A stretch of DNA of 64,000 nucleotides from Spirochaetia bacterium (GTDB lineage: Bacteria > Spirochaetota > Spirochaetia > Treponematales > Rectinemataceae), in contig JARKOY010000079.1 in assembly GCA_029975555.1 (NCBI GenBank), forward strand, positions 124,001-188,000. The letters are read 5' to 3'. Shown one piece after another: positions 1 to 64,000 of the stretch; the first letter of the stretch is position 1; each line of letters starts with the position of its first letter. The notes beneath the pieces were generated by a model. It did no database searches. It saw nothing but the letters and a program-made list of their open reading frames with translations, and had not been told where the DNA came from. The translations under genes were made by a program, and so were the position numbers.

Positions 1-166
1 AGAAACGGCTCTCGACCCCCTTCTTCGGGAACTCAAAGAAAAACTTATCGAACGGCTTGGCACAAAAGTCGAGATTCAGGGCAGCCTCAACGGCGGCACA
101 ATAAAAATCCAGTACTTCTCACAGGAAGACCTGCAGCGCATCTACGATGTGCTCAAGATCGAATAG
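1..166 (+). CDS. parB: ParB C-terminal end (partial)
   Basis: The reading frame is open from base 2 to the TAG at 164-166 and gives about 54 residues. They include the block GTKVEIQG, a glycine-rich turn, KIQYFSQEDL and a terminal helix, which is the usual C-terminal dimerisation/DNA-binding end of chromosomal ParB/Spo0J. ParB is the CTP-dependent clamp that loads on parS and guides SMC and origin segregation. Two parS-like palindromes at 39202 and 39291 in this window fit. The 5' part lies outside the window; parA would be expected just upstream but cannot be seen. Confidence 0.8.
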   Translation, partial: ETALDPLLRELKEKLIERLGTKVEIQGSLNGGTIKIQYFSQEDLQRIYDVLKIE

Positions 167-220
167 GTTCCCCCGCAAGCGCTAACAGCCTGCGAAAAAC
201 ATGCACATTGAGGAGAAACG

Positions 221-1183
221 ATGCAACTTGAAGGACAGAGATTGAAACTATGCATTTTAGTCGCGTGTATGTCCGCCGCGCTCATCGGAAGCCTTTTTGC
301 CCAGCAGGTGTCGCCCTCGTCACCTCCACCCGGTCCAACGCCTCCATCGAAAATCAATGTGCCACTGCCCCCTGATTTACAAAGGGCGCTTCCCCAAGGT
401 GTGGAATTCCAACCAGGTTCTCCGATCCTATGCACCGCCCAGCACATCGGCGGAAGTCTTCTTTTAGCTCCATCCCTCGAGGGTGCAACGACGGTGGTCA
501 GCCACATCGATGCCACAACCAAGGCAAGCAATCTGATCATCGAAGCGCTCGCTTTTCTGCCCGGCCCTCCGGCAAAGACCCCTTATAACGTCAAAGCACA
601 GCTCGAGGCTCTCGGATTGATCTTCAATCAATTCGGTTCACTGCAGGGAATCCAATATTGGTCTGCAAGTCGAAAAATAATGCGCACGCTTTATACGGAG
701 GCCTATCGAGTCGACAACCCCAAAACCAGAAACAAACTCAAAGACCCCGAAACGGTGGCCGAACTCCATGTCCTTCTCCCCCAGCGGACATATGTATACC
801 AAAAAGATCAGACATTCGACGGCGTAGTGACCGAAGTCCAATGTTCCATGTCGCAGACGACCTTCCTCATGACGAACACCAACGCTACTCCGATTCGGCT
901 GATCGGAATTCCCGTCCTTCCTGTCGATGGGCTCAGAACTGGTTTTCTCGCGGCTCCATCTTCCGAGGGGATACTTCTCTATTTCGTCACTTCGATACAG
1001 TCGCCCTCGATCGGGCGCAGTCGGGTGTTTGAATCGGCATCGAACAAGGCATTGGCGCTCCTGCATTGGTTCACAGAAACTGCAGTTGCCAAGCGCCTCA
1101 TCGAGCCAGTGAGCTTGCCTTGGAACTTCGACGATCTTCCGCCGGAGGCCAAACTCAAAATCACCCAAGTCTTGACGAATTAA
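221..1183 (+). CDS. secreted protein of unknown function
   Basis: This 320-residue protein starts at an ATG preceded by GAGGAG. It opens with a signal peptide: hydrophobic residues about 10-27 ending SLFAQQ. A proline-rich linker (about 31-50) follows, then a folded domain with no motif that I can name. It looks like uncharacterised exported proteins of treponemes, but that is an impression only. It probably acts in the periplasm or outer envelope. It lies between parB and eno on the same strand with 51 bp to eno. A 50-bp copy of part of this gene (around 416-470) recurs after eno at 2563-2615, so the family may once have had another copy here. Confidence 0.75.
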   Translation: MQLEGQRLKLCILVACMSAALIGSLFAQQVSPSSPPPGPTPPSKINVPLPPDLQRALPQGVEFQPGSPILCTAQHIGGSLLLAPSLEGATTVVSHIDATTKASNLIIEALAFLPGPPAKTPYNVKAQLEALGLIFNQFGSLQGIQYWSASRKIMRTLYTEAYRVDNPKTRNKLKDPETVAELHVLLPQRTYVYQKDQTFDGVVTEVQCSMSQTTFLMTNTNATPIRLIGIPVLPVDGLRTGFLAAPSSEGILLYFVTSIQSPSIGRSRVFESASNKALALLHWFTETAVAKRLIEPVSLPWNFDDLPPEAKLKITQVLTN

Positions 1184-2533
<1,350 letters not shown>

Positions 2534-2562
2534 TTCGGGCTGCGGGAGGGAATTTTTCCCAC

Positions 2563-2626
2563 GTTCTCCGATCCTCCGATTCTCCGCACCGCCCAGCATA
2601 TCGGCGGGAGTCTTCTCCCCATCGAT
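2563..2626 (+). pseudogene. short duplicated fragment of the secreted-protein gene
   Basis: Bases 2563-2615 are nearly the same as 416-461 of the secreted-protein gene, in the same orientation. Both read GTTCTCCGATCCT, then CACCGCCCAGCA-ATCGGCGG-AGTCTTCT, and the later copy has an 8-base internal duplication (CCGATTCT). In frame it reads SPILRTAQHIGGSLL against SPILCTAQHIGGSLL. It sits between the eno stop and the eno terminator. It is either a relic of a second gene copy or a short template-switch duplication. Confidence 0.65.
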
Positions 2627-2632
2627 CCAAGG

Positions 2633-2659
2633 GGCCGCTTCTTTCGAGGCGGCCTTTTT
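2633..2659 (+). terminator. rho-independent terminator of eno
   Basis: GGCCGCTTC, loop TTTC, GAGGCGGCC, then five T residues. Confidence 0.85.
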
Positions 2660-2700
2660 GTATGGCACAAAAAGGTATCGTGTGGCATACTAAAAGTAAG

Positions 2701-2751
2701 AGGGGCCGGGACTCTTGCTGACGGAGGATAATCTTCATCCCGTCAGCCCCT
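2701..2751 (+). other. leader hairpin before the DJ-1 operon
   Basis: Two nested inverted repeats are present: AGGGG (2701) with CCCCT, and GCTGACGG (2717-2724) with CCGTCAGC (2740-2747). The loop is 15 nt. It ends 27 bp before the DJ-1 start codon. There is no T-run, so it is more likely a structured 5' untranslated region than a terminator. It matches no riboswitch known to me. Confidence 0.4.
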
Positions 2752-2777
2752 CAGGAACACACTTTGAGGAGGACTAT

Positions 2778-3326
2778 ATGAAAACCGCATGTCTACTCCT
2801 CGCCGAAGGTTTCGAGGAAGTTGAAGCTCTGACGCAGGCCGATTATCTGCGCCGGGCGGGCATTCATGTCACGATGGTCGGCATCGCCGGCAGGAAGGTC
2901 AAAGGTTCCCACGGCATTACCGTCGAGGCCGATGCCGGACCAGAGGGCCTTGAAGACAATTACGATGCGATTATATTGCCCGGCGGCATGCCTGGCTCGC
3001 GCAACCTTGCGGAGAGTCCGAAAGTGCGAGAGCTCATCAATCGCCATTATACAAAGGGCAAACTTGTCGCAGCCATCTGCGCTGCGCCCGCCGTGGTGCT
3101 CCATGGCGGCTGCAATCTGCTCCAGGGGAAAAGATTCACAGGCTACCCGGGGACAGAGGCATCGGTGCAGGGGGCTCATTTTATTCCCGACCGCGTGGTG
3201 ATCGACGGCAATATCATCACCTCGCGCGGCCCCGGGACCGCGGGAGACTTTGCGATCGCCATCATCGCGGCGCTTGAAAATCGACAAAAAGCCGAGGAAG
3301 TCGCTCAGCATGCGCTCTTAAAATAA
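2778..3326 (+). CDS. DJ-1/PfpI family protein (putative glyoxalase III / deglycase)
   Basis: This is a 182-residue cytoplasmic protein of the DJ-1 subfamily. The start at 2778 is chosen because GAGGAGG lies just before it and MKTACLLLAEGFEEVEA is the normal N-terminus. The nucleophile elbow AAICAAPAV (Cys about 100) and the conserved Glu near residue 15 are present. Family members handle methylglyoxal or glycated proteins, or act as oxidative-stress chaperones. It heads a probable operon with RidA, a PatB-type lyase and MntP, which suggests a reactive-metabolite and stress theme. Confidence 0.9.
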   Translation: MKTACLLLAEGFEEVEALTQADYLRRAGIHVTMVGIAGRKVKGSHGITVEADAGPEGLEDNYDAIILPGGMPGSRNLAESPKVRELINRHYTKGKLVAAICAAPAVVLHGGCNLLQGKRFTGYPGTEASVQGAHFIPDRVVIDGNIITSRGPGTAGDFAIAIIAALENRQKAEEVAQHALLK

Positions 3327-3370
3327 GCCAGCATGAATATACCTTCGCAAATATGCATCAAGGAGTTTTC

Positions 3371-3769
3371 ATGAACAGACAATGCATCAACGCCTCGAAT
3401 GCACCACAGGCCATTGGACTTTACAGTCACGCGAACAAGGCCAGCAATTTCGTGTTCTGCTCCGGCCAGCTCGGCATCGATCCCAAAACAGGCAGCCTCG
3501 CCGAAGGCATCAGGGCACAGACCACCCAGGCACTGCGGAACCTCGGCTCGGTGCTCGAGGCGAGCGGCTGTTCTTTTGCCGATGTGGTCAAGACCACGAT
3601 ATTTCTTAAAGACATCCGCGATTTCGCCACAGTCAACGAAATCTACGCCGAGTTCTTCAAAACAGCTTTTCCCGCTAGGAGCGCATTTCAAGTTGCCGCA
3701 CTCCCCAAGGATGCGCTGATAGAAATTGAAGCCATCGCGTACAGAGAAGGTACGGAACATGGCATATAA
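3371..3769 (+). CDS. ridA: RidA family 2-iminobutanoate/2-iminopropanoate deaminase
   Basis: The protein has 132 residues. RidA hydrolyses reactive enamine/imine intermediates released by PLP enzymes. The start MNRQCINA is chosen because AGGAG lies 5 bases upstream; an upstream ATG at 3353 has no such site. The conserved arginine in PARSAFQVAALP (about 102) and the acidic IEIEAIA end are present. It overlaps the next gene, a PLP-dependent C-S lyase, by 11 nt. That is meaningful, because such lyases make the 2-aminoacrylate that RidA clears. Confidence 0.93.
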   Translation: MNRQCINASNAPQAIGLYSHANKASNFVFCSGQLGIDPKTGSLAEGIRAQTTQALRNLGSVLEASGCSFADVVKTTIFLKDIRDFATVNEIYAEFFKTAFPARSAFQVAALPKDALIEIEAIAYREGTEHGI

Positions 3770-4937
3770 TTTCGACACACCCATCGACCGGACAAAAACC
3801 AACAGCATAAAGTGGAACAGAGATGTCCTCCCGGAGGATTGCCGAGACGCAATTCCTCTCTGGGTCGCCGACATGGATTTCGCCGGTCCTCCCGAGGTAC
3901 AGGCGGCAATCCTCGAGCGCGCTTCCCATCCAATCTATGGTTACACCAACAGATCGGAAGAATATTATCGGTCCTTCATCGAGTGGATGAGGCGACGCAA
4001 CGGCTGGGATATACAGAAGGAATGGATCGTATTCTCGCCGGGCGTCGTCCCCGCCCTCAATATCGCCGTTCTGGCCTTCACAGAACCCGGGGAGAAGATC
4101 ATCATTCAGCCACCCGTGTATTATCCGTTTGCTGCGGCCGTCCTGAACAACGGCCGTCAGTTGGTGGAAAATCCGCTCGTTATCCGGGATGGCCGATATA
4201 CGATGGATTTCGACGACCTCGAGAAGAAAATCAATGCGCGTACAAAACTTCTCATTCTGTGCAGCCCGCACAACCCGGTCGGCCGAGTGTGGACAGCCGG
4301 CGAACTCTCTCGGCTCGTCGACATCTGTGCCGAGCATGACATTGTGATAGTCTCCGATGAGATCCACTCCGACATCATCCTGGGCACGGAAGTCCATCAC
4401 TGTACGGCGACCGTCTCAGAGAGGGCGGCGGCCATAACCGTCACGCTCACCGCGCCGAATAAAACGTTCAACATTGCCGGGCTTCAAATTGCGAACGCCA
4501 TCATTCCCAGCGCACATCTGCGCCATGCATTTATGCAGCAAGTGTCCAACATCGGACTCGACCTCGCCAACATTTTTGGCATAGTCGCTCAAGAAGCGGC
4601 CTACAGCAAGGGCGAACCATGGCTCGAAGAGCTCCTCGAATATCTGCGGGGCAATTACGAAGTACTGAAGAAATTCCTTTCGGAGCGCATTCCTTCAATA
4701 AAGGTCTTCCCCCTTGAGGGAACGTACTTGCCCTGGCTCGATTGCCGCGCCCTCGGACTCAGCGACGCGCAGCTCCACGATCTTTTTCTGAAAGACGCCA
4801 AACTCTGGCTCGACGATGGCACCATGTTCGGAACAGGCGGCTCAGGCTTCATGCGGCTCAACATGGCATGCCCCAGAAACCTCCTCGTCCAGGCCCTTGA
4901 ACAACTCGAAAAGGCAGTTCATCAATACATATGCTGA
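3759..4937 (+). CDS. PatB/MalY-type pyridoxal-phosphate C-S lyase
   Basis: This is a 392-residue fold-type I aminotransferase-like enzyme of the MalY/PatB group (cystathionine beta-lyase or cysteine desulfhydrase). Visible features are FDTPIDRTKTNSIKW at the start, IPLWVADMDF, SPHNPVGRVW, the DEIHSDI block that holds PLP-N1, the Schiff-base lysine in APNKTFNIAG (about 233) and the RLNMACP arginine near the end. The start codon lies inside the end of ridA, so translation is probably coupled. In spirochaetes such enzymes release H2S, pyruvate and ammonia from cysteine, but the substrate here is inferred. Confidence 0.9.
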   Translation: MAYNFDTPIDRTKTNSIKWNRDVLPEDCRDAIPLWVADMDFAGPPEVQAAILERASHPIYGYTNRSEEYYRSFIEWMRRRNGWDIQKEWIVFSPGVVPALNIAVLAFTEPGEKIIIQPPVYYPFAAAVLNNGRQLVENPLVIRDGRYTMDFDDLEKKINARTKLLILCSPHNPVGRVWTAGELSRLVDICAEHDIVIVSDEIHSDIILGTEVHHCTATVSERAAAITVTLTAPNKTFNIAGLQIANAIIPSAHLRHAFMQQVSNIGLDLANIFGIVAQEAAYSKGEPWLEELLEYLRGNYEVLKKFLSERIPSIKVFPLEGTYLPWLDCRALGLSDAQLHDLFLKDAKLWLDDGTMFGTGGSGFMRLNMACPRNLLVQALEQLEKAVHQYIC

Positions 4938-5518
4938 CCTACATACTTGTCGGCTTTGCCCTCGCCGCCGATGCGTTTGCGGTCTCAGTCTCGGCCGCCG
5001 CCTGCACCAGTGTTCTTCCTGTCCTGATCGGCCTGCGCGCCGCATTCATGTTCGGACTTTTTCAATTCTTCATGCCGATCGTAGGGTGGCTGCTCGGCTC
5101 GGCATTCAGCACATATATTCAAGGCTTCGACCACTGGATCGCGTTCATGCTCCTCGCTTTTGTCGGCGGTAAAATGCTCTACGAGGCCATTCGGGCTCGA
5201 AAGAAAGCCGATTGCCATGATCCCGACGAGCGGCCAAAAGAGAACGGCATCATGAGGCTGGACACGCTCCTCGTGCTTTCATTGGCCACAAGCATCGATG
5301 CCATGGCAATAGGTCTGTCCTACAGCCTTCTGGGCGAAGCCATCTTGATACCCAGCATCGTCATCGGCACGACGACCTTTGTCGTGTGCCTGCTCGGGAT
5401 AGAATTCGGCAAGCATCTCAAAGAGATCTTCGAAGAGTGGGCCGAGATAGCCGGAGGTAGCATTCTGATTCTCATTGGGCTTAAAATACTAATCGAGCAC
5501 CTGTGCAGCGGAAAGTAG
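4931..5518 (+). CDS. mntP: manganese efflux pump MntP
   Basis: The protein has 195 residues and six predicted membrane segments in two homologous halves. Each half carries the small-residue/Asp motif, ALAADAFAVSVSA at the N-terminus and SLATSIDAMAIGLSY at about 115. MntP exports Mn2+ from the cytoplasm. The start overlaps the PatB-type gene by 7 nt. No yybP-ykoY manganese riboswitch is seen directly before it, which is expected for an internal operon position. Confidence 0.93.
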   Translation: MLTYILVGFALAADAFAVSVSAAACTSVLPVLIGLRAAFMFGLFQFFMPIVGWLLGSAFSTYIQGFDHWIAFMLLAFVGGKMLYEAIRARKKADCHDPDERPKENGIMRLDTLLVLSLATSIDAMAIGLSYSLLGEAILIPSIVIGTTTFVVCLLGIEFGKHLKEIFEEWAEIAGGSILILIGLKILIEHLCSGK

Positions 5519-5583
5519 GTTGTGCATGCGCGCTGCCCCTACGAGGCGCTCCGTGGTATCCTTTTTCAAAACAAGGAGGTCCT

Positions 5584-6141
5584 ATGGCTAGTGCTTCTTT
5601 TCTTCCTGAAAAATATGAAGAGATCCCTGCAGACAAGGCATACAGCCTTCAAAATCCCGGCGGACTCGTGCTGCTCTGCACTCGTGGCTCGTCTGGCCAA
5701 ATATCCGTCCCGCGCTACGACTTTGCACCGCTCGCGTGGTGTACGCCATACGAGTACACCCCAATCAGCAAGTTGCTCCTCGTCTGCGACACTTCGCACA
5801 AAACCTTCCACGATGTTCAAGAAAACGGCCAATTCGTTGTTGCCCTCCCATCGTTCGAAATGCGCAGCCTGATTGAACGGGCTGGCTCGGTGAGCGGCTT
5901 CGACGTCGACAAATTCGAACACCTCAAGGTGCCATATCTCAGCGCACAATCGATCGACATCCGTATTCCCGAGGGAATCGTGGCGTGGATGGAATGCTCG
6001 CTCGAGCGAATCATCGTCGAGGGAACGTCGGGCATCGTGCTCGGCGCCGTCACCAAGGCATTCAGCGTGCCAGAAAGCTGGAAATTCCGTCTGCACTATC
6101 TCGACGATGCGACGTGGTACAAGCCGGGAGCGCGGTTGTAA
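5584..6141 (+). CDS. flavin reductase-like FMN-binding protein
   Basis: The 185-residue protein resembles the flavin-reductase-domain family (split-barrel FMN binding). It has the NPGGLVLLCTRG entry strand, the LAWCTPYEYTPISKLLLV block and a C-terminal YLDDATWYKPG end as in DIM6/NTAB-type proteins. The start is fixed by AAGGAGG at 5574-5580; a longer frame from 5503 would overlap mntP. The electron donor and acceptor cannot be read from sequence. Confidence 0.8.
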   Translation: MASASFLPEKYEEIPADKAYSLQNPGGLVLLCTRGSSGQISVPRYDFAPLAWCTPYEYTPISKLLLVCDTSHKTFHDVQENGQFVVALPSFEMRSLIERAGSVSGFDVDKFEHLKVPYLSAQSIDIRIPEGIVAWMECSLERIIVEGTSGIVLGAVTKAFSVPESWKFRLHYLDDATWYKPGARL

Positions 6142-6183
6142 TCCGCGAAACAGCAAGAACCATTAATGAGGAGGACTGTTCAT

Positions 6184-7323
6184 ATGGCAAAGCGTACTTT
6201 GTTTAGTCTGTCCCTGCTTCTTTTCTGTGGTTCGATGTGCGTCTCTGCGTCGCCGAGCATCGCATTCTCGCTCAACAGCATCAAAACGAACAGCGACATC
6301 GTTGCTGGACTGCCGCTCCCGACAGGCGCCGATCTGGCCCTCGAATTCCCGCTGGGCTTCAGTTCGCTCTCGTTCACCCTGCGCGCCGCTGCCGGTTATG
6401 AGTCGCGAATGATCCTGCGCAACGCGGCGACTGAGTTGCCCCTCGCCGCCCCCAGTGCCATTGACGGTACAAACCGTTTTTACTGGACGAATGCGCTGGC
6501 CGAGATAGGCCTGAGACAGTACATGCTCAGAGACGACGAAGGGGCTGGTTGGTTCTTCGGCCTTGTGCGCGGAAAATATGCATCAAACGCGACCAACTTT
6601 CCTACGACACTCTTTGCGGATGCGCAGAAGGCCCTGTCTATTTCAGCCCTCGTAGGCATAGCCTTCGATTCAAAGCAGTGGAGAGAAATCAATCGGAGAA
6701 CAGGCACCCACGCCGAGCTTTCGGTGGAGTACAGCCCACAGTTCGCCAGCTTCACCGGCACGCCGACAAACTACGGGAGGGCCAATCTGACTGCCGAGAC
6801 ATTCATCCCTCTTTCGCCAGAGAGCCGTACCCTGCGAAATCCCTCCTCAATCGCCCCCTATCTTGTCCTCTACGGCGCAGGAGACTACGCGGTGGGCTCT
6901 AATATCCCTCATGAAGTGCTCACCACTTTCGGCGGCCTTGTAGGGACAAAGGGCATCGGCGACATGGTCCGCGGCGCCCAGCCCTGGGGGTATGAGTCTC
7001 CGGCAAAAGCATACCTCAGCGCAGAACTGAGAGTCGCGGGGCCCTCGCTATTCAACAAATTCGTCGTCTATCCTGTAGGATATGTATTTGCAGACGCGGC
7101 AGGATATGCCGGTCTTTACGGTTCCCCCGGCGGACCCAACCTCGCCGACAATTCCGGCGTCTTTGCTTCAACCGGCGCCGGCGTTTCTTTTTCGGTCGTA
7201 AACTTCCTGTGGCTCGGCGCATATGCGGGCTGGCGCTGGCCCATATCCGATCCCTTGGCTTCAGTGTATTATGCCACCCACCAAGGGTTCTTCTGGGGCT
7301 TTACCTTCACCGCTCACTACTGA
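6184..7323 (+). CDS. putative outer-membrane beta-barrel protein
   Basis: The protein has 379 residues. The start MAKRTLFS is preferred because GAGGAGG precedes it (6168-6174). Residues 1-24 form a signal peptide ending VSAS. The mature part is rich in alternating hydrophobic/polar strands with many Tyr, Gly and Asn residues, and ends FTFTAHY; a terminal aromatic residue is typical of outer-membrane barrels. No named family is recognised. It may belong with the flavin reductase gene upstream (42-bp gap). A strong terminator follows. Confidence 0.6.
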   Translation: MAKRTLFSLSLLLFCGSMCVSASPSIAFSLNSIKTNSDIVAGLPLPTGADLALEFPLGFSSLSFTLRAAAGYESRMILRNAATELPLAAPSAIDGTNRFYWTNALAEIGLRQYMLRDDEGAGWFFGLVRGKYASNATNFPTTLFADAQKALSISALVGIAFDSKQWREINRRTGTHAELSVEYSPQFASFTGTPTNYGRANLTAETFIPLSPESRTLRNPSSIAPYLVLYGAGDYAVGSNIPHEVLTTFGGLVGTKGIGDMVRGAQPWGYESPAKAYLSAELRVAGPSLFNKFVVYPVGYVFADAAGYAGLYGSPGGPNLADNSGVFASTGAGVSFSVVNFLWLGAYAGWRWPISDPLASVYYATHQGFFWGFTFTAHY

Positions 7324-7370
7324 AGCCTCAGGACGGAGCCATGCTGTAAGGGGCTCTACCTTAAATAAAA

Positions 7371-7399
7371 GGGGCTGTCCCGTTCCGGGCAGCCCCTTT
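7371..7399. terminator. bidirectional rho-independent terminator
   Basis: GGGGCTGTCCCG, TTC, CGGGCAGCCCC, with A4 before and T3 after. It lies between convergent genes and can serve both. Confidence 0.8.
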
Positions 7400-7487
7400 C
7401 TCACAACGACTCAGCGCTGCGGCATTCGAAAATCTCTGGAAACCAAAGCCATGCCCAGCTTGCGCTGTGATTCAGCCTACGCTTCAA

Positions 7488-8042
7488 CTATTGTAGAAGT
7501 TTTCCTGCATCAATCACGTAAATCTTGAAGCACGCGAGCACAGCCTTCAGTTCTCCGAAGAACTTGTACGCCGAGAACGTCGAGCCGGAAACCGCATCGG
7601 TCGCTTCGTTCCAGTCGCGCTTAGAATCCATGCCGATGAATTTCTGAATCGCCGCGCCCTGTGTCTTCTTCGCCACATCGGTGTAGAAGTCGGCATGGCG
7701 AGTATTCGCACTCACCCACCAGTGCTGGAGCGTGCCGTCCGGATTGATGATGGCGAGGATGTCCTCATAGTGCGAAGCGATGCGGACATTCTTTGCCCAC
7801 CACACATACCCGGTAACCTGCTTGTCCTTGTTGAGCACAGGATAGAAGAAGTAATAATCCCACATTCTCTCTGCGAGTACGGGGCGAACCGTATCGACGG
7901 TTCCCCATCCCATGTCGCTGACGATCTTGGTGAAATCCGCTTCCATGCGCGTCGACATGGCTGAGCTGATCCCTCCCGGCGTCTGCGCCCACACTGCGCC
8001 AGCCATTACCAGCACAAGCGCTGCAATAAGAAATTTCTTCAT
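7488..8042 (-). CDS. small secreted FMN-binding-domain-like protein
   Basis: The protein has 184 residues. A clear signal peptide (1-19, ending AVWAQ) is followed by a compact domain. The block TDAVSGSTFSAYKFFGEL (about 146-163) fits the Asp-x-x-Ser-Gly-(A/S)-Thr pattern that ApbE uses to attach FMN covalently to threonine. That suggests a periplasmic flavinylated electron carrier of FMN_bind type, although the rest of the domain is divergent. ApbE is encoded at 22978-24021. The gene is monocistronic and converges on the barrel-protein gene. Confidence 0.6.
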   Translation of the reverse strand: MKKFLIAALVLVMAGAVWAQTPGGISSAMSTRMEADFTKIVSDMGWGTVDTVRPVLAERMWDYYFFYPVLNKDKQVTGYVWWAKNVRIASHYEDILAIINPDGTLQHWWVSANTRHADFYTDVAKKTQGAAIQKFIGMDSKRDWNEATDAVSGSTFSAYKFFGELKAVLACFKIYVIDAGKLLQ

Positions 8043-8319
8043 ATTAGGTGACCCCCTAATAAAACTATTAGGCCGCTACGAGCCTATCGATGTATTATTA
8101 TATATAAATATTTAAAATTATGGAAGTGTAAAATACAAAAGAGCCGATTTTAATGGGAGGTTCAAGGTCGGTTTCAATTTTCCGGTCACCCTGGTTCATT
8201 CAAAGCCGACCGCGCCGACCCGAAGCCGATCCTTCATGCGGTATAAATCGGCCTTGCGCACGAGGTTCTATTGAACCTCGGATGCGAAGATCACCTCGAT
8301 CCTTCCTACCTCAAGGGAA

Positions 8320-9138
8320 TCATCGCAGCTTTATCCTCGGTCCTCGACGAAGCTCTCCCTTAAGCACTGGGTGTCCAAGAAGGCGTATATCGACGGTCTT
8401 GCCGAGGTCGGTGTGCATAACCTCTACCGGGCCATAGACCTTCTTGTTGAGTCGAATGAAGCACTCCAGAAGCGGGTATTTACCGAAGTCGCGAAGCATG
8501 CCAGCCTCGAACTCAATCTTATCTTCCTCGACACAACAAACACCTATTTCGAGACTAACGAAGATACTTCCGACACAGGCCTGGTAAAGCGTGGGTACAG
8601 CAAGGAGGGGATGTCGGAGCTGCCCCTGGTGTCGATTGCGGTTGCAGTGACGAATACAGGGACTCCCTTCCGTAGTTGGGTCTTTCCTGGAACATGAGCG
8701 ATCAGACGATCGTGGAGCAGGTGAAGCAGGACCTTGGGCAATGGAATCTCGGGCACCTCGTCATGGTACAGGATGCGGGATTCAATAGTGCCGAGAATCG
8801 AAAGATGCTCTTATGGGAATGTGGGGACTACATCATCGGCGAGAAGCTCCGCGTGGGGATGGATGGCGCTGCGGTGGAGGCGCTGCATCGCAAAGGGCGA
8901 TACCGGCGATTGGAAAACGGCCTTGCGATCAAGGATGTCGTCCTTGACGCGGGGAAAGCGACAGAGCGCCGATTCATCATCGTCAAGAATCCCAAAGGCG
9001 GAAACACGCGACAGGGGCATACGTGCCGAGATTGTCGAAACCGCCCAACAGAAGCTTGCAGAACTCTCGCAGTATAGTGGGAAGGCGCAAAAGAAAGCGG
9101 CCTGTGCGCTGCGATCCCATCCCGCCTATGGCAGATAA
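8320..9138 (+). pseudogene. degenerate IS1634-type (IS4-like) transposase
   Basis: Pieces of one transposase appear in sequence. STKLSLKHW and VGVHNLYRAIDLL (frame from 8341) come first, then LDTTNTYFET...RGYSKEG, then after a frameshift near 8690 MVQDAGFNSAENRKML and FIIVKNPKGG. After a second frameshift near 9005 comes AEIVETAQQKLAEL...ACALRSHPAYGR, with a stop at 9138. The DDE-core pieces are recognisable (Asp in the LDTT strand, Asp in VQDAGF), but the C-terminal Glu region is missing. The insertion lies at the left edge of the low-GC island. Clear terminal inverted repeats were not found. Bases 9139-9380 are very AT-rich and contain nothing I can name except a likely promoter area for the next gene. 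Confidence 0.8.
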
Positions 9139-9380
9139 CTCTAACTTAATTTCTTATACCGCACACTGTACAATGCCAGTTTTAGCATTAGCAAAATAAA
9201 AAATAAATTATTTATTGCGATATAAAAGTCAGAATATTATAATTATTTCCAACAGTAGCAATAAAAGACGGGAATCAAATGAAAATCATATATATAAATT
9301 TCTTATATAATTTATTTTTAATATATTTGATAATATTTATTCTATAATTTATTAAAATATGCTTATCATGGAGATCTAAT

Positions 9381-10451
9381 ATGGAATCATATTATGACAT
9401 TCTTGGTGTCTCACCCAATGCGACACTTGATGAGATTAAGAGAGCATACAGGAAATTGGCATTTTTATATCATCCTGATAAAAATCCAGGAGATAGAGTT
9501 GCAGAACAAAAGTTTAAAAAAATTAATGAAGCATACTCAATTCTTTCAGAAGAAAATGAAAGAAAAAAATATGACGCTAAATTGTTTGAGAAAAGGAATA
9601 ATTTCAATAATTTTAATTATAATAATACATATAATAATACATCCAATTATTCATCAGAGCAAGCTTTCAAAGATTTCATGAAAGCTATGTTTGCCTATGC
9701 GGAAGATTTAGCTTTTTTGAACATGAACGCAATTGAAATTCAGCAGTTGCTTGAAAAACAAGGTTGCCCAACGTATATTTCAAAAATCATTGCCGAGAGA
9801 GCTGAATTCATCAGAAAATCTTTTATAAGAGCGTTTTCTCTACAGCTGTTTAAGAAGTCAATTCTGGTATTGGCTGGTAGCTTCATAGGAATTTTAATTA
9901 TAAAATCTTTATATATTGAGAGTCAAATTGAATTTTTATTAAATATACTGATAACATTAATATTATTGTTCATATCAAGGATACCAAATTTAATCAGGTC
10001 GATCTATTATTTTTTTACAGGAAAGGTTCCTAATATTAAAAAAAATATTAATAATGAAACTAGTAATAAATATGGAAAAACCATCAATGAAAGTGTAAAG
10101 AATACGAAAAATAATAATACAAAAACGCCTTCTGATCATAGTAATATCTATAGTAATAGTGAGAAAGATCATATTGGAATTCTCATATTCATTACTATTG
10201 TTGCGATAGGAACATTAGTTTTAGAAAATATTGACTCTAGACCTTCCGAATCTTCGCAATATATAACTATAATGCAAGATTTGAATATTCGCTCAGGACC
10301 TGGGGTCGATTATGATATAATCGCTGTCGCTAGAAAAGGTTTAGTCTTTAAAAAAATTGCAACCTCAAATGGTTGGATTAAAATAGAATTAGTATATAAG
10401 GGAAGGATATATGACGCTTGGGTGAGTGGTAAATATGTGCAAAACAAATAG
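9381..10451 (+). CDS. membrane J-domain protein with C-terminal SH3b domain
   Basis: The 356-residue protein has an unusual architecture. Residues 3-65 are a complete J domain with the HPD triad in YHPDKNPGD, so it should stimulate an Hsp70. An Asn/Tyr-rich linker (72-95) follows. Three hydrophobic segments lie at about 154-178, 186-206 and 271-289, separated by an Asn/Lys-rich loop. Residues about 297-356 look like a bacterial SH3 domain ([12 protein letters not shown], then [17 protein letters not shown]). Topology predicts the J domain inside and SH3b in the periplasm. Codon use is very AT-rich, unlike the backbone, so it is probably acquired. GGAG precedes the start. Function unknown; a defence or envelope-stress role is only a guess. 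Confidence 0.8.
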
Positions 10452-10480
10452 CAATATTTTTAATTCATAGAGGAAATAAT

Positions 10481-10549
10481 ATGAATAGACATGATAAGCT
10501 GCTGGTACAGAAACTATGTCGTTCATTAGACAATATTTCAATATTTTGA
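10481..10549 (+). CDS. possible 22-residue peptide
   Basis: AGAGGAAATAAT directly precedes an ATG reading 22 codons (MNRHDKLL...NISIF, TGA). The ribosome site is good, but the peptide resembles nothing I know and may be the front of a deleted gene. The surrounding 10452-10638 is AT-rich filler with a small palindrome around AGATTGCAATCT. Confidence 0.3.
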   Translation: MNRHDKLLVQKLCRSLDNISIF

Positions 10550-10638
10550 ATTAAATATTATATAATAATATCATATACAAACAATAATAAGATTATAGAT
10601 TGCAATCTAGATTATTATCCGCTTTATATGAGGCTGTC

Positions 10639-10867
10639 ACAAACTCTCAACGCATAATTCATTGAGTTTTTCCTTGGGAGTAATCTGTATTCCTAATCTT
10701 CTAAACTTACAACATAGTAAGGAATAGGAGGTTAGGAATACAGGTCGTTCTGCTAGGCTACATCGACAACCGTGGTTGTCTGGCGAAGGATCTGCAGCAC
10801 AATCTCTGCCTTTCGCTTCGCCGTCCATCGTTGCTGTTGTTCTCCTATAGTTCTTCTCCTCGTTCAT
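10639..10867 (-). pseudogene. relic of an IS3-type transposase orfA
   Basis: Reading the minus strand, the frame from about 10855 gives RWTAKRKAEIVLQILRQTTT followed by VVDVA and then a stop. This is the first helix-turn-helix of IS3-family OrfA proteins. Stops and frame changes follow, and the region ends near 10640 with GAGGCTGTCACAAACTC, which could be one IS end. It separates the J-domain gene from the restriction operon. Confidence 0.55.
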
Positions 10868-10906
10868 TATATGTGGTTTGAACGAAGAGGAGGATACTAT
10901 ACGGTT

Positions 10907-13900
10907 TCAAATATTCCCGCCAGAAATATCAAAGAACCTATCAAAGAATTTTGTCAATTTATTCAACACACTCTCGCGTTTTTTGGAACGCTCCCCGCCA
11001 GGAGAAAAACGGGAGAGTGGCGGTAATACATGGGCCAAAGCCGTGCCTGTGGTCTCAATTCTGCCGTTACGAAACGCATTGCGCACATATTGATAGGTTT
11101 CATCGCGATTCAGATTTTCCTGCCTGATAATCTCCTCAAGCTCTTCGATTTTTTTCTGTTCCACAAACCGCTGCCAGTCTTCATCTACCACTGAATGAGC
11201 ACCGAGCGAAGCGATAAACTGGTTGATAAGGTCTTTCTTGTTGCGCAGTTCTACGCTTGAGTCTATGGCTTTATTGATATCAACAAGCAGTTCTTTGTTT
11301 TTTATATGATCTTCGTGGTATTTTTTGACCAGCTCCAGAATATAATCAATATTGATTTCGACCTGCTTGATAAGCTCCATTTCAAATACAAGATCGTCGT
11401 TGATATTTTCCTTCTCGCCATTACCGGTGTTGCGGAACTCGTTATAAAGGTCGATATAGATGCTGTGATAGTCCTGCACATCGCGATCTGACAGAATTTC
11501 GTTGCCTTTGAACTCGTCGAAAGTATCTAGAATGTTTTTCAACCGGAGTATGGCACCATAAAGCTTTATGAAATCCTTCTGGTTTTGTTCTCCGATGATG
11601 GGCTTGCCAATGGGATATTTTCCCAGAAGCTCCTCGATCAAGCTTCTATATCCCCGGACTTCTTTATCGCCTTCTTTGTAGCCGTGGTAATACTCCTGGT
11701 ATGATTTCAGGAGTACAATACCGCTGGCTTCCTTATCGCCAAAAAGGGCTATAGCCTCATTGGTCGCTTTTTCCAGATTGCGGAAGCACACGATATTGCC
11801 GAATGTCTTGACGGAATTCAAGATACGGTTGGTGCGCGAATATGCCTGCAACAGCCCGTGCAGACGCAAATTTTTATCTACCCACAAGGTGTTGAGCGTT
11901 GTGGCGTCAAAGCCCGTCAGGAACATATTCACTACCAAAAGTATATCTACCTCACGATTTTTCACCCGCTCGCTAACATCCTTGTAGTAGTTCTGAAATT
12001 TATCGGATGAAGTGTCGAATGAAGTGCCAAACATTGCGTTGTAGTCTTTGATGGCGTCCTCGAGAAAATCTCTTGAGCTTTGATCCAACCCGCTGGTGTC
12101 CTCGGAGTTTTCGTCCATCACGCCGTCTATTTCTTCTTCATTAACGCTAAAACTGTAAATAAGGGCAATTTTCAGTTTTCTGTCGCTTGGCACATTGGCC
12201 AATTGCCTTTTGAACTCGGCATAATATTTTTTGGCTGCTTCAATTGAAGACACCGCGAAAATAGAGTTAAACCCTGCCAGCCGGCGCTCTTTGAGTTTGT
12301 AGAAGCTGTTGCGTTTGGTTTTCTGATCAAAATGCTCGAGGATATATGTTACGATATTTGCAATCCGCTCCGGAGCGGCAAGCGCTGCCTCGCGGTCAAT
12401 ATCACGCACTTTCTTATCTTCAATGTCTTCGGCTTCACGAACAGTGGAAACATAGTCCACTTTAAACGGCAAAACATTCCTGTCGGCAATGGCATCGACA
12501 ATGGTGTAGGTATGCAATTTGTCGCCAAAAGCCTGCTCGGTGGTTTTAAAATCGGGCCGGCCGTTTGAAGACGCGTTGACCGCGAAAATCGGCGTGCCGG
12601 TGAATCCAAACAGATGATATTTTTTGAAGGCCTTGGTAATGGCCGCGTGCATTTCGCCAAACTGCGAGCGGTGGCATTCGTCAAAAATCAGCACCACATG
12701 GCCGTCAAAAATAGTATGCCCTTTGTTCTGCTTTACAAACCGCTCCAGTTTTTGAATGGTGGTGATAATTATGCGCGCGTTGGGGTCTTCGAGCTGGCGC
12801 TTTAAAATGGCTGTGCTGGTATTGCTGTTGGCCGCTCCTTTCTCAAACTTGTCGTATTCGCGCATGGTTTGGTAATCGAGGTCTTTGCGGTCAACGACAA
12901 ACAGTACCTTGTCGACATAGGGCAGTCTGCTGGCCAGCTGGGCAGTCTTGAAACTAGTGAGGGTTTTGCCCGATCCGGTGGTGTGCCAGATGTAGCCGCC
13001 GGCCTCAATGGTCCCAAGTTTTCTATAATTGGTGCTGATTTCTATTCTGTTGAGTATTCGCTCAGTGGCAACAATCTGGTAGGGCCGCATGACCAGAAGC
13101 TGTTTTTCTGTGGTAAACACGCAGTATCGGGTGAGAATATTTAAGATCGTATGCTTGGCAAAAAAGGTTTTGGTAAAATCTTCAAGATCCATGATGGGCT
13201 TATTGTTGGCATCGGCCCACCAGCTGGTAAACTCAAAGCTGTTGCTGGTGCGTTTGCCTTTTTTCGCGGCACCCTCGCGAGATTCTCTGATATGTTCCCA
13301 CCGTGTGGTATTGCTGTAGTATTTGGTATGTGTGCCGTTGGAGATGACAAACACCTGGACATACTCAAACAGCCCCGAGACTGCCCAGAAGCTCTCGCGC
13401 TGGTAGCGGTTGATCTGGTTGAACGCTTCCTCTATAGCCACGCCGCGCCGTTTCAGCTCGATATGCACCAGCGGCAGGCCGTTGACCAGTATCGTCACAT
13501 CGTAGCGGTTTTTTCGCTGGCCATTCTCCTGCCTGCCGGCAGGCAGGTCTGTGGTGTACTGATTGATGACCTGCAGACTGTTCTCGTGAATGTTGTCTTT
13601 ACAGAGCAGATAAATGTTTTTTACCGTGCCATCCTCTCTTTTTAGGTTTTTGATGTAATTTTCTTGGATTGTCGCGGTCTTTTCGGCAATGCTTTGGTTG
13701 GGGTTGGCTATTTCTGATTTAAAAAAATGCTCCCATTCGTTATCAGTAAAGGTGATTGCGTTGAGCTTCTCTAACTGCCTGCGCAGGTTATTGATTAAAT
13801 CGGCCTCTGAACGGATGTTAAAATATTCATACCCTTGCGATTCAAGCTGTTTAATAAAGGCAGCCTCGAGCTCGGCCTCGCTCTGGTACGATTTTTCGGT

Positions 13901-14002
13901 GCGGTATTCGGGGGTGTATTCGGCAACTACCGTGCTTTCGGGGTTTTGCGCGACTAAATTGTACCTGCCTTGGTGGCAGGCAGGTTTTTTATTGTTTGGC
14001 AT
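10907..14002 (-). CDS. hsdR: type I restriction enzyme, R subunit (HsdR)
   Basis: The 1031-residue subunit cleaves DNA after ATP-driven translocation. It carries the N-terminal PD-(D/E)XK nuclease (RYDVTILVNGLPLVHIELKR, about 170-190), Walker A GGYIWHTTGSGKTLTS (about 330), the LIFDECHRSQFG box, FTGTPIF and a C-terminal helical region. It overlaps the end of hsdS by 14 nt and forms the last gene of hsdM-hsdS-hsdR. Two palindromic inserts add residues not expected in the family: near the N-terminus (KKPACHQGRYN) and just before the nuclease (TDLPAGRQENG). The frame is intact, so it may be active. It has lower GC than the backbone. Confidence 0.93.
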   Translation of the reverse strand: MPNNKKPACHQGRYNLVAQNPESTVVAEYTPEYRTEKSYQSEAELEAAFIKQLESQGYEYFNIRSEADLINNLRRQLEKLNAITFTDNEWEHFFKSEIANPNQSIAEKTATIQENYIKNLKREDGTVKNIYLLCKDNIHENSLQVINQYTTDLPAGRQENGQRKNRYDVTILVNGLPLVHIELKRRGVAIEEAFNQINRYQRESFWAVSGLFEYVQVFVISNGTHTKYYSNTTRWEHIRESREGAAKKGKRTSNSFEFTSWWADANNKPIMDLEDFTKTFFAKHTILNILTRYCVFTTEKQLLVMRPYQIVATERILNRIEISTNYRKLGTIEAGGYIWHTTGSGKTLTSFKTAQLASRLPYVDKVLFVVDRKDLDYQTMREYDKFEKGAANSNTSTAILKRQLEDPNARIIITTIQKLERFVKQNKGHTIFDGHVVLIFDECHRSQFGEMHAAITKAFKKYHLFGFTGTPIFAVNASSNGRPDFKTTEQAFGDKLHTYTIVDAIADRNVLPFKVDYVSTVREAEDIEDKKVRDIDREAALAAPERIANIVTYILEHFDQKTKRNSFYKLKERRLAGFNSIFAVSSIEAAKKYYAEFKRQLANVPSDRKLKIALIYSFSVNEEEIDGVMDENSEDTSGLDQSSRDFLEDAIKDYNAMFGTSFDTSSDKFQNYYKDVSERVKNREVDILLVVNMFLTGFDATTLNTLWVDKNLRLHGLLQAYSRTNRILNSVKTFGNIVCFRNLEKATNEAIALFGDKEASGIVLLKSYQEYYHGYKEGDKEVRGYRSLIEELLGKYPIGKPIIGEQNQKDFIKLYGAILRLKNILDTFDEFKGNEILSDRDVQDYHSIYIDLYNEFRNTGNGEKENINDDLVFEMELIKQVEINIDYILELVKKYHEDHIKNKELLVDINKAIDSSVELRNKKDLINQFIASLGAHSVVDEDWQRFVEQKKIEELEEIIRQENLNRDETYQYVRNAFRNGRIETTGTALAHVLPPLSRFSPGGERSKKRESVLNKLTKFFDRFFDISGGNI
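13528..13547. repeat. perfect 20-bp palindrome inside hsdR
   Basis: CCTGCCTGCCGGCAGGCAGG is a perfect palindrome that encodes the LPAGRQ part of the HsdR insert. The same kind of element recurs at 13963-13985. Confidence 0.8.
13963..13985. repeat. related palindrome at the hsdR 5' end
   Basis: ACCTGCC, TTGGT, GGCAGGCAGGT: an inverted repeat of the same CCTGCC family, encoding the PACHQGR residues near the HsdR N-terminus. Confidence 0.65.
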
Positions 14003-15221
14003 ATTCTTTTTCCAAGGGTTTAAATGTCAGCAACTTATTGCGGTAGTATTCGTATTGCTTTCTGCGGGCGTTGAGCTCGGCGGGTAGCCCGGCCGTAAGG
14101 TCATTCACCAGGGCATCGAATTTATCCAAAATGGCCACAATCCGCTCCTGCTCGGAGAGTGGGGGGATGGGGATTTTGTAATTGAGAATTTTATCTTGTT
14201 TTACTCGAATTACTTTAGCCCCATGCGCATATCTCTCTTTATATTTTTTGAAATCTGTTGTCTGTAATAAGTAAGTTATGAACTTAGTGTTTTGATTATG
14301 TCGAAATGCAAACATATCACCGCTTATACAAATTTCATCGCCAAGCCATGCCAGAGGTTTACACACATCTTCAATATTTTCACTTACCCCAGATATTAGT
14401 ACATCGCCTCTTTTTGCCTTTTTTAATTTTTTTGCTAGTTCAGGTGAAACAAAAGTCTTCGTCTCATAAGCATATGTTCCATAATACGTATAAATCTGCC
14501 CATAGTGAATACATCCGATGCCGCTTTCGGTAAAATCTTTCTTTTGTAAACCGTGCCCCCGAATCAGTGTTCCTATTTCCCCCAACGCCTTCCACTCCAC
14601 CTCTTTGCCGTTCATTAACCATTTACCATTAACCATTACCGGCGTTAACAACTTATCGCGGTAGTATTCGTATTGCTTTTTTCTTGCTTCGAGTTCTGCT
14701 TCGAGTTCTGCTTCGAGTTCTGTAAAGGTGTCCAGTATTTTTACGATCTCCTGCTGCACCGCAAGCGGGGGGATGGGGATTTTTAGATTCAAAATCTCAG
14801 TTGATTTTAATGCAGGGATCCCTGCGCCGTGTTGTTTTTCAGTTAATTTTTCTTGGTTAAGTTTTAAGAAATGGTAAACAAATCGATTTTCAACAATATT
14901 TGGATTCGGTAAAACAACATAACAGTGAGCATTTGCATAGAATTTTGTTGTAATGAAATTAACAAAACCAGCAGATGCGCCGCCTTGACTTATAATAATT
15001 GTATTTTCATTATAATTATAACTATTAGTAAAACCAGAATAAGTAATGCCACCATTATAAGCAGGATATTCTCCATTTTCAGATAATAATTCTTTATTAA
15101 GTTGTTTACCCTTCTCTAATTTAACCACCTCCCCCAACTCCTTAAATTCAACCCCCTCGGGGCAAAGCTCGGCAATGAGTTTTTCTATGCGGTTCATCTT
15201 CATACTTTCACCATTTGCCAT
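13989..15221 (-). CDS. hsdS: type I restriction-modification specificity subunit (HsdS)
   Basis: The 410-residue subunit has two target-recognition domains (about 15-165 and 195-375). Each ends in a conserved long helix, RKKQYEYYRDKLL in the centre and RRKQYEYYRNKLL at the end. HsdS reads the two halves of the DNA target for both methylation and cleavage. The central spacer contains a three-unit repeat (ELEA-ELEA-ELEA) encoded by a perfect 12-bp tandem repeat. The first ATG overlaps the hsdM stop (TAATG); an internal ATG at MKMNRIEKL is also possible. The two recognition domains differ, so the target should be bipartite and asymmetric. Confidence 0.93.
   Translation of the reverse strand: MANGESMKMNRIEKLIAELCPEGVEFKELGEVVKLEKGKQLNKELLSENGEYPAYNGGITYSGFTNSYNYNENTIIISQGGASAGFVNFITTKFYANAHCYVVLPNPNIVENRFVYHFLKLNQEKLTEKQHGAGIPALKSTEILNLKIPIPPLAVQQEIVKILDTFTELEAELEAELEARKKQYEYYRDKLLTPVMVNGKWLMNGKEVEWKALGEIGTLIRGHGLQKKDFTESGIGCIHYGQIYTYYGTYAYETKTFVSPELAKKLKKAKRGDVLISGVSENIEDVCKPLAWLGDEICISGDMFAFRHNQNTKFITYLLQTTDFKKYKERYAHGAKVIRVKQDKILNYKIPIPPLSEQERIVAILDKFDALVNDLTAGLPAELNARRKQYEYYRNKLLTFKPLEKEYAKQ
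14686..14721. repeat. three 12-bp tandem repeats in hsdS
   Basis: GCTTCGAGTTCT is repeated three times without mismatch. On the coding strand it specifies Glu-Leu-Glu-Ala units in the spacer between the two recognition domains. Confidence 0.9.
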
Positions 15222-16807
15222 TAATCATTCCCCTCCAGCTCTGCTACAATCTCATCAATCGCCTTGCGCAGCTCGCTTTGGCGTGCCACAATGCGGGCAA
15301 TTTCGGTGTTGAGCGTGTGGATATCCACCTCCTGGCGGGTGTCTTTTTGCGCCACATAGGTGGACACGGCGATGTTGTAATCGTTCCCGGCAATGGTTTG
15401 GTTGCTCACGAGTTTTGCAAAATGGGGGATATCCTCGCGCCTTACAAAGGCGTCCAAAATCTTTTGCTGGTTTTCTTCGGTGAGCTTGTTTTTATTGCCT
15501 CCGCGCACAAACTCCGCCGAGGCGTCGATAAACAGGGTTTTGCTGTCTTTCTTGTTTTTCTTGAGCACAATAATGCAGGTGGCTATTGACGTGCCAAAGA
15601 AAAGATCGGGCGGAAGCTGGATCACGGTGTCGAGGTAGTTGTTGTCCACGAGGTATTGGCGGATTTTCTGCTCGGCGCCGCCGCGGTAGAGCACGCCGGG
15701 GAACTCAACGATGGCCGCGGTGCCGCTTGCCGACAGCCACGAGAGCATGTGCATCACAAAAGCAAGGTCGGCCTTGCTCTTGGGTGCCAGAACTCCTGCC
15801 GGCGCAAAGCGCGGGTCGTTGATCAGGAGCGGATTGCTGTCGCCTTCCCACTTAATGGAATATGGAGGATTGGAAACAATGGCGTCGAAAGGCTCGTCGT
15901 CCCAGTGTTTGGGGTCAGTGAGCGTATCGCCGTGTGCAATATCGAAATGATTATAGTTGATATCGTGTAAAAACATATTGATCCGGCACAGGTTGTAGGT
16001 GGTGAGGTTGATCTCCTGCCCAAAAAATCCCTGTCGCACGTTTTCCTTGCCCAGAATCTTGGCAAACTTCAAGAGCAGCGAACCCGAACCGCAACACGGG
16101 TCGTAGACTTTATTGACTTCTGTTTTCCCAACAGTAGTAAGATGGGCTAATAGCTCGCTCACCTCCTGCGGGGTGAAAAACTCTCCTCCTGATTTACCCG
16201 CGTTGGACGCGTACATGGTCATCAAAAACTCATACGCGTCGCCAAAGGCATCGATGGTGTTGTCGTGGTAGTTGCCATTGCCCAGCTTCAGGTCGCCGAT
16301 AGCCTCCAGGAGCTTCACCAGCTTCTGGTTTCTTTTTTCCACCGTGTTGCCGAGCTTGCTCGAGTTTACATCCAGATCGTCAAACAATCCTTTGAGGGAA
16401 TCTTCGCTGTCAGTGCCTTTGGCGGAATTCTCGATGTTCTGAAATACCCGGGCAAGGGTTTCGTTGAGGTTGTTGTCGTTTCGCGCTCTGGCTCGGACAT
16501 TTTCAAACAGCTCGCTGGGCAGGATGTAGAATCCTTTTTCCTTTACGGTATCGGCGCGGCCAAACTCCGCTTCTTTATCTGAGAGCCTGGCATAGTCAAA
16601 AGACTCGTTGCCGGGTATGCGTCGCTCATTCTCGTTGATGTAGTTGGTAAGGTTTTCGCTTATAAATCGGTAAAAGAGCATTCCAAGGACGTATTGCTTG
16701 AAGTCCCAGCCATCGACACTGCCGCGCAGATCATTGGCTATCTGCCAGATAGTCCGATGCAGTTCCGCGCGTTCCTGTTCTTTGTTGGTGTTGGTATTAT
16801 TTGCCAT
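15221..16807 (-). CDS. hsdM: type I restriction-modification methyltransferase (HsdM)
   Basis: The 528-residue subunit transfers a methyl group from S-adenosylmethionine to N6-adenine. The start at 16807 (MANNTNTN) is chosen because GAAAGGA lies 6 bases upstream; the longer frame from 16900 begins in unrelated sequence. Visible parts are the N-terminal helical HsdM domain ([15 protein letters not shown]), SAM motif [13 protein letters not shown] (about 256), catalytic NPPY in [11 protein letters not shown] (about 320) and the C-terminal helix that packs on HsdS. It is the first gene of hsdM-hsdS-hsdR and overlaps hsdS by 1 nt. Confidence 0.95.
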
Positions 16808-17020
16808 ACGTATCCTTTCTTCCTGTTTTCCTTGCATCTTCACCGCCAGGGATGGTAAGCATCCAGGAAAGGCGGGTATTTCTATCATGGCTATTTTCAA
16901 AACAATTGTAGCCTACCTTGGTATATCGTACAACAATACATGCAGGTGCGCTGGGAGCCGATGGTGCTGCTCCAAATACCTCGCGTCCTCCTCGATTCTC
17001 CGCTTCTCAGAAGCAACCAG

Positions 17021-17048
17021 CATCTTACACTATTCATCTTACACTATT
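17021..17048. repeat. 14-bp tandem repeat
   Basis: CATCTTACACTATT occurs twice in a row about 215 bp upstream of hsdM. It lies in the 16808-17053 gap, where I see nothing else beyond a presumed hsdM promoter. Confidence 0.7.
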
Positions 17049-17053
17049 CTGCT

Positions 17054-17571
17054 TTATACACTCTCTCGGAATGAGCCCCACTCCAAGGGCTCTGATAAGC
17101 TCATCAGCGTGCTCTTTGATACATTGTTCTGCGTGCCTCTTTGCACAGCTGACATCGCGGCACGCTTGGCAAGTTTGGAATTAAAAACTAAGTATCTTGG
17201 GGATCCTTTTGGTTCTATTCCATCAACCAATATCCAGGTAATCATCCCTGTGGTCAGCGCTCACCTGTTCTCATGCGATTCCAGGAGGTCAATTTGCGTT
17301 TCTTGCCGTACCTGTTGCCAATACCAATTCCGTTTTGACGAGCACCGACATACGCCTTCGCTTCTATGAAGTGCGTAATGGCGGGGCTATCATCTCTGAA
17401 AATAAATACTGCAATGTCGAACCCGAATTGTCTAAAGATGAGGCAATCCTTAAGTTCTTTTGTTTCTTTTTTCCCTGCGAGATACCGATCAATACTCCTT
17501 CGAAATGCTTCCTGCAAAGTGAGTTCAGGACTGTTCCCTGATTGAATATCGGGTTCCGCTATGGGGCTCAT
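17054..17571 (-). pseudogene. frameshifted relic of an unknown, possibly nuclease-like gene
   Basis: From ATG 17571 the frame reads MSPIAEPDIQSG...FDIAVFIFRDDSPAITHFIEAKAYVG...GIGIGNRYG. A one-base shift near 17306 is needed to go on with ETQIDLLESHENR. A TGA follows, and then the same frame continues ALTTGMITWILVDGIEPKG to a stop at 17054. The (I)EAK strand, and Gln-x-x-x-Leu-Leu after it, resemble the core of PD-(D/E)XK nucleases, but this is inference. It lies just upstream of hsdM and is probably a dead accessory gene. Confidence 0.5.
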
Positions 17572-17591
17572 TGGTTTTTTCCTTTTGGCGA

Positions 17592-17798
17592 TCAGAATGA
17601 AAGAATGTCGTTGCAATGCAATGACTCGCCTTTTTGATTATGTGGCCGTTCTTGCCTATCGGCTTCGTGTAGCACAGCATGGGGCATGCGTAGGGGGCGC
17701 TCCAGTATCTCGGCAAATGATCGGGCTTGGACAAGATTCGTGCGGCGGGTGGTGAGCTCGACTTGTAGCAGCGTCTGCAGCAGCTCGAACACATCCAC
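17592..17798 (-). pseudogene. probable fragment of another type I hsdR 3' region
   Basis: The frame VELTTRRTNLVQARSFAEIL resembles the C-terminal helical segment of other HsdR proteins (Arg-Asn-hydrophobic-Val-Gln-Ala-Arg-Ser-Phe). It has no normal start or continuation. It would represent the remains of an earlier restriction system. Bases 17799-17911 hold nothing I recognise. Confidence 0.35.
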
Positions 17799-17911
17799 CC
17801 CACATCCCCACGCGTCCTACCGTTGCTTCCTGCGAGCGCACTCTCGCTCATAAACGCCTGCATGCACGGGCCAGACAGGTCCGCCGATTCTGACGGCGTC
17901 CCGTGCCTGCC

Positions 17912-19783
17912 TTAATTTCCGCCAGCTGTCGGGCCAATTTCCTCCAGTACCCCTGGAATCGGCACAGGAGCGCCCAGAACCGTTTTCCTTCTGCAAGCCT
18001 TGAGGCAAGGCTTATCGTGACATGACAGGCAGACAAGACGGCCGCTTTCATCATGGCGCACAAGACGGCGGGCACCCTCCAGATTGTCGCAATACAGGCG
18101 CCGGAAAATGCCCCTTATGTCCATGGCCGCAGGACAGGCATGCCGGCAGATGTCTTCCTCACACCAGAGGCATAGATTGCCGCGCGCTTTCAAGCCTTCC
18201 TGCGCATACGGTGGCGCTGGCGACGTCAGGTAGCGCACATATCCGCGGTCTTTGAAATAGCGACACTCGGGCAGGCCTTCACGGCGAAGTATGACGTCGG
18301 CTGCGCTCAGAGCAGACACGACGACCGCCGGCGTACCGGTTCCCATCGTCGTCGATTCGCCACACATGAACAGGTTGTTCCATCGGGTTGCTGCGTGCGG
18401 ACGGCGCATGAGGTCCTGCCCAAACATCTGCTTGGGGCCGGCCACAGCACCCCGCAGTTTCAGGGTATAGCGTTCGATGGTAGTAGGCGAGCCGATTTCC
18501 CAGAACTTCAGGCTTTTTCTGAAATTTGGAAAATATGAAGTGAGATAGCTGATGATGCGCTCCTCCTCTTCACGCTTGGCGGCTTCATACGCTTCACGCA
18601 CGGCGGGGTCACCAGAGGCGCACTGTTCGGGCGAAGGCCATTGTCGAAACGAAGGTCCGATCGCGATCACGCTGTGAAAACCCGGCTCGTTGAGTGAAGG
18701 GTCGTCGACGGTCGGAATGTACAGAGTAATTTCCGACTCCGCCAGCGTGCACGTGTCTTCAACCAACATCTCGATGGGTCCGATATCGTGCGGGAACGCT
18801 TCTTTTGCGACAGTCGCATAGAGCACAATGCTCGAGGGTGTCGGCACCATGGCAGCCATTTTTCGGACATGCGCTTGAGGCACTGCGTCATTCGGCAAGA
18901 GTTTCTGGTACAGATTCCATACCGTTCCACTGTAGACGAAGTAATCGGCCTCGATGCGCGTGCCATCCGCGAGCCGGGCGGCCCGGATCCTCCTGGCATC
19001 TGGTTCCAGTCCGACGACCTCGCAGCCATACTGCAGACTGCCTCCATGCTTCTCGATGGCCTTTTCCAGCCTGCCGACGTACACCTGACTCGAGCCATGG
19101 ATATAGTAGCTGCCGCTCCGGTGATTTTCCACGAACATGGTGACTGCCATGATGGCTGGCGTCTCTGCCATCGTTGTATAACAGTACGTCGACGTCAGCT
19201 TGTCGAAAAACTGCATGACCGCCTGCGACTTTGTAAAACGCCGCAAGATTGACGCCACATTGCTGAACAGCAGCGGCAGAAGGCGCATCTGCGTCGGCGG
19301 GTCCTTGAAGAAACGAGCCGTCATCTCGCCCAGGGGAATTTCAGATGGCGAGATGAGGCTTGGATCTTTCATCACTAAATCATCGTACAGATGCTGCAGA
19401 TAGGCGTAGAAACGCCTGATATCGTCGATATCGGAGGGGAAGAGCCTGGCAAGCGCATCCAGAAAACTCTCTACATCCGCGTGAAACACTACCTCCTGGC
19501 CCGCGAAATGAATGCGGTACATCGAGGAATGTTCGATGACCGCAATGTGCTCTTCGATTTCGTTTAAAAGAAGGCTGTGCGGATTGAACCCATGTGACCC
19601 GAACCCAAACATCATTGCCGAGCCGACATCGAAGATGGCGTTGCCCCGCTTGAATGCGCCGGAAGAACCACCTGGCTGATGTGAATGCTCATAGACGCAT
19701 ACATCGAATCCGCGTCTGGCAAGAATCGCAGCGCAGGCAAGACCGCTCAGTCCAGCGCCGATGACCGCAACTTTTTTTCGCAT
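17912..19783 (-). CDS. phytoene-desaturase-like FAD oxidoreductase fused to an Fe-S domain
   Basis: The protein has 623 residues. The start MRKKVAVIGAG is chosen because GGGAG lies 7 bases before it. Residues 4-33 form the FAD Rossmann fold (VIGAGLSGLACAA). The body to about 520 resembles carotenoid isomerase/phytoene dehydrogenase enzymes (GGSSGAFKRGNAIFDVGSAM, and near the C-terminal FAD contact NLFMCGESTTMGTGTPAV). The last about 90 residues carry two CxxCx4CxxxC groups (CLWCEEDICRHACP and CLSCHDKPCLKAC) with MDIRGIF between them. This is the layout of the Fe-S domain found in GltD and dihydropyrimidine dehydrogenase. The substrate is unknown, and no carotenoid genes are nearby. It is divergent from the DUF1722 gene. 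Confidence 0.8.
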   Translation of the reverse strand: MRKKVAVIGAGLSGLACAAILARRGFDVCVYEHSHQPGGSSGAFKRGNAIFDVGSAMMFGFGSHGFNPHSLLLNEIEEHIAVIEHSSMYRIHFAGQEVVFHADVESFLDALARLFPSDIDDIRRFYAYLQHLYDDLVMKDPSLISPSEIPLGEMTARFFKDPPTQMRLLPLLFSNVASILRRFTKSQAVMQFFDKLTSTYCYTTMAETPAIMAVTMFVENHRSGSYYIHGSSQVYVGRLEKAIEKHGGSLQYGCEVVGLEPDARRIRAARLADGTRIEADYFVYSGTVWNLYQKLLPNDAVPQAHVRKMAAMVPTPSSIVLYATVAKEAFPHDIGPIEMLVEDTCTLAESEITLYIPTVDDPSLNEPGFHSVIAIGPSFRQWPSPEQCASGDPAVREAYEAAKREEEERIISYLTSYFPNFRKSLKFWEIGSPTTIERYTLKLRGAVAGPKQMFGQDLMRRPHAATRWNNLFMCGESTTMGTGTPAVVVSALSAADVILRREGLPECRYFKDRGYVRYLTSPAPPYAQEGLKARGNLCLWCEEDICRHACPAAMDIRGIFRRLYCDNLEGARRLVRHDESGRLVCLSCHDKPCLKACRRKTVLGAPVPIPGVLEEIGPTAGGN

Positions 19784-19945
19784 GATCGACTCCCTTCGAT
19801 AATACATGTATCCATTATGCTCCATTCATCGCGTATGGATCGCCGGTTGTCAATGGCAGAAAGCCCCTGGGGGCGCCATGCTCTGGAAATGCTGCCCGCA
19901 ATGTGGGACACTGAGCAATGAAACGATATTGCTGGGAGGAACCCC

Positions 19946-20413
19946 ATGGAACAGGTGCGCCCGCGGCTTTTCGTCTCGCGCTGTCTTGGATTTGCCCGCT
20001 GCCGATGGAACGGGGAAGTCATCAACGACGAATTTGTGAAGAAGCTCGAGTCGCTCGCGGATATCGTCCATGAATGCCCGGAAATACGGTCGCTGTCGGA
20101 AGTATATCTCGCCTACGAGCAAGGCCTGAGACGGGCACTCGCCAGACCGCCGCGCTACACCTCGCTCATCAATGTGATTCAGCATGCCTTTGGGGGATTT
20201 TCGGACTCGCTTTCGAAGGACGAACGCGCGCTCTTTTCGAACCTGATCGAGCAGTATAGGGACGAACGGATCCCCGCCAGCGTCCTGCTGCAGCTCGTCA
20301 GATCGTGGGCAGTTCGCCTCGGCGAATCCTACCTGCTCCGACAGGTGCTCTTCGAGCCCTATCCGCTTTCTCTGGTCGAAATCACCGACTCCGGCAAGGG
20401 GCGCTCGAACTAG
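19946..20413 (+). CDS. DUF523/DUF1722 (YbgA-like) protein with internal deletion
   Basis: The protein has 155 residues and GGGAGGA before the start. The N-terminus RPRLFVSRCLGFARCRWNGE to HECPEI matches the opening of DUF523. The text then jumps straight into the second half of DUF1722: RYTSLINVIQHAFGGFSDSL, IEQYRDERIPASVLL and YLLRQVLFEPYP. Full-length relatives are about 300 residues or more, so roughly half is missing, yet the frame is intact. The DUF523 family has been linked to thiouridine desulfidation; whether this short form works is doubtful. It overlaps the convergent UPF0303 gene by 32 nt. Confidence 0.75.
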   Translation: MEQVRPRLFVSRCLGFARCRWNGEVINDEFVKKLESLADIVHECPEIRSLSEVYLAYEQGLRRALARPPRYTSLINVIQHAFGGFSDSLSKDERALFSNLIEQYRDERIPASVLLQLVRSWAVRLGESYLLRQVLFEPYPLSLVEITDSGKGRSN

Positions 20414-20903
20414 AGGCAGCCTCTGCCTGCTCGCGCGCTCCCAGAAACCTGCGTATGCACGCCACCACAAGCGCATGGTCTTCTTCCTGAGGCAACCCGG
20501 AGACCGTCGCGCACGCCACAATGCCGCACCCTCGAACCCGGATGGGAAAAGCACCGCCGTGCGGGCTGAATTCCTGCGGGCTCACGAAGTATTTCTGGTC
20601 GATAGTAGTGTTCGCAAGAGCCAGTGTCACTCCGACGGCAAGCGACGCCTTACCGAACCGGAACACCACGTTCGACTTGCGCCGAATCCATTCGTCGTTG
20701 TCGGCGGTGGCTCCTTCGAGCGCTGCGTGGAACAGAATCTGATTCGGCCGCCGGATATCGACAGCCACACCTGCTTTTCGTATTTCGGCCTCCTCCACGA
20801 TGAGGCAGCCGAGAGTCCAGGCGTCCTTTTCGGTGAACTGCCCGAACACAAGTTCCTGTTCCTGCGCCGCAATTTCATCCAGCAGCGCCTGTGATGGTGT
20901 CAT
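20382..20903 (-). CDS. UPF0303 / heme-degrading-domain-like protein
   Basis: The 173-residue protein matches the UPF0303 (GlcG/HbpS-related) family. Family blocks are AVDIRRPNQILFHAALEGAT, NDEWIRRKSNVVFRFGKASLAVG, HGGAFPIRVRGCGIVACATVSGLPQ and EDHALVV. The start MTPSQALL has AAAGGAGG upstream. It follows the hydroxyacid dehydrogenase remnant by 23 bp on the same strand, so both were probably one transcript. Biochemical function is not established; heme or small-molecule binding is suggested by the fold family. Confidence 0.85.
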   Translation of the reverse strand: MTPSQALLDEIAAQEQELVFGQFTEKDAWTLGCLIVEEAEIRKAGVAVDIRRPNQILFHAALEGATADNDEWIRRKSNVVFRFGKASLAVGVTLALANTTIDQKYFVSPQEFSPHGGAFPIRVRGCGIVACATVSGLPQEEDHALVVACIRRFLGAREQAEAASSSSAPCRSR

Positions 20904-20926
20904 GGTGCCCTCCTTTCGCTGACAAT

Positions 20927-21520
20927 TCATCTATCTTCGTATATCTGCGGATTGATGCAATCGGGCGGCCTTTTCCCTTCGAGCATGGCGATGAGATTCG
21001 TAGCCGCCTTGATCGCCATGCCATTGCGCGACGCCGTGGTCGCGCTGGCCGTATGCGGGGTCATCACCACATTGGATAATTCGGATAGCCCGGGAACCGC
21101 ATATGGTTCGTTCTCGTATACATCGAGTCCCGCGGCGGCAATCCATTTTTCTTTCAATGCCCGGACAAGCGCCTGTTCGTCGACCACCGGCTCTCGGATG
21201 GTGTTGATCAATACGGCATTCGACTTCATGAGCCTCAGCGCGCGCTCATCGATCAAATGGCGCGTAGACGGCGTGAGCAGCACATGGATTGACACGAAGT
21301 CCGCCTCCTTCAGCAATGTCTCGAGCGCTACCCTGCGAGCCGCCGCAAACAGGAGAGCCCACGCCATGTCCGCAGTGGCATGAGTCAGCACGCCTGGGGT
21401 ATTTGAGAGCGGTATTTTTCGCCGTGTCGCTTCCTCGACGTCCATATTGTCGAATCCCCGTGCCCTTTTTGGCGTATCGAAGACCTTCGCGTCGATGCGA
21501 TCGGTCAGCAGGCACACCAC
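20927..21520 (-). pseudogene. D-2-hydroxyacid dehydrogenase remnant lacking the NAD-binding fold
   Basis: The frame of 197 codons keeps the outer parts of a glyoxylate/hydroxypyruvate reductase: NTPGVLTHATADMAWALLFAAARR, then DFVSIHVLLTPSTRHLIDE, AAAGLDVYENEP and VMTPHTASAT. The expected about 70 residues between AARRV and the DFVSIH strand, including the GxGxxG Rossmann loop, are absent, as is the normal N-terminus. The catalytic Arg (normally in a NxARG-type motif, here NTIREPVVDE) and the conserved Glu and His (PHTAS) can still be seen. Without the dinucleotide site it cannot be a normal dehydrogenase. It starts at GTG without a clear ribosome site. Confidence 0.7.
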
Positions 21521-21775
21521 TGTGTCCTGGATCGATGAGTTTCTGTCGCTCCCCTATCCTTGTCCTTTACAAAATTTATTATATCAGCAGGGTTTTTTTC
21601 TACAAATCTTCTACATATTTTCTACAAAATATGTGAAAAATATGCGTGTACAGTCCATCAAACAAACGTTTTGGTCAGCGAGTCGCGTGGTGACGGCTTC
21701 AGAAAAAGCACTGAATATCAGCAGGAATCATCACTTTTTGCTGATTTTTCAAGGTGCGAAAATTTCAGTGGGAAT

Positions 21776-21858
21776 TGCCGGCAGTGGGACTTGAACCCAC
21801 ACGCCCTCGCGGGCAGCAGATTTTGAGTCTACCGTGTATGCCATTTCACCATGCCGGC
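21776..21858 (-). tRNA. tRNA-Leu (CAA)
   Basis: On the minus strand the 83-nt sequence begins GCCGGCATGGTGAAATGG and ends CCCACTGCCGGCA. The acceptor stem GCCGGCA/TGCCGGC is perfect, the anticodon stem GTAGA/TCTGC closes a loop CTCAAAA, the variable arm is long (GCTGCCCGCGAGGGCGT) and the T-loop is GGTTCAAGTCC. The anticodon CAA reads UUG. CCA is not encoded. Bases 21521-21775 contain no gene that I can see. Confidence 0.95.
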
Positions 21859-22029
21859 ATGACAAAAAGAAAAACTCGGCGTATTTTGCCTTAAGAAGCG
21901 GGCATGCGTCAAGGCGCCGGGCATTCGTTTCCTAAGGCTGGCGCGCCAAGCCGCGCCAACTTTTTGAGTATCCCTCTTGGTCCGCGCCTCGTCTTTCCTT
22001 TTGGGCTTGTTCGTCGTATAGTACAGCAT

Positions 22030-22935
22030 ATGGCGCTGATCGAATCTATGCATGCGGCGGAGCTGCGATATATTGAGCAGCTTCAGGCTTTCCTGGGCCG
22101 TGGGCTGAGCATCCCAATGCAGATTATTTCGTTATTCGCCTCAGAAGCCTTTGTCATCGCGGTGGTGCCGGCAATATACTGGTGTGTTCACCGCAAGAAA
22201 GGCGCCGAACTCGGCCTTCTGGTGCTCGGCTCGGCATTTGTCAATCTTTGGACAAAGCAGCTGTTTGCATGGCCTAGACCGTATGAAATAATTCCCAGCC
22301 TCGGCCTCGCCAAAGAATCGACCTATGGCATGCCTTCCGGCCACAGTCAGCTGAGCGTCGTCTTCTGGGCATATGCCGTACAGTTTCTGCCGAAAAAATG
22401 GCGCATCCCTGTGTTGATAGGCTGTCCTCTCCTTATTGGCTTTTCGAGAGTATATCTCGGCGTGCATTTTCCCAGCGATGTCCTCGGCGGATATCTTGTC
22501 GGCGCCGTGTTTTTTTCACTGTTTAGTCTGTTCGGGACAGGCATCGAACAATCGCTCCAAAAATTTGGATGGAGAGTGCGCGTCCTCATCGCCGCGGCGC
22601 TCTCTTTCGTCATGAATCTTTTGCTCCCGGCGGACACGATGATATCGGGGGCCTTCCTCGGAGCCGCCATCGGTTTTGCGTTCGCCTCCCGCAATATTCC
22701 AATAGAGACAGAAGGCCCTGTCATGCAAAAAGTGGTTCGCTATCTTGTTGGCATTGCGAGCACCGGCGTCGTGTATTTTGCGCTGAAATTCGCGAGCGGT
22801 CCACTCAATGCTCTGTCCGGCGGCAGTCAGGCACAGCTTATCCGCTTTGTCCGCTATGCGATCGTCGGCGCTTGGGTAAGCTATGCCACGCCCTTTTTAT
22901 TTCTTACACTGAAGCTCGCAAAGCGCGAAGCTTGA
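22030..22935 (+). CDS. PAP2-family membrane phosphatase
   Basis: The 301-residue integral membrane protein has the three acid-phosphatase motifs KQLFAWPRPYE, YGMPSGHSQLS and SRVYLGVHFPSDVLGG. The catalytic His lie in motifs 2 and 3. Hydrophobic spans occur throughout, with an extra C-terminal multi-span region (about 175-300). Likely substrates are lipid phosphates such as undecaprenyl-pyrophosphate or phosphatidic acid. The start at 22030 is preferred because a frame from 21904 would run to within 45 bp of the tRNA. TATAGT at 22017 would place the mRNA start almost on the ATG, and no ribosome site is seen. Confidence 0.85.
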   Translation: MALIESMHAAELRYIEQLQAFLGRGLSIPMQIISLFASEAFVIAVVPAIYWCVHRKKGAELGLLVLGSAFVNLWTKQLFAWPRPYEIIPSLGLAKESTYGMPSGHSQLSVVFWAYAVQFLPKKWRIPVLIGCPLLIGFSRVYLGVHFPSDVLGGYLVGAVFFSLFSLFGTGIEQSLQKFGWRVRVLIAAALSFVMNLLLPADTMISGAFLGAAIGFAFASRNIPIETEGPVMQKVVRYLVGIASTGVVYFALKFASGPLNALSGGSQAQLIRFVRYAIVGAWVSYATPFLFLTLKLAKREA

Positions 22936-22963
22936 CAAGCCTCGGCAGCCGGCGGCCCCACAC

Positions 22964-23005
22964 CAACACGTATCGCCTCACTGCTCGGCGAGCCGATACG
23001 TGTTG
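22964..23005. repeat. 12-bp inverted repeat at the end of apbE
   Basis: CAACACGTATCG (22964-22975) and CGATACGTGTTG (22994-23005) are perfect inverted arms 18 nt apart. They straddle the apbE stop codon between convergent genes. No T-run follows on either strand. Confidence 0.6.
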
Positions 23006-24021
23006 TCCTGCAGAGTAAAGACTTTCCCAGCCCCAACACTCAGATATATTTTTTTGTCCTTATCGATAAAAATGGCATAGGTGTCCGGAAACTGCTTGAG
23101 GAATTCCATACCCTTTTCAATGCCCAAAATAAACAGCGATGTGGAGAGGGCATCCGCATCGATGCTGCTCTTCGATATGATCGATACCGAGACCAGGCCG
23201 TTGTCCACAGGGAATCCTGTCTGTGTGCTCAGAATGTGGTGATACCGCTTGCCGTTCTCAATGAAGTAGCGCTCATACACGCCGGAGGTCACGACCGTCA
23301 TCTGCCCTCCGGTGACAATGCCCAGATACTCGCCTCTCTCTGACTCGGGATTCTGAATGCCGACGCGCCAGGGACTCTTGTCTTTTTTACTGCCGAAGAC
23401 GAAGATGTTCCCGCCAAGATCGATAACTGCCGCCTTTACCTTGTGATTCATAAGAATTTTTTCGATTTCATCCGCAGCGTAGCCCTTCGCAATGGCGCCC
23501 AGGTCCAGCCTCATACCCGATTTTTTCAGAAATACGGTGCGCGTGGTTGTGTCGAGCACGACCTGACGCCAGTCGACAAGCGCCTTCGCTGCCAGAATTT
23601 CCTTTGCCGGCGGCACTTTCTCGCCGCCGTTGCCGATGTTCCAGAGCTTCACCAACGGCCCCACCGAAGGGTCGAAGGCGCCGTTCGTGAGACGGGCATA
23701 CTCAAGCGCTTTGGAGATGACATAGAAAGTGTCCTCCGAGACCTTCACCGGCTTTTTGCCTGCCATAGCATTGACCTGCGAAATTTCGGTGTCATCCCTG
23801 TTCGCGCTCATGTGGTCTTCGATGGCCCGCAGACGGGAAAAAGCCTCATCGAGCGTGGCCTTGTCTCCGCCTTCGATGAGGCGGACGGTACAGACCGTAC
23901 CGAGCACAAAATCGGTCTTGGTCGGCTCTTCTGCATAAAGAGACGTCGCAGCAAACGTTCCAGCGGCAAGCAGCAACGCTACCGCCAGCCATCGCAATGT
24001 CATTATCTTTGAATGTCTCAT
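22978..24021 (-). CDS. apbE: FAD:protein FMN transferase (ApbE)
   Basis: The 347-residue exported enzyme attaches FMN from FAD to threonine in target proteins. A signal peptide (about 1-30, ending SLYAEE) lacks a lipobox Cys, so it is either soluble periplasmic or tethered by an uncleaved helix. Visible motifs are IEDHMSANRDDTEISQVN, GAFDPSVGPLVKLW, the flavin/metal block DLGAIAKGYAADEI, VIDLGGNIFVFG, WRVGIQNP, HHILSTQTGFPVD and SIIDADALST-like SSIDADALSTSLF. Targets in this window are RnfD, RnfG, the lipoprotein reductase at 58 kb and possibly the secreted protein at 7.5 kb. Confidence 0.95.
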   Translation of the reverse strand: MRHSKIMTLRWLAVALLLAAGTFAATSLYAEEPTKTDFVLGTVCTVRLIEGGDKATLDEAFSRLRAIEDHMSANRDDTEISQVNAMAGKKPVKVSEDTFYVISKALEYARLTNGAFDPSVGPLVKLWNIGNGGEKVPPAKEILAAKALVDWRQVVLDTTTRTVFLKKSGMRLDLGAIAKGYAADEIEKILMNHKVKAAVIDLGGNIFVFGSKKDKSPWRVGIQNPESERGEYLGIVTGGQMTVVTSGVYERYFIENGKRYHHILSTQTGFPVDNGLVSVSIISKSSIDADALSTSLFILGIEKGMEFLKQFPDTYAIFIDKDKKIYLSVGAGKVFTLQDNTYRLAEQ

Positions 24022-24048
24022 TTTGAATCCTTCGAATAGAATGTGTGA

Positions 24049-24771
24049 TTAATCTCGCAAAGCAACAGGAGGTAGTTCCCGACCGATTGTTGTCCGCGGA
24101 CCGTGCCCGGGAAACACCAGCGTGTCAAACGAAAAGTACGCGAGCCTCTTCAGGCTGCGCTCGAGGGCAATGGGGTCGGCATCCGGTGTATCGGTGCGCC
24201 CGACACCATCTCGAAAGAGGGTGTCCCCCGAAATCAGGCAAGAACAGCCCGAAGAGCGCACAGCGCCGGCATCTCTCGCTCCGTCTTCCACTCCGTATGA
24301 GCCCGCATTGAGCTCCGCTTCATAAAGGCAAATCGAACCTCGACTATGTCCCGGAGTATGGATCACATGCAAACTCGTGCCTGGAAGGGTCATCCCCTCC
24401 GACAAAAAAACAGCAGCAGCCGGCAGAGGTTTCCAAAATGAACGAAAATATGAAGGCCCGCCTATGGCCTCGAACAGCTCGCGGTTTGTCCTCTCCCCTT
24501 CTTCCCCAAGGTAGTGAGCATCATCGGGATGAATCGCAATGGGGAGCGCGGTCCCCAGCATTTCGAAAAGACCGGGAAGTGCGGCAGTGTGGTCGAGGTG
24601 CCCATGGGTCAGCGCCACCATGGTAGGCACAAGCCCGTGCGCCTGCAAAAAAGAATAAATCTTTTCAGGTTCCGCACCGGGATCTATGACGACAACGCCC
24701 CCTTCCGATGCCACAACGTAGCAATTTTCCCCAATAGGGCCCACCTTGAGCCGCCACACTGTCGATGCCAC
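24049..24771 (-). CDS. MBL-fold metallo-hydrolase (glyoxalase II-like)
   Basis: The 240-residue protein carries the metallo-beta-lactamase-fold metal motif THGHLDHTA (about 55-63), the later ligand in IHTPGHSRGSICLY (about 135), Asp in LISGDTLF and the final FPGHGPRT. The order is that of hydroxyacylglutathione-hydrolase-like hydrolases. A cysteine- and Gly-rich insertion (about 153-177) precedes the Asp strand. It forms a tight minus-strand pair with the DbpA-domain gene, whose stop is 3 bp before this start. The substrate is not known. Confidence 0.88.
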   Translation of the reverse strand: MASTVWRLKVGPIGENCYVVASEGGVVVIDPGAEPEKIYSFLQAHGLVPTMVALTHGHLDHTAALPGLFEMLGTALPIAIHPDDAHYLGEEGERTNRELFEAIGGPSYFRSFWKPLPAAAVFLSEGMTLPGTSLHVIHTPGHSRGSICLYEAELNAGSYGVEDGARDAGAVRSSGCSCLISGDTLFRDGVGRTDTPDADPIALERSLKRLAYFSFDTLVFPGHGPRTTIGRELPPVALRD

Positions 24772-24774
24772 GTG

Positions 24775-25323
24775 TCACAGCCCTTCGGACAAGGATTCGG
24801 AGCGCTTTTTCGCGGGCTTTACTTCCAAGGCTCGACCATTGAGCTCTGCGCCGACCATCGCCGCGACGATTCTCTGAGCTTCATTCACAGGAACTTCGAT
24901 AAAGGAATAATTTTCCAACAAATGCACGCGTCCCAACGCATCTGAAGAAAGCCCCGTCCGCTCAGCAATCTTTTTCTTCAGTTCCAAAGGCTTAAGGTGA
25001 TGCCGTTTGCCCATGGATACAAAAAGCGACACCATTTCCTTAGTCTGATTCTGCGTTTCTGGCCGCTGCTCGACGCGCACATGCTCCTGGGGCTCCTGGG
25101 ACACCTTTTTGGGCGATTTAGACCGGTATATGCCCGCCGCCCGAAGTATCATGAGCGCTGAGGCATAGGAGCGAAGGTGAAACGGTACTTTCTTTCTAAA
25201 CGCTCTCCGCACGTCTTCGAGAAGCTTTGCATCCTGGGGATGCTTCAATTCTTCGAGCAATCCTTCGAGAAAAGCCTCGAGGGTCTTTTCGTTAAATTTG
25301 GAGGCTGCAGTATCGTCCGGCAC
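24775..25323 (-). CDS. stand-alone DbpA RNA-binding-domain protein
   Basis: The protein has 182 residues. The last about 80 (MVSLFVSMGKRHHLKPLELK, then RVHLLENYSFIEVPVNEAQ and LNGRALEVKPAKK) form the RRM-like domain normally found at the C-terminus of DEAD-box helicase DbpA, where it binds a 23S rRNA hairpin. Here it stands without a helicase core. The first about 75 residues are charged and helical (FNEKTLEAFLEGLLEELK), followed by a Gln/Glu-rich linker. It could be a ribosome-assembly or RNA-chaperone factor. It precedes and nearly abuts the MBL hydrolase gene. Confidence 0.8.
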   Translation of the reverse strand: MPDDTAASKFNEKTLEAFLEGLLEELKHPQDAKLLEDVRRAFRKKVPFHLRSYASALMILRAAGIYRSKSPKKVSQEPQEHVRVEQRPETQNQTKEMVSLFVSMGKRHHLKPLELKKKIAERTGLSSDALGRVHLLENYSFIEVPVNEAQRIVAAMVGAELNGRALEVKPAKKRSESLSEGL

Positions 25324-25478
25324 AAAACAACTCCTGCTGTCTGATAAAATAATGGGTTATGTGGTAATATACTTTAGTTTTCGCTTTTGTGTAAACTATA
25401 GACAAAAATGACGGTGCATGACAATGTACAAGAGCCGCGCTGGTCAACGGTGATGAAGGATAACATGGACGAAAACAT

Positions 25479-27005
25479 ATGAAAGAGCAGGATAAGCCCA
25501 AAATTTGCCTTTCCCTCACGGGAACAACAATTGCAGAGGATCTGCGCATCCTCGAGCGATACCGGTCACTTGTGGACTATGTTGAGCTGAGGGCCGACTG
25601 TCTGGATCCGAGCGAACGTTTCTACATCCGCTCGTTTCCTGAAAAAGCGGGCCATCCCTGCATTCTCACCATCCGGCGACGGCAGGACGGCGGTAAGTTT
25701 GAAGACGGGGAGGGCGTCCGCCTCGTACTCTTTGCAAAAGCGCTCTCTTTTCCCATGGCCGACGCAAACGCCAATTATGCCTTTGTCGATCTCGAGCACG
25801 ACTTCAGGGCTCCTGTGGTGGAGGAGGCTTGCCGGACCTTCGGCACCCGCATCATCCGCTCGTTTATTTCTCGTACGGGCCTTCCTGAAAATCTCGACAC
25901 TGCCTACGAGAACCTGACACAGGAAGAAGACGAAATACCCAAGCTCGTCGTCCATCCCCAAAACTCGGCCGAGTTCATCCGCTTTCTGGAATGGTCTCAA
26001 CGTCGGCCGAAGCGCGCCCAAATACTCATCGCCAACGGCCCATATGGCCTTGCCTCTCATCTCTTGGCCTGGCGGTTCGGCTCTCTGTGGACCTATGCGA
26101 GCCCCCGGCAGTGCGGCAAGGAGACCACTGCTCCTGATCTTTTCGATCCTCTGGACCTCGTCAACATCTACAACTTCGACCTCGTCGATGCTGACACGGT
26201 GATCTACGCCTTAATAGGCCAACATTCTATAACCCAGTCCCTCTCTCCTTATCTCCACAACACCGCCTTCAGAAAAATGGGCAAAAACGCCCTCCTTATC
26301 CCCACTCCTGTCGATTCTTTCTCCGACGGGCTCAGGATACTCGAGTTGCTCGGCGGCAAGGGTGCGGCGATCACGGTGCCTTTTAAGGAAGATGTGCTTC
26401 CTTTCCTCTCCTTTCATTCCACCGATGTACAACGTATCGGCGCCTGCAATACGCTGGTATGGCGAAATTCAAGCTGGGCTGGCTACAACACCGACGCCGA
26501 CGGTTTCGAGCGCAGCCTTTTGGAATTTATGGGCAAGCAGGATATTTCTGGCTGTCGGGCCACGCTCGTCGGCGCCGGCGGAGCCGCAAAATCGATCGCC
26601 CTCGCCCTGTTCCGCAAAGGCGCGCGCGTGCTCATTCTCAACCGGACTTACAGCGCCGGCCGCGATTTGGCCAGAAAGTACAACTTTTCATATGCCCACC
26701 TCGACGACAGGGCGGCCGATCAAATCTCCGAGTATTCCAATCTCATCGTGCAGGCGACAAGTGTCGGCATGAAGGGCGAAGGAGACCCGATCAACTTCTA
26801 CGAATTCAAAGGCTCCGAAATGGTGTTCGACCTCATCTATCATCCCTCAAAAACCGCGCTGTTAAAAAGAGCCGAAGCGGCGGGGTGCCGCACGATCAAC
26901 GGCTACAAAATGCTGTGCTATCAGGCTGCCGGGCAATATAAACTCTGGATGAATGAGCCGCCGCCCGAAATCTACGCGCAGCTCGAACAGCCCGAACTCT
27001 CATAG
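25479..27005 (+). CDS. aroDE: fused type I dehydroquinate dehydratase-like / shikimate dehydrogenase
   Basis: The 508-residue protein fuses an AroD-like domain (about 5-230) to AroE (about 240-500), steps 3 and 4 of the shikimate pathway. AroE is complete: QSLSPYLHN, AITVPFKED with catalytic Lys, IGACNTLV, YNTDADGF, GAGGAAKSIALAL, NRT and the final GYKMLCYQAAGQ. The AroD domain keeps VELRAD, TIRRRQDGGKF and the Schiff-base Lys in IPKLVVHPQ (about 153). The catalytic His-Asp, expected in IIRS(Y/F)HD, is replaced by IIRSFISR, and the late SR and PGQ motifs are altered. The AroD half may be inactive. A five-codon frame (MDENI) ends in TGA overlapping this ATG. Confidence 0.9.
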   Translation: MKEQDKPKICLSLTGTTIAEDLRILERYRSLVDYVELRADCLDPSERFYIRSFPEKAGHPCILTIRRRQDGGKFEDGEGVRLVLFAKALSFPMADANANYAFVDLEHDFRAPVVEEACRTFGTRIIRSFISRTGLPENLDTAYENLTQEEDEIPKLVVHPQNSAEFIRFLEWSQRRPKRAQILIANGPYGLASHLLAWRFGSLWTYASPRQCGKETTAPDLFDPLDLVNIYNFDLVDADTVIYALIGQHSITQSLSPYLHNTAFRKMGKNALLIPTPVDSFSDGLRILELLGGKGAAITVPFKEDVLPFLSFHSTDVQRIGACNTLVWRNSSWAGYNTDADGFERSLLEFMGKQDISGCRATLVGAGGAAKSIALALFRKGARVLILNRTYSAGRDLARKYNFSYAHLDDRAADQISEYSNLIVQATSVGMKGEGDPINFYEFKGSEMVFDLIYHPSKTALLKRAEAAGCRTINGYKMLCYQAAGQYKLWMNEPPPEIYAQLEQPELS

Positions 27006-27032
27006 TAAGTAGTCAACGCAAAGGAGGTTGGA

Positions 27033-27908
27033 ATGCCAAAATCTGCGTTTGTCGCCATTGTTGGCAGGCCTTCGGCTGGCAAATCCACGCTTTTGAATGC
27101 GCTCTGCGGCGCAAAAGTCTCCATCGTCAGCCCCGTCCCCCAGACGACGCGCAATACGATCCGCGGTATCGTAACGCGCGCGCAGGGCCAGCTTATCTTT
27201 GTCGATACACCGGGGTATCATCTTTCAGATAAAAAACTCAATCTTAAGCTTCGAGAGCTTGTCCTGCAGGCGCTCTCCGATGTGGACCTGATTCTCTACG
27301 TCATCGACGCCACGCGGAACCCAGGGAAAGAAGAAGAGGCCATCATCGAGCTTCTCGCCAAAGACGACAGCCGTATTGTCATTGCCATCAATAAAGTCGA
27401 CCATCCCGACGCCAAGCCCCTCTTTGTCGAAGAATTCGTCATACCGCGCCTGCCGAAGGCAAAGCGCATCACCATATCTGCGACGCAGGGCACGAATTTG
27501 GACGCCCTCATCGACGCGCTGTTGTTGCTTGCACCGGAAGGACCCCTCTGGTATCCGGAGGAAATCTACACCGATCAGGAACCCGTGTTCCGCATCGGGG
27601 AGATTATTCGGGAAAAGGCCATCCTCCACACGCGCGATGAACTGCCTCACGCCATCGCCGTCGAATACCGAGAATCTTCAAAGCGATCCGATGGAGCTCT
27701 GTTTGCCCGCTTCGACATCCTCGTAGAGCGAGATTCCCAGAAAGCCATCGTCATTGGGCGCCAGGGGTCATTAATAAAGCAGATCCGCGAAGAAGCGGAG
27801 GCAGACCTCAAAGAGCTCTTCGATTATCCCATCAAGCTGCAGTTGCAGGTCGTCGTCGACCCGGATTGGCGCAAAAGCGATTCAAAGCTCTCGCGCATGA
27901 TTTTTTAG
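27033..27908 (+). CDS. era: GTPase Era
   Basis: The 291-residue GTPase matures the 30S subunit by binding the 3' end of 16S rRNA. G1 GRPSAGKST (11-19), G2 region PQTTRNTIRG, G3 FVDTPGYH, G4 INKVDHP and G5 ISATQG are present. A C-terminal KH domain follows (about 200-285, VIGRQGSLIKQIREEAE). AAAGGAGG precedes the start. It follows aroDE by 27 bp on the same strand, and its stop overlaps the convergent pth stop by 4 nt. Confidence 0.97.
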   Translation: MPKSAFVAIVGRPSAGKSTLLNALCGAKVSIVSPVPQTTRNTIRGIVTRAQGQLIFVDTPGYHLSDKKLNLKLRELVLQALSDVDLILYVIDATRNPGKEEEAIIELLAKDDSRIVIAINKVDHPDAKPLFVEEFVIPRLPKAKRITISATQGTNLDALIDALLLLAPEGPLWYPEEIYTDQEPVFRIGEIIREKAILHTRDELPHAIAVEYRESSKRSDGALFARFDILVERDSQKAIVIGRQGSLIKQIREEAEADLKELFDYPIKLQLQVVVDPDWRKSDSKLSRMIF

Positions 27909-28495
27909 GATCCCTGGACGGCGGGCCGAGGCAGGACTTTTTTATAACGAACATCGAACCCCTCAATGCCTTCGGAAAACAGCGCATAAAAAGTCTTCTC
28001 GGCCTCTGGGAACACCACCGTCTTCAAAATATCAAACTGCTCCTCGGTAAACGAAGACAGCACGTACCCCGCGATATCGTTGTGATCGGGCCTGCCGATG
28101 CCAAAGCGCAACCTCCAAAAGTCTCTTGTTCCCAAGTGCTCTTCCAAAGAGCGTAAGCCATTGTGCCCGCCAAGGCCGCCCGAAAACTTGTAGCCAAAGG
28201 CACCGAACTGCATCTCAAGCTCATCGTGCACCACAAGGATTTCTTCCGGCCGACACCGGAAAAAACGCGCCGCCTCGACGACGCTTTCCCCCGACAAATT
28301 CATGAATGTATGAGGCTTCAGAAAATACACCTTCTCCGGCCCCATCTCGGCCTGGGCGATATGCCCCTTGAATTTCGAACTCCAATGCAGCTCTGCCCCG
28401 ATGCGCATCGATTCGAGGAAGAGCCACGCGACGTTGTGCCGATGATTGTGATATTCCCTTCCGTAATTTCCTAAAAAAGTGCACAGTCTGATCAT
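27905..28495 (-). CDS. pth: peptidyl-tRNA hydrolase
   Basis: The 196-residue enzyme recycles peptidyl-tRNA. Key residues are visible: Asn in FLGNYG (about 9), catalytic His in HRHNVAW (about 20), VHDELEMQFG with the catalytic Asp (about 92), GGHNGLRS with Asn (about 113) and RLRFGIGRP. The usual GLGNPG is FLGNYG here, a mild variation. It follows the PHP gene with a 4-nt overlap and shares its transcript. Confidence 0.95.
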   Translation of the reverse strand: MIRLCTFLGNYGREYHNHRHNVAWLFLESMRIGAELHWSSKFKGHIAQAEMGPEKVYFLKPHTFMNLSGESVVEAARFFRCRPEEILVVHDELEMQFGAFGYKFSGGLGGHNGLRSLEEHLGTRDFWRLRFGIGRPDHNDIAGYVLSSFTEEQFDILKTVVFPEAEKTFYALFSEGIEGFDVRYKKVLPRPAVQGS

Positions 28496-29415
28496 GTTTT
28501 ACTCTTTCTATTGCCAGGAAATCCGTCGAAATTTCCCTTGAATTTCATAATGGTGTGTTTGCCAGACCCAGGACCGTGACAATCGGAACCATAGGTAAAA
28601 AAGAACCCCTGAGGTTTGGCGATCTCGCGCACGAGGCCATTGATCCTTGCGCTCTTGGCCTCGCTGTTGTACCAGTACAGTTCGACGCCGTCTACACCTG
28701 CCCGCCGAAACCACCCTAGCACCAGCCGCAATTTTTCTACATCCCTATACATGAGCGACGCGTCGTCATCCCACCAGTGCCCGATGTGAGGAATCACCAC
28801 AAAACCTCTGTCCGCATGGATAGCCTGCACCACTGAAGCGATGTCCGGTTTCTCAAGTTTGTATTTTTTCAGAAGGCCGCCCATGAAAAATCTTTTTTTA
28901 AACGCCTTATAGTTCATATCAGGGGCCACGCAGCGGCGAGCCTTCAAATAGAGAAAAAAGTCGACCTTACTCCAAGAAATCCTATCGGCGAGGGAGTTAT
29001 CGAACTCGAGCCCCGTTTTGTCCCTAAAAAGGTCCTGAAACGAAAGGCCTTTGTCGGGATACAGCTCCTTTGCCGAATCGATAAAAAATTCAAGTCGCGC
29101 CCTGCGTTTCTGAAGGGCCTGCCGAAGCAGCCTCTCTGTCTGAGGAGCCCACGGTTCGGCGTCAGAATTGGGGAAATACGCCAAAAGCTCGCTCTTGTAA
29201 TCAATCTGAGGTTCATATACATCGATTTCGCAGGCGGGAATCGCCGTTAAACTCCGCGATTCGCAGGCGCGGACAAACCGAGATACGCCGGCCATCGTGT
29301 CATGATCGGTGAGCGCGACCCAATCGAGGCCTGCGCGCGCCGCCTCAAGGGCGATCTCTTCCGGCCAGGACATGCCATCCGAAAAACGGGAGTGCACATG
29401 CATATTCGAAATCAT
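28492..29415 (-). CDS. PHP-domain phosphoesterase
   Basis: The 307-residue protein has the PHP metal motifs NMHVHSRFSDG (4-14), LTDHDTMAG (about 36), PACEIDVYE (about 61), VIPHIGHW (about 210) and GSDCHGPGSG (about 285). Relatives include the 3',5'-nucleoside bisphosphate and RNA/DNA phosphatase YciV (RnaAM). A middle insertion of about 80 residues (about 90-170) is helical and charged. It is the first gene of the PHP-pth pair. The substrate is inferred to be a phosphorylated nucleotide or oligonucleotide. Confidence 0.9.
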   Translation of the reverse strand: MISNMHVHSRFSDGMSWPEEIALEAARAGLDWVALTDHDTMAGVSRFVRACESRSLTAIPACEIDVYEPQIDYKSELLAYFPNSDAEPWAPQTERLLRQALQKRRARLEFFIDSAKELYPDKGLSFQDLFRDKTGLEFDNSLADRISWSKVDFFLYLKARRCVAPDMNYKAFKKRFFMGGLLKKYKLEKPDIASVVQAIHADRGFVVIPHIGHWWDDDASLMYRDVEKLRLVLGWFRRAGVDGVELYWYNSEAKSARINGLVREIAKPQGFFFTYGSDCHGPGSGKHTIMKFKGNFDGFPGNRKSKT

Positions 29416-29482
29416 TTGTTTCAGTATATACTAGGGTTTGTCTCCCTTCCATAGATTCACAGAGGTGGTTTACAATTCACAC

Positions 29483-30364
29483 ATGTTTCAGCTGACCGAT
29501 GCTGTGTTGGAACGAATCATCTTCGCCATGGAGAATCAGTCAAATGAAATGCTCATCGATCTCGAAACGGGCGACTGTGTCAATGCTGCCGGCCCCTCCG
29601 AACGATATGTAAGGCCTCCATCCTGGGATTCTCGACGGGGCTTTGCGATTCTCGAAGCCTTTGCGGCCACGGTCGCCTCGCCGCCAGAGCTCAAATTGGC
29701 ACTCAACGCCGCGCTGCGCCGGGGGAAGGGTGTATTCAAGGCGTTCCGCCAGGCCCTTTCGACAGACGAGGCTCTGTTCCGACGCTTCCAGGACTTCAAG
29801 TTCCGGGCCATGCGTCCTGTCGTCGAAGCGTGGCTCGAGTCCCTCCTCGAAGAACAGAAACTCGAAAAACTTAAGGAAGAGCCTGAGGATATAGGCGATA
29901 TCATCGCCTCGGAAGTGGAATTCAACGTCATGTTCATCAAGGAAATCCCATTCAGCCTTGAAAGCTTTCTCAGCACCTATGCAGAGGAGTGCTTTGCGTC
30001 GGTGCCTTCGCTTCTCCGCGCATGGTGGGTCTCTACCCTGCGCGACAAGATGCAAAGTTCGGAAGATTCGACATTCGTCTCTTTCGCAACGGTCGACGGC
30101 GCACATCCCCTCGTGTTCGGTATTTTTATGCTGCAGTCTTTTCAAGGCCGCCCGCTCTGTACCGTAGAAGGGATTTTCGGAAGCAAGGAGAGTGCAATGT
30201 TGAGCCTCGAGTGGCCTCTCATCGATGTCATTTCCTCATACGTCTCTCAAAGAGGCACAAATTTCATGATACTCGAAGGCCCTCTGTTCCCGTCACCGAT
30301 ACCAGAAGAGGCGACCTCACATGGATTCGTACAGAGCGGCAGTGTCTTCTATAAAACGCTTTGA
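29483..30364 (+). CDS. UPF0158-like protein with extra C-terminal domain
   Basis: The protein has 293 residues from the ATG at 29483 (MFQLTDAVLERIIFAME). A start at 29438 is possible, and neither has a strong ribosome site. The first about 130 residues match the UPF0158 pattern: MLIDLETGDCV, a tyrosine/arginine block, FAATVASPPELKLALNAALRRGKGVFKAFRQ and the tryptophan in VEAWLESL. A second domain (about 165-293) ends TSHGFVQSGSVFYKTL, which vaguely resembles a GNAT acetyltransferase end. Function is unknown. It is divergent from the PHP gene. Confidence 0.65.
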   Translation: MFQLTDAVLERIIFAMENQSNEMLIDLETGDCVNAAGPSERYVRPPSWDSRRGFAILEAFAATVASPPELKLALNAALRRGKGVFKAFRQALSTDEALFRRFQDFKFRAMRPVVEAWLESLLEEQKLEKLKEEPEDIGDIIASEVEFNVMFIKEIPFSLESFLSTYAEECFASVPSLLRAWWVSTLRDKMQSSEDSTFVSFATVDGAHPLVFGIFMLQSFQGRPLCTVEGIFGSKESAMLSLEWPLIDVISSYVSQRGTNFMILEGPLFPSPIPEEATSHGFVQSGSVFYKTL

Positions 30365-30421
30365 CAATTATGACAAATTCTGAGAAAATGTAAAATCTGT
30401 GACTATGTACATGGAGGGCTT

Positions 30422-31342
30422 ATGAAAACCTGCTTTCTTTTTCCAGGTCAGGGCGCGCAGTTTCCCGGCATGGCCAAGGATTTCTTCGAGACGAGCAAAG
30501 CCGTACGCACCCTGTTTCAAGCAGCGTCCGATGCCGCATCAATGGACTTAAAAAAACTACTCTTCGAAAGCGACGAAGAGACGCTCAGACAGACAAAAAA
30601 CACGCAGATCGCGATGGTCACCGCCGAGGCTGCGGCGGCACTCTCAGCGAAGGAACACGGCATTAAGCCTGCCGGCGCTGCGGGCTTCTCCGTCGGCGAG
30701 TGGCCGGCTCTCGCCGAAGCCGGTGTCATAAGCCTCTACGACATGTTCCGCCTGGTCGCCGAACGTGGTCGTCTGATGGATGAAGCGGGAAAACATTCCG
30801 GTAGCTCGACGATGAGCGCAGTGCTCTACCTTTCTCCGGAAAAAATCGAACACGTGATCCGAGAGGCTGGATTGAAGCAATGCTGGATAGCGAACTACAA
30901 CAGCCCCACGCAGTGCGTCATTTCCGGCACGGAAGCGGACATCGCCGTTGCGGAGGAAAAGCTCCGCCAGGCTGGAGCCAAACGCGTCATCCGCCTCAAG
31001 GTGTCGGGCGCCTTTCATTCTCCACTCATGCAGGAAGCCTACGAAGCATTTAAAGAAATCGTCGATGCGACGCCCTTTTCCGACCCCAAAATCGATCTGT
31101 ACTCGAACGTCACCGGCAAAAAAATACTCAGCGGAACAGAAGCCAAGCACTACGCCTCCTTGCAGATCATCTCCCCCGTGCGATGGATCGATGAAGAGGC
31201 GAACATCACGGCCGATGGATTCGACCAGTGTCTCGAGACCGGCCCCGGCAACGTCCTCACAGGGCTTTGGAAGGCCTCAGGTTCTCCGATTCCCTGTGTC
31301 GCGGCAGGCACGCTCGATGCGCTCGTTTCACTTTCGCTCTAG
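30422..31342 (+). CDS. fabD: malonyl-CoA:ACP transacylase
   Basis: The 306-residue enzyme loads malonate on acyl carrier protein. FPGQGAQFPGMA opens the protein, the nucleophile elbow is GFSVGEW (Ser about 90), ERGRLMDEAG carries the carboxylate-binding Arg, and the catalytic His is in SGAFHSPLM (about 198). The elbow has Phe where GHSxGE is usual. GGAGGG precedes the start. It is the first gene of fabD-fabG-fabF; no acpP or fabH is seen here. TTGACA and TAAAAT-like elements occur at 30361-30396, but their spacing is poor. Confidence 0.95.
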   Translation: MKTCFLFPGQGAQFPGMAKDFFETSKAVRTLFQAASDAASMDLKKLLFESDEETLRQTKNTQIAMVTAEAAAALSAKEHGIKPAGAAGFSVGEWPALAEAGVISLYDMFRLVAERGRLMDEAGKHSGSSTMSAVLYLSPEKIEHVIREAGLKQCWIANYNSPTQCVISGTEADIAVAEEKLRQAGAKRVIRLKVSGAFHSPLMQEAYEAFKEIVDATPFSDPKIDLYSNVTGKKILSGTEAKHYASLQIISPVRWIDEEANITADGFDQCLETGPGNVLTGLWKASGSPIPCVAAGTLDALVSLSL

Positions 31343-31402
31343 CATTTCTATGCCAAATGCTGAATCAGAGGTGAACCGTTGAACCACAGAGGAGGAAAGA
31401 CC

Positions 31403-32113
31403 ATGAGCGGACTGTTGTCTGATAAAATATGCGTCGTCACAGGAGCATCGCGGGGCATAGGGCTCGCGATCGCGCTTCGCTTCAAAGACGAAGGCGCACG
31501 CGTGTATGGCCTTTCGCGCACGAAGCCCGACGCAGATATCTTTTGGATTTCGTGCGACATCACGGATGAGTCGTCGATAGAATCGGCCATCCATGCCATA
31601 ACCCAAAAGGAAAACCGTATCGATGTCCTCGTGAACAATGCCGGCATTACGCGCGACGGGCTTTTCATGCGCATGAAGACCGAAGACTGGGATGCTGTTT
31701 TGACGGCAAATCTGCGCAGCGCTTTTCTTTTGAGCCGGGCCGTTTCGCGACTTATGCTGAAACAGCGGAGCGGCTGCATTCTCAACATGTCGAGCGTCGT
31801 GGGGCTGCACGGAAACGGAGGTCAGGCGAACTATGCTGCATCCAAGGCGGGGCTCATAGGCCTTACCAAGAGCCTCGCCAAAGAACTTTCGTCCCGGAAT
31901 ATCCGCGTCAACGCAATAGCCCCTGGATATATCGAAACGTCCATGACGGCCGTCCTGCCCGAATCCGTCAGGGAAAACTTGAAAATGACCATTCCACTGC
32001 AGCGCCCCGGAAGGCCGGAAGAGGTGGCCGAAGCAGCCCTCTTCCTCTGCAGCGATGCGGCAGCATATATTACAGGAGTTGTATTAAACGTCGACGGCGG
32101 CATGGGGATGTAG
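31403..32113 (+). CDS. fabG: 3-oxoacyl-[ACP] reductase
   Basis: The 236-residue short-chain dehydrogenase has TGASRGIGLAIA (cofactor loop, about 12), NNAGITRDG, catalytic Ser in NMSSVVG and Tyr-Lys in NYAASKAG (about 143/147), and ends with the FabG-type ITGVVLNVDGGMGM. It reduces 3-oxoacyl-ACP with NADPH in fatty-acid elongation. AGAGGAGG precedes the ATG at 31403; a frame from 31379 lacks such a site. FabF follows 4 bp downstream. Confidence 0.95.
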   Translation: MSGLLSDKICVVTGASRGIGLAIALRFKDEGARVYGLSRTKPDADIFWISCDITDESSIESAIHAITQKENRIDVLVNNAGITRDGLFMRMKTEDWDAVLTANLRSAFLLSRAVSRLMLKQRSGCILNMSSVVGLHGNGGQANYAASKAGLIGLTKSLAKELSSRNIRVNAIAPGYIETSMTAVLPESVRENLKMTIPLQRPGRPEEVAEAALFLCSDAAAYITGVVLNVDGGMGM

Positions 32114-32117
32114 CGGT

Positions 32118-33356
32118 ATGAGTAAACGAAGAGTAGTTGTGACTGGTTTTGGTGTCGTAAGTCCTTTGGGGAACGATGTCACTTCCTTCTGGGCGAACGT
32201 CAAAGCCAACAGATCGGGGATAGGGCCGATCACGCTCATCGATGCATCGGACCTCGCGGTGAAGATCGCAGGAGAAGTCAAGGGTTTCGATCCGGCATTG
32301 CGGATAGACCCCAGAGAGTCCAAAAAGATGGACCGGTTTGCACAATTTGCCGTGTACGCTGCGCTTGAAGCCCTGGAGTCGGCGAAGCTTCAGAAAGATT
32401 CTCTCGATCCCATAAGGACGGGCGTCTGCCTTGGAACCGGACAAGGCGGGTCCAACACTATAGAAGAGGCCGTGGTCCGCCTGACGGAGCGAGGTCCGAG
32501 CCGCGTTCCCCCGCTCACCGTAGCAAAAGGGCTTGCGAATTTCGGGGCCGCACAGATTGCGCTCTCGCTTGGCGTGCACGGGCCGAACATGACTGTCGTC
32601 ACCGCCTGTGCCGCAGCGACGGACGCCATTGGCCAAGCAATGCACCTCATCCGCGACGGACACGCGGACATCATGTTTTCCGGCGGGGCCGAGGCGAGCA
32701 TCGTACGCATGTGCATGTCGAGCTTCATCAACATCCAAGCCCTCTCGTCTCGAAACGACGAGCCGGAAAAGGCCTCGCGCCCCTTCGACAAAGACCGCGA
32801 CGGATTTATCATGTCCGAAGGTGCAGGCATCCTCGTGCTTGAAGCATACGAACACGCAAAAGCCCGTGGTGCGACGATCTACGCTGAAATCGCAGGCTTC
32901 GGCACGACCTGCGACGCCCACCACCTAACGGCGCCGGACCCCGAAGGCCTTTGGGTCGCCAAGGCGATCGAACTGGCCCTCAACGATGCAGGCATGAGGC
33001 CGGAAGACATCGACTACGTGAGCGCTCACGGCACCTCGACACCCCTCAACGACCCCATCGAGACCAAGGCCATCAAACACGCCTTCGGACAACATGCCTA
33101 TAAACTCAAAATATCGAGCCTCAAATCCATGATCGGACACTGCATCGGCGCAGCGGGGGCCATTGAGACGATCGCCGCAATCCTCGGAATGAACGAAGGC
33201 TACATTCACCCCACCATCAATCTCGACAATCCTGATCCAGAATGCGATCTCGACTACGTCCCCAACAAAGGCATTCATATGCCTGTCCGTGCCTTTGTCA
33301 AAGAATCGATGGGGTTCGGCGGGCAGAATGCCGTGCTTGTCATAAGCCGACCATGA
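32118..33356 (+). CDS. fabF: 3-oxoacyl-[ACP] synthase II
   Basis: The 412-residue condensing enzyme has the Cys-His-His triad in VTACAAATDAIG (about 163), SAHGTSTPLNDPIE (about 302) and MIGHCIGAAGAIE (about 338). It also carries the FabF-type GFGGQNA near the end. It elongates acyl-ACP with malonyl-ACP. It is the third gene of the fab cluster, and its stop codon overlaps the GlgX ATG (CCATGA). Confidence 0.96.
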   Translation: MSKRRVVVTGFGVVSPLGNDVTSFWANVKANRSGIGPITLIDASDLAVKIAGEVKGFDPALRIDPRESKKMDRFAQFAVYAALEALESAKLQKDSLDPIRTGVCLGTGQGGSNTIEEAVVRLTERGPSRVPPLTVAKGLANFGAAQIALSLGVHGPNMTVVTACAAATDAIGQAMHLIRDGHADIMFSGGAEASIVRMCMSSFINIQALSSRNDEPEKASRPFDKDRDGFIMSEGAGILVLEAYEHAKARGATIYAEIAGFGTTCDAHHLTAPDPEGLWVAKAIELALNDAGMRPEDIDYVSAHGTSTPLNDPIETKAIKHAFGQHAYKLKISSLKSMIGHCIGAAGAIETIAAILGMNEGYIHPTINLDNPDPECDLDYVPNKGIHMPVRAFVKESMGFGGQNAVLVISRP

Positions 33357-35605
33357 ACAGTCATTGGAGAACTTTGCCAAAAGAATTAAAACTTCTCCCA
33401 GGCAATCCCTTGCTCCGTGGCGCCGTGGCACATCCGCAGGGGGTCTATTTCTCGATCTTCTCGCGCCACGCGACAGGCATGATCCTGTGTCTCTATGAAA
33501 GTCCTCATGACGAAAAACCTGCGCAATCGCTGCGCCTTGATCCTGAGAGCAATCGCACAGGCGATATTTGGCACTGCTATGTCCCCGGATTAAGGGCAGG
33601 AACACTCTATCTCTGGCGCGCAGAAGGGCCTTTTAAGCCCCAGGAAGGCCACCGCTTCAATCCCAACAAAGTCCTCATCGATCCGTACGCGAAGGCGCTC
33701 ACCGACGGCGCTTTGGACCTCTGCTCTGCCCTCGCCTACGACGACAGCTCTCCCGAAAAAGACCTCTCCTTTTCGGAAAAGCCGAACGATGGGTGTATGC
33801 CAAAATGCGTCGTCGTCGAGGATGATTTCGACTGGGAGGGCGACACGCCGCTCAACTACCCTCTCAAAGACTGCATCATCTACGAAACCCACGTGCGCGG
33901 CCTTACGAAGTCCCCCTCTTCGAGGGTAAAGCACCGGGGCACGTACCGTGGGGTGGTCGAGATGATCCCTTACTTCAAAGACCTCGGCATCACGAGCATC
34001 GAGCTGCTGCCCGTCCAAGAATTCGATTCATCGGAGCGCTTCAGACGCAACCCCCTCTCAGGTGAAAAACTCTCAAACTACTGGGGCTATGCGCCCATTG
34101 CCTTCTTCGCCCCCAAGACATCCTACGCTTTCCCTGATGGCGCGGATCACGACAGCTTTGACCCCGCGTATCCCGTCAAAGAGTTCAAGTACATGGTCAA
34201 AGAGCTGCACAAGGCGGGCATCGAGGTCATCCTCGACGTAGTCTTCAATCATACCGCGGAAGGCAGCGAGCTGGGGCCGACATTGAGCTTTCGGGGCCTC
34301 GACAACTCGATCTACTACATGCTCGCGGACGACAGGCGCTTCTATCGCAACTATTCAGGCTGCGGCAATACCCTCAACTGCAATCATCCGGTCATGCGAT
34401 CCTTCATCATGGACTGTCTGCGCTATTGGGTCGTCAGCATGCACGTAGACGGCTTCCGGTTCGACCTCGGCTCGATCCTAGGGCGCGACAATCGTGGCAA
34501 TCTGCTCCAGAATCCCCCCGTCATCGAATCGATCGCCGAGGACCCTCTTCTGCGCGAGACCAAAATCATCGCCGAGGCCTGGGATGCGGGCGGCGCATAT
34601 CAGGTGGGCTCCTTTCCGGGAGGCCGCTGGGCCGAATGGAACGACCGCTACCGCGACGATGTGCGGAGATTCTGGCGTGGCGACGATGGTTTTACTCCAC
34701 ACCTTGCGACCCGCATCGCGGGCTCGAGCGACCTGTACCTAAAGAACGGCAAGCGCCCCTTTCATTCGATCAACTTCGTCACGTCGCACGACGGCTTTAC
34801 CATGAACGACCTCGTTTCCTTCCACCAGAAGCACAACGAGGCCAACGGCGAACAAAATCTCGACGGGCTCAACGAAAACTATTCGTCGAATTACGGCGTC
34901 GAAGGCCCCTCCGACGTCCCCTTCATCGAAGAGACGCGGAATCGACAGGTGAAGAACTTCTTTGCCACGCTCCTGCTCTCCATCGGTACGCCGATGATCC
35001 TCGGCGGCGACGAATTCCGTCGGACGCAACAAGGCAACAACAACGCATACTGCCACGACAACGAACTTACGTGGTACGACTGGAATCTTCTGAAAAAACA
35101 TAGGGATATATATCGCTATGTCAGAACGCTCATCGCCTTCCGAAAAACGCACACGGCATTCCGACGCGAAGATTTTTTCAGAGGCCTCTCGGAAGAACGC
35201 CCCGGGCCGAAGCAGGCGCCTCCCGGCACAATTCCTGCACAGAGTCAGGAAGCACAGGCTCCCGACCTCCTCTGGTACGACGAACAGGGCAAGCCCCCCC
35301 AGTGGGAAAAGCTCGGCAAAGTCCTCCTTGCGCGCATCAACGAGCACATGGTTGTTCAGAATCTCCGCCACTCCTATATTCTAGCCTTCAACGCTTCGCC
35401 GGAGGCCATGCAGATTTCTCTTCCCCACGACCACGAGCCGGACACATGGAGACGCGTAGTCGACACATCTCTTCCGCCTCCTCATGATATCGAAGAAGGC
35501 GACTACCCCGTGCTGGCCGATCAAAGAAATTATGTGATGGCGCCGCGCTCATTTGTCTTACTTATTTCAAGCCTCGCTGTCAAAGAAAACGGAGGTTCCG
35601 GCTGA
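33353..35605 (+). CDS. glgX: glycogen debranching enzyme (GlgX/isoamylase type)
   Basis: The protein has 750 residues, with the start at ATG 33353 overlapping the fabF stop. An N-terminal CBM48-like domain (about 15-115, VYFSIFSRHATGMILCLYE) precedes the GH13 barrel: YETHVRGLT, IELLPVQEFD, LDVVFNHTAEG, catalytic Asp in GFRFDLGSIL (about 365), Glu in IIAEAWDAGG and VTSHDGFTMNDLVS. A short Gln/Pro-rich insertion (about 625-640) lies before the C-terminal beta domain. It hydrolyses alpha-1,6 branches of glycogen or limit dextrin. Coupling to fatty-acid genes is probably not functional but positional. Confidence 0.93.
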   Translation: MNSHWRTLPKELKLLPGNPLLRGAVAHPQGVYFSIFSRHATGMILCLYESPHDEKPAQSLRLDPESNRTGDIWHCYVPGLRAGTLYLWRAEGPFKPQEGHRFNPNKVLIDPYAKALTDGALDLCSALAYDDSSPEKDLSFSEKPNDGCMPKCVVVEDDFDWEGDTPLNYPLKDCIIYETHVRGLTKSPSSRVKHRGTYRGVVEMIPYFKDLGITSIELLPVQEFDSSERFRRNPLSGEKLSNYWGYAPIAFFAPKTSYAFPDGADHDSFDPAYPVKEFKYMVKELHKAGIEVILDVVFNHTAEGSELGPTLSFRGLDNSIYYMLADDRRFYRNYSGCGNTLNCNHPVMRSFIMDCLRYWVVSMHVDGFRFDLGSILGRDNRGNLLQNPPVIESIAEDPLLRETKIIAEAWDAGGAYQVGSFPGGRWAEWNDRYRDDVRRFWRGDDGFTPHLATRIAGSSDLYLKNGKRPFHSINFVTSHDGFTMNDLVSFHQKHNEANGEQNLDGLNENYSSNYGVEGPSDVPFIEETRNRQVKNFFATLLLSIGTPMILGGDEFRRTQQGNNNAYCHDNELTWYDWNLLKKHRDIYRYVRTLIAFRKTHTAFRREDFFRGLSEERPGPKQAPPGTIPAQSQEAQAPDLLWYDEQGKPPQWEKLGKVLLARINEHMVVQNLRHSYILAFNASPEAMQISLPHDHEPDTWRRVVDTSLPPPHDIEEGDYPVLADQRNYVMAPRSFVLLISSLAVKENGGSG

Positions 35606-35670
35606 CTTGGCGCGGTACTTTGGACCCCATTGCCTTGCCGTTATGAAATTTCATGAATATTTTATAATGG

Positions 35671-36336
35671 ATGAAAATAAGTCAGGCCGAGGTCAAGGCG
35701 TCGATCCTTCTTAGAAAAGGACTTCACGAACTTGCACACCACAGACCAGCCCAGGCGCTCACATTCCTGCGAACATCGGTGGAACTGACTCCGCCTTCAT
35801 GTGAAGGTGAGCTCTCCAAGGCGCTGTATTGGCTCTCTATCGCGCTTCTCCGCCTAGATCAGCGCGACCTTGCGGTGAAAAGTCTCGCCAACGCACAGAA
35901 GTTGCGGCGCCAGAGCTATGCCCGCAAGTTCTATGTCCGAAACGTCAACGAGTACGGCATGATCAGGCGCCCCACCAAGGAGCTCGATGACCTCTATGCC
36001 TTTATCAGCATTCAACTTTCTTCATATCTCCTCAGGCGTCCCAATCACCGCTTTAGTTCGGAAATCGAGCATTCGACCGTGCTCAAACTGATCCTCGAGG
36101 CGTGGAAACACCTCAAAGAGAGTCATACGTTTCAAAATCTCGAATGTGGAGAAAAATTGTATCTCTTCAGACAACTGAAGATCGATTTTCCGAGCTTTCA
36201 TGTGTATGCTGCCGGGCATCAACATGGCGAGTCACGGCCACAGTCAACCATTTATAATATAAAGAGTTGTTTTTGTGGCTCAGGACTACCCCACACCCAG
36301 TGCTGCGGACGGGTGCAAGGTCTTTCGGAGCTTTAG
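35671..36336 (+). CDS. TPR-like protein with a C-terminal SEC-C zinc motif
   Basis: The protein has 221 residues. The first about 90 form helical pairs like tetratricopeptide repeats (ALTFLRTSVELTP, ALYWLSIALLRLDQRDLAVKSL). A middle helical region follows. The end, KSCFCGSGLPHTQCCGR, fits the SEC-C motif CxCGSGxxxxxCC that binds zinc in SecA and other proteins. This is an uncharacterised architecture and probably cytoplasmic. It stands 65 bp after glgX, with no clear terminator between. Confidence 0.7.
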   Translation: MKISQAEVKASILLRKGLHELAHHRPAQALTFLRTSVELTPPSCEGELSKALYWLSIALLRLDQRDLAVKSLANAQKLRRQSYARKFYVRNVNEYGMIRRPTKELDDLYAFISIQLSSYLLRRPNHRFSSEIEHSTVLKLILEAWKHLKESHTFQNLECGEKLYLFRQLKIDFPSFHVYAAGHQHGESRPQSTIYNIKSCFCGSGLPHTQCCGRVQGLSEL

Positions 36337-36520
36337 ACCGGCCAAGGGACTCTTCTGTCCAGCCTCTGCCGAGTCGCCCGTGTGTTTCATTTTTACACAA
36401 TACTACCCTCTTTTTAAGACAGTATTTCAAAATAACACACTGGAGGTATATCTTTCGCGATCCAGGCACACTTGGCACGCCCAAAACAGTGTGAGGCATA
36501 GAATAATCTTTTCAAATATA

Positions 36521-36537
36521 TTGAATTAGAAATTCAA
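36521..36537. repeat. palindrome upstream of the sigma-54 promoter
   Basis: TTGAATT, AGA, AATTCAA, centred about 20 bp before the -24 element. It could be a regulator site. Bases 36338-36520 hold no gene that I can support. Confidence 0.45.
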
Positions 36538-36544
36538 TTTTATT

Positions 36545-36562
36545 TTGGCATGGTTCTTGCTG
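36545..36562 (+). promoter_or_regulatory. sigma-54 (RpoN) -24/-12 promoter
   Basis: TTGGCATGGTTCTTGCTG matches the RpoN consensus (TGGCAY-N5-TTGCW): GG and GC are 12 bp apart. It sits 24 bp before the start codon of the sigma-70-family gene and overlaps an upstream ATG, which supports the later start. Confidence 0.75.
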
Positions 36563-36585
36563 TAAAAAATGGCAAGGAGATCCAG

Positions 36586-37464
36586 ATGACAGAGAATAAA
36601 AGGATCAGGGAAACACGCTCCAGTGCGGACTTTGACGACGAGAACGTGTTGTCCATGTATCTCCGCGAGATTAATCGGATTCCCCTCCTTTCTCGCGAAG
36701 AAGAGAACTATTACGCAACGCGTGCCGCGCAAGGAGATCAACAGGCTAAGGCGATCCTTGCAAAGAGCAACCTTCGTTTTGTCGTCAACGTCGCCAAGAA
36801 GTACCAAAACCAGGGTTTGTCCCTGGCGGACCTCATCGCAGAAGGCAACCTCGGCCTCTTGAATGCGATAGACCACTACGACGTCACCAAGGGTTACCAC
36901 TTCATTTCGTACGCGGTGTGGTGGATCCGTCAGGCCATACTCAAGGCTATCTGCGAAAAGAGCCGCATGATTCGTCTGCCTCTCAACAGAGCAAACGAGC
37001 TTGTGCAGATCGAAAAGGCCCGTGCGCTCTTCGAAGGCGAGCTTTCGGAGGATGCGGAGATCCGCGAAGTAGCGGCATTCCTTGAAATGGAACCAGAGCA
37101 CGTAAAGGACATCATTTCGATTTCCCGCGATTTGATCTCTCTCGACGCGCCGGTATATGACGAAAAGAATTCGACTACGGTGGGCGAACTCATCGAAAAC
37201 GAGCACCACGAAAGCCCAGAACAGGCCGCAATTCAATCAGGCCTGCGCGACGATATCAATAAGGTCCTCGCAACCCTCACCGCAAAAGAGCGAGAGATTG
37301 TCGAGTACCGCTTCGGGCTGAACGGTAAACGCCCAATGAGCCTTAAGGAAATTGGCGATCGGATGCATTTGACAAAAGAAAGAATTCGTCAGATCGAGAA
37401 AGCGGCCTTAAAAAAGGTATCCGTACCCGAAACCATGGAAATTCTTCAGGCATACGTGGCCTGA
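36586..37464 (+). CDS. alternative sigma-70-family factor (RpoS/RpoD-like)
   Basis: The protein has 292 residues and lacks region 1.1. Region 1.2 is NVLSMYLREINRIPLLSREEE. Region 2 is LRFVVNVAKKYQNQGLSLAD through the -10-binding GYHFISYAVWWIRQAI. Region 3 is RLPLNRANEL. Region 4 is LTAKEREIVEYRFGL with the -35 helix-turn-helix SLKEIGDRMHLTKERIRQIE. It should direct RNA polymerase to a subset of promoters. The start is set by AAGGAG and by the sigma-54 promoter just upstream. This resembles the RpoN-RpoS cascade of Borrelia. Whether it is orthologous to RpoS cannot be decided here. Confidence 0.92.
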   Translation: MTENKRIRETRSSADFDDENVLSMYLREINRIPLLSREEENYYATRAAQGDQQAKAILAKSNLRFVVNVAKKYQNQGLSLADLIAEGNLGLLNAIDHYDVTKGYHFISYAVWWIRQAILKAICEKSRMIRLPLNRANELVQIEKARALFEGELSEDAEIREVAAFLEMEPEHVKDIISISRDLISLDAPVYDEKNSTTVGELIENEHHESPEQAAIQSGLRDDINKVLATLTAKEREIVEYRFGLNGKRPMSLKEIGDRMHLTKERIRQIEKAALKKVSVPETMEILQAYVA

Positions 37465-37498
37465 AGAGTTTCCACACCTTTGAGTAAGTATAAGACAG

Positions 37499-37524
37499 CC
37501 TCGGCTTTACGCCGAGGTTTTTTT
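37499..37524 (+). terminator. rho-independent terminator of the sigma-factor gene
   Basis: CCTCGGC, TTTAC, GCCGAGG followed by seven T residues. Confidence 0.9.
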
Positions 37525-37553
37525 ATTGTATGCCCTAGTGTATAATTGCCTCT

Positions 37554-38657
37554 ATGAATTCAAGCCCTGGTATTACATCGTTCCTTGAGTTTGCAAAGCT
37601 GACAAAAAAACTCATCTCCGAGAGGATCAACGCGATCTTTCAGGAAAACAAAGAGATATTCACCCAACTGCCTGAGATGGGCCAATGGCTTGCCGCTGAA
37701 ATGGAAGATTTCGCGAGTTCAGGGAAAATGCTCCGTGGGACCCTCGCCTTTGTCGGCTGCCGGCTTTTTGGCGGGCCGAACCAAGGCGAGGAGACTCAGA
37801 TCATTTCGCTTGCAGCAGGCCTCGAGCTTCTTCAGGCCGGACTCCTCGTCCACGACGACATCATGGACCACGACGAGCGGCGGCGAGGCAAGCCAACATG
37901 TCACCTCAGGATCAAAAGCAAAATCCTAGAAAAGAATCCAAATTTTGGAGAAACGCCTGCGCTCGAGATGGCCGAAGCCCAGGGCATCTGCCTCGGAGAC
38001 CTTTTCTTTTTTATTGCATGGCAAGAAATTACTAAACTTGAAGCGCGAGTGTCAGCCCTCGTGGCAAAAGAGCACGCGATAGTCACCCTCGCCCAAATGC
38101 GCGATGTTGCGATGGGCTATGACGAACAGTTTCCGACTATCGCCGAGGTCATCGAGGTATACCGCCACAAAACAGCCCGCTACACTGTCGTTCTACCGCT
38201 TGTTGCCGGGGCTGCACTGTCAAGGACAGCCGATGCGGAGTTACAGCGCCTGCTCGAAGCCTTCGGAGAGGCGCTCGGCATCGTGTTTCAATTGCAAGAT
38301 GACCGACTCGGGCTCTTCGGCAATGAACAGTGCATAGGCAAAGCACTGGGCTCCGATATAAAAGAGGGGAAAAAAACGCCCTATATTATCGCCCTGCAAA
38401 ACAGAATGACCTCCGAAGAGCGGGCGCGATTTGATTCGGTCTACAAGTCGCCCCACATTAGGGATACGGATATCGAATGGCTCCGAGGCCTGATGCTGAC
38501 TCGGGGCGTCGACGCCTATATCCAAGAGATAATTGAGAGCCATCTTTCGACGGCTCGCGCTGTGGTCGAAAAAATTTCGGAACTACCGGGTGCACGGGCC
38601 GATTCCATCCGACTACTTGAAAGCTTTATCGACTATTCCGGCCAGAGAAGATACTGA
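37554..38657 (+). CDS. polyprenyl diphosphate synthase
   Basis: The 367-residue trans-prenyltransferase has the first aspartate-rich motif LLVHDDIMDHDERRRGKP (about 99-116), with Asp spacing typical of long-chain/GGPP enzymes. The second motif is FQLQDDRLGLFG (about 243), where the usual last Asp is Gly. Another conserved block is HKTARYTVVLPLVAGA. It makes a C20 or longer isoprenoid diphosphate for quinone or lipid carriers. A membrane protein gene follows 29 bp downstream, possibly co-transcribed. Confidence 0.9.
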   Translation: MNSSPGITSFLEFAKLTKKLISERINAIFQENKEIFTQLPEMGQWLAAEMEDFASSGKMLRGTLAFVGCRLFGGPNQGEETQIISLAAGLELLQAGLLVHDDIMDHDERRRGKPTCHLRIKSKILEKNPNFGETPALEMAEAQGICLGDLFFFIAWQEITKLEARVSALVAKEHAIVTLAQMRDVAMGYDEQFPTIAEVIEVYRHKTARYTVVLPLVAGAALSRTADAELQRLLEAFGEALGIVFQLQDDRLGLFGNEQCIGKALGSDIKEGKKTPYIIALQNRMTSEERARFDSVYKSPHIRDTDIEWLRGLMLTRGVDAYIQEIIESHLSTARAVVEKISELPGARADSIRLLESFIDYSGQRRY

Positions 38658-38686
38658 TCGCCTTTTCGGCCTAGGGGCACAGCCCG

Positions 38687-39187
38687 ATGTTGAATTACCT
38701 TTTGAACTGTTTTATTCTTTTCATTCCAGTATTTCTATGGGACTTATTGCTATATAAAAAATTACCATCTTTATATCAGCCTCAAAAATGGGACAGGATA
38801 CCGAAAGCCCTGGACATCGCGGAAAATGTATTTCGTTTCTTGACGTTCTTCGTGCCTCTCAATATGAAGCTTGAAATAAGGACTCAAAATCAGATTGCCG
38901 GCCTTGTGCTCTATTGTATAGGCCTTGCCGTGTATGGCTTCTCATGGATCATCCAAATTTTCCATACCAGGATTGCCTGGAGCGGACATCCGGCGCTTAT
39001 CACGGCCCCCGCCTATACGGCGGTCGTCTGGCTCTTGGGGATATTCCTCATGGGAACCCATACATTTATTGAGATACCGCATGGCCATTCGATGTATCTC
39101 TCGATCATCCTCATTTTCGGCGCTCTCCACACGGGCCACGCGTTCCTTGTAGTGAAGAAAGAGCGCCTCGCACGCTTTTACAAATAG
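38687..39187 (+). CDS. small integral membrane protein, unknown
   Basis: The protein has 166 residues with four or five hydrophobic spans (about 3-21, 46-60, 70-92, 102-122, 134-153). Conserved-looking polar residues include HPALITAPAYTAVVW and HGHSMYLSIIL. It is not a family I recognise. It follows the polyprenyl synthase on the same strand, so a membrane-lipid role is possible. Confidence 0.6.
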   Translation: MLNYLLNCFILFIPVFLWDLLLYKKLPSLYQPQKWDRIPKALDIAENVFRFLTFFVPLNMKLEIRTQNQIAGLVLYCIGLAVYGFSWIIQIFHTRIAWSGHPALITAPAYTAVVWLLGIFLMGTHTFIEIPHGHSMYLSIILIFGALHTGHAFLVVKKERLARFYK

Positions 39188-39201
39188 ACTAAGAGACTCT
39201 T

Positions 39202-39217
39202 TGTTTCACGTGGAACA
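39202..39217. other. parS: parS site 1
   Basis: TGTTTCACGTGGAACA has one mismatch to the universal parS palindrome TGTTTCACGTGAAACA. It lies 4.5 kb from gyrB/dnaA, downstream of gyrA. Confidence 0.85.
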
Positions 39218-39225
39218 TTTCCGTT

Positions 39226-39258
39226 ATAAAAAGGCGGCGATCGCAACGATCTCCGCCT
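39226..39258 (-). terminator. terminator of gyrBA (minus strand)
   Basis: On the minus strand AGGCGGAGATCG, TTG, CGATCGCCGCCT is followed by a T-run. It sits between the two parS sites. Confidence 0.75.
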
Positions 39259-39290
39259 CAGCCTTCTTATAAGAAAAAGGTTGTCTACAT

Positions 39291-39306
39291 TGTTTCACGT
39301 GAAACG
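39291..39306. other. parS: parS site 2
   Basis: TGTTTCACGTGAAACG has one mismatch (final base) to parS, 89 bp from site 1. Confidence 0.88.
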
Positions 39307-39374
39307 CTCGGCTGACCTCCTGCGACGTCCTGTGGGAAAAATGTAGTAGGTTGCCCTTGAAGGCGGCCTCGTCC

Positions 39375-41807
39375 CTATTCCTGCTGCTGGATGATCTTGT
39401 CCATGCCGATCACGGAATCTGGCGGCTCAATGTTGACGATTCGCACGCCGTGGGCGGCCTTGCCCATCTCGCGGACAGAGGAAACATTTAGCTTGATCGT
39501 CTTGCCCGTCGAAGTAATGACCATGACCTCGTCTTCCTCGCGCACGGAGACCGCCTTTATCACTTCACCAGAAGCCTCGTCGGGGGCGTAGATGATCTGC
39601 CCATGCGTTCCGCGGGAGTGAGGCGTAAATAGGTCGTATTTGACCCGTTTTCCGGAACCGTTCTGCGTAATGATGAGCATCGACTCCTGGCTGTCGACTC
39701 TGAGCATCGCGGCGAGCTCGTCGTTTTCCTGCAGGGAGATGCCTCGGACGCCCCGCGCGGTGCGCCCCATCTGTCTGACCTCGGATTCTTTCATGCGCAG
39801 CGCAAGCCCTCTTCGAGAGATGAGAACGACCTCGTCGGAGCCGCCGGTGAGGATCGCTGAGACGAGCTTGTCGCCTTCATCGAGCGAAATGCCGATGATG
39901 CCCCGGGTTTTGGCGTTGGCAAACTCTCTCGTCGCGACCTTCTTCACCACACCCTTGAGGGTGCCCATCAAAATGAACTGATTCTCGGAAAAATCGCTGA
40001 AATCGACAACCGCCGTAATCTCTTCATCTTCGGAGATCGCAAGGAGAGACCGGATGTGGCTGCCCCTCGCCTGCCGACTCGCCTCCGAAATCTCAAGCGC
40101 TTTGAGCCAGTACGCCTTGCCCCAGCTTGAAATGAAGAGCAGGTAGTCGTGCGTGTTCGCGATGAAGAGCTGCTGGATAAAATCATCGTCGAGCAACGAG
40201 GCAGAATTCGATCCCTTGCCCCCTCGGCCCTGCGATCTATACTGACTCACAGGGATGCGCTTGATAAATCCTTTGTTTGAAATGAGAATAGCAACCTCTT
40301 CTGGTTTGATGAGGTCTTCGAGGTTGATCTGTTCGACTTGGTTCGGCACGATCTCAGTACGCCTATCGTCGCCGTATTTCTCGGCAAGCTCGCGCGTCTC
40401 CTGCTTGATGACCTGGTAGATCGCCTCGGGGCTGGCAAGCAGGGACTTCAGATATTCGATTCGTGCCTCAATCTCTTTCAATTCGGCGAGAATTTTTTCG
40501 GTTTCGAGGCTGGTGAGTCGGCCGAGGCGCATGTCGACGATGGCCTGCGCCTGGGCCTCGCTCAAGTCGAAGCGGCCGCAGAGGCGCTCTTTGGCAGCAT
40601 CAACATTCTTGCTCGATTTGATGATGGCGACCACTTCGTCGATGTTCTTTAAGGCAATCACCAGTCCGCGCAGTATATGGGCGCGTTCTTCGGCCTTTTT
40701 GAGCTCGAAGCGCGAACGGCGCGTGACCACTTCAAACCGATGCTTCACGAAATAGGCGATGAGCTCTTTCAGGTTGAGACACTTTGGCGCGCCGTCCACC
40801 AGGGCGAGGTTGATGACGCCGAAGGTGCTCTGCAGCGGCGTATGCGTAAAGAGCTGGTTGAGCACTATTTTCGTGATCGCTCCCCGCCTGAGTTCGAGCA
40901 CGATCCTGATACCGTCTCTGTCGCTCTCGTCGCGTAGGTCCGAGATGCCGTCGATTTGTTTCTCGCGCACCAGCTCTGCGATGCGGGTGACGAGCGTCGT
41001 CTTATTCAGCGCATAGGGAATTTCGGTGAAGACGATCTGTTCTCGGCCACTTTTCATGGTCTCGACGACAAAGCGCCCCCGCACCGTCAACCTGCCGCGC
41101 CCCGTCTGGTAGGCATCGCGAATGCCCTGGATGCCGTAAATAATGCCGCCGGTTGGAAAATCAGGGCCTTTTATGTAATTCATTAAACCATCAATATTTA
41201 TATCTGGATCATCGATGTAGGCTTCAATTGCCCTGGCGACCTCGCGGAGATTGTGGGGGGCCATATTGGTCGCCATCCCAACGGCGATGCCACTCGAGCC
41301 GTTGACGAGCAAGTTCGGAATGGCGGAAGGCAGAACTGCGGGCTCCTTGAGGCTCTCGTCGTAATTCGGCACGAAATCCACGGTATCCTTGTCGAGGTCC
41401 GTGAGCATTTCCTCGCCGATTTTGGAGAGCTTCGCCTCGGTGTAGCGGCTCGCCGCAGGGGGGTCTCCATCGATGGAGCCGAAATTCCCCTGTCCCTGCA
41501 CAAGCGGATAGCGCAGCGAGAAGTCCTGAGCCATGCGCACAAGCGCATCGTAGAGCGAAAAATCCCCGTGCGGATGGTATTTTCCCATGGCATCGCCCGT
41601 AATGCGCGCGCTCTTCTTAGTCGGTGCATTGTTGCGCAGGCCGAGCTCCTCCATGGCGTACAAAAGCCGCCTATGCACCGGCTTGAGCCCGTCCCGGACA
41701 TCCGGGAGGGCGCGCGAGACGATGACCGACATCGCATAATTGAGGTATGAAGTCTTGACCTCTTCTTCTATGGGAATAGGAATGATATTGCTGGTTTCCG
41801 CCATCAT
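39375..41807 (-). CDS. gyrA: DNA gyrase subunit A
   Basis: The 810-residue subunit breaks and rejoins DNA in negative supercoiling. The active Tyr is in AASRYTE and the GyrA box in QGRGGKG, with repeated six-blade beta-pinwheel blocks in the C-terminal third. In the quinolone region the sequence is [10 protein letters not shown], so the residue equivalent to E. coli Ser83 is Phe, while Asp87 is kept. The start is MMAETS, with AAAGGG upstream; the second Met is equally possible. It lies 10 bp after gyrB, so the two form an operon on the minus strand leading away from dnaA. Confidence 0.97.
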
Positions 41808-41817
41808 GGTCTGCCCT

Positions 41818-44162
<2,345 letters not shown>

Positions 44163-45596
44163 ATGAACGACGACAACGAGATAATTTGGCAAAAAGCGCT
44201 CGAGATCGCGAAATCCCAGGTTCCGGAATCCGAATTCATCATGTGGTTCAGATTGACATACCTCGGATTCGACAACGGGACCATCCATCTGCGTGCGACC
44301 AATACGTTTCTGCGCGATCAGTTTGTAAGAAAATATAGCCAATTCATGAAAGAAATTATCTCGTCCTTGCTAGGCATGCCTGTCGAGCTCTTGGTGGAGG
44401 CACAGGCACTCTCTAAACCGATGGTTCAAACAAGCACGCCTTCCCCCCAGAAACGCGAAACTCCGAAAAACGAAAAGGCGCCCTCTCCTCCGTCGGCCGC
44501 AGAGGACTTTCCGATCGAACCAGCCTACGCGAATTCACCGGTTCGGACGCACGAGCCGCGCTCCAGCAACTTGCAGCCGCGCTATACCTTTGAGAGCTTT
44601 GTGGTGGGAGAAAACAACAACTTTGCCTTCAATGCAGCGACGGCAGTGGCCGAGATGCCAGGGACTTCTTACAATCCGCTCCTCATCTATGGCGGCGTAG
44701 GACTTGGAAAAACACATCTTATGCACGCCATAGGAAACCGAATCATGGAGCGGCATCCGGAACTGCGCATCATCTGTGTGACTGCAGAAGATTTTACGAA
44801 TGAATTCATCAAGACAATCCACGACCGCACGACGAACGACTTCAAGAACAGATACCGCAATATCGACGTCCTGCTCATCGACGACATTCACTTTTTTCAA
44901 AGCAAACACGGCGTTCAGGAAGAATTGTTCCACACCTTCAATGCGCTCTATGATTCGAACAAGCAGCTTGTGTTCACCTGCGACAGACCAGCCTCAGAGC
45001 TGAAGGATTTTTCCGAACGACTCAAAAGTCGCTTCATGATGGGACTCAAGACCGACCTCACGACCCCCGGCTTTGAAACGCGCGCCGCCATTATCCGGAA
45101 GAAACTCGAGCTTTACAAACGAAGCTTCAGCGAAGATGTCATCAATCTCATTGCAAAAAGCATCGAAACCAATGTCCGCGATCTGGATTCCTGCATCAAC
45201 CAGATCATCGCGTATGCCGATCTCATCAAGGTCGAACCAACGTACGAGATCGCACAGAACGTCATCAAGCAGCTGACAAACGCATTCAAACCTCCAGTCA
45301 TCGACGTCTCTTCCATTATAAAAACCGTAGCCGACTACTATAAACTGTCCATCTCCGACCTAAAGGGCAAGAAGCGCAGCAAAAATATCGCCCTTGCCCG
45401 CCAAGTGGCCATGTACATCATCCGCGAGACCACCGATTACTCCACCACGGAGATTGGTGCGGAGTTCAACGGCCGCGACCACACGACCGTCATGCATTCT
45501 TGCCAGAAGATCGAAGACCTCATCAAATTCGACTCTCTCTTCGCCTCTGTCGTCAACCGTCTCATCCAAGACTGCAAAGAACACTCAACGCCCTAA
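44163..45596 (+). CDS. dnaA: chromosomal replication initiator DnaA
   Basis: The 477-residue initiator has domain I (1-85), a Pro/Ser-rich linker (about 86-135) and the AAA+ core with YGGVGLGKTHLMHAIG (Walker A), LLIDDIHFFQ (Walker B) and FTCDRPASEL (sensor 1). Domain IV carries the DNA-binding signature IGAEFNGRDHTTVMHSCQKI. DnaA binds the boxes on both sides of its gene and opens oriC. The start ATG lies just after AGTGC with no strong ribosome site. Confidence 0.98.
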   Translation: MNDDNEIIWQKALEIAKSQVPESEFIMWFRLTYLGFDNGTIHLRATNTFLRDQFVRKYSQFMKEIISSLLGMPVELLVEAQALSKPMVQTSTPSPQKRETPKNEKAPSPPSAAEDFPIEPAYANSPVRTHEPRSSNLQPRYTFESFVVGENNNFAFNAATAVAEMPGTSYNPLLIYGGVGLGKTHLMHAIGNRIMERHPELRIICVTAEDFTNEFIKTIHDRTTNDFKNRYRNIDVLLIDDIHFFQSKHGVQEELFHTFNALYDSNKQLVFTCDRPASELKDFSERLKSRFMMGLKTDLTTPGFETRAAIIRKKLELYKRSFSEDVINLIAKSIETNVRDLDSCINQIIAYADLIKVEPTYEIAQNVIKQLTNAFKPPVIDVSSIIKTVADYYKLSISDLKGKKRSKNIALARQVAMYIIRETTDYSTTEIGAEFNGRDHTTVMHSCQKIEDLIKFDSLFASVVNRLIQDCKEHSTP

Positions 45597-45934
45597 CACC
45601 TGTATTGTTGCAAAGCTGTGGACAACATGGCCATCCTTGTGGAAAAGTCAGAAATCTGTGGAAAAAATGCGGCTACACGCGAATTTCGACACAAGTTTTC
45701 CACAATATTAATCATATACAAAAAAAGCAATTAAATATGTTTTCAACATATTCACTATGCTTACTACTACTATTACTGTCTTATATGTATAATAGACACG
45801 TAGTAAAAGGAAAGAACGGACGGTGTAAAAGAGACAGTCCGTGCTCTTTCTTTGCCTTTTTTTTTCGCATGGGACTGTTTATTTTTATCGCACAAACTGT
45901 TACTATACAGCATCCGCATAGAGGGGGTTTTTCA
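45597..45934 (+). other. oriC: probable origin of replication (oriC)
   Basis: The 338-bp dnaA-dnaN gap contains DnaA boxes TGTGGACAA (45617), TGTGGAAAA (45638 and 45657), TTTTCCACA (45696) and TTTTCAACA (45740). It has AT-rich DNA from 45700 to 45760. At 45761 it has the DnaA-trio-like tract TTACTACTACTATTACTGTC. This matches the unwinding module known from Bacillus: box, spacer, then trios. A weak hairpin (CGGAC at 45817, GTCCG at 45837) and a nine-T run at 45857 precede dnaN and could attenuate read-through. Confidence 0.75.
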
Positions 45935-47035
45935 ATGAGGTTTGTCTGCGATCGGGACACTTTTGCGAAAGAGATAGCGATAGCGCAAGATATTATTGCA
46001 TCAAAAAATGCATTGTCGGTAATGTCGAATGTATACCTTGAAGTCTTAGATTCGAGGCTGTACATAAAAGCCACCGATGCAAAAGTAGGGTTTGAGACCG
46101 AGATACCTATTTCTGAATCAGAACCTGGGTCCCTTACAGTCTTCTGCGATAAGCTTCTGGCCATTACGAATTCGATTCCGGAAGGGGATATGAGCTTTGA
46201 GCAGCATGAGTCGAGCATTGAGATACGGCCACGTTCGAAGAACGTGCGTTTTCAGCTCAAGACGATAGCCGGAGACAAACTTCCCGAAATTCCCCGGATC
46301 GATGAGAAATTCTATTTTCCTCTCCGGGCCCACGACCTCCGTGCAATGATAAGTCAGACACTCTTCTCTGTCTCGAATGATGAAACAAGGTTCTTTATGA
46401 ACGGTGTTTTCATGGAAAAGCTTCCCGACGGAGAGCTGGCGATGGTTGCGACCGACGGCCGAAGGCTCGCGTTCATTTCCACCCAAGAAGCGGATATTCC
46501 AGACTTTCAGGGCGCCATCATTCCTCCCAAGGTTCTCTCCGTGCTTTTGAAACGGGCATCGGACGAAGGCCAGATATTTATGGCGTTCAATGATAAGAAT
46601 GTGTTCTTCCGCTTTGGCAGTTATCTGCTTACGAGCTATCTCATCGAGGGAAAATTTCCGAACTACCAAAAGGTCATACCGAAGGACCACCGCTTCAAAT
46701 TCGTCGTCGGCAGGGACGAGCTGCTGGCCGCCCTCAGGCGCGTATCGCTGTTCGTCGAAAAGTCCAACAAGGTGATATTTAATGTCTCGAGTAGGGGGCT
46801 TGTGCTGGAATCTGAGCAGACGGAACTCGGGGCGGCGCGGGAGGAGCTTGCGTGCGACTATGAAGGCGATGATGTGGTGATTCTCTTGAGTCTGAGGCAT
46901 TTGGAGGATCCTCTTAAGGTCATGGACAGCGAGAAACTGGCGATAGAGTTCAGCGATCCTTCTCGCGCGGTCACCTTGAGACCAGAGCCAGCCTCCAACT
47001 ATTTCCACATCATCATGCCGATGCAGCAGCCATAA
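45935..47035 (+). CDS. dnaN: DNA polymerase III beta clamp
   Basis: The 366-residue sliding clamp begins MRFVCDRDTFAKEIAIAQDI. GAGGGGG lies 9 bases before the ATG, whereas a longer frame starting inside dnaA is not plausible. The family end is FHIIMPMQQP (usual YLIMPMR/Q), and EGKFPNYQKVIP, DGRRLAF and other clamp blocks are present. It encircles DNA and tethers polymerase. It is followed 1 bp later by recF. Confidence 0.97.
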   Translation: MRFVCDRDTFAKEIAIAQDIIASKNALSVMSNVYLEVLDSRLYIKATDAKVGFETEIPISESEPGSLTVFCDKLLAITNSIPEGDMSFEQHESSIEIRPRSKNVRFQLKTIAGDKLPEIPRIDEKFYFPLRAHDLRAMISQTLFSVSNDETRFFMNGVFMEKLPDGELAMVATDGRRLAFISTQEADIPDFQGAIIPPKVLSVLLKRASDEGQIFMAFNDKNVFFRFGSYLLTSYLIEGKFPNYQKVIPKDHRFKFVVGRDELLAALRRVSLFVEKSNKVIFNVSSRGLVLESEQTELGAAREELACDYEGDDVVILLSLRHLEDPLKVMDSEKLAIEFSDPSRAVTLRPEPASNYFHIIMPMQQP

Positions 47036-47036
47036 C

Positions 47037-48155
47037 ATGGCGTTCGAACAGGTGCGGATCGCCCGCTTCAGGAACATCGAAGAGGCTGAACTGCGCCTCG
47101 GAGCGGGCCATATCTTTCTATTGGGGGAAAATGGCCAAGGAAAGACGAATTTTCTCGAGGCTCTTTATTGCCTCAGCTACGGTACTTCTTTCCGGACGCA
47201 CCAGGATCGTGAGCTTATCATGCACGGGGGCTCTGAGTTTTTATTACGAGCTGCCTGGAGTGAAAAGGGCGCCCCGGCAGAGGAGCAGATCAGTCTGAAA
47301 TATTCAAAAGAAGGGCGTAAAGAAGTTCGTCTCAATGAAAAAGTACTCTCCGACAGAAAAGAGCTCGTGGCGCATAATCCGGCAGTGGTATTCTGCCATG
47401 AAGACTTGGCGTTTGCCGCGGGCGTTCCGGAAGAGCGGCGTTTTTTTTTCGATCAGTGTGCGGGAATGCTGTGGCTCGAATACATCGATCTGTTGCGTTT
47501 CTACAGGAGAGTGCTCAAACACCGCAACGTGGCCCTGAAGACCGACACGTTCAGCATACTGGATACACTCGATGAGCAGCTTGCCCTCTATGGCTGTGAA
47601 ATTATGGCTGTACGGAAAAGGCTTTCTCTGTTGTTTGCTCGCCGCTTTCCTGAAAGTTACGAGCGCGTATCCCAGCTGGGAACGGAGATTGCTATCCAAT
47701 ACATGCCGAGCTGGCCGGAAGGAGCCTCAGTGTCGGAGATCATCGAGCTATTGGCACAGCAGCGTCCGAGGGACATCGAGGCGACGACGAGCCTTTCTGG
47801 ACCTCACCGCGACCGGTGGGTCTTTACTCGGGAAGGGCGCAATTTTTCATCCTTTGCGTCCACGGGTCAGCTCCGACTCGCCTCGCTCATTCTGCGCATT
47901 GTACAGGTCCACCTGTATGCAGAGCTCTCGGGCGGCGAGGTGCCGCGGTTTCCTGTGCTTCTGTTGGACGATGTTCTTCTGGAGCTCGATGTTGCCAAGC
48001 GGCGCCGCTTTTTTTCGCTCTTGCCGGATAAGAGCTCGGGAGCACAGGCCGTGTTTACCTTTCTGCCGGAGGAGCCCTGGCACGAGTATGCCGATGAGAC
48101 TACAATAGTCTACAGGGTGAGCAATGGACGATTTTCGTGTGAAGAAGGCCGCTGA
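47037..48155 (+). CDS. recF: DNA replication and repair protein RecF
   Basis: The 372-residue SMC-like ATPase has Walker A GENGQGKTNFLEA (about 30-42), signature FASTGQLRLASLIL (about 275) and Walker B VLLLDDVLLELD (about 305). It helps load RecA at gaps with RecO and RecR. ATG lies 1 bp after the dnaN stop. The 3' end overlaps the DUF721 gene by 32 nt. Confidence 0.95.
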   Translation: MAFEQVRIARFRNIEEAELRLGAGHIFLLGENGQGKTNFLEALYCLSYGTSFRTHQDRELIMHGGSEFLLRAAWSEKGAPAEEQISLKYSKEGRKEVRLNEKVLSDRKELVAHNPAVVFCHEDLAFAAGVPEERRFFFDQCAGMLWLEYIDLLRFYRRVLKHRNVALKTDTFSILDTLDEQLALYGCEIMAVRKRLSLLFARRFPESYERVSQLGTEIAIQYMPSWPEGASVSEIIELLAQQRPRDIEATTSLSGPHRDRWVFTREGRNFSSFASTGQLRLASLILRIVQVHLYAELSGGEVPRFPVLLLDDVLLELDVAKRRRFFSLLPDKSSGAQAVFTFLPEEPWHEYADETTIVYRVSNGRFSCEEGR

Positions 48156-48633
48156 CATTCTCTCCAGATTTTTCGACGAAACGACGCTGCAGGCTGCCGC
48201 GCAGTTCGAAACGGTTCGCTCCACATGGAGGCAGATCGTCGGGCAGCGCCTCGCCGACCATTCGAGGCCTAAAAGTGTGCTGCGCCGCACGCTGCTTATC
48301 GCTGCGGACCATGCCGGCTGGATTCAGCTCCTGCAAATGGACCAAGCGCGGATTCTGGCGCGCATTGCGAAGCATTACCCTGAACTTGAGGTTACAAGTT
48401 TGGCCTTCACTATCGAAGAGCCAAAAGATGTGGCTTCCGCAGGGGCCGCTCTGCTCAAAGGTGCGACGCCTAACCATGCTGCAGTCGAGTGGCCTTCTGC
48501 AACGGGCGGGCAGGAAGCCACACGGGAGATTCCCTCGGCCGGCCAAACCCAGAAACCGCCACTCCCTGAGCCTTTGGAAAAGATTTTTTCGCGGATGCGG
48601 AGAGCTGGCGATGGGCACGCAAAAGGCAATTGA
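48124..48633 (+). CDS. DUF721 / DciA-like protein
   Basis: The 169-residue protein carries a DUF721 domain (about 5-95: RVKKAADILSRFF, VRSTWRQIVGQRLADHSRP, WIQLLQMDQARILARIAKHYPE). A disordered basic tail follows. DUF721/DciA proteins load the replicative helicase in bacteria that lack DnaC/DnaI; the same gene follows recF in treponemes. The start lies in the recF end with GGGTGAG in front. A role as helicase loader is inferred from family and position. Confidence 0.85.
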   Translation: MDDFRVKKAADILSRFFDETTLQAAAQFETVRSTWRQIVGQRLADHSRPKSVLRRTLLIAADHAGWIQLLQMDQARILARIAKHYPELEVTSLAFTIEEPKDVASAGAALLKGATPNHAAVEWPSATGGQEATREIPSAGQTQKPPLPEPLEKIFSRMRRAGDGHAKGN

Positions 48634-48743
48634 CCAAAGGCGCTATTGCAGTCTATACTCCAGCGCCTGATTATGCAATTTTCCGGCTGCAGCGCAAGAA
48701 GTTTAATGTCCTGTGCGGCCGTTTGTGACAAGGAGATTGAATC

Positions 48744-48899
48744 ATGAAACGCACCTATCAGCCGAGCCGAGTCAAGAGGAATAGAAAATTCGGCTTTCGT
48801 GCCCGCATGAAGACAAAGGGCGGCCGACTCGTTCTGAAACGAAGGAGAGCAAAAGGAAGAATCAAGCTCTCTGTCTCCGATGAGAAGAAAAAGTACTGA
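48744..48899 (+). CDS. rpmH: ribosomal protein bL34
   Basis: The 51-residue protein reads [20 protein letters not shown] then [18 protein letters not shown], the standard bL34 signature with a longer acidic/basic tail ([10 protein letters not shown]). AAGGAG precedes the ATG. It is a component of the 50S subunit. The stop lies 20 nt inside rnpA. Confidence 0.97.
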
Positions 48900-49272
48900 G
48901 AACACCGAATCCGGTATTCAGGAAGAACAGTTTGATCAAAGCTTTCCGAAACACCTCCGTGTAAGGAAGGCGAGAGAAATCGATCGTGTTTTTAAGGATG
49001 GAGCCCGGTTTTCCTGCAAAGGTATGAGGATGCAGGTCCTCCGGACCGGAGGGCAGGAAACTCGGGCGGCATTTATTGCGGTGCGTTCTTTTTCCGGCGC
49101 CGTTGCGCGAAATAGGGCGAAAAGACTGGCGAGGGAATCGTGGCGGCTGCTCCGGCAAGGGGTCAGGCCAGGGTTTGATGTGGTCTTCGTGCTCTATCCC
49201 GGATTTGCGGCACTCTCCGACTGCCGCAGCGCGATGCAGTATCTGCTCCGCAAGGCGGATTTGCTGCGATGA
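48880..49272 (+). CDS. rnpA: ribonuclease P protein component
   Basis: The 130-residue protein has an extended N-terminus (about 25 residues) before [20 protein letters not shown]. The RNR motif is [17 protein letters not shown] (about 76-92). It binds RNase P RNA and helps process tRNA 5' ends. The first ATG overlaps the last 20 nt of rpmH, so translation is likely coupled. A later Met has no better site. Confidence 0.93.
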
Positions 49273-49499
49273 ATATCGTGAAGAAAATACTGGCCTTTCC
49301 TCTCTTGGTAGCGATTCGGGCATATCAGATTGTGATTTCGCCGCTGTTTCCTCCTTCGTGCCGCTTTTATCCCACATGTTCTTCCTACTCGTATCAGGCC
49401 ATCAGAAAGTATGGGCCTTTTAGGGGCGTCGTGCTCGCCTTCAAGCGAGTCATTCGCTGTCATCCAGGAAATCCAGGAGGCTATGACCCAGTACCATGA
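49269..49499 (+). CDS. yidD: membrane protein insertion efficiency factor YidD
   Basis: The 76-residue protein has [21 protein letters not shown] and [13 protein letters not shown], the invariant YidD blocks with three Cys. It has an N-terminal amphipathic/hydrophobic helix. It assists YidC/Sec insertion at the inner membrane. It overlaps rnpA by 4 nt and yidC by 4 nt. Confidence 0.96.
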
Positions 49500-51601
49500 A
49501 CGATATCTTTGATCAACAAACCACTTCGAAAGAAGATCGCCGCCGCACGGTGCTCGCGGTTGTCCTGTCCACCATCGTCGTCAGCGTCGGTTTTATGGTG
49601 CAGAATGCGCTGTTTCCGCCATCGGAGCAACAGCAGAGCGCGCAAGTATCCGCTCAGACAGGTTCACAGGAGACGGCGCTTCCTGCCCAGAGCAGCAAGA
49701 CAACCCTTCCGGCCGTGCTACCCGCCCCCACCGAGAGTTCTACAGCGGCTAGCATCATACCCGTTCCTGCCCAAGAACAGAAATATGTAGTCGAAACGGA
49801 TGTAGTCCGTGCGACCTTCACCAACGCGGGTGGAGAGCTCGTCTCGCTCACGCTGAAGAAGCACAGGGACATGAGCGATTCCCGCGGGGGCGTCGATATG
49901 GTCGTGCCGGGATCGGAGGGCTCAGACGGCCTCTCTCTCTCGTTCGGTCCTGCGCTTTCCCCCATGCGCGAGCTCATGAACACGCAATACCTCGATGAAA
50001 ACAAGCATACGATTGCCTTTTCGCGCATGTTCGAAGCGCCCATGGCGGGCAGCGAACAAAAAGTACCCTTTGTCTTGAAGAAAGTCTTTTCGTTCAATGA
50101 GGGCGAGTACATGTTCGGCCTTGCGGTGAGCATCGAACAGCCGGACGGTAAGCCCATTGTGCTCGGATCCAACGGCGTCGCGTACCGCATCGACTTGGGG
50201 CCGCAGATCGGCCCTCGCTTCGATCAGCTGCCCAAGAATGCGGATTATCGGAAATATATCGCCGAGGTTAACGGCAAGAAGAAAATCGAGAATCCGAAGG
50301 CCAATACGGCCACCACCATCGCACCGAGCGCGAGTTGGCTCTCGATGTCGGGCAAATATTTTGCATTTATCGCCGTGCCGAAGGCTCCCCTTTCCAGCTA
50401 TCAAATCGAAACGAGCCAGGACCCGCTCATCAAGCAGACCAATACGCTTGGACTTCTGCGCAGTTCTTTCTCCGGGGCTTCGACCACCGACACCTATTAT
50501 TTCTATTTCGGGCCGAAGACATCGGGCGAGCTCGGCAAATACGAATATGCCGATAAAAATGGTTTTGGCCTGTCCAACCTCAAGCTGGAAGACGCCATGG
50601 AGGGATCGGGAATCCTTGGGTGGCTCGAAAGTATTCTCAAATTTCTCCTCAATCTTTTCTACAGCCTCATTCCGAACTATGGCGTGGCCATTATTCTGGT
50701 CACCGTGCTGATCAAGGCGCTGTTCTTTCCGCTCACGAAGAAGAGCTCTCTCTCCACGGCGAGGATGGCGGAGCTGCAGCCCAAGATGCAGGAGCTGCAG
50801 GCGAAGTACAAGAACAATCCGCAGAAGCTCAATCAGGAGATGGCCGAGTTTTACAAGCGCGAGAATTACAACCCCATGTCCGGTTGTCTGCCCCTGCTCA
50901 TCCAATTTCCGCTGTTCATCGCGATGTACAATCTTTTCAACAATCATTTCGATCTTCGGGGAGCGATGTTCATCCCCGGATGGATCAACGACCTTTCTTT
51001 GCCGGAAAGTATCGTGAATTTTGGCAATTTCAGGGTGCCGATCGTCGGTTGGAATGATCTGAGGGCCTTGCCCATCATTTATCTGTTTAGCCAGCTTTTG
51101 TATGGCAAGTTCACTCAGTCGCCTCAGAGTGCGCAGCCGAACAGTCAGCAGGCCGGCCAGATGAAATTGATGATGTACGGCATGCCGATCATGTTCTTTT
51201 TCATCCTCTACGACGTACCCGCAGGTCTTCTGATCTACTGGATCGTCAACAACATCATCACTATTGCTCAGCAGATGGTCATCAACGACCTTATGAAGAA
51301 ACACAAGATCGGTGGCCGCACGGCCGGGCTAGCCGGTGTTGAAGGGCAGAAAGGCGGCACGGGAGGAAGTGCGGTCGCTGCAGCTCCTTCCAAGCTTGCG
51401 GCCGGCAAGAGTTCGGCGGTCGATACGAGGGCAAGACCGAGTGGTCGAGATGCCTCGCAGGAAACCTTTTCTGAAAAAGTGACCAGATGGCTTGAAGCGA
51501 AGGCTGGCGAGGCAGAAAAAGGGGCCAAGTCCGGTTCAAAGGGAGGAGGGCCCGTCTCTTCAAAGGCTTCCAGAGGCCGCAAAAACAGTCCTAAACGATA
51601 A
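49496..51601 (+). CDS. yidC: membrane protein insertase YidC
   Basis: The 701-residue protein is longer than most. It has TM1 at about 18-38, a Gln/Ser-rich linker and a periplasmic beta-sandwich P1 domain (about 95-370). The conserved five-span core (about 390-610) reads [40 protein letters not shown] and [21 protein letters not shown]-terminal tail of about 90 residues is Ala/Gly/Lys/Ser-rich and strongly basic, likely a ribosome-binding extension. It acts alone or with Sec to insert membrane proteins. Confidence 0.96.
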
Positions 51602-51633
51602 ATAATCGCATCTTTCTATGAGGAGCGTCTCAG

Positions 51634-52341
51634 ATGATATATGAATTTGAAGGAAAGACCGAGCGAGAGGCCATAGAGCTCGCCGCTCAGGAACTTGGTC
51701 TGGATACCAGTTCGTTCGATGTGGAAATTATCGAAAGTCAGGGGGGCGGCTTGTTCAAAAAAGGAAAAGTGCGCATCCGGGTGCACACAAAGGATGCATC
51801 CTTTCCCGTTGCGGAAGAAGAGCATCCTGCCCCGGAAGGTGAAGCCGCAGAACCACGACGACACGTTGAGCCGATCCCGATGGAGGATTTTGAGCGCAAG
51901 ATGATCGAGTGGACAAAAGAAGTCATCTCTCGGATGGGGTATACTGCCGAGGTGTCGGTGGCCTTTCGGGAACCCAAAAAGCTCGGCCTGCGCATCGACA
52001 CCGAGTCCGCCTCGATTCTGATCGGCAAGAAAGGGCGGAACATCGATGCCCTTCAGCTTCTGTGCAATGTATATGCGGGCACGCTCGGCCACAGCGATAT
52101 CAAGGTCGTGCTCGATTCGGAAAATTACCGCCTGAGGAGAGAGGAAGCGCTGGTGAAGATTGCCTACGAGACTGCGGAAGAGGTGCGGCGCACGGGCCGT
52201 TCGGTCTTGCTCGAGCCGATGAACCCCTTCGAGCGGCGAATAATCCACACCACGCTCAACGACATCATCGACATCGAAACCAAGAGCGAAGGCGAGGGCC
52301 TCATGAAGCAGGTGCGAGTCATGATGAAGGGAAGGAAGTAG
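51634..52341 (+). CDS. jag: RNA-binding protein Jag/KhpB
   Basis: The protein has 235 residues. A Jag-N domain (1-55: IYEFEGKTEREAIELAAQEL) is followed by an acidic linker, KH (about 110-150: LIGKKGRNIDALQLLCN) and R3H (about 165-230: MNPFERRIIHTTLNDIIDIET). It binds RNA and usually partners KhpA in controlling cell division and elongation. The location after yidC is the classic one. GAGGAG precedes the start and a strong terminator follows. Confidence 0.94.
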   Translation: MIYEFEGKTEREAIELAAQELGLDTSSFDVEIIESQGGGLFKKGKVRIRVHTKDASFPVAEEEHPAPEGEAAEPRRHVEPIPMEDFERKMIEWTKEVISRMGYTAEVSVAFREPKKLGLRIDTESASILIGKKGRNIDALQLLCNVYAGTLGHSDIKVVLDSENYRLRREEALVKIAYETAEEVRRTGRSVLLEPMNPFERRIIHTTLNDIIDIETKSEGEGLMKQVRVMMKGRK

Positions 52342-52370
52342 CGCATCTGGCGCTGCGACCGAAAAAAGAA

Positions 52371-52404
52371 AGGCGCCCCGGTTGAGCACCGGAGCGCCTT
52401 TTTT
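52371..52404 (+). terminator. rho-independent terminator of the rpmH-jag operon
   Basis: AGGCGCCCCGG, TTGAGCA, CCGGAGCGCCT, then six T residues. Confidence 0.92.
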
Positions 52405-52490
52405 AAAGCAAGCGCGTGATTCTGCGCTGCATCTTAATTCAATAAAATTTTATCTTATCTTGTTGTGGCAAATAGTTATACACTTTTACC

Positions 52491-52520
52491 TTGACCATCC
52501 GTAAAAACTAGTGGTAGTAT
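52491..52520 (+). promoter_or_regulatory. sigma-70-type promoter of the rnf operon
   Basis: TTGACC (-35), 18-bp spacer, TAGTAT (-10). The predicted start is about 90 bp before rnfC. AT-rich sequence precedes it. Confidence 0.7.
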
Positions 52521-52620
52521 AGAACGATTTTGTTACATTTTCCAACATTTTACATTGAATGCGAAGAGGCACGTCTTCTTCGCAGAATCAGAGTTAATCT
52601 TCAAAGGAGACCTTTCTACT

Positions 52621-53982
52621 ATGTCAATCAAGACATTCAAAGGCGGCGTACATCCGCCCGAGAGAAAGGACCGCTCGCAGAATATGCCGATTGAGAAGGT
52701 AGCATCGGTACCGCAGGTCGTGATTCCTGTCAATCAGCATTTCGGCGCCCCGATTCAACCTCTCGTCAAGGTCGGTGAGTACGTGAAGGCTGGGCAGAAG
52801 ATTGCGGATGCCGAAGGCCGCATGACCGTGCCGGTGCACGCATCGGTCGCTGGTGTGGTAAAGAAGATTGAGCCGCGCATGCAGTCGAACAACCTTGAGG
52901 GCCTGTGCATTGTGATCGAGCCGAAAGAGCCTCCGGAAGGCGAATCGGCGCAGGAATTCATGCCGCCATTGGATCCTTTTGCAGTGTCAAAAGAAGAGGC
53001 CCTCGCGCGCATCCGCGCCGCGGGCATCGTCGGCATGGGCGGAGCCGGGTTCCCCGCGCACGTCAAGCTTGCCCCCACGAAGCCGATCTTGTGCGTCATC
53101 GCAAACGCGGCCGAGTGCGAGCCGTACCTCACGATCGACGAGCGAACCCTCATCGAAACACCCGAGAAGGTCGTCGACGGCGTGGCCATTGTGATGAAGA
53201 CGGTCAATGCGCCTGAGGGCGTCATTGCCATTGAAGAGAACAAAAAGCATGCGATTCCATATGTGCAGAAAGCGATAGAGGCGAACCCTCAGGTCAAAGC
53301 GGGCATGAAGATACGCATTCAGGAGCTTAGGACCAAGTACCCGCAGGGCGGTGAAAAGATGCTCATCACCGCGATCACCGGCAAACAGGTGCCCTCGGGT
53401 GGGCTGCCCATGGATGTCGGCTGTGTGGTGTCGAATGTGGGTACGCTCTGCGCGATTGTGGACGCCTTCCGGCAAGGAAAGCCGCTCATCGAGCGAGGAT
53501 TCACGGTGACTGGAGGTGCCTGCAAGACGCCCAAGAACCTGGTCGCCCCGATCGGCACCCTGGTGTCGGATTTGGCGAAGGCCGGCGTTGTGGAAATCGA
53601 CGAGGATGCTCTCGGCAAGGTAATTTTTGGCGGACCGATGATGGGCGTGGCCCTTCCGAGCTATGAAATTCCGGTGCAGAAGAATACTTCCGGCGTCCTC
53701 CTCATGAGTAAACAAGAAGCCGTGCAGTATGAAGAGCAAACCTGTATCCGCTGCGGGCGCTGCATCCGCGCATGTCCGACCTCGATCTCCCCTGCCCTCC
53801 TCGCGATCGCCATTGAAAGCGGCAACTACGCGGAGGCGGAAAAGATCGGTCTTTTGGACTGCATCGAGTGCGGCACGTGCTCCTTCGTCTGTCCTGCGCA
53901 CCGGCACCTCGTGCAGCGTTTCAGGGTCGGCAAGCAGGTGCTGCGTGCGCTAAAACAGAAGGAGGCCCAGAATGTCAGATAA
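52621..53982 (+). CDS. rnfC: Rnf electron transport complex subunit C
   Basis: The 453-residue subunit begins MSIKTFKGGVHPPERKD after AAAGGAG. A biotinyl-like fold lies near 30-95, the FMN/NADH-binding region has GMGGAGFPAHVK (about 140) and ANAAECEPYLT, and two [4Fe-4S] motifs are CIRCGRCIRACP (about 376) and CIECGTCSFVCP. It is the NADH-facing peripheral subunit of a membrane pump that couples ferredoxin oxidation to NAD+ reduction and Na+/H+ export. It is the first gene of rnfCDGEAB, the order also found in Clostridia. Confidence 0.96.
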   Translation: MSIKTFKGGVHPPERKDRSQNMPIEKVASVPQVVIPVNQHFGAPIQPLVKVGEYVKAGQKIADAEGRMTVPVHASVAGVVKKIEPRMQSNNLEGLCIVIEPKEPPEGESAQEFMPPLDPFAVSKEEALARIRAAGIVGMGGAGFPAHVKLAPTKPILCVIANAAECEPYLTIDERTLIETPEKVVDGVAIVMKTVNAPEGVIAIEENKKHAIPYVQKAIEANPQVKAGMKIRIQELRTKYPQGGEKMLITAITGKQVPSGGLPMDVGCVVSNVGTLCAIVDAFRQGKPLIERGFTVTGGACKTPKNLVAPIGTLVSDLAKAGVVEIDEDALGKVIFGGPMMGVALPSYEIPVQKNTSGVLLMSKQEAVQYEEQTCIRCGRCIRACPTSISPALLAIAIESGNYAEAEKIGLLDCIECGTCSFVCPAHRHLVQRFRVGKQVLRALKQKEAQNVR

Positions 53983-54982
53983 GAAGCTGCTCCTCGGATC
54001 GAGCCCCCACACATTCTCCCCTGTGGATACGCCGCGCATCATGCTTTCGGTCGTCATTGCGCTCGTGCCTGCCACGGCGTATGGGATATACCTGTATGGG
54101 CTGTCTGCACTTGGCGTCGTCGTCACCTCGATTGTGGCGGCGGTGCTTTCGGAGTTCGTGTTTCGGAAGATCATCAAGGCGAGCACGACGGTAGGGGATT
54201 TCTCCGCGGTCGTGACTGGGCTTCTGCTCGCGCTGATTCTGCCGCCGTCCACTCCTCTTTGGATGGTCGCCCTCGGCGCGATCTTCGCAATTGTCGTGGC
54301 AAAGGAATTTTTCGGAGGCCTTGGGGCGAATCCGTTCAACCCCGCGCTCATAGGCCGGGCATTTCTGCTCATGAGCTTTCCTGCCGCGATCACCACCTGG
54401 ACCATGCCCAAGGGGCTGCCTCTTGCCGCAGATGCGGTGAGCGCCGCTACTCCGCTCAATCTGCTCAAACAGGGCAGTACGCTCGCCGATGTCGCGAACT
54501 ACTTCGGCGCCAGCGATGTAGGGACTTTTTACCGTCAGCTCTTCATGGGCTACCGCTCCGGGTGTATCGGCGAAAGTTCGATACTGTTGGTGTTCTTGGG
54601 CGGACTTTTCCTTTTGGGAATCGGGGTCATTCAGTGGATCGTGCCGGTTTCGGTGCTGGCCTCGACGTTCGTGTTTTCCTGGCTGCTCGGGATGGACCCC
54701 CTGCTCGGGCTTCTGACGGGCGGTATCGTGTTCGGCGCCTTCTTCATGGCGACCGATTACGCGACGAGGCCGATGACCGCCTATGGACAGGCGCTTTTCG
54801 GCATCGGCATCGGGCTGATCACCGTACTCATCCGAAAATATGGCGGATATCCCGAGGGTGTCACGTACGCGATCCTCATCATGAACACGCTGACGCCGTT
54901 CCTCAACAAGCTCCGTCCGAAAAAGTACGGCTTTGTTCCTCCTCCTAAGCCTGTAAAACCGTCCAAGGAGGTGGCCAAATGA
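53972..54982 (+). CDS. rnfD: Rnf electron transport complex subunit D
   Basis: The 336-residue membrane subunit has about nine to ten hydrophobic spans. Its covalent FMN threonine lies in ADAVSAATPLNLLKQG (about 155-161), where the usual SGAT reads SAAT. It overlaps rnfC by 11 nt. It belongs to the NqrB/RnfD family and forms part of the ion-translocation path. Confidence 0.94.
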   Translation: MSDKKLLLGSSPHTFSPVDTPRIMLSVVIALVPATAYGIYLYGLSALGVVVTSIVAAVLSEFVFRKIIKASTTVGDFSAVVTGLLLALILPPSTPLWMVALGAIFAIVVAKEFFGGLGANPFNPALIGRAFLLMSFPAAITTWTMPKGLPLAADAVSAATPLNLLKQGSTLADVANYFGASDVGTFYRQLFMGYRSGCIGESSILLVFLGGLFLLGIGVIQWIVPVSVLASTFVFSWLLGMDPLLGLLTGGIVFGAFFMATDYATRPMTAYGQALFGIGIGLITVLIRKYGGYPEGVTYAILIMNTLTPFLNKLRPKKYGFVPPPKPVKPSKEVAK

Positions 54983-55644
54983 AGAAAGACATGACCAAGC
55001 TCGGATTAACCCTCATGCTGTACGCGTCGCTTGCGTGCGCGAGCCTCGCCGTCGTCTATGCCTTCACTAAAGAAAGCATCGACAAGCAGAGCGAGCTGCA
55101 GCTCCAGGCCTCGTTGAAAGAGCTTTTTCCGGAGGCCACCGTGTTTGACCCGATTCAGGACCTTTCGAGCCCGGACCCGAACATCAAGTTCGAATCAGCA
55201 TACGAGGTGAAAAGCGATAAGGCGGCGCTCGGATTGGCGGTGAAGGCGACGGGACCAAGCTACGGCGGAAATGCCACGCTCCTTGTCGGCATCGGGCTGA
55301 ACCGCAGCGTGGCGGGCGTCAGGGTGATGGCGCTGAACGATACGCCGGGACTCGGCATGAACGCGTCGAACCCGACCTATTATGTGGATAAGACGAAAAA
55401 GGTGACGTTCCTGGGCCAGTTCGCGGGCAAGTTTCTGACCGATCCTTTTGAGGTGAAGAAAGATGTCGTGGCGATAACTGCCGCCACGATTTCCTCGCGG
55501 TCGCTCACCAATATCATCAAGGCTGTCGGCAACGCGGCGGTCGCCTACATGGACCAGAAGGCGGTGACGGCTCCGACCGAGAGCGGTCCTTCGGCCGAGG
55601 CCGGCGCGAACACAGGTGCTCAGCCGCAGGCGGGAGGCAAATGA
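54979..55644 (+). CDS. rnfG: Rnf electron transport complex subunit G
   Basis: The 221-residue subunit has one N-terminal membrane anchor (about 11-27) and an FMN_bind domain with NDTPGLGMNASNP. The flavinylation site is VVAITAATISSRSL (about 170-183). Compared with the common D-x-x-(S/T)-G-A-T pattern, both the Asp and the Gly are changed, but the acceptor Thr stays. The periplasmic FMN should be added by ApbE. The tail (about 200-221) is Ala/Gly/Gln-rich. It overlaps rnfD by 4 nt. Confidence 0.92.
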   Translation: MKKDMTKLGLTLMLYASLACASLAVVYAFTKESIDKQSELQLQASLKELFPEATVFDPIQDLSSPDPNIKFESAYEVKSDKAALGLAVKATGPSYGGNATLLVGIGLNRSVAGVRVMALNDTPGLGMNASNPTYYVDKTKKVTFLGQFAGKFLTDPFEVKKDVVAITAATISSRSLTNIIKAVGNAAVAYMDQKAVTAPTESGPSAEAGANTGAQPQAGGK

Positions 55645-56288
55645 GTATGAAAAAACTCTATTCTATTTTTAAGCAGGGCATCATCTTTGAGAACCCCTTG
55701 CTTATGCTGATGATTGGGCTTTGCTCCGCCATCGCCGTCACGTCGAACGTATCGAACGGCATCGGCATGGGGCTGGCCATGACGTTCGTGCTTTTGTTCT
55801 CTGAGATCATCATTTCCTTGTTCCGCAAGCTTATTCCATCGATGATCCGCATCCCGATATTCATCATCGTCATTGCGGCCTTTACGACGATCGTCGACCT
55901 CGTTATGAAGGCCTACTTTCCCGACCTCTCGAAGAGCATGGGTGTCTTTATCCCGCTCATCGTCGTCAACTGCATCATCATGGGGCGCGTCGAGGCTTTT
56001 GCTTCAAAACAGAACCTGCCGTCGGTGATCGCCGATGCGCTCGGCATGGGGCTTGGATATACATGGGTCCTGATCGGGCTGGCCGCGGTGCGAGAGCTGC
56101 TGGGAAATGGAACGCTGGCTGGCATCCAGATCATGCCGGCATCCTACCAGCCGATTCTGTTCTTCATACTGCCGCCGGGAGGCTTCTTCGTGTTCAGCCT
56201 GTTCATATCCTTCAATCTCTGGCTTAAAAAGAGAATGGAAGTTTCGGCGCGGAACAAGGAGCTTGCCGCGAAGAAGGAGGCTGCATAA
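55641..56288 (+). CDS. rnfE: Rnf electron transport complex subunit E
   Basis: The 215-residue membrane protein has six hydrophobic spans. Signature blocks are FENPLLMLMIGLCSAIAV, IPLIVVNCIIMGRVEAFAS with the buried Cys, and ADALGMGLGYTW. It pairs with RnfA as an inverted-topology partner around a membrane [2Fe-2S] cluster. It overlaps rnfG by 4 nt. A charged Lys/Glu tail ends the protein. Confidence 0.95.
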   Translation: MSMKKLYSIFKQGIIFENPLLMLMIGLCSAIAVTSNVSNGIGMGLAMTFVLLFSEIIISLFRKLIPSMIRIPIFIIVIAAFTTIVDLVMKAYFPDLSKSMGVFIPLIVVNCIIMGRVEAFASKQNLPSVIADALGMGLGYTWVLIGLAAVRELLGNGTLAGIQIMPASYQPILFFILPPGGFFVFSLFISFNLWLKKRMEVSARNKELAAKKEAA

Positions 56289-56863
56289 TGGACCTTGGCA
56301 AGATTTTTCTACTTGCGCTGCTCGTAAACAATATTGTCGTCATGCGTTTTATTGCCCTGTGCTCATATATCGGTATGACGAGCGATCTTGGACAGTCGCT
56401 GGGAATGGGCTACGCCGTCACCTTCGTGACGGTGCTTGCGACGGCGGCGACATGGCCGATCTACCATTACGTTTTGGTGCCGCTCAACCTCACGTTCCTT
56501 CAAATTCTCATCTTCATCCTCGTCATCGCGAGCCTGGTGCAGCTTGTGGAGTTTTACCTCAAGAAGAATGTTCCGGGCCTGTACACGGCCATGGGTATCT
56601 ATCTGCCGCTCATCACGACAAACTGCGCGATCCTGGCGGTCACCTTCGAAAACATCTCTTTTAAATACAACTTCATTCAGTCGATCGCATATTCGGTGGG
56701 CGTATCGCTGGGCTACCTCCTTGCGATGGTATTGCTCGCGGGGATTAGAGAGCGCATCAAGACAAGCCCGGTGCCGAAGTTCCTCCAAGGCACGCCGATT
56801 CTGTTTATGGCCACGGCGCTGATCGGCGTCGCGTTTATGGGCTTTGCGGGACTGGTGAAATAA
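56288..56863 (+). CDS. rnfA: Rnf electron transport complex subunit A
   Basis: The 191-residue six-span subunit has NNIVVMRFIALCSYIGMT (Cys near 27), VIASLVQLVEF, YLPLITTNCAILAVT with the second Cys (near 113) and FMGFAGLVK at the end. The ATG overlaps the rnfE stop by 1 nt (AATG). Confidence 0.96.
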   Translation: MDLGKIFLLALLVNNIVVMRFIALCSYIGMTSDLGQSLGMGYAVTFVTVLATAATWPIYHYVLVPLNLTFLQILIFILVIASLVQLVEFYLKKNVPGLYTAMGIYLPLITTNCAILAVTFENISFKYNFIQSIAYSVGVSLGYLLAMVLLAGIRERIKTSPVPKFLQGTPILFMATALIGVAFMGFAGLVK

Positions 56864-56874
56864 AGGATACCGAG

Positions 56875-57732
56875 ATGGTGGCAACAATTCTTTTGACGAT
56901 TGGATTTTCGGCGGTTCTCGCCTTTCTTATTGGGGTTGCGCTGGCGTTCTTCAACCAGAAATTTAAGGTTGAGAGGGATCCCAAAATCGACGAGGTGAGG
57001 GGAGCGCTTCCTGGCGCGAATTGCGGCGCCTGCGGCTTCCCCGGCTGCGATGGATATGCGGAGGCCGTAGCGACGGGACGAGCCCCGACGAGCAAATGTT
57101 CTGTGGGCGGCTCCGCCACAGCGGAAACCCTGGCGAAGATCATGGGCATCGAGGGGGGAATCCCGGAAGACAAGGTCGCCGTGCTGCTCTGCCAGGGTGC
57201 GATCGACAAGACTGTCGCCAAGGGCACGTACAACGGCATCCCGACCTGTCGCGCCGCAAAACTTTCTACCGGCAGCGTGAAGACATGCTCTTGGTCCTGC
57301 CAGGGCTTCGGCGACTGCACGAACGTCTGCAAATTCGACGCGCTGGCGATGGGAGAGGACGGATTGCCGCACGTCAATTACGAGAACTGTACGGGATGCG
57401 GCCTCTGCGTCGAAGAGTGTCCGCAGAAAATATTGACGCTCGTGCCCCGCAGCCGTGTGGGTTCGATCGTGCTTTGCTCGAACCGAAGCACCGTGAAGGC
57501 GAACGTCATCAAGACATGCAAGGTCGGCTGCATCAAGTGCGAGCTCTGCGTGAAATCCTGCCCGGAGGGGGCGATCACGATGGTGAACGGCATCCCTGTG
57601 ACGGACTATGCGAAGTGCACGTCCTGCGGCATCTGCGTGCAGAAATGCCCCACAAAGTGCTACAAGATGCTTGAGATTGACGTCTTCGGCGCGAAGAAGG
57701 AAGTGCCGGTGATGCAGGAGGCGCAAGCCTGA
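56875..57732 (+). CDS. rnfB: Rnf electron transport complex subunit B
   Basis: The 285-residue ferredoxin-type subunit has an N-terminal membrane helix (about 3-24) and the Fe-S domain ANCGACGFPGCDGYAEAV (about 47-63). Several CxxCxxCxxxC groups follow (CSWSCQGFGDC, CTGCGLCVEECP, CKVGCIKCELCVKSCP, CTSCGICVQKCP), giving polyferredoxin character. It receives electrons from ferredoxin and passes them to RnfA/E/D/G. It is the last gene of the operon, followed by two hairpins. Confidence 0.95.
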   Translation: MVATILLTIGFSAVLAFLIGVALAFFNQKFKVERDPKIDEVRGALPGANCGACGFPGCDGYAEAVATGRAPTSKCSVGGSATAETLAKIMGIEGGIPEDKVAVLLCQGAIDKTVAKGTYNGIPTCRAAKLSTGSVKTCSWSCQGFGDCTNVCKFDALAMGEDGLPHVNYENCTGCGLCVEECPQKILTLVPRSRVGSIVLCSNRSTVKANVIKTCKVGCIKCELCVKSCPEGAITMVNGIPVTDYAKCTSCGICVQKCPTKCYKMLEIDVFGAKKEVPVMQEAQA

Positions 57733-57737
57733 CGCGT

Positions 57738-57770
57738 AAGGGGGGCAGAGCTCAAGAGCTCTGCCCCCTT
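57738..57770 (+). terminator. hairpin after rnfB
   Basis: GGGGGGCAGAGCTC, AA, GAGCTCTGCCCCC, then TT only. A long perfect stem with a weak T-tract. Confidence 0.65.
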
Positions 57771-57801
57771 GCGTGCCGTATCCTTGCTCGTGTGACATAG
57801 C

Positions 57802-57844
57802 GAGGGCTGTCGAGGAACAGGATTCCTACGACAGCCCTCTTTTT
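57802..57844 (+). terminator. second terminator after rnfB
   Basis: GAGGGCTGTCG with CGACAGCCCTC, an inner AGGAA/TTCCT continuation, and a T-run. Confidence 0.85.
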
Positions 57845-57911
57845 GTAGACTCCATCAGAGAAGAGCCTGGTGAATCGGATCATTAAAAATTAAAAAATAT
57901 AACAATTTCGA

Positions 57912-57940
57912 TTGACATATCGTTACTTATATGGTCTAAT
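57912..57940 (+). promoter_or_regulatory. strong sigma-70-type promoter of the lipoprotein reductase gene
   Basis: TTGACA (-35), 17-bp spacer, TCTAAT (-10), in AT-rich DNA, 75 bp before the start codon. Confidence 0.75.
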
Positions 57941-58014
57941 ATTTATAGATAATTATTTATCATTATATACAACGCTGCGATGTCGATCATCCGCAGCGGA
58001 CGAGGAGGATCCAA

Positions 58015-59958
58015 TTGAACAAGCGGAGGTTGATTGCACTTCTGCCCATGCTGGCGGTAATGGCCATGGTGCCGTTTTCGTGCCAGCATTTCGAAAAATC
58101 GTCTAAGGTGGAGACTTCTACCGCCAGCGTTATCACCCCAATGAAACCCGGTGTATACCGCGAAACAGTGAAAGGGATGCACGATGGGCTCGTCATCGAA
58201 GTAACGCTTTCAGAGAAAAAAATTGAAAAGATTGTCGTGGTTGAGAACCATGACACGCCAGGAATTTCCGCTGGTGCGATCGAAGCCGTGCCTGATGCTA
58301 TCGTTGCCCAACAGAGTCTTTCTGTGGACATCGTGTCAGGAGCAACGATGACCAGCCGCGGTATTCTCGAGGCGGTCGCTCAGGCGATCACCGCTGCCGG
58401 CGGCAAGGTCGAAGAGTTTAAGAAAGCGAAAGCCGTCAGCACTGAGGTATCGACGACTTCGGGGGCGACGGAGGCGGCTGCGGAAAAGCGTCTTCCTGCC
58501 GCATGGGACGAGGAATATGACGTCGTCGTGGTTGGCGGGGGCTTCGCTGGTCTCGCCGCGGCGCACAGTGCGGCGACCCATGGGGCTAAGACGGTTCTTG
58601 TCGAAAAAATGCCTTTTGTAGGAGGAAACTCCCAGATCAACGGCGGTGTCTACGCAGCGTATACCAGCAAGCTCGCCGCTGGGCTTCAGAAAAAATTTAA
58701 CCTTGTCCCCGATACCGCCGAGGCCCATATTGCCGATACGATGAAGGGCGGCGACTACATGAGCGACATTAAGCTCGTGAAGAATATGGTATATGGGGCC
58801 CCCTTCTACCTCGACATGCTGCTCGACAACGGGCTCAAGGTCCGGGAGAGCCTGACCCGTCCAGGAGGGCACTATGGCTATCGCACCTACACCACGATCA
58901 ACGGACAGGGAAGCGACATCGTAGAAGTCCAAAAAAAGATGTGCAAAGCTGCGGGCGTGGAGACGCTTGTCAACACCAAGATGGTCAAAATATATCGCGA
59001 AGGCGAACTGAAGGGCAGGGTTGTAGGTATCGGCGTTGAGACCAAATCAGGCTATAAGACTATCAAGGCCAAAAAGGCGGTTATTCTCTGTACCGGCGGG
59101 TTTGCCGCCAATGTCGAGATGAGAAGCAAACAAGTTCCCACGCTCACTGCCGATCTTCCCACAACCAACCATGTCGGCGCCACGGGAGAAGGTATCATAA
59201 TAGCCCAGGAAATCGGTGCGAACACCATGCAGATGAGCTATATTCAGCTCTATCCTTTTGCCGATCCTAACAATGGCGTCCTCGACGCCTTCGCCGTCAT
59301 CCCCTTCAGCGGACCGTCCTCTGGTATCGTCTACGTCAACGAGTGGGGCAAACGCTATGTCAACGAAGGCGAGCGCAGGGATGTCTGCGCGAAGGCGGCC
59401 CAGGACACGAAGGGCTTTCCTACTTTCTCGATCTTCGGTGAGGAAATTTACCGCAAGGGAGGCTTTATTACCAAAGAGCAGTTGGAAGCCGGTATTAAAG
59501 CGGATCGCATCTTCGTCGCCGACAGTCTCGAACAGTTGGCGAAAGAAATCAACAAGCGGACCTACAAAGGGCATTCTGTGAACATGGACCCTGCGGCGCT
59601 TGCGGCGACAATCGCTCAGCACAATCAGTATGTCAGAGACCTAAAAGATCCTGATTTCGGGAAACGCATCGATAAAGGCGTCATGATGACGATCGAAAAA
59701 GGTCCTTATTACGCGATTCCCCAGTGGCCATCCGTGCACCACACCATGGGGGGCTTGACCATAACCGAAAAGACTGAGGTTCAGGACATCTATGGTAAAG
59801 TGATTCCTGGCCTCTTTGCAGCGGGGGAGGTGACAGGCGGCGTGCATGGTACGAATCGTCTGGGTTCCAACGCCGTATCTGACTGTGTATCCAATGGATA
59901 TATCGCCGGACAGATGGCGGCCACGGGAACTCTGCCTGACTTTATAAAAGGAAAATGA
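58015..59958 (+). CDS. lipoprotein flavin fumarate/urocanate reductase-like enzyme with covalent FMN domain
   Basis: The 647-residue protein starts at TTG with GAGGAGGA upstream. The signal ends at a lipobox (VPFSC, Cys22), so it is anchored by lipid on the outer face of a membrane. Residues about 45-125 are an FMN_bind domain with the perfect ApbE site DIVSGATMTSRG. The FAD_binding_2 part begins DVVVVGGGFAGLAAAHS (about 165) and holds HHTMGGLTITEKTE (about 575), GLFAAGEVTGGVHG and TNRLGSNAVSDC. Relatives reduce fumarate, urocanate, acrylate or other enoates at the cell surface. The substrate cannot be told. It stands alone with its own promoter and terminator. Confidence 0.93.
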   Translation: MNKRRLIALLPMLAVMAMVPFSCQHFEKSSKVETSTASVITPMKPGVYRETVKGMHDGLVIEVTLSEKKIEKIVVVENHDTPGISAGAIEAVPDAIVAQQSLSVDIVSGATMTSRGILEAVAQAITAAGGKVEEFKKAKAVSTEVSTTSGATEAAAEKRLPAAWDEEYDVVVVGGGFAGLAAAHSAATHGAKTVLVEKMPFVGGNSQINGGVYAAYTSKLAAGLQKKFNLVPDTAEAHIADTMKGGDYMSDIKLVKNMVYGAPFYLDMLLDNGLKVRESLTRPGGHYGYRTYTTINGQGSDIVEVQKKMCKAAGVETLVNTKMVKIYREGELKGRVVGIGVETKSGYKTIKAKKAVILCTGGFAANVEMRSKQVPTLTADLPTTNHVGATGEGIIIAQEIGANTMQMSYIQLYPFADPNNGVLDAFAVIPFSGPSSGIVYVNEWGKRYVNEGERRDVCAKAAQDTKGFPTFSIFGEEIYRKGGFITKEQLEAGIKADRIFVADSLEQLAKEINKRTYKGHSVNMDPAALAATIAQHNQYVRDLKDPDFGKRIDKGVMMTIEKGPYYAIPQWPSVHHTMGGLTITEKTEVQDIYGKVIPGLFAAGEVTGGVHGTNRLGSNAVSDCVSNGYIAGQMAATGTLPDFIKGK

Positions 59959-59980
59959 CGAGAAGATAAAGGGGAGAAAA

Positions 59981-60013
59981 AGGGGCCGCTCAGAAAGATG
60001 GGCGGCCCTTTTT
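59981..60013. terminator. bidirectional terminator
   Basis: GGGCCGC (59983) and GCGGCCC (60002) with A-rich sequence before and T-rich after. It serves the reductase gene and the convergent NlpC/P60 gene. Confidence 0.8.
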
Positions 60014-60017
60014 ATTT

Positions 60018-61103
60018 TCAATAGTTCACCGTGCGCAGGCGAAGGCCGATCGAAAAGTTCAAGCAGGCGCGCAGATCCGTTTCCTGCGCCTCGGTCTGGC
60101 CAGGCTGCGGCACGTAGTAATCGTACCTGAGCTCAAAGTAGGTCCCGAAGCGCTGTGCCCCGGAAGAGAAGAAGAGGGGAGACCATCGGAGGCCTGCCGT
60201 GGCGAGAAAGAAATCTCCCGGCGAGTAGATGCGGCCGTCCAAACGAGGGGAGCCAAAAGTGAAGGCAGGGCCGGCGAAGACCGAGAAACCGGAGATTTGA
60301 CCGATGCTGAGCTCGATGGGTACTCTTACGACGCCGAGCGCACGATCCCAGTCCGCACCGGCGCGCAGCCCTGCAGAAAAGTTCTTCGAAATGGGAAGCG
60401 AGACCTCAGTCCAGCCCGAAAGGCCGCGCACGAGGGCTAAAAGACCTCCTTGCAGTGGTTCGAGCTGTGCAAAACTGACGCCGCCACCACAGTCGATGGC
60501 AAACCCCGAAAGCGCCGAGGCGGGGAGGGCGCGTCCAGCGAACAAAAATCGCTGCCTCCATCCTGGCTCACTGAGGGAACTCTGAATGACGCCGGTCTGC
60601 GGCCCAGTGCTTGCGGCGTGGATGAAGAGCTGGTCTCCGAGATAGATGCCGACGTGATCGGCCCTGGTAAGACTGGCGGCCGTTTGAGACGCGACGGTTT
60701 TTGCTTGCCCCGAAGAAGGGACCGCCTTAGCGTCGAGATCAAAGAAGACAAAGTCTCCTGGCTCGAGTTCATGGACAGGAATGACGAGGACCCATGTGGC
60801 AAGCTTGTCGACCGTGCGGGGAATCTTTATTCCTGTAGCCTGGAGATACGAGACATAGACCAGCCCCGAACAGTCGATGCCGGACTTTGAGGTTCCACCG
60901 AATCGGTAGGGTGTTCCTAGATACGACTCGGCGGCAGAGAGAACAGCGTGGCGCGCACTGGAGGGGGCAAGCCCGAGGAGGGGCGGCGCGGAGACGATGC
61001 CCGCCACGGTCCGAAGGGGCATAGTCAGAAAGACCAGCAGAGCACCCACAAACCATACAGCGATGTGGTGCCGAACGTTCCCGGGCCATCCGCCCGTTTT
61101 CAT
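60018..61103 (-). CDS. NlpC/P60 peptidase with barrel-like C-terminal half
   Basis: The 361-residue protein starts at MKTGGWPG, with GGAGG 8 bases before. A signal or anchor helix is at about 13-33. The NlpC/P60 cysteine peptidase domain (about 52-185) has the catalytic Cys in GIDCSGLVYVSYL (about 79) and His in ADHVGIYLGD (about 148). The last about 170 residues alternate hydrophobic/polar strands (FSAGLRAGADWDRAL, FSVFAGPAFTFGS, YFELRYDYYVP) and end FSIGLRLRTVNY, as in outer-membrane barrels. It probably cuts peptidoglycan cross-peptides while fixed in the outer membrane. Confidence 0.75.
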   Translation of the reverse strand: MKTGGWPGNVRHHIAVWFVGALLVFLTMPLRTVAGIVSAPPLLGLAPSSARHAVLSAAESYLGTPYRFGGTSKSGIDCSGLVYVSYLQATGIKIPRTVDKLATWVLVIPVHELEPGDFVFFDLDAKAVPSSGQAKTVASQTAASLTRADHVGIYLGDQLFIHAASTGPQTGVIQSSLSEPGWRQRFLFAGRALPASALSGFAIDCGGGVSFAQLEPLQGGLLALVRGLSGWTEVSLPISKNFSAGLRAGADWDRALGVVRVPIELSIGQISGFSVFAGPAFTFGSPRLDGRIYSPGDFFLATAGLRWSPLFFSSGAQRFGTYFELRYDYYVPQPGQTEAQETDLRACLNFSIGLRLRTVNY

Positions 61104-61182
61104 GCGAGGATCCTCCACATCAAAATTATCGGAAAGTATTTGCAAAGACGTGAAATAATCTTTTTACGGCGGGCACAAGCGC

Positions 61183-61211
61183 TTGACCAAAAAAAGTCGC
61201 GTTATTACACT
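61183..61211 (+). promoter_or_regulatory. putative metK promoter
   Basis: TTGACC, 17 bp, TACACT. The predicted transcript would begin near 61218, directly before the hairpin leader. Confidence 0.55.
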
Positions 61212-61222
61212 TATATAGAAAG

Positions 61223-61284
61223 CCAGGGCAGCAGAAGTTTTCCAAGCGGCCTGGTCCCGCCGAGTTATCCGAATTGCGGGCGGG
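61223..61284 (+). other. structured leader of metK
   Basis: Two hairpins can form: CCAGG (61223) with CCTGG (61250), and CCCGCC (61256) with GGCGGG (61279), then TAAAAATT. It ends 30 bp before metK. It fits no SAM riboswitch consensus I know, and no T-run makes it a plain terminator. Translation or transcription control of metK is possible. Confidence 0.4.
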
Positions 61285-61314
61285 TAAAAATTCCAGCTAA
61301 AGAGGGATCGAACG

Positions 61315-62499
61315 ATGCAATCTCTTCTTCGTCCTTTTACATCCGAATCTGTGTCCGAAGGCCATCCCGACAAGATCTGCGACCAAATTTCCGACGCGGT
61401 GCTTGACGCCTGTCTCGCAAAAGACAAACACAGCCACGTCGCGTGCGAATGTTTCACCACGACGGGGATGGTCCTTGTTGGCGGCGAAATTACGACGAGG
61501 ACCTATGTCGACATTCAGGAAGTCGCGCGCTCGGTCGTGCGCGACATCGGGTATGACAATCCCGATTACGGGCTCGACTGGAAGTCGATGGCGGTGCTCA
61601 ACTCGATCCACAACCAGTCGCCGGACATCGCGCAGGGCGTCGAGGGCCGTGGCCTCAAAGAATATGCGGGGAAACAGGGCGCAGGCGACCAGGGCATGAT
61701 GTTCGGTTTTGCCTGCAACGAGACGCCCGAGCTCATGCCGACGCCCATCCTCCTCGCCCACAAAATCCTTCAGAGGGCTTCGGCGTTGCGCAAGGCAAAG
61801 GAAATCTCTTGGATGCGCCCCGACGGCAAGAGCCAAGTGACGGTCGAGTATGATGGATATAGGCCCATTCGGGTTTCCGCGGTCGTGCTGTCCCAGCAGC
61901 ACGAAGAGCACAACGGCAGTCACTATTTGACCTATGAAGAGATCAGGGACACGCTCATAGAGAAGGTCATCAGGCCCGTACTCGAACCGACGGGCCTTCT
62001 CGACGCTAGGACAAAGTATTTCATCAACCCGACGGGGCGCTTTGTGATCGGTGGCCCTGCGGGAGACACGGGGCTCACGGGGCGCAAGATCATCGTGGAC
62101 ACCTACGGCGGCATGGGGCGCCACGGCGGCGGGGCTTTTTCCGGCAAGGATCCCACGAAGGTCGACCGCTCTGCGGCGTACATGGCGCGCTACATCGCGA
62201 AGAACGTCGTGGCAGCGGGACTTGCAGACAGGTGTGAGCTCGAAGTGGCATACGCGATCGGCGTGCCAGAGCCGATTTCCGTCCTCGTCGACACCTTCGG
62301 CACGGAAAAGGCGGACAAAGCCGCGATCGAGCAGGCCATTCTGAAGGTCTTCGACTTGACCCCGCACGGGATTATCGAGACACTCCAGCTCAAGAACCCG
62401 ATATACCGGGCCACTGCAGCTTACGGACACTTCGGCCGCGACAATTTCGCGTGGGAAAAGACAGACAGAGTCGAGGCTCTCCGCAAGGCGATCCGTTAA
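61315..62499 (+). CDS. metK: S-adenosylmethionine synthetase
   Basis: The 394-residue enzyme makes SAM from methionine and [22 protein letters not shown] (about 12-30), [12 protein letters not shown] (about 121), [20 protein letters not shown] and [16 protein letters not shown] are visible, with all usual metal/ATP residues. AGAGGGATCG precedes the ATG. It supplies the methyl donor for HsdM among others. Its stop overlaps the convergent pmbA stop by 4 nt. Confidence 0.97.
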
Positions 62500-63833
62500 C
62501 GTATTCCGGTGACGGTGGCTCCCTGAAGCATAACTGCTACCGGGCAGCGCGAGATCGTCGCCGTGGCTGTTTCACTGCTCCGGCGCATTGAGGCCCTCAT
62601 GGCGCCGAGCGAACCCGAAATCGAGCCTCCCCTGACAGGAACCACCGAATTTCCGTCGAAATAGTAGGCGAGGCGGACTTCGGCGCCGAAATCGCCCGTG
62701 ACGGAATCCAGCTGGAAATCGCTGAACATGACAGGTTCGAGGTAGGGCGCGGCGTGCATGGTCTCAAGGCTCATCGAGCCGGGGGACACGGAAAAGAGAG
62801 GGAAAGAACCTCTGCGGGGGACGCCGAGCCAGTCGGCGTGGCGGACGGAGCCGACGAGCGTGGTGAGTACGCCGTGTTCGATGACCGGCGTGCGCTCGAG
62901 GGGAAAACCGTCGGCGTCGAAGGCTCTCGACGAGGGCAGGCCCGGGATCACCGGCTCGGCCCAGAGATCGAGAGGTTCGACGACTTCTTCATCGTCCGAG
63001 GCTTTCTGGACGTTTTTCCCCAGCTCGAAGGCGGAGGCCTTCGAATAGATCGCTTCGGTGCACGAATTGTTGAAGAACCAGGAAAAGACCTCTTCGGCTT
63101 CCTTTCCCCTCAGAATGACGGGAATGTGCTCCAGCTGAGGCATGGGTTTGGCCAAAGCGCGGTCTCGAACCTGCGCGAGGCGGCTTTCGATGGCCATGGC
63201 CAGGCGAGCAGTATCGGGCTCGGAGAATTCGATGTCGTCGAAGAGTTCGACGGGGCCATCCGGGCCCTCGGCCTCGACCACAAATTCGCTGTAGCCTCGC
63301 CAAAGTGTGGCGAAATAATCGATGCCGCGCGAGTTGATGAGCCGCCTTTGTTCTTTTGTGATGAAGAGCTCGAGCGCATTGATGCGCGCCGAACCCTCGA
63401 GCTTGGCGGCGGCGGAATAGAAGGCGCCGCGCACGACGTCGACTCGGTCGGTGGGGGAGAGCGCCTCGAAGCCTGAAACAGGCAGCGCTACCTTGAGCGC
63501 GGAAGGATCAGGAAGCCCGAACCAAGGATTGTGCGATTTTGAAGCTGCGAACACTCCCTGGCGAATTTTTGCGATGCAGTCTTCCAATGAGAAGGTCGGC
63601 TGGATCGTGATGGTCGCCTCGCCGCGGAAATTTTTGTCATTGGTAGTTGTATCTACATATATTGTAAGGCTATAATTTATTTCATCGACCGCGCGGGCTT
63701 GTTCCGCCTTCGCCGCGATGTAGTAGCGCTCCTGGCGCTCTTGCGTGCGTTCCACAAGACGCCAGTCTGAGATTTTTACCGTATCCTGCCTGTTGACGGT
63801 GGCGATCGCCTCGAGAATAGTGTCGATCATCAT
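62496..63833 (-). CDS. pmbA: TldE/PmbA metalloprotease-family protein
   Basis: The 445-residue protein fits the TldD/PmbA family: [29 protein letters not shown], the [20 protein letters not shown] turn, [21 protein letters not shown] and [11 protein letters not shown]. In E. coli TldD and TldE form a heterodimer in which TldD holds the zinc HExxxH motif and TldE does not; none is seen here, as expected. The gene follows tldD with the stop and start overlapping by 4 nt (ATGA). Confidence 0.85.
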
Positions 63834-64000
63834 CCTAACCTCATTCTTGTTTTGACATAGGGGCCGCCTGAAGAGACTTTGGCGTATTCTTTGTGGCCCT
63901 TGCCGCAGGCGCCGGAGCCTCCGAGCTCGAAATCGTCCGAAACCATACTCACCGCGGACAGCACGTCAGGGACGTAGCCTGAACATACGACAGGGCTCGC
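63830..64000 (-). CDS. tldD: TldD C-terminal end (partial)
   Basis: The minus-strand frame of 56 codons ends in TGA and gives ASPVVCSGYVPDVLSAVSMV to GGSGACGKGHKEYAKVSSGG and [10 protein letters not shown]. The GSGxCGKG turn and GGP near the C-terminus are typical of TldD. The metal-binding HExxxH would lie beyond the window edge. It is co-transcribed with pmbA. Confidence 0.8.
   Translation of the reverse strand, partial: ASPVVCSGYVPDVLSAVSMVSDDFELGGSGACGKGHKEYAKVSSGGPYVKTRMRLG

Follow-up and report, generated by a model that had tools for sequence, protein, structure and literature searches.

A probably retired type I dehydroquinase half in a spirochaete AroDE fusion whose genome also encodes a type II enzyme

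The AroD half of the AroDE fusion protein considered here is probably a catalytically retired type I dehydroquinase, made redundant by the type II enzyme AroQ and kept as a structural partner of the AroE half. The sequences themselves give the residue losses, the AroQ profile match, the repeated co-occurrence of the two and the purifying selection, to which an intact predicted fold can be added. Loss of the active site recurs in related species. The alternatives are a dehydroquinase that still works, a domain drifting without any role, or a pocket with a new job.

The AroDE fusion and its catalytic residues

The gene lies in the window, the 64,000-nucleotide stretch of spirochaete contig that was analysed. 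Residue numbers such as His143 are those of Escherichia coli AroD, and the state of each position was taken from an alignment to that protein and 207 relatives. "Intact" relatives are defined by having His143. The features are as follows.

25479..27005, forward strand: aroDE fusion gene, 508 aa, with the AroD half at about residues 8-232 and the AroE half at about 240-500
25506..26144, forward strand: DHquinase_I (type I dehydroquinase) domain, probably catalytically retired; Pfam PF01487, residues 10-222, 89.1 bits
25866..25868, forward strand: Ile130, codon ATT, at the position of catalytic His143 (motif SFIS); His in 160/160 intact relatives, as follows from their definition
25941..25943, forward strand: Lys155, codon AAG, aligned with the Schiff-base Lys170 and kept
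26034..26036, forward strand: Asn186 at pocket position M205; Met in 156/160 intact relatives
26058..26060, forward strand: His194, codon CAT, at substrate-binding Arg213; Arg in 160/160 intact relatives
26139..26141, forward strand: Leu221, codon CTT, at Gln236 (the PGQ motif reads PDL); position already variable in intact relatives
26223..26966, forward strand: shikimate dehydrogenase half; Pfam PF08501, PF01488 and PF18317 between residues 249 and 496
27033..27908, forward strand: era GTPase, directly downstream of aroDE and a neighbour only; NF000908, 308 bits

By descent the AroD half is a type I dehydroquinase, since it passes the PF01487 gathering score of 22.2 bits; it falls under the cut-off of the narrower TIGR01093 equivalog (65.5 vs 139.3 bits). 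The original prediction held that the catalytic histidine is gone and the lysine kept, and called for an alignment of AroDE fusions. That alignment bears it out, with H143 replaced by I130 and K170 present as K155. Also kept are E46 (E36), R48 (R38) and R82 (R66), while the pocket carries the changes M205N, A172V and R213H. The further claim that the late motifs are altered stands for R213H, a real departure, but is weak for the PGQ motif, since position 236 is H in 83, Q in 66 and L in 6 of the 160 dyad-intact AroDEs of the order. E86 is likewise D70 in the window protein and Asp in 157/160 intact relatives. Both positions thus vary from the E. coli state in intact relatives, and their changes were rejected as marks of decay. 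Judged by the alignment, the true departures from the functional pattern of the order are only the loss of His143 and R213H. A sequencing or assembly error at His143 was rejected as well, since the sister species, from separate assemblies, have Ile (G069, G093) or Phe (G025) there.

The barrel has lost its general acid-base residue, His143, and would be expected to convert dehydroquinate too slowly to be of use. Could another residue have taken over? The window protein has histidines opposite M174 and R213 in the alignment, and His159 or His194 might in principle act as the acid-base residue of a still-active enzyme. However, the closest relatives without His143 (G069, G093 and G025) have N and R at those positions, so that a compensating histidine, not being common to the relatives, was rejected. 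AroQ is present in the genome, and changing the histidine of E. coli AroD to alanine is reported to lower activity severely (cited in PMC9074039). A dehydroquinase working by such a substitute is therefore extremely improbable.

The AroE half presents a different picture. It keeps K65, D102, N86, N100 and Q244, the catalytic Lys65 being K303 and Asp102 D339 of the window protein, so the prediction that this half is intact holds for all the catalytic residues that were checked, and the idea that the whole AroDE has gone passive was rejected, these residues being retained throughout the window's family. The score of the AroE half is just under the curated cut-off of TIGR00507 (193.7 vs 200.2 bits), a shortfall shared by many AroDEs of the order whose dyad is intact. 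A second, stand-alone AroE, which does exceed the curated cut-off, is encoded in the window genome (L262, G000:C112, 6129-7001, reverse strand); it adjoins sugar-metabolism genes for a LacI regulator, an FGGY kinase and a xylose-isomerase-like protein. Stand-alone AroE is found in most of the His-lost species of the window genus; it was not found in G077, G065 and G010. Given this second enzyme, the AroE half of AroDE may itself be partly redundant.

The fold of the AroD barrel is intact in the AlphaFold2 model, which was made from an alignment of 59 sequences and has a mean pLDDT of 94.8 (about 95 across the barrel) and a pTM of 0.91. In a Foldseek search, the model matched Arabidopsis DHQ-SDH (2o7q) over its full length with a TM score of 0.83.

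AroQ and the loss of the dyad across the order

The window genome (3.27 Mb, 99% complete) contains aroB and aroC and therefore needs the dehydroquinase step; loss of the whole pathway was rejected on the same grounds. A search across the genome for a second type I AroD found none, leaving AroDE as the sole protein of that kind. The genome does encode a single type II AroQ of 161 aa, located on a different contig (C166; gene in L001/L261) and above the curated TIGR01088 cut-off (197.3 vs 169.85 bits), as the original prediction of a type II enzyme elsewhere in the genome had anticipated. Because the sole AroD has lost His143 and AroQ passes its cut-off, AroQ would be the only evident competent dehydroquinase of this organism. 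Presumably it makes the dehydroshikimate in vivo, which the AroE half, still in possession of its catalytic residues, can reduce.

All nine AroDEs found in the window genus are inactivated by a change at His143 or K170. Position 143 is Ile, Phe or Tyr in six of them, one of which also has His at position 170, and position 170 is Arg in the other three. Tyr143 has apparently moved on to Phe and Ile, Lys170 is lost in 4/9, and M205 and A172 are scrambled. That sister species carry different lesions fits redundancy rather than one adaptive change. Most simply, the ancestor of the genus would have had AroQ, which made AroD activity redundant, and the His/Lys dyad would then have been lost by separate routes, His to Tyr, Phe or Ile in some species, with Lys changing to Arg in others. 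The catalytic pocket looks to be decaying in this genus.

How general is this pattern? DHquinase_I is found in 280/294 genomes of the order, nearly always in ORFs of about 500 aa, and AroQ is patchy, with matches in 32/294 genomes, one of them weak. Among the 208 AroD or AroDE proteins of the survey set, the dyad is lost in 21/31 from genomes with aroQ vs 9/177 from genomes without it (Fisher p ~1e-14, kinship between the proteins being ignored). These nine exceptions fall into three groups: four (G045, G015, G026 and G031) are in genomes where another type I AroD bears both His and Lys, three (G132, G017 and G197) in genomes with neither aroB nor aroC, and two in incomplete genomes (G108, 69% complete, and G090, 57%). 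On the other hand, ten proteins from genomes with aroQ, mostly in genus g26 of family f4, keep the dyad, and AroQ therefore does not force its loss. A tree inferred with the pocket columns left out has about 17 changes of His state. With independent pairs, the association of a dead AroD with another dehydroquinase has p ~0.02, and a sign test that takes only aroQ as the partner is weaker (p ~0.07). As a general rule in the order, loss of the dyad would then appear to track the presence of another dehydroquinase.

Some other arrangements were seen in the survey. Two tandem copies of aroQ, separated by about 500 bp, occur in G010:C119, G014:C12, G037:C31, G065:C70, G077:C286, G070:C301, G082:C81 and G102:C11. 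In G113 (L018) and G178 (L019), AroD was found only as a stand-alone protein and AroE only in separate matches, and the fusion there seems lost or unassembled. In G130, G238 and G209, aroB is present, and AroD, AroQ and AroE were looked for and not found.

Why is the barrel kept?

The dead AroD halves still evolve under constraint. Their pairwise dN/dS is about 0.1, with dS partly saturated and the pairs not independent. The 54 columns conserved in intact AroDEs have a mean retention of 0.88 in dead halves, and 21 of them are kept in 100% of the 30 dead proteins, which derive from many independent losses. The fully kept columns include R67, E78, R81 and R127, which are absent or variable in E. 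coli AroD. Besides H143, which is lost by definition of the dead set, the lowest retention is at M205 (0.23) and A172 (0.33), followed by R213 (0.73) and K170 (0.83). With the pocket columns collapsing and 21 others fully kept, the alignment indicates that the catalytic pocket is relaxed while the fold is still under purifying selection. The barrel would be held in this way if the AroE half needs it for folding, stability or assembly of the two domains, and it is this structural dependence that is proposed as the reason for its retention.

The AroD half could instead be without a role, persisting as an open frame for AroE, with its conservation due to a time lag and to the avoidance of misfolding. 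In keeping with such passive decay, the AroD half of dead pairs changes more quickly than the AroE half (relative dN 1.40, vs 0.92 in intact pairs, again with dS partly saturated and pairs not independent). In Candida albicans, the dead dehydroquinase domain of Aro1 gives dimer contacts, yet it can be deleted with wild-type growth (PMC9074039), and this dispensability limits the weight that can be put on the scaffold idea. However, passive decay sits poorly with the low dN/dS and the fully kept columns, or with the fact that the dead AroDEs retrieved are full length except where contig ends cut them, and it is an unlikely account of the barrel.

A second difficulty for retirement is that E46, R48 and R82 nearly always stay and K170 is kept in 25/30 dead proteins, so that the pocket would not seem to be randomised. 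The Schiff-base lysine, Tyr143 and E46/R48/R82 might together bind another ligand, run another reaction or serve in sensing. Of 16 independent losses counted on the tree, about 13 put Tyr in place of His, an excess with p ~4e-6 if the chance of Tyr is taken as 0.25 and 0.01 if it is 0.5. The Treponema-like G017 and G132, and also G197, retain the full-length AroDE ORF with a Tyr/Lys pocket though aroB and aroC are both gone, and in G017 the AroD half is 76% identical to that of an intact sister vs 52% for the AroE half. However, Tyr is a single C-to-T step from His and may simply fill the cavity, and in the window genus Tyr has given way to Phe and Ile, with the lysine lost in several species. 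A new function of the pocket is accordingly quite improbable. The original prediction had left the choice between a scaffold and a new reaction. In the window genus the scaffold is favoured and the new reaction less so, since pocket decay (M205N, A172V and R213H, with K170R or K170H in sister species) combined with a constrained fold points to a structural role.

A new reaction or other function of the AroD half is possible nonetheless, especially in the Treponema relatives. Five of these (G217, G192, G098, G228 and G160) have a full-length AroDE that keeps Tyr143 and Lys170 though the catalytic Asp of its AroE half is lost. A cluster of aroB, aroC, aroE and aroQ, apparently an acquired shikimate operon, is present in the Treponema-like contigs G217:C67, G192:C16, G098:C133, G160:C17, G228:C21 and G293:C74, and the AroE catalytic Asp is missing from the AroDE of all these genomes except G293 (5/6). 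A second role for AroDE is possible in the Treponema relatives, whereas the window's genus looks like pocket decay instead. It is doubtful that AroDE throughout the order, above all through its AroD barrel, has a second function apart from shikimate synthesis.

Precedent and meaning

The observation stands and is well accounted for, and the preferred reading of a retired domain has a close published precedent in fungi. In Candida albicans Aro1, the dehydroquinase domain has been measured to be inactive and the type II enzyme Dqd1 compensates, and in relatives that have no type II enzyme the domain is still active (PMC9074039). Both systems have a fused shikimate enzyme whose type I domain has its His replaced and its fold kept, with a type II enzyme in the genome. 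In the order surveyed here, too, the dyads are mostly intact where the type II enzyme is absent, but the ten exceptions with aroQ keep theirs. Aro1, on the other hand, is a fungal pentafunctional AROM protein, in which His has become Gln and Arg stands in place of Lys, whereas the window protein is a bacterial two-domain AroDE with His changed to Ile and Lys kept, its inactivity being predicted from sequence. Within this one order the loss has also arisen about 16 times in parallel, in some cases alongside a second type I AroD or following loss of the pathway. Plant DHQ-SDH (PDB 2o7q and 2gpt) has the same two-domain order, matches the window AroDE structurally over its full length and shares the AroE catalytic Lys and Asp, but the window protein is without the dehydroquinase His143, Arg213 and the PGQ motif. 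With E. coli AroD (PF01487) it shares the barrel fold, E46, R48, R82 and the Schiff-base Lys170; unlike that enzyme, it lacks His143 and Arg213, and the two sequences have diverged too far for BLAST to match them directly. A literature search on spirochaete or pseudoenzyme dehydroquinases returned nothing relevant, and among the papers searched no earlier bacterial report of such a retired domain was found.

What is already known in Candida yeasts would thus have a counterpart in bacterial AroDE, repeated many times among relatives. The losses amount to a repeated natural experiment on the active site of one fusion enzyme within one bacterial order, in which, once the reaction can be carried out by an unrelated enzyme, the pocket goes and the fold stays under selection. 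Paired sister species make the question of why dead domains are kept testable. For a number of spirochaetes, AroD activity called from a profile match would be wrong, and AroQ is likely to be the dehydroquinase there.
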